Assembly (NCBI GenBank): GCA_036936605.1
Contig: JAUPFV010000005.1
Coordinates: 158,535,195-158,599,194, forward strand
DNA: 64,000 nt
Source of the DNA: Limnanthes douglasii subsp. nivea
Taxonomy: Eukaryota > Streptophyta > Magnoliopsida > Brassicales > Limnanthaceae
Direction: 5' to 3'
Shown: positions 1 to 64,000 of the stretch, piece after piece
Position numbering within the stretch: the first letter of the stretch is position 1
How the letters are laid out: each line of letters opens with the position of its first letter
Position numbers and translations under genes: made by a program
The notes under the pieces: generated by a model
What the model was told of the DNA's origin: nothing
What the model saw: only the letters and a program-made list of their open reading frames with translations
The model's database searches: none

Positions 1-3000
1 AGAAACATACTGAAGGCTCATAGAAGGATGGATCAGACTACGACAGACAGAAACCATGGAGATGGAGGCTTCATTACCATAAGCCAGAATGTCGACAAGA
101 GTCTGGCAGTCCGACTCGATGTCAACATTCGACCAATTGTTCCTGCGACAGTATATTAGTGCCTCAAGCAGGGCCATGCACTCCGCCTTGAAGGGATCAA
201 CCTTGCTAAAAAGAAAGTCGTGACCAGAGAGCAGATTACCACTCTCATCTCTAACCAGAAAGCCACCACTGGCTTCACCGGAGAAGCTGCACGCACCGTC
301 AACATTAAGCTTTAGCCTGCCAGAAGGAGGAGACAACCACTTCAGGTATCTAGGTTTATGCTTTCTTTTGTAGACCGATAGACAGCCTAGGGCAACACCA
401 GCCTTATGGACTCCTGACCAATGAATAGATTTTAAGAAACCATTAGAATCCACACCATTGATGACTCTGTTAATACGCTTAACAGCACAGTCAAAACTAT
501 CATAAGCACCAGAAAACTTACTAGCATTCCTATTACGCCATATTGTCCAACATATAATTTGTGGGACAAGATGTGTAATATGGAACCTACCATTCGAAGC
601 CCAGAACCAACTATAGAATACATGGCTAATAGACATGAATCTGCTTAAAGGGACCCTGAAAAGAATCCCATAGTAATTCCACAGAGACCAGGCATAGCTG
701 CAGTTGATGAAGAGATGATTCTTCTCTTCACAACTGCAGCAAAACTGACACTTAGAGATAGTTGTGAAGTGTCTTTTAATGAAAATGCTATCAATTGGGA
801 TAAAATTTTTTAATAACTTCCAGCAAAGAAATGAAAATTTACTTGGGATAAAATGACTCCAAAATTTTTTTAAAATGTTTTGCTTTGTATTTTTAATTCT
901 AACAGTATCCCAAGTTAAATTAGTGTTAAACTCTTTATTTTTTGAAAAAGTCCACTCAATCTTATCTTCCTGGTCATGAACAATATTTACACACTTGATG
1001 TGTGAGATACGATCATGAGACAGGAAGTTAAGCTGAGGGAGATCCCAATTGTTAGCCTTCCAGAAAGTAGAAACCTTAGCAGGAAACAGCCAAGTCCTAT
1101 AGTCAGACTCAGTAACAATAGGAGGCATGCCATGCTGGGCATCTCTCCAAAAGTCCACATCACCTCTGCCTAAACCCCAGTTAACAAAGCCATCAGCCTG
1201 AGCCCTAATAGAAAATAGACGCTTCCAAACAATAGAGTCAGAGGCTTTACATATAGCAATAGAAGGATGACAATTAAGACAGTAATTATGATGCATCAAC
1301 TCAGACCAAAGAGAATGGCCCTTCCTAAACAAGAACTATAACTTGAAAGAGAAAGTGGTTTGGATATCAGTTAACAACTTGATATTCAAACTACCTTCAT
1401 CATAGGGCCTACAGAGATAGTTCCAGGAGGTCCAATGGATGGCTCCATCATTAAAATTGGACCTGTAAAGAAACTTATTGAAACACAGCTCAATCTTATT
1501 GAGAACAACCTTGGGGATCAGAGTGTTCTGCATCCAATAATAAAAAATGGGATGGAGAACACTTTTAATAAGAGATAGCCTCCCCCCAAAAGACAAAGAC
1601 TTCATATCCCAAATCTGAATTTTGTTATAAATAGCAGACAGAAGATTAATAAAATTCCTTCCCTTGTTATTTGCAGAAATGCTGATTCCCAAGTACTTGA
1701 AAGGAGCATGCTCAAGCTTGAATCCAGTGGCAGATTTCAACCTAGAGTTAGCAGCAAATGACAGCTTAGTCGAGGTAATAATCTTGGTTTTGTCCTTATT
1801 GATCATCTGACCTGAAGCAGTCTGATAATTGTCTAACAACTTGCACAGGTTATCAAGAGAAGTAGCAGCACTATTAGAGAAGATAACAATATCATCAGCG
1901 AAAGTAAGGCAAGGTAAATTATATCCAGACTTAAGATAGTATTTCATGTTAGGATTAGCATCATATAGACAGGATAAACCCCTAAGTAGAGCCTCCTCAG
2001 CCAAGATGAAAAGGCAAGGGGATAAAGGATCTCCTTGCCTTAACCCATTCTTCTGAGGAAAATACCCTATACAGCTACCATTAATAAGAATAGACACCAT
2101 AACATTAGAAATGAGAGTGTGAATTAAGGCCAACAGACCATCAGAAAAACCAAATTTTTTTAAAACCTTGATGACAAAGGCATGAGACATTCTGTCAAAT
2201 GCCTTTGTCATATCAAGTTGCATTATAATGTTACCTTTAGATGGCCTTCTATTAATATTGTGCAGCATTTCTTTAATAATTAGAATATTATCATGAATCA
2301 GCCTATCCCTAACAAAAGCACCTTGACATTTAGAGACTATCTTAGGAAGAATAAGAGCCATTCTGGTATTTATAAGAGAAGAAATGAGTCTGTTGAATAT
2401 AGTGCAAAGGCTAATAGGCCTGAAATTATTCCATGATATAGGATTAGGAGTCTTAGGGATAAGACAGATCCCAGTAGCAAAAATTCCCTTAGGAATAGTC
2501 ATGCCCCTGAGATAAGAGTTGATAGCCTGACAAAGATCAGAACTAATAATATCCCAGCAAGTCTTAAGAAAATGACAGTTAAACCCATCAGTGCCAGGGG
2601 CACTCTCATTTTTCATGGCAGAAACAATAGACCACATATCCTCTTTAGTAGTAACCCTTATAACACTGTCATTGTCATCAACACTGACCATAGTAGGAAT
2701 ACTACTAAGAATAGAGTCATTAATACTATCATCCTCACAAGAATAGATACAACCTGAAAGAATGTCTTTAAAGTAAGACTCAGCGGAGCAAGCAATATCA
2801 GAATCCTTAGTTAACCAATTACCCTTATCTTTGATACCCAAAATAGAATTCTTCTTCTTTTTATGAGAAACATAAGAAATATAAAGTTTAGTGTTACCAT
2901 CCCCACTACTTAGCCATGAATTATAGCACTTCTGCCTCCAGTAGCACTCCTCGTTCTTAAGGGCTTGAATAAGGAAGTTGTTAGCCTTATTAAGATTAGT

Positions 3001-3945
3001 TTTATATTCACTACTATTGACAACCTGATGACTAATTTCCATAGCAGCCACATTCTCCATAGCCTGCTTCACTTTACTAAAAATGTTGCCAAATTTAGTA
3101 ATGTTCCAACCTTTCAGAAACTTTTTAAGTCTTCTCAGCTTATACCAAAAGACATTGTTAGTGTCACCCTTGTAATAAATGTTCCAATTAAGAGTAACAT
3201 CAGAAATAAAATCAGGATGATTTGTCCAATTTTTAATAAACTTGAAGAAACCTTTGTTTTGAGAAGTAGAACTGATAGGCTTAGACAAAGTAATCAAGAG
3301 AGGAGCATGGTCAGAGCAGGTTCTGACCATGTGTAAGACCTGAGTATGAAATGAATTAACAGCCTTATCATTAATCAAAACCCTATCTAATCTTTTCCAA
3401 ACTCTGTTATTGCTCCAGGTATATCTAGAGCCAACAAAGCCAGGATCAACAAGATTGCAAAGCCTGATGAAGTCATTGAGATCATCAGCACTAGAGATGT
3501 CAAAAGAAGAACAATTAAGCTGGTCATCAGAACAAGATATGGCATTGAAGTCCCCAGCCAGCAGCCAGGGCTTGTCATCATGAGGTATGATAGCCAGGTT
3601 ATTCCAAAGATCTTTACGCTGCATACATCTGTTCTTAGCATATACAAAAGTAAAAAAACCAGAGAAGTTAGAAGCATTAATCTCCAAATGGAGAAACTGA
3701 TCATGATCAAACAAAACATTTAAACTAATCTCATCATTCCAGAACAACCACACCTTATTAGAACAGTTAGATACCCAACTACTAAAACCAATTTTGTGAG
3801 CAATGCTCTCAATTTTATCAATTCTAGCCATAGGCTCTTGGATACCAATCAGCTTAACCTTATGATGATTAATAATAAACTTTAACCTAGATATAGTAGC
3901 ACTATTATTAATGCCACGAGCGTTCCAACTAAGAAATTTAATCAT
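1..3945 (-). pseudogene. LINE ORF2: endonuclease / reverse transcriptase / RNase H, one in-frame stop
   Basis: This is the polyprotein that nicks target DNA and copies LINE RNA into it. Residues 1-225 are an exonuclease-endonuclease-phosphatase domain with WNARG, QEP, GDFNA and SDHAP motifs. The reverse transcriptase follows, with LDMTKAFD near residue 575, GLRQGDPLSP, and catalytic FADD near residue 680. The frame stops at TAG (1336-1338), where the family normally continues inside the thumb/linker. The same frame then stays open to position 1 and encodes a zf-RVT motif (C-x2-C..H..C near 740) and an RNase H with VDGA, KAEC and ESD (about 300-100). So a single nonsense codon separates an otherwise continuous frame of more than 1,300 codons. 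The ATG overlaps the ORF1 stop. The family call is firm; activity is doubtful because of the stop. Confidence 0.93.
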
Positions 3946-5231
3946 TCAGATAAAGAATAAGTATCAGTTTTATCTCTTTTGTGAAGAGATTTAATGTTTA
4001 ACCTTTTTGAACTCCTGCTTTTACTTGCAGATTTCAACTTACTACGAACAATAGAAGTGAAACCATTTTCAGAAGAACTGGGAGAAGCCACTTCAGGGGA
4101 AGGATTACAACTTCCAATATTGATTTTCTTAGGAGAGCAAGACACAGGAGCATCAGCAATCTGAGCCTGATCCAAACCATGAAGCGCACTGATCAACTCC
4201 ATATCCTGCTTAACAGCTTCTCCAGTGTTACCAGTATCACTGGCATTGCTAGGTGCCTCAATAGGGTTATCCTTAGCTGTAATCATAGATTTAAGCCTTC
4301 TTGTGTACACCTTAATAAAAGGAAGAGAGTCATTAGAACTTTGAGTATTATTACCCTTAACAGCATCCTGACTATCTGTAATAGCCACTCTGTTTTTATC
4401 ATCTTCAATATTAATAACATCTTCTTTACTCAGAATTTTCTTGCATTTCTCATAATCATGACCTAAATGATGGTATGTTTTGCAGTAATAAGGTGCATTC
4501 TTGTAGCTTATACCAATCCAGCAACCATCCTGCTCACCAAAACCCACCCAAACTTTCCTTTTCAAGAACCTGGAAACATCAATCTCAACCAAAGCATAGC
4601 ACGCATTAGTTTTAGCCCGATTGATTTCAGGAACCACAACCTGATGCACCAAGCCTAAAGATGCTGCCAGTTCATGTATAATAGATCTATTATACAAAAA
4701 CTCAGGCAACCTCTCAAACCTGACCCATAGCAAGGCAATAGGACTTTCATAGTTTCGATTATTCTGATGGCACCACTTGATGATCCTCATAACCTTGCCA
4801 TCCACGCTCCAAAAGCTTTTCGACCAAAACCTGTCGATATCTTCCAGCAATGAGAACTCAACAAGAATCTTCCTAGAGTCAAGAGTAACGTAAGTAAATG
4901 ATCCCTTGAACTTGAACGCATCAAGAAAGGCTTGAAAAGCAGCCCTCTTGGGAATGCCAAGACTGAACTTAGCCACAAGGGTAGTCCTAGATTGAGCCAC
5001 AAGGGTGGCTTTAACATGTTTTGAGAAACGAATCGCATTATGATCGTCAAAACACTTAACCTCAACCGGATGAAAATCAGAACAATCAGCCTTGCTCTTT
5101 AAAACTTCAGAGAAAGACCTTTTCTCTGTTCTAATCTCGTTAGCCTTTTGATTCAGCAACTTCATATCCTTCGTACCTCTTAACGGAGGAAAATCACTAT
5201 CATTTACAGTTGCCATGCCACCAACAACCAA
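3942..5231 (-). CDS. LINE ORF1: DUF4283-type nucleic-acid-binding protein (429 aa)
   Basis: This is the presumed RNA-binding, particle-forming partner of ORF2. The middle of the protein (about residues 70-240) has the plant DUF4283 pattern, followed by a single zinc knuckle near residue 250. The knuckle reads C-K-T-Y-H-H-L-G-H-D-Y-E-K-C: the second zinc cysteine is a tyrosine (TAC where TGC is expected), so zinc binding is probably weakened. The C-terminal third is Ser/Lys rich and low complexity. Two starts are possible, Met1 at 5231 and Met6 at 5216; the second begins MATVND and fits the usual family start. The TGA stop overlaps the ORF2 ATG as ATGA, which suggests translational coupling by reinitiation. 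The frame is otherwise intact. Confidence 0.88.
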   Translation of the reverse strand: MVVGGMATVNDSDFPPLRGTKDMKLLNQKANEIRTEKRSFSEVLKSKADCSDFHPVEVKCFDDHNAIRFSKHVKATLVAQSRTTLVAKFSLGIPKRAAFQAFLDAFKFKGSFTYVTLDSRKILVEFSLLEDIDRFWSKSFWSVDGKVMRIIKWCHQNNRNYESPIALLWVRFERLPEFLYNRSIIHELAASLGLVHQVVVPEINRAKTNACYALVEIDVSRFLKRKVWVGFGEQDGCWIGISYKNAPYYCKTYHHLGHDYEKCKKILSKEDVINIEDDKNRVAITDSQDAVKGNNTQSSNDSLPFIKVYTRRLKSMITAKDNPIEAPSNASDTGNTGEAVKQDMELISALHGLDQAQIADAPVSCSPKKINIGSCNPSPEVASPSSSENGFTSIVRSKLKSASKSRSSKRLNIKSLHKRDKTDTYSLSE

Positions 5232-5470
5232 TCAGTTTTCAAGAGGAAAACCACCACGAACAAAGACCAAAACCAGACCACAGCAGCCTCCAGGTGGGAG
5301 GCCCTGCACCGGAGGATCGGCAGCCACAAACAACCCGGAAACAGAACAGCCAACACCGAAAGAAGAAGAAAAGAAAAGGAGAAGAGAAGAATGAGGAGTT
5401 TCTTGGGGGTCAAGAAATCATCCACATTTCTTGGAGCGTCCTCAATTCTACATCCAGTTTTATTTTCTTT

Positions 5471-5657
5471 TAAACTATATTATTTCAGTTCATATATTTT
5501 TTAATCTAAATCAGGAGACTTTGAAAACAAGAAAATCAGGACTCCAAAATCTATATAAAACGTTAGATAACAATACCCTATTAAGTTTATATATTCAAAG
5601 TTAAGTTTTATGTGGGTCAGTAAATGTAACAAATTTCTTTTTCATATTTTTTTATAG
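5471..5657. other. AT-rich flank, no gene seen
   Basis: AT-rich sequence between the LINE leader and the small dispersed repeat. No reading frame, tRNA or clear repeat was recognised. Confidence 0.5.
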
Positions 5658-5719
5658 TCTCGCACAGCTTTGCTCTTGGTTCACTACCAAAAGGCCTCAC
5701 ATTAGTTGAGATATTTTAT
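5658..5719 (-). repeat. Dispersed repeat with snRNA-type promoter, copy 1 (transcribed part)
   Basis: On the minus strand this carries a CCTTTTGG box and then the conserved AAGCAAAGCTGTGCG block, also found at 18274-18326 and 23249-23302. Its promoter half lies at 16338-16390, on the other side of the composite MULE. Positions 5711-5719 (ATATTTTAT) are the left copy of the MULE target duplication. Confidence 0.6.
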
Positions 5720-5820
5720 GGGCACGGCTAAAACGAGACCTAATTTCTTTATAGTGAGACCCCAAATCCAAATTTTTTCTGAAAATGTGAAATTACCAAA
5801 TTGCCCCCACATATAAAAAC
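5720..5820 (+). repeat. Left terminal inverted repeat of the composite MULE, with promoter
   Basis: The outer 44 bp match the inverted right end (16294-16337) at about 35 of 44 positions. Both ends contain two copies of a GGTCTC-N4-TA-type motif. Similarity continues more loosely to a TATA box ATATAAAA at 5811-5818. The transposase ATG is at 5981, so the TIR probably supplies the promoter, as in MuDR. Confidence 0.85.
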
Positions 5821-5980
5821 CATAATTTTTCCCACCAACTCATTCTCTTCTTTTCCTCCTCTCTTTCCTACCACCTCTCTTTCCAAAATTCAAAAAAAAC
5901 ACAAACTTTAAAGTTTTCAAACTCCCACCCAACATTTAATAACCATTAATTATTAAAAGTTAAACCCAATTACTCCAAGC

Positions 5981-8900
5981 ATGGATTTAAGCGACTATAA
6001 TGACAATTGGAGCTGCAACGTTGATGATTTCCTTTCGGAGGAGGAGGAGCCGCTTACTGACCACATGGAGGGTATAGATGAGGTAAAAATTAGCTTTTTT
6101 ATGAACAGAACAAATATTTGCATTTTCGTGCCTTCAGATGTACACTTCCACGCAAGAACACGCGTGGAAGATGACACATCTTGGCATGAACATGCGAAGA
6201 TTTGGCAAAATCTTGGCATGAACATGCGACGATTTTGCCAAATCTAAGCATTTTAATGCGAATATTGGGTTTGTCTTGGTTTTACATGCCTTTTTGGTTG
6301 AATATTGGGTTTGTCTTTATTATTTGACTTGTAAATACATGTTTGTGTTTGTGTAGGAACCGGCGGAAGCACCATGTAACATGGCGGATTATAGTCAAAT
6401 ATTTACGACGGATAATTTCTACACCAAGGCGGAATTGATCAAATGGGTTGACAAAGAGAGCAAGAGTATAGGATTTATTGTCGTGGTAGATAAAGATGAC
6501 GATGGTAGTAAAAACGGTAAAACACCGCGGTTATATTTTAAGTGCGAGAGGCACGTTGTTTACAAGCCGAGGCCTAAACCGGGGATTGTGAAGAAACAAC
6601 GAGATTGTTCATCCAAAAAATGCGGATGTCCGTTCATGCTTAGGGGCAATCCGGTGTTAGAAGCACCCGGCTATTGGAAATTGGTAGTTATAATTGGAAA
6701 ACACAACCACCAACCCTTCTTGCATTTGGATGGTCATTCACGGGCCGCGAGGTTAAAGGCGGAAGAGGAGGAGTATGTTCGTAAACTCACAACAATCAGT
6801 TCTCGGCCAAGAGATATATACCATGGATTGAAGTTAAGATACCATCTACAACATGCGGCACAAGCACCAATTGCTTGTTTGGTAAGTTAAAGGAGCACGA
6901 GTACTATGTTTGGGAGCGCACAAACAAAGAAACCGACGAAATCCTAGAATTGTTTTTCGCACATCCCACGAGCATCGATTTGTTGCGCACTTTTCCTCAA
7001 GTGCTTATAATGGATATCACGTACAAGACTACAAGGTATAAATTTCCTTTGCTAGAAATAGTTGGCCAAACTTCGACAAAAAGACCTTTTGTATAGCTTT
7101 TGTTTTTATGAGCTCGGAGAAAGAAGAGAACTACACCTGGGCAATGAGCGTTCTAAGGAGAGTGATGGTGAACAACATGTGCGCATTACCAAATATTATC
7201 GTCACGGATAGGGAGTTGGATTTAATGAACGCTATCGATGAGGTATTCCCGGATGCAACTCATATGTTATGCACTTGGCATATAAATAGGAACATTAGCT
7301 CATACTCTAAGAAAGTTTTGCCCAAAGCGGACATGGGGGAGGAGTTCTTAGAATTTTATGTCGCGGTTCAACATTCGGCGACGATCGAAGTGTATAACAA
7401 AAACCTCTCCGACCTGCACAAAGCCTACGCATATTGTCCTAAGGTTCTCGAGTACTTGATGAAACAATGGATAGACCCTTACGGACACAAATTCCTTAAT
7501 GTCTACACTAACAAGATTAAACATTTGGGCAACCACACTAGCAACCGGTGAGTTATATTATCATATGTATACATTACTATATTTAATTAGTTATTAGACT
7601 TGTAAAAAATTTAAGTTTATGGTTTAGGGCGGAGAGTGCTCACTCTAGTCTAAAACGGGCAATCGGCACAAACCTATGCACGTTTGAGCAATTTTGGGAT
7701 AAAGTTCGTGCGTTGCTTCGCATTCAACACTCTACCATCTTCGAAACGTTTGAACGAAGTTTGTTTCGTCCTAGACAAGCATCTAGGGGAGCTATCTTTC
7801 GCGACATCAAAGGTAAACTTTCATGTACGACCATTCAAATATTAGAAGAAACTATTAGAAAGGCCGGGGATTTGTGGTTCACTCCCGCAAAGTGTTGTTG
7901 TGTAATTAGGACAACACACAATTTACCTTCTGCGTGTGAGTGTGATGTGATCGCGAAAGAAGGTAGGTCGATTCAAACGAGTGAGTGTGATGTTTATTGG
8001 AGTACTTTAGCGATCAAGCCTAGGGAAAACGTTGGTACCGAAGATGAGCTTACAAGAAAGTTATCCTTAATTGATAGTACCATACGCGGTTACGGTCCAC
8101 AAGTGCAAGATCACATAATAAATAGGATGATGCAAATCCTAGATCCCGCTAGAAGCCATGTTTTGGAACCTAAGGAACCGGTTGTCACGAAAGGGCAGAA
8201 AAAAGCCGGTGTCGACAAGTCAACTAAGCGGAACCCATGCGAATGGGAATACGATAGTTTAGGCGCTAGTACTCCCGGCACGATAGGTAGCATGGCCGCG
8301 TCGGCGGTTAAGGAATTTTAGTACGCAAATCGAAGTCCAAAGCTAAAGTGCCACCGAAAAAGGAGAAAGCGACTCGATCTAGAAAATCGAATAAAGGAAA
8401 AGGATTGAGCGCTTATGAGAGTTGTTTTCCCGAGTACTTGCACAACTACATAAGTAGCGTTGAAGACGTTGATTTAGGGCAGTAGCTTTGACGATTAAAG
8501 GCAATGCGGACGCATGGGAGGCAGTGAGAAGGGATTTGATGTATGAACTTTCAAGTCAACGTGATCTCTGGGAAAGGGTTTTTTATGGTGCACAACGTGT
8601 TGACAATCTATTGCGGAGATTGGATTGTTTCAAAATGTACGAGACCGGAACTAGGCACTGGATGATATTACCCGACTATGGGTTGGTGATAGCCACCCGG
8701 TATCAATGTATAGTATACCATGTCTCTCTCCAACTATCATACACGTATCTTCCTTTGCGTGGTGTGCCTCCAAGATCATGTCCTATTGTCGAAGTTGGAA
8801 TTGGTTTCGTACACGGTAATCATTTCGTGAATGTAAGTAAACTAGTACATTCTTGATACTTAGTTTTCATTTGATCAAAAAATCCGCGACGTATTTAATG

Positions 8901-9113
8901 TTTCTATATAATTGAAATTTTCAGATTGTATTAGACGGACCGTTGCCGGATATATACCCAACGTGGTATGCGTTCCGCACTTGCGCTGAAGTTACAAATT
9001 GGGCCATACCAATAGGCGAACGTCTCAACAAGTATCACCAAATCAAACCAGCACAACCTCCAACATTAAACGATGGGGATGATGAATACTACGATTTGAC
9101 CGGGGATGCATAA
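5981..9113 (+). pseudogene. MULE transposase with FAR1-like zinc domain and C-terminal OTU domain, frame-broken
   Basis: The product would cut and join the element's TIRs. Exons inferred from splice signals and reading phase are 5981-6082, 6357-7547, 7628-8832 and 8925-9113. The N-terminal region has a FAR1/WRKY-type zinc pattern (FKCER, KKCGCPF, KHNH; 6535-6710). The MULE catalytic core follows: first Asp in IMDITYKT (7013-7015), second Asp in VTDRE (7207-7209), and the C-x2-H motif CTWH near 7272. The last part is an OTU-type cysteine-protease fold (about 8470-9050) ending in the GFVHGNHFVNV motif. Breaks: frameshifts near 6870, 7080 (A-run) and 8310-8325, and a small deletion near 8472 that removes the Gly-Asn-Cys-Gly segment holding the OTU catalytic Cys. 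The start fits a short acidic first exon behind the TIR promoter. Confidence 0.9.
6140..6244. repeat. Hairpin cluster in transposase intron 1
   Basis: A stem CTTCCACGC/GCGTGGAAG (about 6145-6170) is followed by two copies of a 20-bp direct repeat beginning ATCTTGGCATGAACATGCGA. These contain the inverted pair GATTTGGCAAAATC (6199-6212) and GATTTTGCCAAATC (6231-6244). Related stems occur in the leader intron of the PMD gene at the other end. Confidence 0.75.
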
Positions 9114-9303
9114 TGCGATGTTGTATTTTTATATTTTGTGTTACTTGTTTTTTTTAATCCTTTCGAAACACATTTCGCTACCTCCGACTACTAGACTTAT
9201 ATTGTTTTGCTTGATAATAATTATGACTTTGACTTATGGTTTGTAGATGTGCCAAAAAAAAATTGTTTTTTAAACGGACGTATGATTTTTTTTCCGGAAC
9301 AGA
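9114..9303. other. Transposase 3' region, no gene seen
   Basis: AT-rich sequence after the transposase stop, presumably 3' UTR. No reading frame was supported. Confidence 0.5.
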
Positions 9304-9740
9304 GCCTTAATAGGTACCCTTTTGCCATGATTTTTGGTTGAAGGCTAATTTTTTTTTTGGATTTTCGACATCAAATGTTGTTAAAACTATGTTTTGAAAC
9401 CATTGGCAACCACAAATGGGCAAAAAAAAATCATAAGTGCCCGAAAACCCTAATTTTTTTTCGGAACAGAGCCTTTATCAGCACACGCAAACGTGTGCAT
9501 GTACAATTACACGCAAAAAAGTGCGTGTACTTGTACATGCGCACGTTTTCGTGTGCCAAAAAGGGTTCTGTTCCGAAAAAAAATAGGGTTTTGGGGCACT
9601 TATGATTTTTTTTGGCCCATTCATGGTTGCCAATGGTTTCAAAACATAGTTTTAACAACATTTGAGGTCGAAAATCCAAAAAAAAATATTAATTTTTGGC
9701 CTTCAACCAAAAATCATGACAAAAGGGTACCTATTAAGGC
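9304..9740. repeat. 437-bp near-perfect palindrome (foldback)
   Basis: The left arm starts GCCTTAATAGGTACC (9304-9318) and the right arm ends GGTACCTATTAAGGC. The two arms match over about 215 bp each, centred near 9522. The tip holds smaller stems such as GCACACG/CGTGTGC and TACACGC/GCGTGTA. Similar short frames appear on both strands because of the palindrome and are not genes. It could be a foldback element nested between the transposase and gene A, or a hairpin-RNA source. No flanking duplication was confirmed. Confidence 0.88.
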
Positions 9741-9946
9741 CTAAATGTTGAATAAAAAAATTAAGTCTACAGAAACTCAAGCCTCAAGGGCTAATCATTC
9801 AAAAACTAAAAGAACTATTACGAGCATTAGTTTAAACAAAAAAACAACAAGCTCAACATTAGCTTGTGCAAAAAAAACATGGAATCGAGATATCATGTAC
9901 TGCCTAACATATACAGCCAAGGAATAAAAGCGGGAGATATGATAGA
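9741..9946. other. Spacer, no supported gene
   Basis: AT-rich spacer with one 60-codon Lys/Ser/Thr-rich open frame (9745-9927) that has no recognisable domain. It is treated as chance. Confidence 0.4.
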
Positions 9947-10042
9947 GGTCTCGTTATAACGAGACATCTAATAATATAAGTTAGGCTATAATGAAACCCC
10001 TACTATTGCCCGCCCACCAAAATTGACTCGTCCCCTATAAAT
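9947..10042 (+). promoter_or_regulatory. TIR-like module 1 and TATA box upstream of gene A
   Basis: A perfect 18-bp palindrome GTCTCGTTATAACGAGAC (9948-9965) is followed by a GGCTATAATGAAACCCC motif, the same GTCTC/CTATAAT vocabulary as the element's TIRs. A TATA box CTATAAATA lies at 10034-10042, about 85 nt before the gene A ATG. The motifs are seen directly; the promoter role is inferred. Confidence 0.65.
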
Positions 10043-10124
10043 ATGACATAAAATCAAGAAATCATAATACACTTGCCAAACATTGAGCATTCAACATAAA
10101 TATAAAACTCGTTAACGTTTACAT

Positions 10125-10553
10125 ATGGAGTTTACGGCGGACGAAGACTACCACATGCTTCAAGCTGTGAAGATTGCCCGCCAGATACTAGGGGAAGATA
10201 CCAGCGATGCGTTTTTTGAGCGTGTCCTATGTACGATGTACATGGGCTACGACCGTTTGGGTACAAGAGGTATCGTTATGCGTACTCGTGAGCAGATCAA
10301 ACGCAGATATATTTTTTGTCAGCCAATACAGCATTTGTGCTTCTTGCCATCGTTAATTAAGCAAGAAGCTGTTACCGTCTGGAACCTGAGCTCAATAGAC
10401 TACATCACCAGGGATATGGTAGCATTTCTGGAGGATAAGATTATTGCAAGGGGGGAATTGATGATGTTGAATACAAACTTCGATACGAATAACCGTTCCA
10501 CTGATGTTATTTCAACTTGTTATTTTCGTATCGGTTGTTATTTGAACTTGTGA
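10125..10553 (+). CDS. Small SANT/trihelix-like protein A (142 aa)
   Basis: Unnamed protein, paralogous to gene C (about 60% identical over 105 residues) and more distantly to B and D. The pattern is an acidic/aromatic start (MEFTADEDYHML), a LGED-SDAFFE helix, a VLC-MY helix, and a basic REQIKRRY helix near residue 80. This spacing resembles Myb/SANT or trihelix DNA-binding folds, so it may bind element DNA or assist the transposase; that is inference. The C half ends in a conserved DYITRDMV helix. Relative to gene C, the last 20 or so residues look like read-through past a lost stop. Genes A and B are convergent, with stops about 90 bp apart. The frame is intact. Confidence 0.7.
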   Translation: MEFTADEDYHMLQAVKIARQILGEDTSDAFFERVLCTMYMGYDRLGTRGIVMRTREQIKRRYIFCQPIQHLCFLPSLIKQEAVTVWNLSSIDYITRDMVAFLEDKIIARGELMMLNTNFDTNNRSTDVISTCYFRIGCYLNL

Positions 10554-10643
10554 TTTTTCTTTCCAGTTTTTGTTTGAAGTTTTTATTTCGTTAGTTGTTG
10601 TTATTTGAACTTGTGATTTTTCATTTCAGTATTTGTTTGAAGT

Positions 10644-11099
10644 TTATGGAGTCGGATAGTTCAGTCCATACTCGAACGAATATTCACCTTCATCAGTACT
10701 TCCTTCGGGAGTTGAATACGTTTCAACGGCGCTGGCAATTGCGTCATCCATTTCTTGCTCCCTTTGCCGCGTCGCATGTGACACCATCTCCTGCGTAACT
10801 GTACCTTGGGATCCCATGTTAAATAATTTTTGGACATGTAAACGGGTCTCGTAATCCTATGACTCAATCTGTATAGTCATTGGCTTAAGATAAGCTAGCC
10901 TCTCGAACACTTCTTCGCGTCCGCGTGGTCGGGGCATTAAGCATCCTGGACACGATGCCTCCCTACCGTGGTTGAAGAACATCCTGCACAAAACCGCATC
11001 GATGAAACCAGGAATCTCCTCTTGCATCGTACATCTGACGAAGTCAAATGCGACCAGGAGGCTTGCATCTTCGTTCACGTTCCAGTCTGAATCACCCAT
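10644..11099 (-). pseudogene. Small SANT/trihelix-like protein B (about 151 codons), one in-frame TAG
   Basis: Diverged member of the A-D family. It starts MGDSDWNVNEDASLL and has a VLCRMFFNHGRE helix and a basic REEVFERLAYLK helix aligned with the REQIKRRY region of A. A TAG at 10857-10859 interrupts the frame after MTIQIES. The same frame then stays open for 71 codons, with a plausible acidic tail, and ends in TAA at 10644-10646. The continuous frame on both sides makes one nonsense mutation the simplest reading. A TATA box (TATTTATAG on the plus strand, 11141-11149) lies about 45 nt upstream, and TIR-like module 2 lies upstream of that. Confidence 0.65.
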
Positions 11100-11214
11100 T
11101 GTTGTAACTTAAGATGTTTTGTTTCATAGTCAGATTATAGTATTTATAGACTCGAAGTCGGTGTGCCAATTCTTAAATAATTTGTGGGAAACGAGGTTTT
11201 TGTTCCCGCGTTAA

Positions 11215-11402
11215 TTAATTAGCGGGAAAGTCTGGGCGGGAAAGTTGTAAAGGGGGGTGTGTTTGGCGGTAATTTTTTCACGTGTTTGGTTATAGCGAGA
11301 CGTCTAATAATGGAAGTTACGCTATAATGAGAACCCTATTATTGCACTGCTGCATTTGTGTACTTTTTTAAATATTAGGTGTCGCACAATCATTCGTCAA
11401 CA
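11215..11402 (-). promoter_or_regulatory. TIR-like module 2 with G-box and E2F-like sites, upstream of gene B
   Basis: The module (11261-11402) is nearly identical to module 3 (12074-12217) in the same orientation. It contains CACGTG (11279-11284), TTATAGCGAGAC and CGCTATAATGAG. Two exact GCGGGAAA sites (11222-11229 and 11236-11243), the reverse complement of the plant E2F consensus TTTCCCGC, lie between the module and gene B. Confidence 0.55.
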
Positions 11403-11613
11403 ATGTGATTGAATTAATGTAAACCTTGGGTTGTTTTAAGAATGATACATTGGATACATTGGATACATAAAAATGGGCACAAAATAAAATGGGCAGTCAA
11501 ATAAGAAACAGTAGTACATGGTAAATGTAAAATACAAAAATTTCAAACATTAACTTAAACAAACAGTACGGAAACTCCAAGATGCAAACAATTAAAAACA
11601 TAAGTAATGCCCA
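11403..11613. other. Spacer downstream of gene C
   Basis: AT-rich sequence with a duplicated TTGGATACA near 11450; presumably 3' UTR of gene C. No gene seen. Confidence 0.4.
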
Positions 11614-11988
11614 TTAGTCGAAGTCGTATCGAAAGTTATCATCAGAGTCAGTCCCCTCTTCCCTTTCAGTAATCCTATTCTGAAGATACAGTACCATGTC
11701 CCTAGTGATGTAGTCTACCACCGTCATGTTCCATACGGCGGCCGCTTCTTGCTTAATTTTAAATGGTAGAAACAACAAACGATCCATTGGTTTGCAATAA
11801 ATGTACCTTTGTTTGATTTGTTCACGGTTACGCACAACAAAACCTTTCGTTCCTAAGGGGCCGTAGTTATAGTACATCTTACACAAGACTAGCTCGAAAA
11901 ACGCATCACTACTATCTTCACCCAACTCACGCAGGACAAGTTTCACTGCCTCGAACAAATGGTAGTTTTCATGCGGGGTAAACTCCAT
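11614..11988 (-). CDS. Small SANT/trihelix-like protein C (124 aa)
   Basis: The best-preserved member of the family, intact from ATG to TAG. It starts MEFTPHENYHLFEAVK and has a LGEDSSDAFFE segment, a VLCKMYYNYG helix and a basic REQIKQRY helix, then a hydrophobic LLFLPFKIKQE stretch, DYITRDMVLYL, and an acidic tail ending FRYDFD. The family is not recognised by name; a SANT/Myb-like DNA-binding role is inferred from the acidic-aromatic start and the basic third helix. A TATA-like ACTTATAAG lies at 12027-12035, about 40 nt before the ATG, with module 3 about 100 nt upstream. Intact small genes beside a broken transposase may mean recent selection, or just small target size. Confidence 0.75.
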   Translation of the reverse strand: MEFTPHENYHLFEAVKLVLRELGEDSSDAFFELVLCKMYYNYGPLGTKGFVVRNREQIKQRYIYCKPMDRLLFLPFKIKQEAAAVWNMTVVDYITRDMVLYLQNRITEREEGTDSDDNFRYDFD

Positions 11989-12042
11989 TATTGCACTGTT
12001 TATGTTCGAGGAGTGCTAAGCATCCACTTATAAGCTCGTGGA

Positions 12043-12217
12043 TGTTTGGGCGGGAAGTGCATTTAACGCGAGTGTTTTTAGCGGCAATTTTTTCACGTGT
12101 CTCGTTATAGCGAGACGTCTAATAATGGAAGTTACGCTATAATGAGACCCCTATTATTGCACTGCTACATTTGTGTACTTTTTTAAATATTAGGTGTCGC
12201 ACAATCATTCGTCAACA
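12043..12217. promoter_or_regulatory. TIR-like module 3 between divergent genes C and D
   Basis: Near copy of module 2 in direct orientation (12074-12217 against 11261-11402). It carries CACGTG at 12095-12100, GTCTCGTTATAGCGAGAC (12099-12116) and CGCTATAATGAGACCCC. It lies between genes C (-) and D (+), so it could serve both. A GGGCGGGAA motif near 12050 is one base off the E2F consensus. Its promoter role is inferred from position. Confidence 0.6.
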
Positions 12218-12326
12218 TGGATTACGCTATCCTTATCTTACAAGTGTTTATAATTGATACAAAAAGTGGTACAAAAAGACGTTTTATAGGCAGTAACAAT
12301 TATAGCAAATATATCAATTGCAAAAA

Positions 12327-12690
12327 ATGTGCCCATGGACTGAGTTGGAAGATCAATATCTGATGATGGCATCAGCTAAAGTTGGTAACCTTAACATGAT
12401 AAAGGGGGGGTAATAAGTACTGGTGGGAATTGCTATGCAAGATGTACTTCCTATATGGAAGGGATGGTGTTCAACCGCCAAGAATTTCTAGGCGTGTCGA
12501 TGAGGTGAAAGCTAGGTGGTCTAGCTTAGTCACATTCCGTCAACATCCAGTTTCTAGCCTCACCGAATTGGAACGTCGTGTTGCGTGTAACCGGTTCAAC
12601 TGTCAAGCCACAGATTTTTTAACAGAGGACCAACTGGATTCGGTCCGCGCTGTCATTATTGACATCCGCCTAGACGAAATGCGTGACTAA
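12327..12690 (+). pseudogene. Small SANT/trihelix-like protein D, frameshifted
   Basis: Fourth family member. The start at 12327 gives MCPWTELEDQYLMMA, a typical SANT-like W-x3-ED opening. The frame shifts at a G-run near 12402-12412. It then continues as WWELLCKMYFLYGRDG (from about 12423) and a basic EVKARWSSL helix aligned with REQIKRRY of A, and ends at TAA 12688-12690. This is the member that most resembles Myb/SANT-like accessory proteins of plant DNA transposons, because of its W residues. One frameshift is seen and no other lesion. Confidence 0.65.
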
Positions 12691-13069
12691 CAAGAATGCG
12701 AAAGATCTATGGAGTTTATGTTTTACAATATGTTTACGTTATCTTTGATATTTTCGTTTGAGTTTATGTTTAAGTGTCTGATTCGGTTTATGTTTGAGTT
12801 TGTGTTGTTGTTCGTGTTTACAAAAACGTTCGGGTTTATGTTTCAGTTTATGTTGCATTTGTTTTGCATTCTGATACCTACCCCTAAACTTGGAGTTTTA
12901 AAGTTGGAGTTTGAACAAACATTCGAAAGTTATATCACTAAAATGTAACAAAATAACATAACACATAATTAAACAACGACCCAATACCACATCACAAAAA
13001 ATAAACCGGTCAAAAGTAAACAACACATAAAAAGTCTTAAACTGTCAACACAAAAGACATAAATGATAA
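12691..13069. other. Spacer between convergent genes D and PMD
   Basis: Contains repeated GTTTATGTTT-type runs (12710-12860) that open a hydrophobic chance frame, then AT-rich sequence. No supported gene; probably the 3' UTRs of both neighbours. Confidence 0.5.
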
Positions 13070-15629
13070 TCAATCTCTGTACTCGTGAGCTATACGGTAT
13101 ATCTCTTCCAAAGGCTCCCGAAGGTCCTCCAAACTAATGCCGGGGTGGCTACGGTCGTACTCATCTATATCCACTATGCGCGAAGTCAGCTCGTGCAGTG
13201 TGGTCGCATGTGTGTGTGGTGAAGGGTTCACCCATATCTCCGCATCATCTCGGTGAGCCTCTGGATCAGATATGATGTACCACAAGTTCTTCGTAACCCA
13301 TGAAGAGTACATCAAAGTGGTACCATCCTCCTGACCAGGAATAAACTTCGCACCCTTCAGACTCGGGTGAATACAGTGTGACTCCCAGTTCTCCCAACTG
13401 AATGCATCCCAGAGGTAGAGGGTGTTCGCACGATGAACCCTACTAGAACCGGTAAGAACAGGACGCAATGGACCAGGAACCTGTATTTAAAAAAAAAATT
13501 CTAAACTATGTAGCACACATGCGCAATACAAACAATATTAATATTTCGAGTTACAAAATATTACCTGCTGGATGTGACCCAATTGTCTAGCCACCCGTAG
13601 CGGATAGTACGCCTCGACAATGTCCGACGCCTTCAGCGTCGCATCTATCCAAGCTATATCAGCGTGACCTCGAGCATCCCGCATGGCCACATACGGCATG
13701 AATGATACCTATAAAATATTAACAAACCATTTATCATTAGCAACTTATATTATATATACAATAATTGAAATGAAACTGATTATAACTTACATCGTGCTCG
13801 GTGAAGCTAGCTAGACAAACTCTAACACCGTCTCGAGACTCCTGGCTTTGTCGAAACTTCGGAGATGCATGCAGGCACAAAGTAGGATGTGCGATACTAT
13901 ACCTCGGGTACTGATGAACTGAAAATGACCGGAAATGGTCGTAAATCCACGTCTCTAACAAGGCCAAAAAACCAGATATACCCGAAGTAACGTGTAGGTA
14001 ACCTCTGCCTAGCTGGTAGTAGAGTTGCGCGAGTATCATCTGTTCCCAGTTATACCTCGCCGAGCTACTATAATCGTCAATGAACTGTAAGTAGTCGAGG
14101 CTAATGTTGTTGCTCGACTTGTTGGCCAAAATGGTACAGCCAAAGAAGTGCAACAAGTAGCCCCTGGTAGCTCAGCGGCCATCCGCATCAGTGATGTCAT
14201 CGTCGTAATACTGATCGGTGCAGAATCTCCTCTTCAGCCATGCAAGGCGAACATGCCTCTTACCGCCGCCTTTGTTCTCCTTTATCTCCGCCTCAAGCTC
14301 CCTAGCGCTGCACCCAAGTAAGTGAGCGTATGCCGCAGTACGCTCATCAGCAGTAGGGTACTCATATATCTCACAGTTGACACCCACAACTGAGAGCCCC
14401 GTGATCATATGGACATCATCCAGGGTGACGGTCATCTCCCCGAAAGAGAAATAGAAAGTGTTCGTCTCAGGATGCCATCTCTCCAAAAATGCCTCAATCA
14501 AGTGGACATTAGTAGACCACTTACCCAAGGCCTCAACCAAGGGCCAGAAACACGTGCTCTTAACTTGCGCAAGTACCCGTGTCTGGCGGACTTTCAAGTC
14601 CCAGGAACTATGAGTATGGTACATCGCATAACAGCGCAACTGTTGCCGGGCCTGCATGCATAAAAAACATACAATATATATAAACATATATGCAATCTAA
14701 AATTTAAGATAATACAATAACCAACATGTTCAATATATATGCAGTATAACAACTAAGATAAACCAATAACCAATAACCAACAAATACAATGCAGTAGTGA
14801 GTGTTAAAAATTAAAACCTAAATTCATTCTAACATATAAATTCATTCTAACCTAAACTAATAAAATTTATAACACAAACCAATACCAAATCCAATGCAGT
14901 AACATATAAATTCATTCTAACCTAAACTAATAAAATTTATAACACAAACCAATATCAAATCCAATGCAGTAACATATAAATTCATTCTAACCTAAACTAA
15001 TTAAATTTATAACACAAACCAATACTAAATCCAATGCAGTAACATATAAATTCATTCTAACCTAAACTAATTAAATTTATAACACAAACCAATACCAAAT
15101 CCAATGCAGTAACATATAAATTCATTCTAACCTAAACTAATTAAATTTATAACAAATTCAATTCAGTAGACAGTGTTAAAAATTAAAACCTAAATTCATT
15201 CTAACATATAAATTAATTCTAACCTAACCTAAACTAATAAAATTTATAACACAAACCAATAACAAATCCAATGTAGTAACATATAAATTCATTCTAACCT
15301 AAACTAATAAAATTTCTAACACAAACCAATAATAATAACTTTAAAAAGTAAATTAAAACTAAAAAACTTACATCGTCTTTGAAGATGCTATAAGCCTCGT
15401 GCTCTCTGTAGGCATGGAACGTCAAGTATAGGTCTACGACGTGAGAATTATATCTATGGAAGCGCTTGTCCGTAGATATGCGACGCTGGACTGGGCGGTC
15501 GGCGACCTGTAAGGTCCCTCTAACACGGACGCGGACGCTCCGAGACGTCTCAGCACGTGCCAGCTCCTCTGTCTCATGACCCGACTCATAGTCTGTATCG
15601 GTAACGAGAGGACGTGGGCGAGGAGGCAT
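13070..15629 (-). pseudogene. Plant mobile domain (PMD, aminotransferase-like) protein, one in-frame TGA
   Basis: Resembles the MAIN/MAIL-type plant mobile domain family, which is known both as host genes and as transposon cargo. Coding exons from splice sites and phase are 15629-15372, 14651-13791, 13708-13565 and 13480-13070. A leader intron (16123-15631) precedes the ATG, which follows a GTGCAG acceptor. The PMD core is in exon 2: WHPETNTFYFSFGEMTVTLDD, then MITGLSVVG, and a RGYLLHFFG segment. Exon 1 is Arg/Glu rich. TGA at 14172-14174 breaks exon 2; CGA to TGA is a likely origin. All other junctions keep frame. The gene points inward from the right TIR, which has a TATA box about 600 bp upstream. 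A DNA or chromatin role is inferred from the family. Confidence 0.85.
14831..15330. repeat. 70-bp tandem repeat array in PMD intron 1
   Basis: Units begin AACATATAAATTCATTC at 14831, 14901, 14971, 15041 and 15111, so the period is exactly 70 bp. Degenerate extra copies follow near 15190-15330. The units are AT-rich and non-coding. Confidence 0.9.
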
Positions 15630-15687
15630 ACTGCACAAGATAAAACCAAACAATTAGACGAATTCAAAGTGTAAAAAAATTGAAAAA

Positions 15688-15878
15688 TCGTGGATTTTGC
15701 GAAAATTCGCAATTTTGGTCGTGGATTTGGCAAATCCACGAAAAAAATTGCGAATTTTCGCCAAAATCCACGACCCGTGGATTCGTTATTTCCACGCAAG
15801 TTCGTGCGTGGAAATACCGGATGCACGCAATTTTGTACGTGCATCCGGTATTTCTACGCACGAACTTGCGTGGAAATA
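15688..15878. repeat. Double hairpin cluster in PMD leader intron
   Basis: Two adjacent imperfect palindromes. The first (15688-15772) has arms with CGTGGATTTTGCG and GCGAATTTTCGCC and an inner stem CGTGGATTT/AAATCCACG (15720-15740). The second (15789-15878) has arms of about 40 bp starting ATTTCCACGCAAG. It shares the CCACGCAAG and GATTTGGCAAA words with the hairpins in transposase intron 1. Confidence 0.85.
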
Positions 15879-16239
15879 CCAAACAATAGAAACATAAGCC
15901 CCGAACCTAAATGTGCCAAAATCGACCCCAAATCTCTAAACCAACACCCCTAAATGGTCCTAATCTCCTAACTAACAACATACATGCAGTTAAAATCCAA
16001 CAAAACAACCCCAATTACATAAAAATTTAATTTTTTGACCCGAATGTTAAACTCTAGATATCTCTTAAAAAAACGATGGAAAATGAAAAAAAAAAATTAC
16101 ATCATGAAGTATAGAATCCTTACCTTAACAGCTTGCTGGAGTTGGATTTCAAAAAAAATCGATTAAAAAACGTGGGTTTTTGGAGGTAGAGAGAGCTAGG
16201 GTTTTTTGAGGTAGAAAGAGTAACAAATTTTGAGTTTTG

Positions 16240-16337
16240 TTATTTATATGAATGGCATTTTTGTAATTATTGGGGGTCTCGTTATAGCCAAGCCGGGTTT
16301 CACTATAAAGAAAACGGGTCTCATTTTAGCATAGCCC
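16240..16337 (-). repeat. Right terminal inverted repeat of the composite MULE, with promoter
   Basis: Inverted partner of 5720-5820. It includes CACTATAAAGAAAACGGG and GGTCTCGTTATAGCC, plus a TATA box ATATAAATAA (minus strand, about 16243-16252) that would drive the PMD gene. The right target duplication ATATTTTAT follows at 16338-16346. Confidence 0.85.
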
Positions 16338-16390
16338 ATATTTTATTCACTTATATATTGTAAGTACTTTTTCAGTCTAAAAATGTGGGA
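16338..16390 (-). promoter_or_regulatory. snRNA-type promoter half of dispersed repeat copy 1
   Basis: Read on the minus strand: TCCCACAT (16390-16383), then about 25 bp, then TATATAAG (16357-16350). TCCCACAT plus TATA at this spacing resembles the USE/TATA pair of plant Pol III-type snRNA promoters. Its transcribed half is at 5658-5694, beyond the inserted MULE. Confidence 0.5.
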
Positions 16391-16428
16391 TAAATGATCA
16401 AGTTTACTCACCTTTAACATAAATACCC

Positions 16429-16860
16429 TTACCTTTTTTTTACCAATATAGTTATAAAAAGACGTGTAAATTGGTTGTGAAAAATCAACTTTTGTTTAGT
16501 TGCGAAAGTATGTGTAAATTTATTGTGAAAAAACAATTTTTGTTTAGTTGCAAAAATATGTGCAAATGTGTTGCGAAAATAAGAAGAAAATAGTTGCGGA
16601 AATATGAATTTGGTTTCTACATAAGTCTGATTGCGTGAAAAAACAAAATACAAACTTGTTTTGCCAAAGTAAGTGTTAATGGATGTGAAACAATATTATT
16701 TTTATGCATGTAAAAATATGTATGTTTTTGTGGTGAAATAACTTTGTTTTAAATTGAGTTGCAGAATTACCTGTAATTTGGTTACGAAAAGAACAATTAT
16801 TGTTGAGTTTCAAATTTAAGAACAATCTGGTTATGGCTTTGGTTTTAAAAAAAAAAATCT
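16429..16860. repeat. Degenerate short repeats, AT-rich
   Basis: Diverged repeats of a unit like GTTGCGAAAATATGTGTAAAT and TTGTGAAAAAACAATTTTTG. Minus-strand open frames here are low-complexity products of the repeat, not genes. Confidence 0.55.
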
Positions 16861-17385
16861 CCAAACATATTACTCATGGATTTCGTTTTGTTCGTCTTTA
16901 ATAAATAAAAATGTACGTGTTTTTTGAATTCTTTTAAGTAAGAGTTTGAAAAATAGAGAGTTTTAAAATTTAAAATAACAAATTTTGTTTTCAAGGGAGA
17001 ATTGTTTGAAGAATTAATGTTGCATGTGTTTTTTTTTAAATTTCAGAATCTACGTGGTTATCGGTAATTTAATTTTTACTCAGATGATTATCAGTAACTT
17101 ATCCTTTAATTTTTATCTCCTCGTTTAACTTTTTCTACAAATAAAAATTATTTATATTTAAATTACGTTTGTGTCACGCTTAAAAATATATATAAAAAAA
17201 CTAAATTAAAACACAAAATTAATATATTTGAGGATCCAAATGTTAAACAAAGTTTATTTACTTTTGAATTCCAATTTAAAATTTTAAAAAATAATTAATT
17301 TTTTTTAAATGGAAACTCGTAAGGGAATAAATATTTAGTCTTTGGTCGAGTTTTGAACAGATTCTCCTTGTATTTATGATCCATA
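16861..17385. other. AT-rich stretch, nothing recognised
   Basis: No open frame, structured repeat or RNA gene was recognised. Confidence 0.5.
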
Positions 17386-17661
17386 TGTAACAAGTCATAA
17401 GAAGAGTCATTTATGTAAATGGGACATTAGATCTAAGAAGGCCCAAAATGGTCACTATAAATAACACTTGTCATCCCACATGTGGTGGGGAATATATTCA
17501 TTACTATTCAAAAGCACTAATTACTCTCCTTACCTCTTTAGTCTATTTATTTTTACCTACTAAATATTAACTCTAGCGAACTAGTAACGTAGTTAGCAAG
17601 ATCGTTCTTAGTGATCCGTGCACTAACCAAAATTAGATTCATCAGTAGCGACCACAGTGGA
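17386..17661 (+). repeat. Probable LTR remnant with primer-binding-site-like sequence
   Basis: The stretch starts TGTAACAAGTC and ends ATTCATCA (TG..CA, 260 bp). It has a TATA-like CTATAAATAA near 17455 and is followed by GTAGCGACCACAGTGG (17646-17661). That resembles the PBS-like GGCAACCACAGTGGG beside the LTR of the Tat-type gypsy at 52163-52180. No partner LTR was found, so this may be a truncated 5' end. Confidence 0.4.
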
Positions 17662-18239
17662 AATTACTTTCTATGTTGACCCTGAAAGTAGTTGGTAAGT
17701 CTCTCGCCCCGATAAGAGAGATGGTAAGAGAAGGGTCAGGTAAACCCATCGATCTGACTCTTTCACAAGCTCGGTAAGAAACTTAGAAACAGTTGGGGAT
17801 GACGACATGGATTCCACCAGGCCTCATGAACCTCACCGAAGCTATAGTATCTTGATTCAATTTCAAGTGAGAGGACCATAAGCCTCATATTTATAGATTT
17901 TACAGCTTGAATCCTAAAGTTGTAAAGCCCAACATTTTTACTACATCGTGATCGGGACCGTAATCCAGTAAATTGATAAATCAATTGACATCTTAAATTA
18001 TCATTTCCGACTTAGATGTTGAGATTTGGGTCATCTTGAATGTTCGGAATAACCTATGAAGAAACATCTAACTGATTATGGGTCTAATTTCTTTTCTTAA
18101 GGTTCGTAAGCCCCGTCTGATATGGACAATCCCACACATGCAAATACATCATTCATGTAGGCTGAACTCGACATTGTGGGTGCTCTATTGAGTAATTAAG
18201 CGACACATTTAATGATATCCCCCCAAAGAGAATGGTTTC
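17662..18239. other. Probable retroelement leader, no gene
   Basis: Follows the PBS-like sequence; no long frame or domain was recognised. Probably untranslated retroelement sequence, but unassigned. Confidence 0.3.
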
Positions 18240-18328
18240 ATCTCCGTATATAAGTAAGAACAACTAGTATGATGCCTTTTGGAAGTGGACCAAAAGCAAA
18301 GCTGTGCGGGCCTTCGGGTGCCAAAGAC
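18240..18328 (+). repeat. Dispersed repeat with snRNA-type promoter, copy 2 (TATA and conserved block)
   Basis: GTATATAAGTAAG (18246-18258), then CCTTTTGG, then the 38-bp block starting ACCAAAAGCAAAGCTG (18289-18326). The block is identical to the copy at 23264-23301. A TCCCACA motif lies at about 18130, further away than in the other copies. The sequence diverges after the block, just before the copia gag. Confidence 0.6.
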
Positions 18329-18421
18329 TGGTTGTGTACTTGTTTTGTATCCAATATGGAGGTGAATACAAGCAGAATGGGGAAAATTAATGGTTCGAAT
18401 TATCATATATAGAAATCGAAG

Positions 18422-21400
18422 ATGGAAGATTTTCTTTATGTTAAAGGTTTTCATTTACTAGTGTTCGGTGATGAAAAACCTAAAGATAAGTCTGATGCAG
18501 AATGGATAATTATTCATCGACAGGTTTGTGGCTTTATTCGGCAATGCGTTGATGATAATATGTTGAATCATGTTGTAGATGAAATAAATTCAAGGACTTT
18601 GTGGAGTAAACTTGAAGAGTTATGTGCTCGGAAGACAGGAAACAACAAGTTACTTTTTTTAAACAATTGATGTATTTGAGATATCAAGTTAGATCACCTC
18701 TTACAGATCACTTGAATATCTTTCAAGGCTTGATTAATCAGTTGGCTGCTATGGGTATCAAATTTGATGACGAGGTTTTGGCGTTATGGTTGCTTGGTTC
18801 GCTGCCAGACTCGGGGGATATTTTCATAATGTCTTTTTCTAATTCAGCTCTTTACGGTAATATCTCAATGGCATAGGCTAAAATTAGTGTGCTGAATATA
18901 GATATGAGAAGAAAAAAAGTTGGCTTCTCTTCACATTCAAAAACTCTACTTGTTGAGAAACGTGGTAGAAATGAAAATCACGGTTGGAAAACTAGAGGTA
19001 AAAGTAAAAGCAAGAGTCGGAACAAGTCTAATAAATTTACAGATTGGGAGTGCTACTACTGTCATAAGGTCGGGCACACTAAGAAATATTGTCCTAAATT
19101 GAGAAATAAGAATAATTTTGAGAAATCCAACAATGACAAAGAAAAAAAGAACAAGGAGAAAATTATGATAAAAGTGGTGACGAGAAACATGTTGCTGCGG
19201 TTTCAGAGAACTACTTCGTTGTTATTGATGATGCTGTTGTGAATTTTGTGTCTGATGAAAATGTTTGGGTAGTTGACAGTGGTGCTACAATTCATGCCAC
19301 TTATCGTAGAGATTTTTTCTCATCTTACACCTCTGATGACTTTGGTTCTGCAAAGGTGGGAAATAATGATTTGTCTAAAGTGGTTGGTATTTATGATGTT
19401 TATCTAGAAACAAGCATGGGTGCAAGATTGAATTTGAAGGGTGTTAAACATATACCAGATCTTTGATTGAATTTGATCTCTACAGGGAAGCTGGATGATG
19501 AAGGCTATTGCAGTATTTTTGCGAATGGGTAGTGAAAACTTACTAAGGGCTCGTTGGTTGTGGCAAGAGGACAAAAATGTTCAGCCCTCTACATGATGTC
19601 TGCAAGGGTGCCTGCTGAGAAAATTAATGTTGTTAATGATGAAGCAATGGTTGATTTGTGGCATAAAAGACTCAGTCACATTAGCGAAAATGGATTATAT
19701 ATTCTGAGGAAGAAACAGTACATTCGTGGGATACATAAATCTCATTTAAAGAAATGTGTACATTGTTTGGATGGAAAGCATAATAGAGTATCGTTCAAGA
19801 GTTCGACTCCTTCAAGAAAACCAAGTTTTCTTGACTTGGTACATACTGATGTTTGTGGTCCTTTCAAAACCAGAATACTTAGTGGTTGTCTGTACTTTGT
19901 TACTTTTGTTGATGATCATTCAAGGAAAGTTTGGGCTTACACTTTGAAAACAAAAGGTCAAGTGTTAGATGTCTTTAAGCAGTTTTAAGCTTCGGTTGAG
20001 AGACAGACTAGGAAAAAATTAAAGTGTGTTAGAAATGATAATGAGGGAGAATACATTGGTCCTTTTGATGATCATTGTAGGCATCAAGGTATTCGGCATC
20101 AAAAGACACATCCCAAGACCCCTCAGTTGAATGGTGTAGCTGAGAGACTAAACCGAACATCAATTGAAAGGGTAAGATGTTTTCTTTCACAATCACAACT
20201 CCTTAAATAATTTTGTTGTGAAGCTTTAAATATAGTGATACATGTATTGAATCTTAGTCCTTCTGTACCTTTAGATGGAGATATCCCAAATGTAGTTTGG
20301 ACAGGTAAAGAAAATTTTTATGATCATTTGTGTGTCTTTGGGTGCAAAGCTTACGTGCATATTCCTAAAGATGAGAGGTATAAACTAAATTCGAAGACAA
20401 GACAATGTGTATTCATTGGTTATAGTCTTGATGAATTTGGCTACAGATATCATGATCCAATTAATAAGAAGCTTATTAGGAGCAGAGATGTTGTGTTTAT
20501 GGAAGATCAAATAGTTCATGATATTGATAAGAGTCAAAATTTAGTGCCTATGTCTAAGAATGACTTGGTAGATTTGGGGCATATTCCACTTGCACATACT
20601 TCTATAGAAGTCGAAGAAAATTCAGATGGTGACGCATCTGCTTCAAGAGGTTCACATATTTTTTATATTGGTGATCATGATAATGATTCCGTGGATGAAC
20701 AAGAGAATGAAGAAGATATTGAACAACCTGAAGTTCTAACGTGGAAATCTACTAGAGATAGACAACTCTTTACTAGATATCCTTCTTATCAATATATTTT
20801 GTTAACCGATGCAGGTGAGCCTGAGTGTTATGAGGAGGTTGTAAGTGGTGTGTGTAAAAATTAATGGATTGAAGCAATGAATGAAGATATGCAATCAATT
20901 CATGAGAATCATACATTTGAGTTAGTGAAGCTACCTGAAGGGAAAAAGCCTTGAGTAACAAATGGGTGTATAGGTTGAAGCAAGATGATAGTTCTCTGCA
21001 ACCTCGGTACAAAGAAAAAATGGTAGTCAAAGGCTTTGGTCAGAGAAAATGTATTAATTTTGATGAAATATTTTCTCTAGTTGTAAAAATATTGTCTATG
21101 GTTCTAGGCATTGCAGCTAGTCTAGACTTGGAAATTGAGTAAATGGATGTAAAAGCAACATTCTTGCATGGTGACTTGGAAGAAGATATTTTTATGAAAC
21201 ACCTGAAGGTTTTGTGGTTGAAGGAAAAGAATATTATATGCGCAGACTGAAGAAGAGACTATATGGTTTGAAGCAAGCTCCAAGACAGTGGTATAAGAAG
21301 TTCATGTCAGTTATGGGGGATCAGGACTACAAGAATACTTCTTCTGATAATTGTGTATTTGTGAAGAAATTTACCGATGCGGATTTTATTGTTCTTTTAC

Positions 21401-22374
21401 TTTACATGGATGATAAGCCTATTGTTGGGAAGAATACTTTGCGAATTGATTCTTTGAAGAAACAGTTAAGTAAGTATTTTGCAATGAAATATTTAGGCCC
21501 AACAAAGTAGATTCTTGGCATTCGAATTACTAGAGACAGAGATTCAAATAAGTTATTTTTGTCACAAGAAAAATGCATTGAGAAAATTCTTCAGAAGTTT
21601 AAGATGGATGAAGTTAAAGTTGTTAGCTCACCACTTTGTGGTCATTTCAAGTTAAGCAAGAAACAATGTCCTTCAACTAATGAAGAAAATATAGATATGG
21701 TTAATATTCCATATGCATCTGTAGTTGCAAGTCTCATGTATGCCATGGTATGTACTCGTCCTGACTTAGCTCATAATGTTTGTGTTGTGAGAATATTTTT
21801 GTCAAACCCGGGTAGAGAGCATTGGGAAGCTGTGAAATGGATTATGAGGTATCTGCGAGGAACCTCTAATTTAAAGCTCAGTTTTTGGATAGAGAAACTT
21901 GAGTTGTTGGCTTATTCTGATTCAGACTTGGCTGGATATGTTGACACTCACAAGTCTAATTCTGGATATTTGATTAAATTTTGTAGTGGTGCTGTTTCAT
22001 GAAAATCAAGACTACAAAAGTGTGTTGCCCTTTCAACGACAGAAGCTGAATTTATTGCAGTTACAGAAGTAAGTAAAGAGCTACTATGGATGAAAAAGTT
22101 CTTTAGAGAACATGGATTTGAGAAACACATGTATGTACTGTTATATGATAGTCAGAGTGTTATTCATCTCGTGAAGAATTTGTCGTTTCACTCAAAGTCG
22201 ATACATATTGATGTGAGATATCATTGGATTCGAGATATTCTTGATGCTAAACTAATAGAGGTTGATAAATTTCATACAGATGATAATGAGTCTGATATGA
22301 TGACAAAGGCATTGCCTAGGGGAAAGCTTGAACATTGTAGATTGATTGATGGGATGGCGAATCCTCCCACATAG
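18422..22374 (+). pseudogene. Copia 1 gag-pol, multiple stops and frameshifts
   Basis: Domain order is typical of Ty1/copia. Gag comes first ([12 protein letters not shown] start), with a zinc knuckle C-x2-C-x4-H-x4-C (CYYCHKVGHTKKYC, about 19051-19092). Then come protease VVDSGAT (near 19270), a pre-integrase HHCC (near 19660-19770), the integrase core with HTDVCGPF and NGVAERLN, reverse transcriptase with FLHGDLEE (near 21160) and YMDD (near 21405), and RNase H to 22374. Breaks include a frameshift near 18655 (T-run), TAG at 18874, a frameshift near 19235, and stops or shifts near 19464, 19986, 20862, 21140, 21508 and 22000. Catalytic motifs survive although the frame is dead, so decay is recent to moderate. 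Confidence 0.88.
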
Positions 22375-22390
22375 TCGTGAGGGGGAGATT

Positions 22391-22910
22391 TGTTGGGCTC
22401 TTCTTATGTGGGAGGCCAATTATCATATGGGTTGAGCCCAAATATGGGTAACACATAGGATTTTGGTTTTATGTATAAATATAAATTTATACAGTGTCTT
22501 TTGAGATGAGCATCATATTATATAGTGCAGTTTTAAGAGAAAAATGATTCGAGGCGGAACTTTGTGCTTTCAGTCGGACTGTCTCCCGTTGTCCAATCGG
22601 CTTCAATTTTGGTAAGAAGACTCTTATTTTTGTCCTCTAAAATATGACCATAAGGTTTTTGATTTGAAGTCTTCTAAGTTTTTTTTTTCGATCAACTTCT
22701 TCTAACTGCGTTTTTGGGGATATTTCAGTGAGTTTTCTGATTTCGGTTCACTATCTTGTGTATTGGGGTTGTGTATGAAGTTTTCATACTTTCTGTGGTA
22801 TATGCTCTAGTTTTATCTAGAGAATAGTTTTGTAACCCATCTTCTGATAGTGAATATTTGGTTGGACTTTGAAACCAGTCCCGTGGTTTTTACTTCATAC
22901 ACTGAGAACA
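22391..22910 (+). repeat. Copia 1 3' LTR (right edge approximate)
   Basis: Starts TGTTGGGCTC directly after the polypurine tract. It contains a promoter-like ATGTATAAATATAAA and a T-rich downstream part, ending around CCCGTGGTTTTTAC. The right edge cannot be fixed without a partner LTR. Confidence 0.55.
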
Positions 22911-23156
22911 CGATGTGGATGAAATTCTCGGAAGTCGAACATGATGATCAAAAGCTAGATGTCGTTCTCAAGGTGATCTGTTGTAGATACGTGACTCATA
23001 AAGCGGTAGTACTTGATTGGAATTGAGAGTGGCGCTAAGGAACAAGATAGTTTGGTCTAAGAGGAGGTGAGCAGTAACATCCGTAGTGCCTCTACAATCA
23101 GGTAGCCCCAACCTGATTAGAGTGGTGGATGAAAGTCACTTGAGAGGAGGATTTGT
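22911..23156. other. Unassigned repeat-like sequence
   Basis: No gene. The end of this stretch, GAGAGGAGGATT at about 23140-23155, looks like a polypurine tract just before TGTTAGAG, so it may be the 3' interior of a small LTR-type element. Confidence 0.35.
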
Positions 23157-23320
23157 TAGAGTGTTGATCAAAGTCCCACATCCCACATCAGTTAAACATG
23201 GAAAGCATCAGTGGAATATAAGTAAGAACATATATCCTCGAGAAAGAGACCTTTTGGAAATTTAACCAAAAGCAAAGCTGTGCGGGCCTTCGGGTGCCAA
23301 AGCGGAAAATATCAAACTAG
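23157..23320 (+). repeat. Dispersed repeat with snRNA-type promoter, copy 3
   Basis: The most complete copy. TGTTAGAG (23157), two overlapping TCCCACATC motifs (23174-23182, 23181-23189), ATATAAG about 26 bp later (23216-23222), CCTTTTGG (23250-23257), and the conserved AAAGCAAAGCTGTGCGGG block with a CCTTCGGG loop (23264-23301). Either an LTR-type miniature element or an amplified small-RNA gene. Confidence 0.55.
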
Positions 23321-25269
23321 TTTGGAGATCAATTGTTCTTACTTTTATACGGAGACGAAATATGCAATACCCATATTCACAACAATCTAGAACAAGGATT
23401 GAGATGGGTCAAAAGATAGCAAGCGTTGAAACATGTTTTCTTGGCATAGGTTTATACGATCGTCAAAGTTTTGTTTGGATAGATGAGAGCTTCAGCCGGA
23501 GAGAAGTAAGTTTTGATTTTAGGTGATTTTAAGTTAAGTTGTACGAAAGGGTAAACTAACTATTGCTTTGGAAGAAAGTCAATTTTATAGACTAGGTTAA
23601 ATGTCAATCTGTTTTGTTAGTTTGTAACTCGGCTCGATCTCAACTCCAATTTGTTGGACCTCAATATCCATTTTTACCATTTTGTCTTTCATATACCTAT
23701 AGATTTTCAAAATTCGACTTCACCACTTTGTTAAGGTACTTACTACTTCATCTATGGTATAAAAAATAAAATTCGACCCATACAAGTTTAAATATTGGAT
23801 TTAGAAATTTCGACTTATAAAAATACGATTTTATATATTTAGTTGTATATTTAGTTTATAATTCATTGTACTATTTATGATATGTATAAATTTACGCAAT
23901 GCTTATGTGGCAAAAACAATAGGATTGGCATATATGATTTGATTTTTTCAAAAAATAAATATTGTTAAGAAAATTCTCACACGAATCACACGAGAAACTA
24001 TCCAATTATTTCATCCAAAATGCTAGAATTTGGAAGTTGGTCACTCTGCTAGGTTTCCAGCACTTTGGATGCAGGAGTAGTGCCAAATTCTAGCTTATGG
24101 CTTTAAACATATGTTCGAGGAATGTTATTTTGAAGATGAATGAATTTCATTGTTGTAATCTTATTTTTGTATCTATTTATGTATTTTGTTGGTTTTATTA
24201 TTTTAACATGTAAATTAATATATCTTTAGTAATTAATTAAACTTTAGCCTTTGGTGTTGTTATTATTTTATAGTTAATATGTTAATTTATATTTTTTTCC
24301 TTCCCAAAATTCATGTTTTGAATATACTAGCACTTAAATAATTTTAAAGTGTTTGAGTTGTTTTCATAGTCATTTTGGAGCGTTTTAAGATAGTATGTTT
24401 AATTATATTTAGATTGAATTTTTTATTTTTTTATTTAGTGGTGTATTTTAGATAATCAAATTTCTAAAAAACAAAATATTGGGCGTTGAGATCCAACAAA
24501 AATGAATTGAGATTTAGTAGCCCTCTTTTAGGGTTACTTAGTTTTTATTTTAAAAGTAAAGAAATCAATTTTAGAAGGTGAATCCCCTAATTTCTAAAAG
24601 ATACCTCAATCAATGTTTCTATAAAAGTTATATTTTTGTTTAAATAAAAATTCATCACAATAGCATTATTTTCCGTTTTTTTTTCAATCAATTTTTCAAA
24701 AAAGGTTTCTATTTTTCAGTTCGTAGCTTGGAAAAGATATCCAAAAGTATAATTAATTTTTTAAGACGAACAAAACAAGATAAATAAACAATTTTTTACT
24801 CTTTTTTTTCAAACCAATTAACATGGTTCCGCATTCCGCATTGGAAAAAAAATCCAAATTCCATCCTAGTTTCGCATTTCGTACTTAGGCAAAAAAAATC
24901 AAATTTAATCATGATTTCATATTTCAAAATTTCATGTCATCTTTTCACATTTTGAATTTCTAAGATTTCGCATTTTGATTTTGTTATACCATAAAATCAT
25001 ATTTTTTGTATTTAAACCATTCTAACTATTTAGAACTTCATAAACCATAACACAAACAAACCTTCTTGAATCTAACTTTCTTCCTAATTTGGAAAGGAGA
25101 TCAATAATGTTTTTAGGTTTAAGCTCGAAATTTATTCTAGTTTTCTCTTTCAATTTTAATTTAAACCATAACAGTCAATTTTTTCCAAAATCGTTTAAAT
25201 CCTAACATATTGTGGGAAAAAAATAAGAAGAAGAGAAAAATTAAAAAAGAAAAGAAAAAGAAAGCTCTG
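23321..25269. other. AT-rich, no gene recognised
   Basis: About 1.9 kb of AT-rich sequence with many short A/T runs. No domain, RNA gene or clear repeat was recognised. It may be old element debris. Confidence 0.5.
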
Positions 25270-25580
25270 ACTCGTAAAGGTAATAACTTATCGAAAGCTT
25301 AAAAGTAAAGGTAATAATGATTTTGCTAATACTTACTAAGAAATAATAGCAATAATGAACATATATTTACCGATGGTTGTTAGGTCTTTATTTATACAAT
25401 TTAAAAGTAGTGAATCATATCATTCAGATGTTATGAAGATGTCATATTTGATATTATCTTATTCTAACAACATTTCTTTGAATTAGATATCCAAGATATG
25501 ATATATTTTACTAACTATTCTGGGCTTGTCGATACTTATATGATTGATGAGTCATAAGTTGACATGTCGAGCTATTTACA
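25270..25580 (-). repeat. Tat 1 gypsy LTR, left copy (3' LTR)
   Basis: Aligns with 40400-40732 through GGTAATAATGATT, the ATTTATA..TTTA promoter region and AACTTATGAC (minus strand). It ends TTTACA at 25580. The left edge is blurred. Confidence 0.6.
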
Positions 25581-26307
25581 ACCTTATGAGTAGCTTCCCT
25601 AGTCTCTTTGTGAGTAACAAATAATGACTACTTGGATTGTCTGAAGTACCAGCTGTTGTAGGTCAAACCTTTTACCACTGAATTTGTTGTTTGTCGAAGC
25701 TATGTTTTCACATCGGAAGCTATTGTGCTTTACATACCAAAATGACTGTGCCAACCATCTTCAAATAGACTCATAAAATTCATAAACCTTATTTATTCTA
25801 ATTCACCATAGCCAAACCATTTCCATACACGTATCTGATTTGGTTCATACTTAACTGTTCATGCCTCGTTAAAATCCTTCGTCGGTCAAATTCTCCATTG
25901 AGGATAAAAGTTCTATTTTGTCAAATAGAAAGAGTACAACTAACATTTAGTAGGATTATAGGGTATTACACATTATTTTACTTACTTAACTATGTTTTCT
26001 TATTTTTTTGGAATACTTTGTATATTTAATGAATATGGTTGAATATAACCTCGAGTCATCAGTGAAGGCTGAAGTAATGATTGATTAAAAATGAGCTAAA
26101 GTGTTGAAATTGGTTTGAATACCTCGAGCAGATGAATTTGTTTCTCATTTTATTTTTTCAAACTTCTTCTGAAGTTATTCTGGTAGCTCACTAGTTCTTC
26201 GTGAAGGATGAGGAAAATAGTTGTAATTGCTTTTCTATTTCAAGAATTTATGGAAATTGAATATGTTTATGTTTAGCTTCAGTTAGAATTATTTTTGAAA
26301 TTTCCTA

Positions 26308-26322
26308 CCCCCCCCCCCCCCC
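26308..26322 (+). repeat. C15 homopolymer
   Basis: A run of 15 C residues in otherwise AT-rich sequence. Confidence 0.9.
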
Positions 26323-26899
26323 AAAAGTCCTTTGTAGATACAGGATTAAAGGATTAAAGGATGATCATTATATAAAGTTTATGGTTTTGAAGTGGCAAAA
26401 ATTAGCATTTTTTCTTTTTGTCTCGGCCAAAGTTGGTGCCCTGTCTTATTGGTGTTGGCCAAAGTTGCAAATGATGTTAAGGTTATAGGGTTTTTCTTTG
26501 AGTATGATTGTATGTTTTTGTATCTTTTATATCGAAATTGATGAATTGGAGGGGCTTGTTATTATGGTATTGACAAGTGGGGAAGGCGTGGAAAGAATTG
26601 ACATGTGTATGAAAGTCTCATATTTTAAGTAGACATGTGCGCTCTCTTCATCTCCCTTGATCTTGGAACTCCAAACTCCTTAACATCAACCACTCATCCT
26701 ACAAATTGATCCACGTCGTAGAAACTTCAAGAAATCGAAGGTTGAAATTTGTTTACCTCTCGATATAAGTATCATTCTCTGTTGCCCATTTCCCTCTTGC
26801 TCTCTGAATAAATTTTTATCTTTCCTTCTTGAGCCATCTTACTTTTCTTGGATCATTCTCTTCCTAATTTTCTTGATATAACAAAATTTACCTTTATTC

Positions 26900-29800
26900 T
26901 TATAAATGGATAAAAAACCAAAGGTAGTGACTGTTTAAATAGTCAAAATAATTGCGATAGTGGTTCATTTACTGTTGTATCTTTTAATAACTCTATGGAG
27001 AAAATATATTTAAAATTACTTCCTCAAGTTGTCAAAATCCCTATAGAAAGAAGGTTTTAGAGAGGAAAGATAACTCTCATAAGGTTTTTGTCATGATTTA
27101 GGTTGTTTCTCTTTCTCATTCTATTCTGAACTATATGAGTATATACGAGGTAGCAGAATGGTTGATTCTTTTAGTCGTAGAAGTAAATTAGAAGGTGAGG
27201 GTGATTCTCTTAATTATTTTCAAATAAATATTCTTGTGGGTCATCTATTTCGTCACATTTATAATGATGAATGTGCATAAAAGCTGGTTGATTGGGAAAT
27301 TCCCATGATATAGTCATTTGGTTCCTTGTTATTGGGGAAAAATCACGTCGATACTCGTGAAGGTGAGGTTGTCGTCTTTACATATTTTCTTGATCATGGA
27401 CATTAATTTCCTTTTTTATCTAGACCTATACAAGGTCTTTCAGCTGACTAAAATTTGTTTTAGACAACTTGTACCCAATTGTTGGAGGTTTTTTTTTATC
27501 AAACATAATTTTATCACATAAGGTGTATCAACATTTCTCTCTGAGTGATTTTTTATTGTTGTCAAAGTATCTAGCCAAAATATAAATCCTTTATTTATAT
27601 TTTAATGGATTCATACACTAAAATCCTTCATCACTTTCCAACATATAACAAAGTACAGAAGGATAAGTTTGTATTTATCTCTAACTATGAGGCGACTAAT
27701 CATACAGGAACAGTTCTTTGCGTTATCCGAACTTGGGTTTCAAAGAGTTAGTTGTTATCCTTTTTGCAATCTGTAATTCTTTGTCTTTATTTTCTATGTA
27801 TTTGATTATAATTATTGTTATCTTTATTGGTTCTCCTCGGCTCATATTGTTAAGATGGCATCAAACATAAATAGGAAAGGTTCTAGTCGTAAGAAACATA
27901 CTAGATTGGTGGAATAAGCCTCCGCAATGTTTTTTCTTACTTTTCCATTTTGGAACCCATGAAATTCATAGTGGATTATGTTCATGTATTTCAATATATA
28001 ATAACTTTTATAATTGTTATTCCCCTAGAGAGGAGAATATGGAGGAACACTCTCAGGAGGAAAGAATTTAGAGAGACAATCTTCGAGAAAGAAGATTGTG
28101 GAGAAATAATATTCAAAACAAAAGTTTGTAGAGAAGTATTCTTCAAATATAAATATGAGTACTAGATATAAGATACAATTACATAAAAAGTCTATGATGT
28201 TCATTTGAATGCCAAAAAGTTCAAAGGCAAGGCTCATGTCTTCTGCAAAAATATTATGGTGAATGTTCTTTTTATAAACGAAACGAGGTAGCTTCATCCC
28301 AATATTGGTGAAAGAGAAGCCAAAGATGATAAATACCGTATGCCCTTGATTAAATGGTGAAAAAAATAGGCAGGCATAGGTAATATTTACAGAGCATTGA
28401 TGTTACTACTTAACATAATTTAATAGTTGAGAATGAAAGTATCATACTTTTAGCTCCTATAGTTGTTGTGTCGTCTCCGGCTCCTTAGTATTCTTAAATT
28501 TTAAAACCTGTTATTGAGTTATTTGTTTAAGAATCTTCAATTTTCACATCTTCTCTTTCAAGAATCTATGCTACTAAATAGGTCGCTTTATATGAAGATG
28601 TGACTAGTCCAGACTTGTTAGTTATGGGTGTCCTTGATCCTTGTCCTACAAAAGGATTTGTTATCTTTAAAGATTATATACATAAAATAGTGCTTGATTT
28701 TGGTAGGAAAGGCAAAGACACTTTGCTTAAAGTTAGCCACAAGACTGATTTCTTAGCTATGAAATATAAAGAAATTATTGAACTTCTTAACACTATTAAA
28801 TAGTAATGAGAGAAATTATTTCACCTTAGACATTGAAGACATAAGTATGAATGTAATTCTTAACCTCCAAATATTTTTCCTATAAAAATAGATGTTCTTA
28901 TTGATAATAAAACTGTAGTTAGAGGATCCAAAGCAGCTGGAGAAAATGATGGCGTGGAAAAGTATTCCACGGACTTAATAATTGTTTTTGTTGTTAAATC
29001 GGTTGTAAATAGGCTATGTTCGAAGAAGATATAGTTTTTACTTGCTTGTTGTGAATGTTTTTGGTAATGTTGTAAAATCTTATGAAACTATTGTACAAAC
29101 ATTTGTTGTCGCAAATACATATGGTAACGATGTCATGTTGTAAACCCATGTGATGACTTATCCAACATGGGTTCCATTGCATCATCTGATTTTACCTTCG
29201 AACATATTTTTGAGATTCTGACTTAGTTTGCGTTAGAGGAGGCTTCAAACCCATCTTTCTTTTATGGACTTGGCTAAAAGGCAGTTGAGTTTAGTATTTG
29301 AGTTAGGACAAAATTTCATTCTTTATACTTCTTTTTAATTTTTCTCTTTTGTGTAAACTAATTTTATTTTGAATATTTGTTACCTGATGTGTATAAGGTA
29401 TTGCGAATGACTTGATCGTGCTTTAACAGTCCAACATTCCTCATGAAAATTTTGTTTCTAATCTTTGACTGCATCTTGATGGTCCTGTTGAGGTGTTTTA
29501 AGAAATCTCGTCGATGAAAGTTTCTTTTCAAGCTAAGATTGATTGCAAAAAATCATTGAAGGCTAAGCTTGAATATACCCATGGATTATAGAGACTTTTG
29601 AAATCTGGAACTTAGAATAAGACTGAAGTCGAGGCTAGATTTAACGAATAACGTTAAAAAAATATTTTGCTCTACCTCAGCTAAATAGTGCATTACTTGA
29701 TGTTGACGATTATTATCTCCTAACTAGAGGTTTTGTCCTTTCTTGAAGAAAATCAATTATACTTTGGAGAGTATGATGCTTGCATTGAGGAAAAAAATAG

Positions 29801-30420
29801 TATCTTTAAAGCCGAGTTGAAAAATTTGAATAGTTTTATCATCTATTGACAAAGAGCTTATTGACACCAAAGCCAAAGTCGAGGTTGCAAAGGCAGAACT
29901 GCAGAAGCAGTTGGAGGTATTGAAAGTAAAAGTGAACTCTCTTCAGGATCGTATGCATTGTGAACGTCATACTAGAATCAATTATGGTACTAGTTATCGG
30001 GTCCAAATAATTGAATAATCTTGTGTGGTGATTATGGAAGCTCAATCCATGTCGATCCTTGATTTTCATAAGGAATACTCCAATATGAATTTTGATAGTT
30101 TATGGTATTACATATTTTATGGCAAAATGATTTAGAATGGAGTGACTCATCTACTAACTTTTTTTATTTACCGGGTTATAGGAAATGATGTGCTTATATT
30201 TGTAACCTTCTTGAGAAGATTGCAGAAAAAGAACATATGGGTGTTATAGAGGCGATGGAATGTGATATTCATGAAGATAACATTATTCAAAAAGATAATA
30301 ATGAAACTTGAAATGTCCAGCTTGTTTATGTTAGAACTAATGATGTTGATGTTATTAATTCCCAAGAAACTAATATTGTTACTAATGGTATTCCGTCTGT
30401 AGATTTTTAATAACAATGTT
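26900..30420 (+). pseudogene. Antisense extra ORF (aORF) remnant of Tat 1
   Basis: Fragmentary plus-strand coding sequence between the pol end and the 3' LTR of a minus-strand gypsy, where Tat-lineage elements often carry an antisense extra ORF. Visible pieces are a fragment with MVDSFSRRSKLEGEGDS (about 27157-27280), a 67-codon frame at 28600-28803, and a heptad-rich coiled-coil segment (29848-30018, with AKAELQKQLEVLKVKV). Many stops and shifts separate them. Function is unknown; aORF products are sometimes proposed to be structural or RNA-binding. Confidence 0.45.
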
Positions 30421-30499
30421 GAACTTTAATCTTTTGTTGTTGTTTTTTTTATACCTGAAATCATTTTGATGTATTTTTGAGGTAATTTTGTAATAAGCC

Positions 30500-33044
30500 T
30501 CTTATTTTGTTTTGGAGTACTTTTTTGTTATAATTTTGTTTAATGAGTATTTTTGTGTTTTTAACACTTTATGTTCTCTGTTTGTTCTATTGACTGATCA
30601 ATTTCAATAGACTGAGAATTTATTATCGAACACTTGTGTTTCCTGCTTATAGTTTTATAGAATTTTCCAAATATATCAAGGGTGCATGACTCTCGTTAAG
30701 GTTGTTCTCTCTTATTTTTTGAAGCAACTAAAACTCCGTTTATTGACTAAAAACTATTTTTTTAATAGTCTAAGAGTTGTTTTTATTTTTAGAGACTTTA
30801 TAAAGCCTTAAGTGTTCCTAATGGGATATCCCTTTATTGGAATGTTGACATTTTTATGCTTAGAATTTTATTTCTTCTTAGAAAATAGCTTAAACTTAAT
30901 TTTTTGGCAAGAAAAATATTTTATTAATGTTGAATACCTTCTTAAAACCCTCTCACATCAAGGAATATAAAATATTACATTCTCATAGTTTAACAAATAT
31001 GTTTTATATGTAGTAGTTTAATAAATATTACTTCCATTTCATACACAATGTTAACAGGTATTTCTTCTGTTGTGGTTCTAGATGTAGTTCTGTATGACTA
31101 TAAGAACTTTTATAGAAACTTTGGCCATGTTCTTGCAGCTCCCTCTAATATCTTGATGTTTTTCGTAATTATTTTGTAAGTTACTTTAACTTGACTGTTG
31201 GCTTGAGGATGGAAATAGGGAAGAGAACATTTGTTTTATTCATTTTTAGTGCAAAATCTTGTAAGTTTCTCCCTCATGAATTGGGTTTGCACTATCCATA
31301 TTAATGCTCTTGGAATTACATACATGTAGATGTGAATATTGATAGGAACTGGTTGGGTAAAGTAATATATGGATTTTCTTGTAAGATTACTATTATGGCG
31401 GAATATACGCAGCCATACAAGTGCATTAGGAGCTGAGTTTTCAACTCTCAGAACTTGTTCGAATTCTATTTGCTCAAACTAAATAACGAGTCACTGAAGT
31501 TTTTCAAGGTATTGAAAAATGTTCTCTTTTTTTACTTCACTTTATCCCAATACTTGGCTGACAACTAACTGAGATTCGATAAAGATTTGTACTCTTCTAG
31601 CTCCACATATCTTTGCTAGCTGGAGTTCTGCAATCGTGAATTTATACTCGGCTTTCTAATTAGATGTTAGAAATCCAAACTTGACAGAATGATTTAGTAT
31701 ATCTCTTTTTGGGGATATGAGATGGAATTTTAATCTTGAACATTGATATTACTTCCTATGTTGTCCACACCTTCCAAGTATCTTCAGATTGCTCCTTCAA
31801 AAATATCAGTCCCTCGGATTGAAATTTCATCAAAACATTTGCCAACGCCTGGGCTTTGATAGTTGTTATAAGCATAAAGTGGACATCATAATACTTCAAT
31901 TCTACTGACCATTTGTCAGTCTTCTAAATACATGTGGATTTTCTAGCATACTTCTTAAGCAGAAGGAAGTTCTAACTATTATAATATTTGTTTGGAAGTA
32001 TGACATTGTTTTCCTAATTACAATTACTAACGCTAAAATGAGTTTTTAAATTAAATATATAGTTTCAACTGGTTAGAAAGATTTACTTACATAGTATATC
32101 ACTTTAGATTCTATTCGTTTCTTTATGATAGCGTAGTCTGAGATTACAAAGTACGGATACAAATACCGTCATGGATAAGGCTTCGTTGACACTTTTTGAG
32201 AAACCAATAACTTTCTTTATGATATTGAACATTTCATCATATGTTGGACTCCATTGAAACTTTCATGTTTCTCTCAGCCCTTGGAAGAAAGCTTGAAACT
32301 TGTCCAAGGATCTTGACAAGAACCTTTTAAATGTTGTTAGTCTTCTAGTCAGAAATTAAAAAAAATTGTATTCTTTGGTGGCTCTAGTGTGGCTCAATTT
32401 CATTGATGTGTGGGATCTGATTTTATTCATATTTTTCTCACCATGTAGCCCAAACATTTATGGGATTGTACGTTAAATATGAATTTATCTATATTCAACT
32501 TAAAATTAAATATTCTTGGGTTTACAAAGGTCAAGGTCAAATCTGCTAGTGGTCCTCCTCATGAAGGCTTATTACTAACATATCATCAAAGTATGCTTGT
32601 ATATTCTTGCCCAACTTGAGTTGCAAAGATATTTTTCATTAGCCTTTGATAGGTTGTTTTGGCATTCTGTAGTCTAAAGGCTATTACTTTATAGAAATGT
32701 AGGCATATTTCAATGATATAGGTTATCTGCTATTGGTTTTTTCATGCATTCATACTTGGTTATTTCCTGCAAACGCATACATGAAGGATAACATTTTATT
32801 TTCAGATGTCGCATGTACCAGTTGGTCAATCCTCCACAATGGAAAAGGGTTCTTCGGATTACTTTATTGAGATCTGTAAAGTCAATATGCGTTCCCCATT
32901 TGTATTTATTTTCTTGACCATGGCATGATTGGATGTCCACATTGGGTAATAGTACTTTCGTATATGTCTCACATCAATTTAGGTATATTCACCATTATTA
33001 GTATGACATCACTATGTGAATATGTCCAAATTGGGTAATAGTAC
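30500..33044 (-). pseudogene. Tat 1 gypsy pol remnant
   Basis: Heavily decayed. The clearest piece is the reverse transcriptase start at 32710-32940, with HIDFTDLNK matching the CIDFTDLNRAC motif of the second Tat element. The rest shows only short, frame-shifting resemblance to Tat-type RT and RNase H. A roughly 90-bp tandem duplication lies at 32941-33044, continuing at 38011 beyond copia 2. Confidence 0.5.
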
Positions 33045-33320
33045 TGTTAACATGCACATGTTCTACGTAGCATCTCAGAGAAATAGCCGCCAGGAAGCGG
33101 CTAGGGTTTTATGTTTATTAGAGAATCTTTTTTTTATTATAATGCAAACCCAAGTAAGGCTCTCAATATATAGAGAACTTAGAGGCCTATACAAGGAAAC
33201 TTAATACACTGAATATTCTAACACATTATAATATCAAAACATGTTAATCTCAGTAACACACTTCCCTCCATCACCTTCATAGTCACTCTCTTCGTTTCTT
33301 GTGCACTGAATATTCTAACA
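33045..33320 (-). repeat. Copia 2 LTR, left copy (3' LTR)
   Basis: Starts TGTTAACATG and ends ATTCTAACA (276 bp). By eye it differs from the right copy at about ten positions, so the element is moderately young. Confidence 0.95.
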
Positions 33321-36300
33321 CTCCCCCTCAAGTTGTGTAGTGGGATCACCAATACCCAACTTGGATAAAACTGATTCGAATGTTCTTGCAGCAACCGCTT
33401 TTGTCAGGATGTCTGCCAGTTGGTCTTCGGATATAACAAATGGAAGTTCGACTGTCCCATCTTCAATCTTTTCTTTTGTGAAGTGCCTATCTATTTCAAC
33501 GTGCTTTGTTCTATCCCGCTGTACCGGGTTCTCTGAAATCTTAATCGCAGCTTTATTATCGCACATTAACTGAGTTGGACCCTTCAGGGGGAATCCGATA
33601 TCTTTTATTATCTTCTTTGACCAAAGTATCTCAGTAATCCCCTTAACGATACCTCTAAATTCTGATTCAGCACTTAACAGTGAAACTACTTTATGTTTCT
33701 TACTCCTCCAAGTCACCAAGTTACCTCCAAGAAGAGTAAAGTAGCCAGCAGTTGATCGCTTGTCGTTAGGATTCCCTCCCCAATCAGCATCTGTGAATAC
33801 TTCAACATCAAGGTGTCCACTTTTCTTAAAAATTATGCCTCTTCCTGGTGTGCCTTTGAGATATCGAATAATCCTCATTACTGCATCCACATGGTGTTCT
33901 TGAGAATGATGCATGAACTGGCTAACTACTCCCACCGCGTATGCAATGTCGGGTCGAGTGTGAGCCACGTAAATCAATTTTCTCACCAACCTTTGGTACC
34001 TTTCTTTACTCGTTGGTCCGGCCCCTTCAATTATCTTTAGTTTGTGATTCACAACCATAGGAGTGTCATTTGGTTTGCAATCCACCATGCCAACTTCAGC
34101 TAATAAATCCAATATATATTTCTGTTTGGAGATATAAATCCCTCCTCTTGACCTAAGAACCCCGATTCCTAGGAAATACTTCAATCCTCCAAGGTCTTTC
34201 ATTTCGAACTCATTGAAGAGGTTTTTCCTAAGAGAGCTAATTTCTTCTTCGCCATTCCCCGTTATAATCATATCGTCGACATATATTATAAGACAAGTGA
34301 CTAATTCTCCTCTCTTTTTGTAAAATAAGGTATGATCCCCATTACTCTGTTTGTAGCTATACTGCTTCATTGCCATTGTAAACCTCCCAAACCAAGCACG
34401 AGGAGACAGTTTGAGCCCATATAATGCCTTTTTCAGTTTACATACCTCGTTTTCTTGAAAAACATCAGAGAACCCTGGTGGGGGTTCCATATATACCTCT
34501 TCTTCCAAGTCTCCATGTAAGAAAGCATTCTTTACATCAAATTGATGAAGAGGCCAATCTTTATTCGCGGCTATTGAAAGTAGAACTCTGATAGTGTCAA
34601 TCTTTGCAACCGGAGAGAACGTTTCAGAGTAGTCTATACTATATGTTTGTGTATATCCTTTGGCAACCAATCTTTCCTTGTGTCACTCAATGGTGCCATC
34701 AGATTTATATTTTATATTAAACACCCATCTACACCCGACTGCTTTCTTCCCTTGTGGTAACACACAATTCTCCCATGTACCATTCCTTTTTAGAGTTTCT
34801 ATTTCGGTATTCATTGCCGCATGCCATTCAATCATCTTTTTAGCTTCTTGAGCTGTTTTAGGGATTTGTTCAGAGAGAATAGTAGCTGAAAACTCCTTTG
34901 CAATCTTCGTTATTCCTTTCCTGTCCGTTTTTACCGGATATGTAGAAGCACGAGGTTCGTTTTCCGGTGAATACCGGTCAGGAGGAACCCCTTTATTTTT
35001 TCTTGGAGGAAGAACGAGAGTTTGAGTTTCAACAAATGAACTTCCTGAAATGTCATGATCAGTAGCATTTTGTGAGTTATGAAATTGTAAATTGTTTACC
35101 TCTTGATGGACATTTTCTTCGGTTGAAACACTGGTAGTATCCATGGAATTTGTTTCTTGTTGGACATTGTCTTCGGGAGAATCATTGGTGGTAAGAACTG
35201 CCTCGTCAGTCTCCTTTTTGTTGGAAGAGGCGTGTTTGGTGGCGTCATCTACCGACTCTATCGGCACATCCTCAAAGTAACTTTCATATAGCAACCAGTC
35301 GAGTGATTCACTTACTTTATCCCCCTGAGCACGAGATTGGTGGTAAAAAAATAATCGGATTCTAAGAAGTCACAGTCCATGGTGACATGGATTCGATGAG
35401 TAACCAGATTGTAACACCGATATCCCATTTGATGAACACCGTATCCAACGAATACACACTTTTCAGCACAAGGATTAAGTTTGTTTAGAGTAGTTTTAGG
35501 GATATGAACAAACACTGAACAACCAAAGACACGAGGTGGTAAGGTCATAACAGATGGAATTATAACTTGGGTGGCAAGCACTTGTAATGGAGTTTTATTT
35601 CCTAGACATCGGGTTGGTAGACGATTTGCAAGATACGTAGCTGTAGCAAGAGCTTCTGGCCAAAGAGAATGAGGAGCTCTAGATTCAATCATAATAACAC
35701 GAGTTTTTTCAAGTAAAGTACGATTTTTTTGTTTTGAAGTACCGTTTTGTTGAGGTGTGTTTGGACAAGTGGTTTGATGGATAAGACCATTTGTTTTGAA
35801 AAAATTATGCATTGTTTGGTTGACAAACTCTGTTCCATTATCAGAACGGAGAATCTGTATTTTTTTTAAATTGAGTCAAAATCATTTTGTAAAAACAAAC
35901 AAATATTTCTAGTACTTCTGATTTATGTTTCATAAAGTATATCCAAGTCATTCTTGAGAAATCATCCACAAATAAAACAAAGTATCTGATTTGATTGTTA
36001 GTGGAATTTGGTGCTGGACCCCAAACATCAGAATGGATTAGTGAAAAAACATAATCAACTCTAGTATTACTTTGATTAAATGAGACCCTACGATTTTTTG
36101 CAAGAATGCAGGTTTCACATTTCTCATGAATGGAATTATTCAGAAAAAGACTAGGAAACAAACTCTTAAGATAGCTAAAAGAAGGATGACCAAGTCGTCG
36201 GTGCCATAACCAAAGTTGCCTTTCGGTTTTTCCGTGAGCAAGAATGGCATGTCCTTTATGAACTACCTCATCAAAATAATAGAGACCTCCTTGTTCAGTA

Positions 36301-36861
36301 CCACGCCCAATGATCTCCTTCATACGAATGTCCTGTAAAATGCAAAAAAAATGGATACATAAGAACCACACAGTTGAGTTGTTTTGTCACTTGACTAACA
36401 GATAATAACTTTAAGGATAGTGAAGGAATGTAGAGGCAGTTTTTAATTTCTATTTTTTCCGAAAAAATAATTGAACCTCCCCCTTTGACTTCACAAATTT
36501 CTCCATTAGCAGTCTCAATATGGGATTTCTTTGGAGATGACATGTCACCAAAGTCTTTAGGATCATAAGACATGGTGTCTGTAGCCCCGCAATCAAAGAT
36601 CCAATTCATTGATTTCTCAAACCCTTTACCTCTACGTTTTTCATAGGAGTTCGCCGTCATTCCTCCAAAACCAGTACCACTTCCTTGCTCATTTTTAGTC
36701 GGATCTTCACCGTCACTTGTAGACGAAGCCCGTTTGACATTAGATTTGAAACACTGGTTATTTTTATCCTTATGACCGTCCTCCCACCATTCTGGATAGC
36801 CAACCAGCTGGAAACATGTCTCTTTAGTGTGTTTCTTCATCCCACAATGAGTGCAATACAA
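33315..36861 (-). pseudogene. Copia 2 pol: protease, integrase, RT, RNase H, with lesions
   Basis: It begins with the zinc knuckle YCTHCGMKKHTKETC (36859-36812) and a protease site that reads FDCGATD rather than FDSGATD (near 36594). The pre-integrase HHCC is near 36200-36100. The integrase core has HSDVWGP and FVDDFSR, but where the family has NGVAER this copy reads NGTSKQ, so the third catalytic residue (Glu) is Lys. Reverse transcriptase and RNase H are almost intact in a 451-codon frame (33315-34670), with FLHGDLEEE and YVDDMIITG. An in-frame TGA at 34683-34685 separates this from the upstream linker. Frameshifts lie near 36330, 35830 and 35300. The pol therefore looks defective at several independent points. 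Confidence 0.93.
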
Positions 36862-36888
36862 CTTGGATTTATCTTCTTTCTCTTTGGA

Positions 36889-37683
36889 TCAGAATTTAAA
36901 CCTCTGTGCAGAATCTATACCAGCCAAACCCATTCCAATTTCAATCGAGTCACTATCAGAAGAACTTGATTTTAGTATATTAAGCTTGGCCACTTCCCTT
37001 CGTATTGTAGCATATGCTGTTTCCACGGAAGGAAGAGGATCCTTTTTCAGGATATCTCTCTTAACTGGTTCCAGCTTGTCATGGATCGCCATTAGCAATT
37101 GATAGAGTCTTTGTTCTTGAGTCTTCTTATTGTAGATCTGAATGTCTTTTGGGTCTTTCATAGGGTTCGAATCTCGCCTATCTATAGACATCCAGATGTT
37201 CTGCAGTTTGTTCCACAAGTCTTCTAGTGTATCAGACCCTTGCCTTAATGAATTAGCCCTCTTATGAAGGTCAAACACCTGTAACGAATCTGTACCAGAA
37301 CTGTATGTGGTGGCTAACCTATCCCAGAGGTCTTTTGTAGTGGGATATTGCGAGACATTATTCACCAAGCTGGATTCAAGATTCTGGATAATCCATGTGA
37401 AAACACATTGATCATCTTGTTCCCACCTTGTATATGTTTTGTCAGTTTTGGATGGAGGTGTTGGCTCCCCTGTAATGTGAGAACCTCTCCCCCTTCCCCC
37501 AATTTTTTTCTTCATCAGGTTTGCCCATAGGGCATAGTTGTCACCACCGAGTTTAATCCCCAGGGATAAATTCTTGGGGTTAGTTGTTTGTTGTTGTGTT
37601 CCGAGACCATTTCTCAGAATGGCAGCAATCTACATTGTTAATTCATCAGGGATTTGACTGACCACGACTTCATTGCTAGCCAT
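36889..37683 (-). pseudogene. Copia 2 gag, in-frame TAG at codon 18
   Basis: Starts MASNEVVVSQ at 37683, just inside the primer-binding site. TAG at 37630-37632 interrupts after 17 codons; the same frame continues through GGDNYALWANLMKKK and a UBN2-type capsid region (WEQDDQCVFTWIIQNLESS and beyond) to a stop at 36889. The zinc knuckle lies just downstream in another frame, so a frameshift occurred near 36870. Gag would form the cytoplasmic particle. Confidence 0.88.
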
Positions 37684-37733
37684 CTTTGTTGAGGATGTTC
37701 AGAATTTCCAGAATCACATGTGGTCTGATACCA

Positions 37734-38010
37734 TGTTAACATACACATGTTCTACGTAGCATCTCAGAGAAATAGCCGCCAGGAAGCGGCTAGGGTTTTG
37801 TGTTTATTAGAGAATTTTGTTTATTATTATAATGCAAACCCAAGTAAGGCTCTCAATATATAGAGAACTTAGAGGCCTATACAAGAAAACTTAATACACT
37901 AAATATTCTAACACATTATAATATCAAAACATGCTAATCTCAGCAACACACTTCCCTCCATCACCTTCATAGTCACTCTCTTCGTTTCTTGTGCACTGAA
38001 TATTCTAACA
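37734..38010 (-). repeat. Copia 2 LTR, right copy (5' LTR)
   Basis: 277 bp, TGTTAACATA to ATTCTAACA. The primer-binding site abuts at 37733 and the target duplication AGTAC follows at 38011. Confidence 0.95.
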
Positions 38011-38089
38011 AGTACTCTCGTATACGTCCAACGTTAGTTTAGGTACATTCACCATTATTAGTATGACATCACTGTGTGAATATGCCACT

Positions 38090-40399
38090 TATCTCAAATT
38101 ATCATTTGTGACTATAACATTGGATACAAATCATGGTATAAATATAGGGACGTTTTTCTTTTATATTGCACCTCTATTTCATCTGCATATTTATACCTTG
38201 ATTTTTTTAGAAGCTCTATAGTATGAATCTTCTCTTGTAATCACACATATTGATTTTCTATTAGGATTTGTATGCAGATATTATTCTTCTTCAACAACTA
38301 TAATGGCATTGGTATTCAGTGCTCTATTATCTTTGGTTGGTGTTGCATCGTGTTTGATGGCAATTTCTCATGAACCTTGCCTAAGTTTATCTCTTTATTT
38401 ATTTTTAAAAAACTATTTTTGCCATTATCTACTAAACTTTGGACTTGATCATGCAAAGTCCAACAATCTCTAGTAAAATGACCAATATTACCATGGAACT
38501 TATAATATCTATTTTTATTTTCTTGCTCTTGTGCTCCATGCAACTTCTCCGTCCAGTTGTAATATTTTTTATTTTCATAGATTGTTGTCAAACTTTATGT
38601 TAGCTCTCTGAGTATTACTATTATAGGGCATTCAGTTCTTTTTACTATTCTTGTTAATGTAACCACTTATAGAATTTCCATTGTAACCTTAAACTTGGTT
38701 GTTTTATGGCATGTTTAAAGTTGTTGTGCCTTTATTCTTTGGTGTTTCATTATTTGTATTGATTTGAATTATTGTGTCTTTTCATCTAGCCGAAAGGCAT
38801 GTTTCCAGAGTTACCATGTCTCCCTTTTCCTGGGTTTGGAAACTACATTTACTTTGATATAACGCTCCACTTGAGCCATTAATTTATCGATGTCTAGATA
38901 TTTTTCTCTTCTTTATGACGTTGGGAAGAGAACATTCTGAAAAATCTTTGCATGAATGAAACTATGACCATCAGATTAAAGCAATCTTATAATTCACGTT
39001 TGGTTACGAACCATTGGAAGGTACTCTTGAAGACTTTTGTTGGGCCACTTCTTGCAATGAAGTATGTAGTCTTCATCTTCTTTCACTAATTTTTAACCTA
39101 CTAGCTCTTAAAAGTTTTCCAAAGAATCTTATAGCTCTTTATGCATCATTTTAGAAGACTATCGAACCACTGCATAGTACTTCCTCGGAGTTTCATGAAG
39201 AAATCCTTGCATTTCATTTTGTCATCAGCTTTATGGTGCAGTATATCACTATTGAAATGTTATATAAATCTATATGTCTTCTTTATCGTAATACTTATCC
39301 ATCTTATGATTGTTGAATAACGACAAAAAGATCTCGTATAATATTTTTTGGGCCAACACAAACTCTTCATCGGGAAAATCTTCACCATCCACGTAGAAGT
39401 TGTTCATGAAAGGGTATGCTTTCTCGGGTAACCTATGTTCATTTCATTTCTCGGCTGATGGATTCTTTTTTTCAGCATAGCTGACTAAGAAGCTTTAAAA
39501 TATTAGTTATATTGTACTTGGTAATGCTCCTAGAAATTTAGTTGTTTATATCATGTCGGGGTTGTGGGTAGCTCTAGTCCATTTGGGATAAATTGGTGCA
39601 CCATTCTAGAAACCTTATTGTACTCCAAATTTATTTTGTGAAATTAAGAGTTTAATAATCAATATTTGCTTTGAGTTAGAATTAATCATCGACTGAGCCG
39701 TTGTGGCTTGTTGGAATTCGGGCTACTACCCAAGAAACTGTCGGTAGTCTTATTTTTGAAATATCAATTAAAAAATGGATATTTGTGTTGCATTACAACG
39801 TTGGGAGTAACTTTTCGGAAAGTAAATGAAGTGTCATGCGTTGGTGGCAGTACTCAGTTATAGGAATTGCATCGTTTTTTTCTATTTTTGTGAGATTGTT
39901 AAGGCTCATTTTCTCTCTCCTTATATTGAGCATGATTTGAGGTCGATATTCGGATTCTTATTCTTTTTCTATCACGTTGACATTGCTTCCTACTTTGGTT
40001 GGATGAACCATGGTCTACATTTTCTCTACCATCTTGGTCAAACGTGTTGAAAGGCAGTTTCATCATGTGAGTGACGTTTAAAAACTCTCTCTTAGTATTA
40101 CAGGACTCGCGTCATCTCCTTCCTCTTCATCCACATAATGAATGATAGACTGATTATGGGCGTCTGGGCGACCAAGTGTTTATACATAATTCAAAAGTTG
40201 TTATTTTTTTTCTCTTAGTAGTTGAGGTCGTCGCTAGAGGATCCATCAGGGCCAAGGTATTGTTCCTTCATTTCTAAATCTTCATCAATAGAAGTATTTA
40301 ACATTTCTTTAGAATTTGACATCAGCTAGTTTTGAGTTTTCTTTATTACCTTGATTGCTTGGGAAGAAAATATTTATTTCCCGCAAATGGTACAAATTG
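38090..40399 (-). pseudogene. Tat 1 gypsy gag remnant
   Basis: A minus-strand frame at 38316-38591 holds a Tat-type gag zinc-knuckle remnant (YYKFHGNIGHFTRDC; the first Cys is Tyr). Upstream, around 39330-39420, a fragment encodes an FPDEEF-like piece in broken frame. Everything else is decayed. A PBS-like TTTGTACCATTTGCGG (minus strand) lies near 40383-40398, just before the right LTR. Confidence 0.5.
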
Positions 40400-40732
40400 A
40401 TGATGCATATTTTGAGTAAATATATTAAACAGAAATACGTGGTAAATTGTGAAGAGTTTGAGAGTACAGGTAATAATGATTACTACTTGATGAGGAAATA
40501 ATAACAATAATGAACAAAAAATATATTGATAGTTGTTAAGTCTCTATTTATAGAGTTTACAAGAATAGAATTATATATATGAGATACCAGAAATATATCA
40601 TATTTAATATTATCTTATCCTAACAACCTTTATTTGAATTAGATATCTTAGATTTTATTTATTCTACTAATTCTTTTGGATGTGTATATACTAATATGGA
40701 TGATGGGCCATAAGTTGATGAGTCATATTACA
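40400..40732 (-). repeat. Tat 1 gypsy LTR, right copy (5' LTR)
   Basis: Minus-strand start TGTAATATG at 40732, with blocks shared with 25270-25580 (for example TTAGTAGAATAAAT and AATAATCATTATTACC). The inner edge is set by the PBS-like sequence. Confidence 0.6.
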
Positions 40733-41222
40733 AATATTTTTAAAAAATGAGTAATATACGGTAATTGGAAAAGGTGACATCTACCTATACCCTCCTTATT
40801 TTCCCCGTTGACCAAAATTTGAATTCTTTTCCAACATAAAAACCACCCAAAAACTTATTATTTACACTACTGCCTTTAATAAAAAATAATATTAAATATA
40901 TCATAAACAATTATTTTCTTATATTTTGAAACCTACAAATACTAGTTTTATTGAAAGTCAAAACTTTGTTCTTAAAAAACAACTTAGTTCATACCAAAAA
41001 AACAATCATGGAAGATAAGAGTTCTAATTAAACTCAAGTGTAAGAATAAGTAAGGATATAATAAAGATTTAACTTAACTAATTGTTTAGAAAGAACAAAG
41101 TTTCATTCAAACTAGATAGATTTAAAAAAAATCAGAAAATTCTCAGGATTGTTCAATTGCAATACCGGTAAGGACCCTCTGCATTGCATAGCCCTATAAA
41201 AAACATATAGACCATACTAAGA

Positions 41223-41258
<36 letters not shown>

Positions 41259-41340
41259 TTATACCAAAAGTACATACAGTATATAGTTTGAGTAAATAGA
41301 TCTAATACTAACAATTTTGATTATCTGTTTGTTTAAATTT
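40733..41340. other. AT-rich, no gene; contains (TA)n
   Basis: No gene. A TA dinucleotide microsatellite of about 17 units lies at 41223-41257. Confidence 0.6.
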
Positions 41341-43000
41341 TTCTATATAGATTTGTTTTAATCTTGTCTAATATGATTTATAATTGCTGGATGAAAATGA
41401 TACAAGAAAGTATACCTCTTTGGATTATAATTTTTTTTATCACAAATGAATACTGTGAGTGGGCTACGAATACCGAAATAGACAACGATTTTCTTACTAT
41501 ATTAAAGTGTCGTGATGATGCAAAAAGTAGAAAAACTCTTATAATGTTCTTCGATGTGAAATATATGGATTGTATTTAAAAGGTTGGTGGATCCAAATAA
41601 ATTTAATAGAAATTCAAACTTAACAAAAAAAATAAAAATGTTATTTCAAGCTTAGATGAACTACGGTAGCTCCTGTCGAATTGGTCATAGAGGTCAAATG
41701 CAAGATTCACAACTATAATAATGTGAAAATCTTAGAAGGACATTCTTTCTTCATTCATGGGTACTTCACTCAAAATTTTGAATTGAATAAAAGTTAAAAT
41801 TTTAGAATGCATCGTTTATGTATACTATATACAATCCATAATAAAAACAACAGGAGTTGGAAAAAATTGGTCGGTTAGAGTCGCAATACTTGTTAGACGA
41901 ACTTAAAAGGTTAAATTATTTCAAATAGCACAGATCGAGCAAAGTAAAATATGATATTTTTTCTTATATTTTTTTTACACATCCTATTTGTGTGGGTTTC
42001 TTACAGGTGTTTTGAAATTTTCTGATAATAAATTTCACTTTTTGAGGTCATTGGAGCAACCTCAATCTATTTGAATTTCTACATTATTTTTTGTATTTAT
42101 GTCTATAAATAAAGTTGATAATTACAAGTGGGTATTAGATTGTTTGCAACCGTTGATAGTAATAATAGAATCCAAGGATCCTCCGTAAATTTGATAGATA
42201 AAGACTTGACGTTGATTAATACTCTCGAACATGTGTTCCCAAATACAACGCATATTATGTCAATGGAACATCAGTAAGGACGTCATTGGTTGCACAAATA
42301 TATACATGAAGGAATTTTTTTTAATGTTTTTATGGTTTTTTGGAATCAAATAATGTACTCGGAGAATGAAAGAGTATTTAAAACAGTCATGATGATATGC
42401 TTTTGTAAGTTCAAAGACTATCCTCAAGCAATTGAATACACCAAAATTTCTTGGTTAATTCCTTACATCGATAAGTTTTTTGCATGGAAAACTAACAAGT
42501 TCATGCATTTCAGATATATGACTACTAACCACGTGGAGAGCGTGTATTGGAACCTGAAGTGTTTTATCGCTACAATCAAGCTCAACTTCGAGTTGTTATG
42601 GGCTAAGGTGCACTATTTAGTCAAAATACAACATAAAGCGATTAAAGCATCTTTTAAAAAGAGTCAGTTTATAGTTAACATCAATTGTTACAAGGTGTTC
42701 AACAATATCATAGGTAATATCTATGACACTACTATATGTCTTGTTTTGGAGGAATTAGAAAATGATAAAATTAAAAGTTGCAAATAAAATTGCACTTGTT
42801 CTATACAAACTATGCACGATATTTTATATTAGTGCGAGATCCATAAATATTTAACAAAATACATAGTGGTTCCTTTATAATATTTGGAAGATCATTGAAA
42901 GAGGTTACATATGATGGTCCGTACAAATCTAACAAAGAAGAGCTATTGAAATAAAATTTTGATAAATTTATTCACGCATCACGAAAAATTAGTTCAAGTT
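41340..43000 (+). pseudogene. Second MULE transposase (FAR1-like/MULE/OTU), 5' part, heavily decayed
   Basis: Resembles the transposase at 5981-9113 but is much older. The FAR1-like region is faint (about 41400-41580, RDDAKSRKTLIMFFD). The MULE core is clear: a DKDLTLINTLEHVFP segment near 42190-42250, a decayed C-x2-H region, and then a 165-codon frame (42290-42787) with FAWKTNKFMHF and TNHVESVYWNLK, the usual third-catalytic-residue region. The frame then decays until the gypsy insertion at 43006; the OTU end resumes at 52558. First-Asp and C-x2-H residues are lost or unclear. Confidence 0.8.
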
Positions 43001-43005
43001 TCGAG

Positions 43006-43377
43006 TGGTGAGGATTATTTCTGATCAAAGAGTATTTTTGGAAAAAGTTTTATCTTAATAAGGTATTTATTTTTTGAGTGAAGGGTAGAGAGATAAAACA
43101 TGTGTGTCTTAGCTATTAATTTCTCTAGAAAAAGTCCAACCTATTAAATGAGGTTGGTGGGGTATTTATACTTATTTTATGACCCATGGACTGTTCGGAT
43201 CGGACTCTGGATTGAGGTCATTCCTCTAAGCCCACTACCTAAACTGCATAGGTTAGCACCCAACTGAGTCATGATTAAATTAGTTGTATTGTTCATTATA
43301 AATTTGGTACAAAACATGTCTGAATTACCCATTCGGTTTAGGCAGTAGTACCCTTCCAAAAATATCTGAACCTATTA
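43006..43377 (-). repeat. Tat 2 gypsy LTR, left copy (3' LTR)
   Basis: 372 bp, the same length as the right copy, with scattered substitutions. Its first dinucleotide on the minus strand has decayed from TG to TA. Confidence 0.92.
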
Positions 43378-43815
43378 GTAGCCCCTTTAGGTCTTTCAAA
43401 AATATTTTGAAAGAGCTAAGTTTTCAATGAAAACACATGGATCATATCTGAAGTGTTTTTCGAAGAGTTAGCTACCGTGGAGTAGACCCTGAACAGATCT
43501 GAAACATTTTTCTTTTTGTAGATAAAAGAACCAAAGGTTAGAATTTTGAAAAATAACACGTGTCATATTCAGAATCTACCTCTCGGTCGGTTTTCCCCCT
43601 TGGTACTTGCACATATTTTTTTCAAAAAGTAATTAGGTTGTACTTAATAGCCCCTAATCATTACTTGCGCGATTTATCTCCCTTAAGCAAAGCATTCAAG
43701 TGGTTTTTTACATCTATATAAGTCAATTTCACTCTTTTCTTTTTTAGAAGCAAGAAAAAATTTCTAGTGAGAGAAAGCTTGAGTTTGTGACTTTCTTTTA
43801 AGTCTGGGAAATTAT

Positions 43816-46600
43816 TTGTTCACAGCCAGAACTGCTCTGATCAAAGGAAGTTGGTTAAATCTATCTGATTTGGAAAAAGCAAGAAATGAGGCAAGAATTG
43901 CATCCGGACTCCCTGTTTCTCCTAGTGGAGTAATTCGCCAAACGTTACCAGAACCGGACAAGAGTTCATCATCGTCTAGAACATCGGTGATTTGCAAACC
44001 TTTCTTTATCTAACCTAGAGTTCGAACCTTCATTTAAAGTATCCATAGATACTTCCTTTAAAGACAAATCCATTTCTAGTGTTAAGAACCCTCACCATTT
44101 TTCGCAATGGGATCAGATACTGAAAATGTCACACCTGGAAAAGTCACTTGACTCTCCAAGGCCAAGAGCACCCCTTCCTCTTCAAAAACTATTAGTTCAG
44201 AGGTATTAAAACCTCTTGGCCAACCTCTTGTGGACCCAAATCCATTGTTTCCCCTTAACGAGATTACCCAAATTGAGAAAGAAGCTACAGATGCTAAATC
44301 GTTCAAACATTGATCGATTATAATGGAAGAACATATGGAAGATAGTGGGGAAGATACCCTAGTGGAGACAGACGGTCATATTGGGAATACCACATCGGAT
44401 CAGACAAGCAGAGGAAAAGTGGGACAGCCAAATACCGAGTCACTCATGGAGTGCTTGGAAGGGAAAGTTTGGCCCAACTTTCGTAATGTTAGTGTGAATA
44501 CATAATGGCCCTTCAAATAATCTCTTACGTGTATACACACACACTACCGAATTAGATCAAATAAAAACAAAATAGGGCTTTTCGGAGTCTATTAAGGTGA
44601 GTATTCCTATCACTCTGAAAACTCCTATAGATTGTAAAGCTAATGAAATTGTGGTATACACCGAGGTGCTGAACGGGGTCTTCGTTTCCCTATAGACCCA
44701 GAAATAGTTATATACTTTCATCTAATCAAGCTTTGCCCAAGCCAGCGGAGCCCTAATGCCTGGTATACTCTATTAGCCAACATTATTTCTTCCAGATTGC
44801 CAAAGATTCCAACGCCTCTGGAGCAGTTTTTTGTTGTGGTTGGTTTGTGTAAAAAACACCAAATTCATTTTTATCATTACAAAATGGGAAACGACTATAA
44901 AATAGTGAATGATCTGTTGGAGGCTGAGAAACCATGGAGGACTCAGTTTCTTTTCATAAGTGGAGCTTGGGAAAATGGGAAAAAGATAAACTACAAGGAA
45001 AATCCAAGCCAATTGACTAGAAACTGGAAGAGTTCAGGTAACTCTTGTTTGGATTTTTATTTATATTTAGACTTTATGTTGATATACCAAACTGATTATT
45101 GTGTGTCTTTGCAGTATTTTCAAAAAATTTCTTCGAGCATCTAGAGGCAGGAATGGTTACATTTGGAAATTTAAATCAATGGACGTTAGAGAATAGGGGG
45201 CTTGTCTTTCACAATTGTTTTACTTCTGGAAACATGTTGAGGGATCACTTCTGGAATACCACTGGAAGTATAGACTTTTCTTGGAAACAACTAATCACTC
45301 CCCATCCATCGGATGTCATCCTAAAAATAACTAAGGTGAAGGATGACAAACTCTACTTACCAGGCCAAAATAAAGCTCTTAGACATCTGGACAAGATGAT
45401 AAAAAAGAATAAAGATGAAGTTGATCCATCTAATCAGTTTCTCGAAACAGCTAGTTTGGAGAATCCTGAAGGAATCAATGCCGTTTTGTTAGAAGAAGTT
45501 GCTGCAACAGTTGGGAATTCAGGGGATCGGATCAGTTTCCTCAAACTAATAAGAAAGATCGCAAGAGGCGCAAGGAAGGTATTGACCGAAGGGCTGGAAA
45601 AAAGAGAGTATCTTAGGATCAAAGATAATCCTCCGTCCTTCGGTTGTTCCTCTTACTCTTCTAACTGATATTCCTCCATAAGAAGAGTACCAGATGATCC
45701 TCATTCTCCAGTGTTTCCCACAACCGATCAACCAACTATTGTAGGAGAGGTTAACATAGATGACCTTCGTAATATGTACTTCAGCGACCTTGATAAGGAT
45801 GACTTCGATCAGACATTTCCTCAGACCACAATAGCCAATGCTATAACTTATAATGGTTAAGCTTTGAGGTATTGAGTGAGCAGGATACTTTAGGCCATAC
45901 AGTATTAGGCTTCATCAGGATAATAATCGATTTGGAAAGACAAGTCAGGGATCAGGCTAAGGATATAACCTCTCTCACCACAGACAACCAAAACTTGAAG
46001 AATTTTCTTTCATCTGAACAACAAAAAGTGGATGTTTTAAATAAAGAGAAAGAGGAACCGAGCACTGAACTGCACCAATCCAAGACCACCCAAGGGGACA
46101 TCCAAACTAAGTATTCCGAACTGGAAACTACCACCTCTAATGATATCAAGTCTTTGAAGGAATAACAAACCAATATTGCAAACACTATCAACACCTTATC
46201 GAGAGAGAAAGAGAAGTTAGAGAAACTTCGTAAAGAGAAAGAAGAAGAAAATATTTCTCTAAAGAATAATTAAGCTCAGGAGATAACTGCAGCAATAGAG
46301 AAGTATGTTGTTGGTCTTGTGGATTATTTGGAAAAGAGATATGAATGTATCAAATCGAATATGGTTTTGCTATTTCATGAGACCTTTCCAAAGAATAACC
46401 TTGGACCTTTGTGGAAGTTTTTACCATATGAAGAGATACATTTTCATACCATGCCAGATGGTGATAAACATGGTTTTGCTTCACCAAGTAAGTCCTTGGA
46501 TGGCCAAGAAATTTTTTTATTTCAAATTTTTTTTAGTGAACTGGAGTCCTTGGATGACCAAGGAATTTTGTGTGATGGTGGCTAGGGCATATTCCGATCA
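43816..46600 (+). pseudogene. Antisense extra ORF (aORF) of Tat 2, spliced, coiled-coil C half
   Basis: Plus-strand coding sequence inside a minus-strand gypsy. The N part has SWLNLSDLEKARNEAR (about 43850) and an acidic Ser-rich region. A conserved core (44797-45037) has FFVVVGLCKKHQIHFYHYK and WRTQFLFISGAW, resembling the putative gypsy-type transposon (Transposase_28-like) domain. A 77-bp intron with GT/AG ends (45038-45114) restores the frame into NFFEHLEAG. A Lys/Glu-rich region and a long coiled coil (45872-46290, with SLTTDNQNLKNFL) follow, then FLPYEEIHFHTMPDGD near 46425. In-frame stops break the tail. Function is unknown. Confidence 0.7.
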
Positions 46601-47097
46601 ATGTTTGATGTTAAGTTTCCCTTTGTATGTATTTCTTTCTCTTCTTACGTCTAGTATATAATCAATATTTAATTTCTTTCGATGTGTTTAATAACCGTTT
46701 AATTCATTGAATCACTTCAAAGATATTTCATTTAAAGGATGAATTCGAAGATATTTCATTTGAAGGATGAGAATGTTTAATAGATCTTATCACTTCAAAG
46801 ATACTTTATTTGAAGGCCGAAGGTATTTAATAGATATTTTATTTATTTAATCTCCTCGTACTCGCCACAATCTTTGAAAAAAACATAAGATAACATTGAT
46901 TGAAAACTGGAAACCTCATTAAAACCTCCCCGCGCCACCAAGAGTATGCCCCCATATATTTAAACTGAAGTATGACAAAGTAAATATTTACAAGATAATT
47001 TTATTCTAAGTACAACCTGAGATGCTCAATGTTCCATGGGTGCTTCAACATGTTTCCTTCTCTGTTTTGAAGTCTATATGTTCTTTGCTTGATCCTT

Positions 47098-48700
47098 TCA
47101 CTCACCATGTAAGGGTTTTTTCAATTCGGAGCCAGATTTCCAAATTGTTTCTCTTTGGTATGCAAAAATACATTTCTTAATATTGTGTCCCCTAATTGGA
47201 AATCGTTTTTTTACTCTGGATGCAAAATTACTTCTTATTAAACCCTGATAGTGTGATGTTCTTAAATATGCCTTCACTTTTCTTTCTTCAATCAGATACA
47301 ACTGATTCTTTACTACCATCTCATTATCATGTTCAGAATAATCGGAATCCTGAATGATGGCAAAGTAGATTCTATATGTTTGATTGCATCTATCCCAAAC
47401 AAGGGCAAAGGAATACTCTTGGGTGGCCGTTCGTGGAATAGTTCGATAGGCCCATAATATTTCTTGTAAATAACTCGACCATTTCCATGCATCTCCTTCC
47501 AGATTCTTTTTCAACCTTGTTAAAATTATCCGGTTAGCAGCTTCAACTTACCCATTATCCTGAGGTTGGAAAGGAGAAGAGAAGCAATGTTGAATTCCTT
47601 TGGAAGTGCAAAACGTCTCCATGTCTTTTTTGTCAAATTGTGGCCCATTGTTCGTAGTAATTCAATGGGGAATTCTAGTTAGTGGTGTAGCTTTTATCTA
47701 TTTAGAGAGATAATTTATTGCCACGATTATCGCTCGACAACCTCCGGACGCCATGGGAAGATGTCCAACTAAGTCCAGACCCTATCTATCAAAATATATG
47801 GGTTCAGATATTGACTTCATAAGAATTGTTGGCGTATGGATTTCGTTCCCATATTTCTGGCAAGGATCACATCTTCTGACCATATCTTTGACATCTGCTA
47901 CTATAGTAGGCCAATAATATCTTGCTAACAAAACTCGCATGTCAAGGCCTTATAACCACAACATGTTGATCCATCTCCATCGTGCAATTCAGATTTGACA
48001 TTTTGGGATTCTTCAAAACCTAAGCAACGTATGAGAGGTCTGCTGAAAGATTTTTTATAAAAAAATTATCTTACCACCAAAAAACCACGAGCCTTGTACT
48101 TGATCTTTTTAGCCAAGACTTTATCTGAAGGTAAAACTAAATCAAAAATAAATTGATATATTTCATACCTCAAATCTTTGGATTGTATGCCAAATATATT
48201 CATACTTTCTTCATATTTACCCTATTTTCCTTGAACTGAGCTTATGGGCATTCTTGCATAAGAATCCATGAGTATACTTCAGAATAGGCTATGGCAGCTA
48301 AAGAATCTGCCATAGTATTCTCTGATATATGGACATGTTCATACCGGATGGTTTTAAAACTTATGGCAACTTCCCTTAGTACTTGCAGATACTTTATTAA
48401 CTGATCTTTTTTAGTTTCAGATATCCCTTGAGCCTGGTGAATAAGTAATTGGGATTCACTTACTAACTGCACCCTCTTAGCTCAATATATTTGATCTAGT
48501 CTTAACCTAGCAATGGTCACTTCATACTCTGATTCATTATTGGATGCCCTGAAACCGAAACATACAGTTTGATATATAGTATCACCATAAGGGGAAGTTA
48601 AACAAATTCCAGCACCAAATCCCATCGTATTAGGCCCACCTTCTGTTCGGATTAACAACTCTTTCTTAGACTTGTTTTCCTGCTCTCGTTCTTAAAGCCT
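47098..48700 (-). pseudogene. Tat 2 gypsy RNase H and integrase, decayed
   Basis: RNase H end at 48242-48472 with the H-x-H-I-x-ENTMADSLAAIA motif. The integrase region starts near 47900 with a Cys-rich zinc half and GLDLVGHLPMA. The second-Asp region reads NNGPQF instead of DNGPQF, so that Asp is lost. The third-Glu region VEAANRI is present, with a stop just before it. The integrase C part is a 138-codon frame (47098-47514). Several stops and shifts separate the pieces. Confidence 0.8.
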
Positions 48701-48941
48701 TTTAGCATGAAATTCTACGAAGAAATCAGCTATAGCTTGAGCCTTGATCGGGGTCGAAGGCGCAAAATCAATATCATATTCTCCAAGCTCAACTGACCAC
48801 TTAGTCATCCTTCCTAATATGCCACTTAGTACTTCGAGGATGATCCATAACTAATAGAGCATTAAACTGATCAAGATCGGCATGTATCCCTTTTTCACTT
48901 GTGACATATCCAAGAAATTTGCCAGACCGGACCCTAAAAAT

Positions 48942-49358
48942 TCATTTCTCTGGGTTTAATTTCAAGTGGATGGCTTCTAAGTTAGAAAAAGTTTCTTGAA
49001 CATCAGGATTTTTGTGTTCTTCCTCCTCGAGGCTCTTCACCATCATATCATCTATATATACTTCCATATTTCTGCCAATTTGGCTAGCGAATATTTTATT
49101 TACTAACCGCTGATAAGTAGCCCTAACATTTTTCAACCCAAACGACATCACCGTATAGCAATGAAGCCCTCTGTCAGTGATAAAGGTAGTATAATATTGA
49201 TCGTTTGGATCCACTTGTATGTGATTGTATCCTGAAAAGGCATCCATGAAGAATAACAACTTGTTTCCTAATTTGGAATCTACCAACTGATCTATCTGAG
49301 GTACTGAAAAAGGATCTGTATGGCATGCTCTGTTAAGATCAGTGAAATCAATACACAT
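48942..49358 (-). pseudogene. Tat 2 gypsy reverse transcriptase core
   Basis: An open 138-codon piece with MCIDFTDLNRAC, FFMDAFSGYNHIQV, TFITDRGLHCYTVMSFGLKN and catalytic YIDDMMVKS. The spacing is typical of Tat/Retand-type RT. It is a fragment of a broken pol, not an independent gene. Confidence 0.88.
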
Positions 49359-50155
49359 GCGTCATTTTCTATTTGTTTTCTTGACTAAAACAGGGTTAGT
49401 TGTCCACAAAGGGTATTGAGATTCTTTAATATGGCACATCGTGGTTAAACGATCAACTTCTTGTACTATCACATCAGCATTGTTTTGGAAAAGGTCCTTA
49501 TCTCTGTACTAGCGATATAGAATTAGATCAGACTGACAATTTGTGGCAGATTACTTCGGCTGGTACCCCAGTTACATCATCATTGCACCATGCAAACACA
49601 TGTAGATTGTTAGACAAGAAAGACAATAACTTTTGTTTCAAAATCAATGGTAATTTAGTGCCAATCTTAACATTTTTTCCTTCTTCTAAGCAATGGATTT
49701 CAACTTCTTCTATGGGTATTATAACACTAGGATCCTCATTTGTATCATCTATTTCATTCTCATCCGTGGAAGGCTTCAGTAGTTCTTATTCCTTGTTAGC
49801 CTTGGCTGCCTCCAATGACTTTGAGGCAAGAGCTGTTACATAGCATTCTCTAGCCACTTTCTGACTGTTTCGGCCAACACCTACATGTGCACCCACATCA
49901 TATTTTAAACATTGATGGACATTAGAGGCCACAACATGCATCCTAGAAAGCTAAGATCTTCCAAATATAGCATTGTAGGATGTTGGGCAGTCGACCACAA
50001 GGAATAATACCTTCATGTTTTTTTAAAAAGTCTTCTACCCAATAGTACTTCATTTTCAAACTTACCAATGACATCACCCGAACTTCTCGTAAACCCCATA
50101 ATAGTTTTGTTTGATCGCTGAATAACCGAGAAATTTTTAATTTGCCTATAAGTAT

Positions 50156-50760
50156 TCAGATTAGAACGTTTGCCGAACTACCAGTGTCAATCAAGATTCG
50201 ACGTATGCCATTACCCTCAATTGATACCCCTATTACCACAACATATTCATGTGGCCCCGCAATATCTCTTAAGTCATCTTCATCAAAGACTATGAAAGGA
50301 TCTGGGGTTTGGTACAGATGTGTGGACATTATTCCTTCCAACTGAGTAGTCAAGCTGTTGATATGCTCTTTTCTTGAACAACTTAAGTGTGTTGTCATAA
50401 TGTCTCCCCCAAATATGGTTAATGACTCAAAAAACTTCACCAGATCGGAAAATATAGCAGATTTATCCACTATTACCCCCACTTGGTTCCGATCTGGGTC
50501 AAGATCAAGGTATTCGGAGTCCACGTCAAATATTTCAACAATCATCATGGCATCTTCCTGGTTGGATGTCCCTAAGGTTGTTTAAAAAATCGTTCGCGGA
50601 GCATTGGCGTTGGATTGTGTATTATCTGGTCTGCTTCCCCCTTTGTTTTTAACAAAAACGCCTAATTTTCCACTCTGAATGAGATTTTTCACTTCTTGCT
50701 TCAATGCTATAAAATCATGCGTGTCATGACCCACATCATTATGGTATTTGCAAAAACAGG
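50156..50760 (-). pseudogene. Tat 2 gypsy gag end and aspartic protease
   Basis: A zinc-knuckle remnant lies near 50720-50760 (CFCKYHNDVGHDTHD, final Cys lost). It is followed by an open frame (50156-50548) ending in the aspartic protease active site LIDTGSSANVLI. The fragment is otherwise broken. Confidence 0.8.
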
Positions 50761-51292
50761 TACTTAGGGTTTCTCAAGGGGACTGTAGTGGGGATGGCCT
50801 TCTAAAGTGCATATCATTTTTAGTCTTGTCATAAATTGTCGTTACACTCTCTCCCATGGACCATTTTTACTTCTAACTTGTTGATTTTGATTGGATTGAT
50901 TCTGCTTGGGCCAATGTGATCCATGTCCGGTTTCCTTTGATTTTTAACCGGATTGAGTTGTTGCTTGCGGAATTGACACTATAGTGGTGGATCTGTTCTG
51001 ATGAGACACTCTAGAGTTCTTAGTTTTTTCAACAGTAATTTACTTTCTAACTTGATTTAACAGCCCCTAAAAGTCATTGATTTTTTCCGAGTTACTGAGT
51101 CGGCCAAATTACCGGGATTCAAGCCTTGTCTTAAAGAGGCGATTGCTACTTGTTCAAAACAATCATCTTATCCATTCTTCGTGTTCACAAACCTACTGAT
51201 ATATTCCTTCAAAGATTCGGTTGGCTCTTGGGAACAATGAATAGTCGTTGGGGGACTGTTACCTCTGGAATGCTACTCATAATATGTCAAAA

Positions 51293-52127
51293 TTATTTAT
51301 AGACCCCTTGGGGGAGACTGTTGTACCACTTAACGACACTTCCTTTAAAGGTCTGTGAAAAGGCTCGGCATAGCAGCTTGTCATCATCATCAAAATTCAT
51401 CATACATTTTTTAAATTGCTCGAGATGATTGCCTGGATCTTTGCTTCCATCATACTTATCCATATTGGAACTGTCAAATCTCTTGGGAAGATGGTCGGAG
51501 AGTATTTTTGAAGACAAGGGTGGTTGTCTCCAATTTTGGCTACGGCTAAATATTGTATCTTCATTGGGAGTAGCAAAAATACCCAGTTCAGATTAAAAGG
51601 CAAATGGATCGATCAGGTGAGCCTTTTATTTTTCCTTGATACTTTTTAATTTTGCCCTGTCTATCCTTTTTTCTTGAATGATTCTTGGTTAGCCTTAATT
51701 TCTTCTTTAGATGGTCTTCATCACTGTTGGATGGGAATAATTCTTCATGGTCTGAATCATTTGATGAACTATTAGAAGACTCTGATGTCATGCTCACAAC
51801 TCGTTTAGACGAATGTGTTTTCTTAGAGCTGACATGAGTCTTTATTGATTGCTCATTTTCACCAGGCTCATCAGTAGGGTGGAGTGCAGATGCACCAAAC
51901 TTCTCTTTTATTCCCTTTTCAGCTTGTTTATGAGTCCTTAAAGCCTCAATCTCAGCCCTTAGCTGATCATTTTCATCTTGCATGGATTGTTTTTTATCAT
52001 CATTGTGAATAACATGAGACACAGTAGTGTTCTCATTATTCTCTCTCACACCTTCAACCACTGGAGGTGGAACGTCTTGTACATTAGGATCCATCTCCTT
52101 TAATGACATCCAAGCTGCTTTATTCAC
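51293..52127 (-). pseudogene. Tat 2 gypsy gag, N-terminal and capsid part
   Basis: 52127-51588 begins MNKAAWMSLKEMD and has a short coiled coil (ENDQLRAEIEALRTHK), then Ser/Lys-rich sequence. 51517-51293 holds the retrotransposon gag core with MDKYDGSKDPGNHLEQF and AFSQTFKGSVVKWYNSLP. A frameshift separates the two near 51590. Confidence 0.85.
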
Positions 52128-52162
52128 TGGTTTTGAATCTAAAATTCAGGCACCATCGCCTC

Positions 52163-52180
52163 CCACTGTGGTTGCCAATT
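52163..52180 (-). other. Primer-binding-site-like sequence of Tat 2
   Basis: Minus strand: AATTGGCAACCACAGTGG directly follows the 5' LTR end CTCACCA. Confidence 0.6.
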
Positions 52181-52552
52181 TGGTGAGGATTATTTCTTAT
52201 CAAAGGGTATTCTTGGAAAGAGTTTTATCAAACTAAGGTATTTATTTTTGGAGTTAAGGGTAAAGAGATAAAAAGAGGTATGTCTTAGCTATTAATTTAT
52301 TTAGAAAAAGTCTAACCTATTAAATGAGGTTGGTTGAGGTATTTATACTTGTTTGATGACCCATGGGTCGTTCGGGGTGGACTCTGGATTCAAGTCAATC
52401 TTCAAAGCCCACTACCTAAATGGGTTAGCATAGGTTAGCACCCAGCTGAGTCATGATTTAATTAGTTGTATTGTTCATTATAAATTTGGTGTGTCCAAAT
52501 TACCCATTTGGTTTAGGTAGTAGTACCCTTCCAGAAATATCCAAACCTATCA
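52181..52552 (-). repeat. Tat 2 gypsy LTR, right copy (5' LTR)
   Basis: 372 bp, TGATAGG to CTCACCA on the minus strand. Partner of 43006-43377. Confidence 0.92.
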
Positions 52553-52557
52553 ACGAG

Positions 52558-53135
52558 CATCAAGTATGATTATAAACGAATGTTTCTTTGATCCAAAAGG
52601 TTACTTACAACAGTTTCATATCTACTATAGACCTTTTATAATTGTAACTAACGACATTAAAATTGATGAGAATTACAAGTATCGTTCGTTTTTATTTTTC
52701 TTGTACGGATAAGAAGATGGATGAAAGATGGTTAGGGATGCTTTTTATGCAGAGCTTATAGATTTCACTAACATTTACATGCAAATGTTTAGTGGTATGG
52801 ATAAGTTAGTAAATATTGATGAACGTATAAACTACTATAACTATATTGTTGCCATGGAGAATTAGATGACAATTCTGAAAATGGGAGTCGCGATCACAAC
52901 AAATTATAATTGCATCGTCTATTTTGTAGGGAAGTCAGGGTCGATGAATGTTAGTTTTACTTTTCTACCATTCTGTGGTGCACCTCCTTCGATGTCTCAA
53001 ATGAAAAAAATTAGGTTGGCTTTTGTTAATGATAAACATTTTGTCAAAGTAATTAATAACTTACTATCGTGGCGAACGCCCCATGTACAAGGATATATCC
53101 TTGTTGTATTAGAATGCGTACCGCAAAAATAGCAG
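52558..53135 (+). pseudogene. Second MULE transposase, OTU end, decayed
   Basis: Continues the gene split by Tat 2. The frame 52866-53132 has MGVAITTNYNCIVYF, FLPFCGAPP and AFVNDKHFVKV, aligning with IATRYQCIVYH, YLPLRGVPP and GFVHGNHFVNV of the first element's OTU domain. Stops and frame shifts are frequent upstream. Confidence 0.75.
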
Positions 53136-53419
53136 ATCGGAAATTAATGATTAAATCTCATTAAAAAATATATCAATATCTCTTTAAATTCAGAAACCAC
53201 GGTAGTCAACCTCCAAATGACCAATTTATATGATATCGTTTAATATTATGTGTAATTGTTTAGAACTATTGTCATTATAATGTGATTACGCTAAACATTA
53301 AACATTTATACGAGATGCGAATGACTTAAGAAATTTTTAAAATAAAATGAAAACTATAAACTAGCAATTATAATAACTTAAGAATATAAAATGAATACTA
53401 AATATGAGAATACGATAAT
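53136..53419. other. AT-rich, no gene seen
   Basis: Spacer between the decayed OTU end and the small-gene remnant. Nothing recognised. Confidence 0.5.
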
Positions 53420-53790
53420 ACACATAATTGTAGTAAAAGTAATATCCTTCGTTAAATTGATATCTTTCGACATATGAACAGTTTTTTAATGCATCTGCTT
53501 GTTCAAGGAGGAGCTCCTCCACATAACATAGCATATCATTTGTAATGAAATCAATAGTTTTTAAATAAAAATGTGTTGAACACCTCTGTTTAAATTTTTA
53601 CAAAAGGTTGAACACTCGAACTATTTTTCTGATTTCAAATAATTGAACCTGGTATAGACTTCTTCACGAATTCGTAGAGACAAAGAAGGAGCTCATTCAT
53701 ATCTGCACATGTAGTATATTGTATATATAACTTCATCGAGAAAAAACATCGATAGTCTCATCCACCTTATTCTCGTAACATATTTTACGG
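53420..53790 (-). pseudogene. Fifth SANT/trihelix-like small gene remnant
   Basis: On the minus strand a broken frame encodes DEVIYTIYYMCRYE, then RIREEVYTRFNYLK. The latter aligns with REEVFERLAYLK of gene B and REQIKRRYIF of gene A. Further on, in another frame, is DFITNDMLCYVEELL, aligning with DYITRDMVLYL of gene C. At least two stops and one frameshift are present. It lies just downstream of the second MULE transposase, so the small gene family is linked to MULE transposases twice in this window. Confidence 0.6.
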
Positions 53791-54164
53791 TTTGCAACAA
53801 GTGGTTGTCTTTTTAAGTACAATTTCATATCAGAAAAATTTATACGTTTGATTAGTTATGTTATTTGTTAGATGAAAAAATATGCTAGGCTGGAATAGAT
53901 ATTTTAGATAAAAGTGAATTATAAAGTTGGTGACACTTTATAATTGACCGAAATATTTAAGAAGGGAGAAAATGTAATTCTTTTGAATCGCAGTAGCAGT
54001 AAAGAGATATTCAACAGTCAGTTCAACTGTGAGCTAATAGGTTCCAATTGTAACTACAACTTGCACATGCACTATAATAGGTATCTATAAGTTAACCAGT
54101 AGTTAAGGTTAAAAAATATCAACCAATTAGACAGTTTTCTTGCTACATAAACAAACTTTATTGA
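53791..54164. other. AT-rich, small hairpin only
   Basis: No gene. A perfect 11-bp stem AATTATAAAGT/ACTTTATAATT lies at 53917-53945. The left hAT target duplication ACAGTAAG (54165-54172) follows. Confidence 0.6.
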
Positions 54165-54224
54165 CAGTAAGTAGGGGTGGCAAATGGTTCTGGAACCGTG
54201 GTTCAAAGCTAACAATCTTTTTAT

Positions 54225-54400
54225 GAACTGGCGGTTTAACTGCGAACCATTAGGACCGCCAAACCGTTAGGACCGCCAAACCGCCAGGACCACATAAGGA
54301 GTAAACCGGCAGGACCGCAAACCATTAGGACTGCAAACCATTAGGACTTCAAACCGGCAGGACTGCGAAACCACGGTTTATTTGTAAAAAACCGCGGTTT
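54225..54400 (+). repeat. hAT left subterminal repeat array
   Basis: Irregular 14-18-bp units of the type GGACCGCAAACCGGCA and GGACTGCAAACCATTA. They are candidate transposase binding sites. Confidence 0.8.
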
Positions 54401-54947
54401 ATTGGTAAATATTATAAATGTTTTATTTATTTTATAACCAAAATGTTATATTTAAAAAATATTGAGATATTGCATATTATTATAGAATTATTATTACATT
54501 TTGGTTAATATTAATCTGTTTTGGTTATTAATATTTTAAGTGTTATAGTCCAAAATTTAAAATATTACTTATGTTATTATCAAATTTTGAATATTATTAT
54601 TATGTTTTTAGATCTAATATTAGTAGTGTTGATTTTAATATTACAAACCAAAACTATATCTTATCATGTTAAAATATTACAAATTCTATGGTTATAATTT
54701 TAATATTACATTTTGATTACTATTGTGATTTGGTTTTAAATATTACAAGTGTTTGCTATTATTTTTTAAACCAAAATCAGATCTTATGAAGTTATAAGTA
54801 TTTCATAATACAGTTGTTGTTATTAAAATAAAAGGTAAAGTTATTTTTGGATAATTTAGCCGTTCACAGTTTATACTCTTGCGGGCCAAGAGTTGTACAA
54901 ATGTTTTCAAATTACAATACAAAATTGGTAAATAATTATTACAAACA
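54401..54947. other. hAT 3' flank of transposase, AT-rich
   Basis: No gene. AT-rich sequence between the subterminal repeats and the transposase stop; presumably its 3' UTR. Confidence 0.5.
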
Positions 54948-57115
54948 TCATTCATCTCCAGCTTCGTCTTCTTCGTAAGTAAAATCTTCGTCTTCGTCCT
55001 CACTTGATTCACCTTCAGCTTCGTTTTCTTCCGCAATTTCTTGTTCAAGTGTATCTTCGTAATCATCCGGATAATCTTCGAAGATGTCGTCTATGTTCAC
55101 TTCGTCTCTAAACTCTCTGTCTTGCATCCTTTTATCCGCCGTTGTCCAATCCTTAATTGCCACAAGCACTCCAAGTGCTTTGCCCGTCAATCTTGTTCTC
55201 TTAGTCGTGTATTGCAACCTCGCTTGGCTGAAAGAACACTCACTTGCAACTGTAGACGTAGGTATAACATAAATCTCTTTAACAATCCTGCAAATAATAG
55301 GAAACTCTTCAATTTTGGTACCCCACCATCTTATGATATCTTCAATACCTTGGTTTGGATAATTCGTAAAATCAAACCTAGTACTCAAATATCTAGACAA
55401 CTCATTATCAGATTGAGGGGTTTCTGTAAATTCATTGCTTCGTAACATTGCCAATTGAACATAGTTAGTAGAACATCTCCCTCTACCCCTATTGTTACTA
55501 CTCCTTACATTTGTAGATGTATTTGATCTATATCTTGCAGCATACTTATCATAGATATTATACAAACATTCATATATACCGGTAATATACCCTTCAGGGT
55601 CAACTGGTTCCTTCGGTGGTTTAGTTATAGAAAACCGTACAGATCGATAAAAGCATCTAACTAGCAATTCAAATTTATCTTTTCGTGAAAAAGGATCTAA
55701 AAGGCAAGCAAATGAATAACTATCAGGAATTGGATGAAAATACTTTGTGAACTTATATTCCATTTCGGGCACCATGTCTACGCATACAAAATTTGATCTA
55801 AATTCATTCATATGCATGGCAAGATTAATAATCGAGAAAAGGGCCAAATGAGCATTAGGTTGATTTTGTGAAGAAAAGGTTAGAGTGTTTTCTTTAAAAA
55901 GTCTTAAAAATCTTAACATGTGTGCACAATATGTCCAATGATCGGTTTCAATTGGTGTTTTACGATAAGATGCATTATAAAACGTCATAATCTCTTCTTT
56001 AAAAACATGCGCACGTGCAAGCATTGTGTAAGTAGAATTCCATCTAGTTTCGACATCTAATATAAGTTTCTTATTTTTTTTCCCATTTGAAGTAACAAGT
56101 GTTTTAAAAGCTCTTTTTTTAACAGCGGATGTCGAGCAAAATAGGACCCCATTTTTTATAGGGGCAATATAATCACCGAGAACCTTACGTATTCCTTCTT
56201 TCGCAATTAATTGAAGTACGTGGCATAAACATTTGGTGTGAAACAATTTTGGAAAAGGAGGATTGCAATCTTCTATAAGCAATTTTATAGTAGTAATATT
56301 AGAAGATGCATTATCCAACGAAATAGACATAATCTTGTTTTTAATGCCATAAACATTCATGCATTCAATCATACTCTCCCTAATTATTTGTGCGTTATGC
56401 TTCCCAATTGACTCAAACCATATAATTATCCGTTGGAGGACCCATTCGGCATCCATCCAATGAAGGGTAACACATATCATATCAAAATGATTAAAAGTAG
56501 CTATGTCACTAGTAATCGAAACATTCCATGGCAAAGTCAGCATAGTTTGAATAATGCCTTTTTTCTTTTTAAATAATATTTAAAGGCTAACGATTTTAAA
56601 GAGCTACGTGGAATGCGTTTTGCATGTGGGTTTACCCCAGCTTGCATCCAATTTTCGTATCTCCAAGAATCCCCAAAACTAAATGGTTGTAAATTACCGA
56701 CTGCATAAATCATTGTTTCTTCCCTATACGTATCGTGGTTAAACTCAAAAGGAAGACCTGTTTGAGGGTTCATGCAAACATTAGTTGGGTTAGGTTTTGC
56801 AGGATCATATACTCCATGTTTCAATAAATGTTTTACCATAGTGCTAGTGCCCATATTTCTATTTCCACTTACGTGAAGATAACATTTTTTGCACACGTTA
56901 CAAATACTAGAATAACCATCTTCTGATAGAGTATAGTGTTTCCAAATCCAAGATGTTTTCTTACGAGATCTCGACCCACCACTAGTACTTCCACCACCAC
57001 TTTCGTGGGAGGAGAGTGTGTCAACGTGAGGGAAGTCTGTAGAAAATTCCTCTATGGTATTGAGATCCACATTAGAGGGTTGGTTTACCCCAGTATTTCT
57101 ACGTTTTGAATTCAT
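54948..57115 (-). pseudogene. hAT transposase (BED zinc finger, RNase H-like, dimerisation domain), one frameshift
   Basis: The protein would bind the TIR and subterminal repeats and excise the element. The N part (57115-56537) has a BED finger with CNVC and KHLLKH near residues 70-100. The catalytic part (56543-54948, 531 codons) has SITSDIATF (first Asp), SISLDNASSN (second Asp), HTKCLCHVLQL, and a C-terminal hAT dimerisation region with IIRWWGTK and STVASECSFSQ, where the Glu is retained. The tail is acidic. The two frames are joined only by a one-base shift in an A-run (about 56557-56570 on the plus strand, T-run). No other lesion was seen. The promoter TATA is CTATAAATAG, minus strand, at about 57411-57421, with a 300-nt leader. 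Confidence 0.92.
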
Positions 57116-57406
57116 TTTAAAACTAATAACAATTTTTTTTAAATATGCAATAAAATACTAATGGGAACTAATTAATATTGCAAATAATAAAATCTAAATT
57201 TAGACTAATAACAAGATATAACAACTAAATTTAGACTAATAACAACTAAGAAACAATTTGCGGAAAAACAAAAATCAAACAATTTCGAAAGTAGGAGTAG
57301 AATATGTAAAATAAGTAATTATAGTTTTCTAGAATTTTTCGAAGAAGTAGATAGATTTAGAGAGAATTAGAGAGTTGTTTGAGAGGTGTGAGTATTGAGT
57401 TGGGGT

Positions 57407-57641
57407 CTCCTCTATTTATAGGGGAGACCCAAAAAAAAAACGAAAAAAAAAAAAATCCGGACCATCCGGACGAAATGTCCGGATGCCCCGGATGAGGTAA
57501 CGGCTAGTTGAAATTCAACTAGCCATTGCCATTTCAAAGGTGCAGACCATCCGGACGCCTGGCCGGATGGTCCGCACGATGACGTCATCCATGACGTCAT
57601 CTAACGGCTCCTTTTAAAAAAAATTCCTATAAATACTACAT
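57407..57641. promoter_or_regulatory. hAT divergent promoter with palindromes and bZIP-type sites
   Basis: Minus-strand TATA (57411-57421) and plus-strand TATA CCTATAAATA (about 57627-57636) face away from each other. Between them: several CCATCCGGA or TCCGGATG words (57466-57571), a 23-bp perfect palindrome at 57502-57524 (GGCTAGTTGAA arms), and two exact TGACGTCA palindromes (57580-57587, 57592-57599), the bZIP core. The block is much more GC-rich than its surroundings. Confidence 0.75.
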
Positions 57642-57659
57642 ATTTCCTACTCTATTTTT

Positions 57660-57836
57660 CACACAACTTCAAATCTATCCCCTCTCTCCACTACAAATCT
57701 ATCTCCTCTCCTCCACTACAAATATTTCTCTTATCCACTACAAATCCATCTCTTATCCACTACAAATCTATCTCTTCCCCACTACAAACATATCCCTTCT
57801 CTACTACAAATCTATCTCTTCTCAACTACGCTACAC
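57660..57836 (+). repeat. Short tandem repeats in accessory-gene leader
   Basis: Seven or so units of about 22 bp, CCACTACAAATCTATCTCTT-type, in the 5' leader between the plus-strand TATA and the ATG. Confidence 0.8.
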
Positions 57837-57893
57837 TTCTCTAAATTATTTTTATAAATTTCAAACACTATTTTAAATTTCAGGTTTCGCTAA

Positions 57894-59421
57894 ATGTCTT
57901 CGAAAAGAGCAAAGCAAGCCCGTAAAGGTGGAGAAGCTGAATCAACCTCGAGACGAATGAGAGAGGTGGAAAATATGTTGTTTCAAGACATAGAGGTAAC
58001 AGAGAGCGCGACTATCGAACATCGCGGCGAAGGGGAGCTTCGCATCCGTAATCCGGAAGGAGGACGAGGTGTAACCAAAATTTGGTCGGGTATGTATTTG
58101 GACTATGACGAACTGATCCAAATAGAGGGTATGCAAAAAAAATCAAACTTATTGAACCTAATAATGGCCTAGGTTGGATGACACTAGCTAGATTCAAATG
58201 TGATTGGTATCTAGAACTAGTACGCAAGTTTTATGCCACCGCACAATTGATTGAGAATGATCCAAATGGTAGAGGTTTAGGAATGAATTGTTTGGTTGAT
58301 GGTAAACCCTATAGTTTTTTTGAAACTGATTTCCAAGAACTTTTTTCCGTTCCAACCCATGATATGTATACCGGTAATAAATTACCTTCCATTAGTTATC
58401 GCCCTTTGATCTGGGGTGCTGATTTGCCTATGTATTACGAAGAAGCAGTAGAGCTTCTTACTTGTCCTGGTGCGGAAGCTCCGAAAATTAGCGGTAAATT
58501 TCGAGCCATGCGGGGTAATTTGGATGTTAATGGGAAATTGGCTTTGAAATTGGTAAATAGTATATTTCTTCCCCCTAGTAACAATGATTCGCAGCTTTCA
58601 TATATTCAAACATTTGTTACTGCTTTTATCGTCCGAAATCAGGGAATAATTAGTTTACCTAGCTTGATGATTCGAAATATGGCTACGAGGTGTGGTACGG
58701 ATAAACTACCTTATGGGATGATAGTGAGTTACTTGCTTGTTTCGAAAGGAGCTGATGTGAGTATGTACACTCCGATGAAGGTGAGGCCGACTAGTGCTAT
58801 AGGTAGAAACTCTTTGCGTTTGCAGGAAATATACTCTTGGGATGGAGAGTTGATGTCGAAATTGGAGGCATGGAACCACCATAGACCCGACTTGAATCAG
58901 ATATGGACTGCGAACGGTCTTACAAAACCACCAAATCCACCTACTCAGTATCGAGTTTAGGCTCAAGCGCCTTTCGATCCAAATGCTATTGGTGGTTCTT
59001 CTGGAGTACCGCCACAAGATAGACGAACCGATCTCGAATTTGCTTAGGTTTCGCATCAGCAGCATATGGATTATATGCAATTTACGCATACTCAACAAAA
59101 GGAATGGCATGATGATTTTACAAAATGGCAAAGTGAATTTCAAAATTGGCAGGGGGGGGGGGGGGGGTAAATGACCAGCTTAGCCAGATACAGCAGTGGC
59201 AAGTAGGGGTGAATGATCAACTTGGTCACCTCCAGCAGTGGCATGGTCAATATGAGCAATGGCATGGTCAATACGAGCAGTGGCATCATGGACAAGATCA
59301 ATGGAATGAGCGATTTGCAAACTCTCAAGCCGAACAGTCGGAGTATATGCGACAGATGATGCAGAACATGCATTTGCAAGGTCCACCACCTAACAACAAC
59401 AACAACGATGAAGCTCCTTAG
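57894..59421 (+). pseudogene. hAT accessory gene: plant-transposon-associated protein with Q/W repeats, broken
   Basis: Starts MSSKRAKQARKGGE at 57894 (basic, nuclear-signal-like). A frameshift in an A8 run near 58132-58140 leads into a 260-codon frame (58178-58957) with LGWMTLARFKCDWYLEL, FFETDFQELFSV and a helix-rich core (FVTAFIVRNQGIISLPSLM). This resembles the 'putative plant transposon protein' family also found in some retroelements; the match is by pattern only. TAG at about 58958 and 59045 interrupt. A 16-G run (59152-59167) then shifts frame into a Gln/Trp-rich tail with QYEQWHGQYEQW repeats and a poly-Asn end at 59421. It is divergent from the transposase, with shared upstream DNA. 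Partner of transposase, regulator or unrelated cargo are all possible. Confidence 0.7.
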
Positions 59422-60189
59422 TTTTTTGCATTTGATTGTCATTATCGTTGTAATGTTTTTCTTTTTTATTTGATTGAACAACTATGTTACTTGTTTGGTT
59501 TTTATTTTTAATGAATTGTTTGTTTTGCTTCTATTTTTTATTAAATGTTATTTAAATCACTTTCGCTTTCAATTTTTATTTTGTTCTTTACAACTTACAA
59601 GTAATTTATGTTTATACATATAAACTTCTAATATTGAATAGTTCGAAAATACAATAAACTATATAATTCATCTAACTATAAACACTTCAAACTTGAAAGA
59701 ATCTAAAGAATCACCTAATAATTTAAAATTAGAAAACAATTATATGTCTAATAGGTATATATTATTTAATATGTACATAATATTAAATATAACATCTTAA
59801 ATATCTAGTATGTTTAAACAATATACAAATCATTTTACAATTATATTGTTTACAATATCTTGTTTAAGACAATCACATTTTTATTTTTATATTTTTACAA
59901 TTATTGAAAGTTGTAATCAAAATACAAGCACATGTATATATTTTATTTAATATTTACCTAATATTAAATAAAATATCTTAAATACATAAATATAATCAAA
60001 CATATCAAAATCAAATTAAAATTATTATTATTTTGAATGTAATTGCTTGATTATAAAATTTCGATTAAAATGATAACATATTTAAATTAAAATACATGAA
60101 ATAGAATAATTAACTAGTGTATATGGTACATATCTCAATTATTGAAATTAGATTCAATTAACACTTACAAATTAATTTTAAATAACATT
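59422..60189. other. hAT 3' AT-rich region, no gene
   Basis: AT-rich sequence with recurrent AATATTAAATA-type words. No frame or structured RNA recognised. Confidence 0.55.
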
Positions 60190-60396
60190 ATAAAATATTC
60201 TGATAAACGGTTCTTAAATGGTTTGTAAACGGTTCTTAAATGGTTTGTGTGGTGGTTTGAACCGGCGGTTTAACTGCGAAACTGGCCCATTAGGACCGCA
60301 AACCGGCAGGACCGCAAACCGGCAGAACCGCAACCCGCCAGGACTGCAAACCGTGGTTCTGATTTAAACGGTTCCGATGGTTCGCGGTTGAGATCG
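60190..60396 (+). repeat. hAT right subterminal repeat array
   Basis: Copies of GGTTCTTAAATGGTTTGT, then GGCGGTTTAACTGCGAA and GGACCGCAAACCGGCA units. The GGCGGTTTAACTGCGAA block has the same orientation as at the left end (54237 onward), not inverted. Confidence 0.8.
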
Positions 60397-60417
60397 TTTG
60401 CCACCCCTAACAGTAAG

Positions 60418-61643
60418 TACACATTGTGGCAATGCAAAGTGAACTGGTAGTACATATTACCATGACTACCGGTGCAGCACTGCATTGGAATATATCATGT
60501 ACATGCTGCCAGTAATTAAGCCGAAAAAAACCAAAAGCTAAAAATGTTATCTCGTTTCACAACTTAGTTAGCGTATACCATCACTAACATATAAAGTCAC
60601 CCCATGATCGGTTCGCTCTCCCGTGGCAGTATGCACTAATGCACCAAATGCACTACCACTGTTGATGGCAATATATTGCCAGTGAAGAGAGGCTTCATGG
60701 GGTGTGCACTCTTAGTACGGAAGGTCTGCACTGTTAGGGGTGGTGTCGAACAGGTGCCAAAAACACTGAAATCTTCAAAACCGAAAATCTAAATCTCCTA
60801 ATTCCGACAAAATATTTGATTTTTATAGTAAGTCAATCACCAAAATCATTTCTTGTTTGTACACCCACATTTACATACAAATCTCACTTAAAATATCGGT
60901 TTAATGTCATCGGAGAAATAAAATTTGTATTTGCAGGTTGAAAAGTGGATCTAACTTTTTAAAATGATCTTTACATGAGATAGGGTATTTTTATAAAAAA
61001 GGTTCTAAAAAACATTTTTTATGAAATAGTCAAGCCCAATTAACAAAGTTATTTGCTTCTTAGGTAATAATAGATAGAACTTAAAATATTAAATAGAAAA
61101 TATGTTCATTTTAAATACTTATTCAAAATTTATATTTTGACAATTTTTGGAATGAAGATCTGAAATAAATTCACATTTTTCTTGGATTTATTTCTCTGGA
61201 GCTGGATGTCTAAAATAAAAATATATCCAGATTCCGAATGGAAGTATATTTTTCACATGAGACAGAAAGTCAATGTCATTCAGGACCAGATAAAATTGAT
61301 TACGTTTATAATAATATTAATAATAATTCGTTACTATTAGCAATATTAATGGTGATTACTAGATGTTAATAAAAAGTAGAGAGCTTTGTGAATGATATAC
61401 TAGAAAACCAAGGTCTGTCTTTATAGGTTTGAAAACAATGTTGATGGCAGAAGCAGGAAAATATAGACAATGGAGCAAGTAGTAATATAACACTTGTATG
61501 TTGCACAAAATTTGTTCTTGCACTAATGGATTGCAATAATGGTCAAAATGTTTTAAGAGGAGAAACTGAAACATTCTGGTGTTGGATTTTCAAGACATAA
61601 TTGATTGAAATTAAGCATTTGTTAATTAATATAAAAGAAGGAT
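60418..61643. other. Intergenic and U2AF65 3' UTR, no other gene
   Basis: No gene-like frame. The last 250-300 bp probably hold the U2AF65 3' UTR. A GTGCACTCTTAG-containing stretch near 60700 has no recognised role. Confidence 0.5.
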
Positions 61644-63935
61644 TTAGCTTTCATAATCCCCTTCCGCAAACTTGTTTTCAGGGTACATGACGGCCACAAC
61701 TTCATTTCCACCAAACTTCCTCCCATTCATTCCTGCTCGTGCTCTCGCGGCACCATCAAGGTCTTCATACTCCAAAAATACCTAATAGAATTGGCTAGAT
61801 TAAGTTCAAATATTTTCGAAAATAAAAGCATAATATGCAACTCAAAATGTACTACTGACCTTCCCAAGTCCGGGTGCTGGTTCACCGGTTGGATTTGGGC
61901 GAGGAATGACAACATTCACGAGTTGACCTGCATAATAAGATTGATAATTTTGTCACCTCAACAATGAATGTAGTGGGAGAAAAATCTCAAGGCAAATAAC
62001 ATGTTTATGATCTTTTGGTCCATGTTATTGCAGAATAAGGAATTGCTAAAAGCTGTAAACAGAGATATATACTGAGGAAACAATGTTATAGAGAAAACAC
62101 TCTTCTGAATCCATTGAAGATCAAAATTGAGGAAGAAAAACCTTAAGAAAGTATAACAACAGTTAACAAATCACTAAAAACTGCAAACATAGATATTCAA
62201 AGAAAAAGTAATTTAAATTTTCAGAGGAATCACAAAAGAAGACCAAAAGGATTAATATATGGTTTGAGTAACCTACCAAATTTTCCGCCTTCTTGTCTCA
62301 TGTCTTCCAATATGTCTTCATATTCCTCATCATCTTGGAGTTCATTGACATCAATAACTTGAGTAAGGCAAACAACTTTGCTGGTTACTCCAACTGTTGG
62401 TTGTAGCATAATCTTCTAGAGAAAAAGAAGAATCTATGACTTAGAAACAAACAAGCGAAATACAAGCAATGTTGTCATATGACTTAGAAATAAATAAGCA
62501 AAATACAAAAAATATTGTCATATTGTTGTGTAGTAAAAGATAATTAATTTGGAAAATTAATACACATGCATAATATTAATATTAATATTTGATCATACCA
62601 TAAAGCTACGCAAGGCCAAAAATCATACAATGTAGTTTGAAATAATAAGATTTTTATGAATATAGGAGAAGGCCCTAGATCCGCAAAGACACTTATATCA
62701 TATTGCAATAACAAGTAATCACATTGGACAAAATGATGGTTTTAGCAGGTTTATGACCAGAGCGAATTAAACTGTACTAAGCTATTATACAAGTGCAAGG
62801 TGCCTTGCACAATCCCCCTAGTAATACATGTCAAGATACATAAAACTCTGAAGTAACATCTAAACATCTTCAAAGGCCAAAATATATATCAAGGAAGTTG
62901 CAGAGGAAAAACAGTAAAAATTGATTTTTAATATTATAATATCAGATTTTCTCTATCAAAATTTGTTGGACAATATATGGAAGCAGCTGACCCTGACTAT
63001 AGGGTATAAAGGACATTGGCATTAATGTTTTTACTTCACCTGCAATGCAATCTGCTGCTGTGCATGCAATAATATGCTTTCCTGCTCCGGTTTTGGTTGT
63101 GTCATGCCTTGGTTGGCACGTCTAACAGTAAGAGTTTTATCACCCAATTTGATTCCATTAAGAGCAGCGCAAGCAATGTCTGTCACTGAAAGATCTTGGT
63201 AAACACAAAAAGCATAGCCTTTTGAGTTTCCAGTTTCTCTGTCCTTTACAAGATCAAAACCCCGAAGCTGTCCAAATGACTCTAACAGCTCCCTGATTTG
63301 TGCCTCTGTGAAGTAATAGGGAAGCCCGCCAACAAAAACACGGTCTGGTCCCTCTAACCCACCAGTAGAACCTGGAGTAAGACCAACAGCAGCTAAATTC
63401 AAATGGGGACTGGGCTGGCTTGGACCAAGAGTCGCTGCAAGCGATGGGTTATAATCGCTAGGTCTCCTCACTTTCACCGGTGCTCCCTGGAATGATTTGT
63501 GTCAGTGCAACATATTAAATGGGATGGAGCCATACATATTTGACCATGGGAGCACAAAGAAATTAAACACGTACCAATAACCAATCTTTATAATTAAAAA
63601 ATTTATATTGAAAAGCAACGCAACAAAAGCTCTATAGATCACAAAGTACTGATGGCATCAGTATAGTGAAGGGAAAGTGCACTGCTTGATTGACCATAGC
63701 TTAAGGATAATCAATAAGTTTGCCAAAAGAACCAAGATGGCAGGTGCAGACAGCAACACCACTACCATCTGATATTTAATATATACTAAAGACACATAGT
63801 AATAAATAGGGCCTGGACATACCTCAAATATAATGCCATCAAGAGCCATTGCATTACTTGCTTCCTCAACAGATCTCATCTCCACAAAAGCAAACTTCTT
63901 TTCATAATTAATGTACACATTGACAACAGCATCCC
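61644..63935 (-). CDS. U2AF65: Splicing factor U2AF large subunit (U2AF65), C-terminal exons, 5' part outside window
   Basis: Nuclear factor that binds the intron polypyrimidine tract and recruits U2 snRNP. Exons by splice sites and phase: 63935-63823, 63486-63040, 62415-62277, 61927-61860 and 61781-61644 (TAA at 61644-61646). The first visible exon holds the end of RRM1 (EKKFAFVEMRSVEEASNAMA). The second holds RRM2, with RNP2 VFVGGL and RNP1 KGYAFCVY. The last three form the U2AF-homology RRM3 with an acidic EDILEDMR helix and the NGRKFGG loop (RXF motif), ending FAEGDYES. All junctions keep frame and no lesion is visible. The RS domain and most of RRM1 lie beyond position 64000. The nearest element is the hAT, 1.2 kb downstream. 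Confidence 0.96.
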
Positions 63936-64000
63936 CTGAAAAGAACAAACGAAAAAAGAATTCATACACAGCAGCATCACCATTTACCAAATCCAAATTC

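Follow-up and report, generated by a model that had tools for sequence, protein, structure and literature searches.

The element at positions 5720-16337 of the window (the whole 64-kb stretch of DNA that was analysed) is a single MULE insertion of 10.6 kb, identified by its ends, target-site duplication, further copies and empty sites, and its six genes have been amplified together as one unit. Silent divergence between MULE families suggests, in addition, that a cassette of four small genes within it (g1 to g4; ~9,950 to 12,700) passed from one family to another at a time when their transposases were already divergent. The features of the element are listed below, where "motif" denotes the 11-bp sequence TATARYGAGAC.

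5711..5719, left target-site duplication, ATATTTTAT, from the sequence and the empty sites
5720..5762, + strand, left TIR, with the motif at 5729 (one mismatch) and 5750 (exact)
5981..9113, + strand, transposase-OTU gene, broken here; FAR1 (PF03101) and MULE (PF10551); OTU-like DGNCGF...GNHF in copies
9304..9740, internal fold-back with arms of 45 and 111 nt, 95-96% complementary, also in sister copies
9948..9997, motif cluster upstream of g1 (strands -,+,+; the third with one mismatch), at the left edge of a high-identity block
10125..10484, + strand, g1, 124 aa in family B; in the window with a frame-shifted tail that runs to 10553
10647..11099, - strand, g2, 151 aa in sister copies, interrupted in the window by one in-frame TAG
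11291..11333, motif cluster upstream of g2, within 11250-11402, a 93% copy of 12065-12217
11617..11988, - strand, g3, 124 aa, intact
12099..12148, motif cluster separating the divergent genes g3 and g4 (strands -,+,+), from the motif scan
12327..12690, + strand, g4, 120 aa in sister copies, with a frameshift in the window; the high-identity block ends at ~12700
13070..15629, - strand, PMD gene (PF10536), several exons, broken (stop near 14171)
16276..16337, - strand, right TIR, with the motif at 16276 (exact), 16297 and 16318 (one mismatch each)
16338..16346, right target-site duplication, ATATTTTAT, from the sequence

The ends form an inverted pair (5717-5762 and 16295-16340; 46 bp, 83% complementary), and ATATTTTAT is present at both flanks as a perfect 9-bp repeat. 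TIRs, a duplication within 8-11 bp and a MULE-type DDE transposase, all hallmarks of the MULE superfamily, are present. We rejoined the window flanks with a single copy of the duplication, so that the junction fell at query base 140/141, and used this sequence as an empty-site query. The junction was spanned in 53 of the 56 matches listed (best 40 of 1,736 candidates scored) with 82-92% identity, and of the three others, one was the left flank of the window itself and two began to the right of the junction. The target of the element is a repeat, and its other copies are empty at the insertion point.

Further copies were sought with 271 bp of the left end in the 1.78 Gb genome. The best 40 of 996 candidates scored, including the window element itself, showed 91-100% identity, with the other 39 at 91-96%. 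Ten of these 39 loci were retrieved, and in nine of them the right TIR adjoined a 9-bp repeat of that copy's own left flank (five perfect, four with one mismatch), at targets that differed; the exception, L021, retains just 516 bp of the left end. Gene order was common to these copies (family A) wherever genes persist; from L011, g1, g2 and some of the transposase have been lost. Because the copies have their own duplications and the target repeat has empty sites, we conclude that the element is a single insertion and that the family was amplified as a unit. Several adjacent or nested insertions could merely resemble one element, and TIR-like motifs and a fold-back do lie internally, but the recurrence of the same unit elsewhere, with own duplications at nine of ten loci, rules this out, as do the empty sites for the window copy, and we assign it a negligible probability. 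The first-pass annotation had described one insertion with inverted ends and a perfect 9-bp duplication, and had proposed looking for empty sites and for further copies with the same gene order; the copies and empty sites confirm the description, and the lineage is, as it supposed, a distinct one, with many copies (at least 39 besides the window element, judged by left ends of 91-96% identity). Its term "composite", which implies an assembly of parts in this copy, is not borne out and is misleading, since the whole six-gene unit was amplified.

The window element and the nine copies showed 94.9-97.0% pairwise identity (gaps excluded, L021 dropped). At a plant substitution rate of 6.5e-9 per site and year, a pairwise difference of 3-5% corresponds to roughly 2-4 million years. 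The window copy is degenerate, whereas sister copies retain open genes: it is without stretches of 26, 32, 19, 234 and 16 bp that are kept in eight or nine of the nine other copies, the 19-bp gap removing the OTU DGNCGF motif, and g3 is its sole clearly intact gene. Across the same ten elements (L021 again left aside), full-length frames were found for g1 in five (122-142 aa, the tail being shifted in some), g2 in five (151 aa), g3 in eight (124 aa) and g4 in four (119-127 aa). The 142-aa frame of g1 in the window ends in such a shifted tail, compared with 122 aa in L023 and 124 aa in family B.

The six genes read initially were upheld: Pfam identified FAR1 and MULE in the transposase, whose tail is OTU-like, and PMD in the antisense gene, and comparison showed the four small genes to be paralogues. 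The transposase exons lie at approximately 5981-6082, 6357-7547, 7628-8832 and 8925-9113 (junctions placed by eye), and PF10551 was matched with E values of 1.4e-17 in the window and 1.1e-25 in a copy. Exon 3 gave no Pfam match, and a CGC...PCAC pattern read by eye in it may represent a SWIM-type zinc finger. The OTU-like tail also had no Pfam match; its best PDB sequence matches were to OTUD5 at E 0.083, with DGxC aligned. The PMD gene, which runs antisense to the transposase, matched PF10536 (E 1.2e-17 and 1.6e-15), and its majority frame in family A contains one stop.

This gene set is, as had been claimed, larger than usual for a MULE: every group with a stated number in Table 1 of PMC6446971 has one or two ORFs. 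MUDR, MUDRAVI2 and MULE-Solanaceae_1, as entered in that table, share with the window element a 9-bp duplication, TIRs, a MULE transposase and an often antisense PMD, which is ordinary in plant MULEs, and MULE-Solanaceae_1 also has an "unknown ORF"; they differ in having one or two ORFs, with no four-gene cassette listed there. Jittery-type MULEs likewise have FAR1 at the transposase N terminus, but are entered in the table with one ORF and without a PMD or small genes. An ovarian-tumour (OTU) gene is entered there for MuDR-6_HM only. A MULE carrying a Myb-like cassette of four genes was not described in the open-access papers searched, an absence that proves little.

The small genes g1 to g4 are mutual paralogues, the g2 and g3 proteins being 29-33% alike. 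No Pfam family matched them; a Myb family was absent from the Pfam matches of eight small-gene sequences of families A-C at E values up to 10 and from a PDB profile search, and Foldseek with the small-gene models gave no significant match. The two proteins that were modelled appear to resemble Myb/SANT DNA-binding domains, which have a three-helix fold, and the g1-g4 proteins probably bind DNA. Matches to the genes are numerous in the genome, with identities of 82-100% for g2 (best 150 of 6,706 candidates), 86-100% for g3 (best 150 of 10,203) and 79-100% for g4 (best 150 of 5,357). A divergent g4 match lay 630-741 bp away from 66 of the best 150 g3 matches, and no same-strand g4 match was found within 1.5 kb of any of the 150.

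Four loci drawn from weaker g4 matches (79-80% identity) provided the families B, B2, E and C. Family B (L035, L037, L031, L038 and L036 joined; 11.15 kb, flanking 9-mers agreeing at seven of nine positions) has the order transposase, g1 (+), g3 (-), g4 (+), g2 (+) and PMD (-), and B2 (L030 and L039) and E (L040) are incomplete relatives of it. A lack of g2 at L031 was considered and rejected, the full B element having g2 downstream of g4. Family C (L033, L029 and L034; 10.3 kb) is flanked by the perfect duplication TAAATTTTT, carries g3 and g4 as its only small genes and has probably lost g1. The small genes are therefore not a private expansion of the window lineage, as had been supposed, since the same four occur in at least one other MULE family (B) in another order and two occur in family C.

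Comparison between families gave dN/dS ratios of 0.2-0.5 for the small genes, and these substitutions show the genes to be under constraint. Values were 0.23 for g1 (A-B), 0.22 for g3 (A-C) and 0.39 for g4 (A-B), the bootstrap intervals all staying under 1; g4 gave 0.47 for A-B2 (bootstrap to 0.95) and 0.53 for B-B2, within one family (bootstrap to 1.20). For g2, dN was 0.16 and dS 0.56 (A-B), and g1 compared with g3 gave 0.16-0.27. The majority frames of family A are uninterrupted in all four small genes. Singletons within family A were near neutral (0.68-0.86), as is expected for dead copies, and shared variants gave 0.33-0.5 for g2-g4 and 1.18 for g1, on few counts. Recent duplication as the source of the set was rejected for g1 and g3, whose mutual dS of 0.9-1.6 exceeds the between-family dS of 0.28-0.53; this pair therefore predates the spread among families.

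The motif TATARYGAGAC is found at both ends of the window element, upstream of g1 and g2, and in the interval from which g3 and g4 diverge. All eight exact matches in 64 kb lie inside the element (0.16 expected; none of 100 shuffles reached eight), with none elsewhere in the window; with up to one mismatch there are 16 matches, 13 inside the element and three outside. The window element and the nine copies together contain 88 exact matches, whereas 200 shuffled motifs gave a median of 0 and at most 10. Most spacings in these ten elements are 7 (-/+), 32 (+/+) or 21 bp, and some are 16 bp. The promoter region of g2 (11250-11402) is the 93% copy noted above of that of g3/g4 (12065-12217). In E, the layout is A-like between g3 and g4 and B-like before g1. 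The g3/g4 promoter of family C has five 27-bp tandem repeats instead of the motif, and a search for a motif common to the ends and promoter of C gave no convincing candidate.

Between families, silent divergence of the small genes was lower than that of the transposase by about two- to four-fold. Transposase pS was 0.52-0.59 for A against B, B2 and E and 0.77-0.84 for A against C, and PMD pS was 0.81 (A-B) and 0.77 (A-C), compared with 0.18-0.40 for the small genes over the same pairs. In 12 segments of at most 70 codons along the transposase, pS was 0.43-0.70 (A-B, A-E) and 0.63-0.90 (A-C), and even the best-conserved stretch, at 83% DNA identity, had a pS of 0.43-0.48. The 338-bp spacer between g3 and g4 was also similar between families (A-E 87%, A-B2 86%, A-B 78%; reversed control 41%), C and A sharing only 54%. 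Identities were near chance in a transposase intron (59-62, control 64), the left end (53, control 49) and the g4 3' flank (53-61, control 60 over fewer columns). The promoter spacer of the small genes thus looks younger than the transposase in family B, but not in C, and the small-gene block as a whole seems to differ from the transposase in age, its genes looking younger. The block of high identity has a sharp left edge near 9,950-10,000, where the g1 motif cluster lies in non-coding DNA, and extends to about 12,700. Its right edge, just past the g4 stop, is what would be expected of any coding end. Codon bias as the cause of low small-gene dS was unsupported, GC3 being alike. As both trees agree, with ((B,B2,E),A,C) for the transposase and for the small genes and no conflict in branching, exchange is suggested by the depth of divergence and the spacer, and not by the branching. 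The case is slightly weakened because bootstrap intervals, separate elsewhere, overlap for g2 and g3 in A-B (up to 0.51 and 0.52, where the transposase interval begins at 0.48) and the right edge is weak.

The small genes might instead have been inherited vertically, evolving slowly even at silent sites under a constrained promoter, without any exchange. The concordant trees would fit this, as would a spacer that bears the motif and could be constrained, and within family A small-gene pS is slightly below that of the transposase (0.03-0.07 against 0.06-0.08, A-A2). Within family B (B-B2, B-E), however, it is equal or higher (0.14-0.28 against 0.11-0.17), although much of this, and the higher values largely, reflect decay after insertion. 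Together with the similar GC3, the sharp left edge in non-coding DNA, the spacer at 78-87% and the size of the silent-divergence gap, this makes vertical inheritance a somewhat unlikely account. Far less probable, and in our view very improbable, is that g1-g4 are captured fragments of host genes, functionless passengers of the Pack-MULE type. MULEs do often capture gene pieces (PMC6431247), but the uninterrupted majority frames, the low dN/dS and the occurrence of the genes in separate families in rearranged order argue against this; moreover, the element has a transposase, whereas Pack-MULEs are defined by host fragments and no transposase.

We favour, by a narrow margin over doubt, a reading of the element as one copy of a high-copy MULE family with three modules. 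The first is the FAR1/MULE transposase and its OTU-like cysteine-protease tail, the second a cassette of small Myb/SANT-like genes, four paralogues that we suggest were exchanged between families, and the third an antisense PMD gene. The g1-g4 proteins would bind the TATARYGAGAC arrays, perhaps as dimers, given site spacings of 7, 21 and 32 bp. They would maintain the activity of the element's promoters and ends by transactivation, by sequence-specific anti-silencing or by both; the OTU-like and PMD proteins may be further parts of the interaction with the host. Template switching to another MULE while an excision gap is being repaired could bring about the exchange. More tentatively, and less likely than not, the cassette may be a portable control module of four Myb/SANT genes that moves by recombination between MULE lineages, has its own bidirectional promoter and reads the motif of ends and promoters, so that activation or escape from silencing would be independent of transposase history. 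A role of the small proteins in transposition itself (end binding, nuclear import or transposase assembly), and not in expression or silencing, is unlikely. Their Myb/SANT-like models and the motif repeated at both ends are compatible with such a role, and PIF/Harbinger elements, whose transposase belongs to another family and whose duplication is 3 bp instead of 9 bp, encode a Myb/SANT-like protein beside the transposase that offers an analogous helper. Against it, motif clusters also lie upstream of internal genes, where an end-binder has no obvious use, and four paralogues exceed, in our judgement, the need for a helper.

The g1-g4 proteins are likely to be element-specific activators or anti-silencing factors. 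The nearest model for them is VANC of Arabidopsis VANDAL MULEs, described as binding a motif of 9 bases in the non-coding DNA of its own element and inducing loss of methylation (PMC5735166, PMC10398659). VANDALs share extra genes and short non-coding motif arrays, with target repeats that differ between families; they differ, in the accounts cited, in their TIRs, described as degenerate, and Hi/VANDAL21, likened here by description only, has one VANC (with VANA and VANB) and not four paralogues. Ikeda et al. speculate that PMDs borne by MULEs act in anti-silencing (PMC5418596), and PMC13317346 cites work on the coevolution of anti-silencing systems. Extra MULE genes with a known role are few, VANC being the main case, and the MULEs surveyed in Table 1 of PMC6446971 carry one or two genes. 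If the proposal is true, DNA transposons would swap control modules as phages swap functional blocks, and the cassette would represent a second system for sequence-specific escape from silencing; its motif, promoters and proteins are small and can be tested directly. The short motif arrays in the non-coding DNA of the window element resemble the VANDAL arrays by analogy, the motif itself being different.

The transposase gene of the family A MULE insertion in the window is separated from g1, one of its four paralogous small genes (g1-g4), by a 437-bp fold-back (window 9304-9740) whose arms are 95-96% complementary. The fold-back was present in sister copies as well, and could possibly represent an siRNA source or a nested MITE.

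The promoter between g3 and g4 in the family C element (positions 2163-2601 of L029, a fetched piece of that element) contained five 27-bp tandem repeats with the core TGAGAATGAGCGGGA, which replace the motif TATARYGAGAC found in family A. The element at another fetched locus, L032, carried an internal tandem duplication of 3.37 kb spanning g1, a piece of g2, and g3. Elsewhere in the Limnanthes genome, a g3 match (contig C112:341690826-341691197) was located within a 222-aa open frame, possibly that of a fused or extended protein.

Among the matches listed for this genome, at least 11 for g2 fell within 1.9 Mb of contig C334 (226.4-228.3 Mb); every one of them lies on the minus strand, and together they represent a local cluster of these MULE elements. 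Many copies of the target repeat, the repeat that holds the window element, were detected with equal identity at C223:178.5-179.9 Mb (again among the matches listed), and apparently form an array.

Decayed sequence on the minus strand at window 53630-53812 matched g1 and g3, as well as a small part of g2, all in the same register. This stretch, whose best match to the small genes has E 0.13 (29% over 56 aa), may be the relic of a distant member of their family. Reading the window by eye, we also observed, both on the minus strand, fragments resembling an LTR retrotransposon polyprotein (48942-52145) and, at 54948-57157, ORFs (543 and 206 aa) suggestive of a hAT transposase that carries a BED-type finger.
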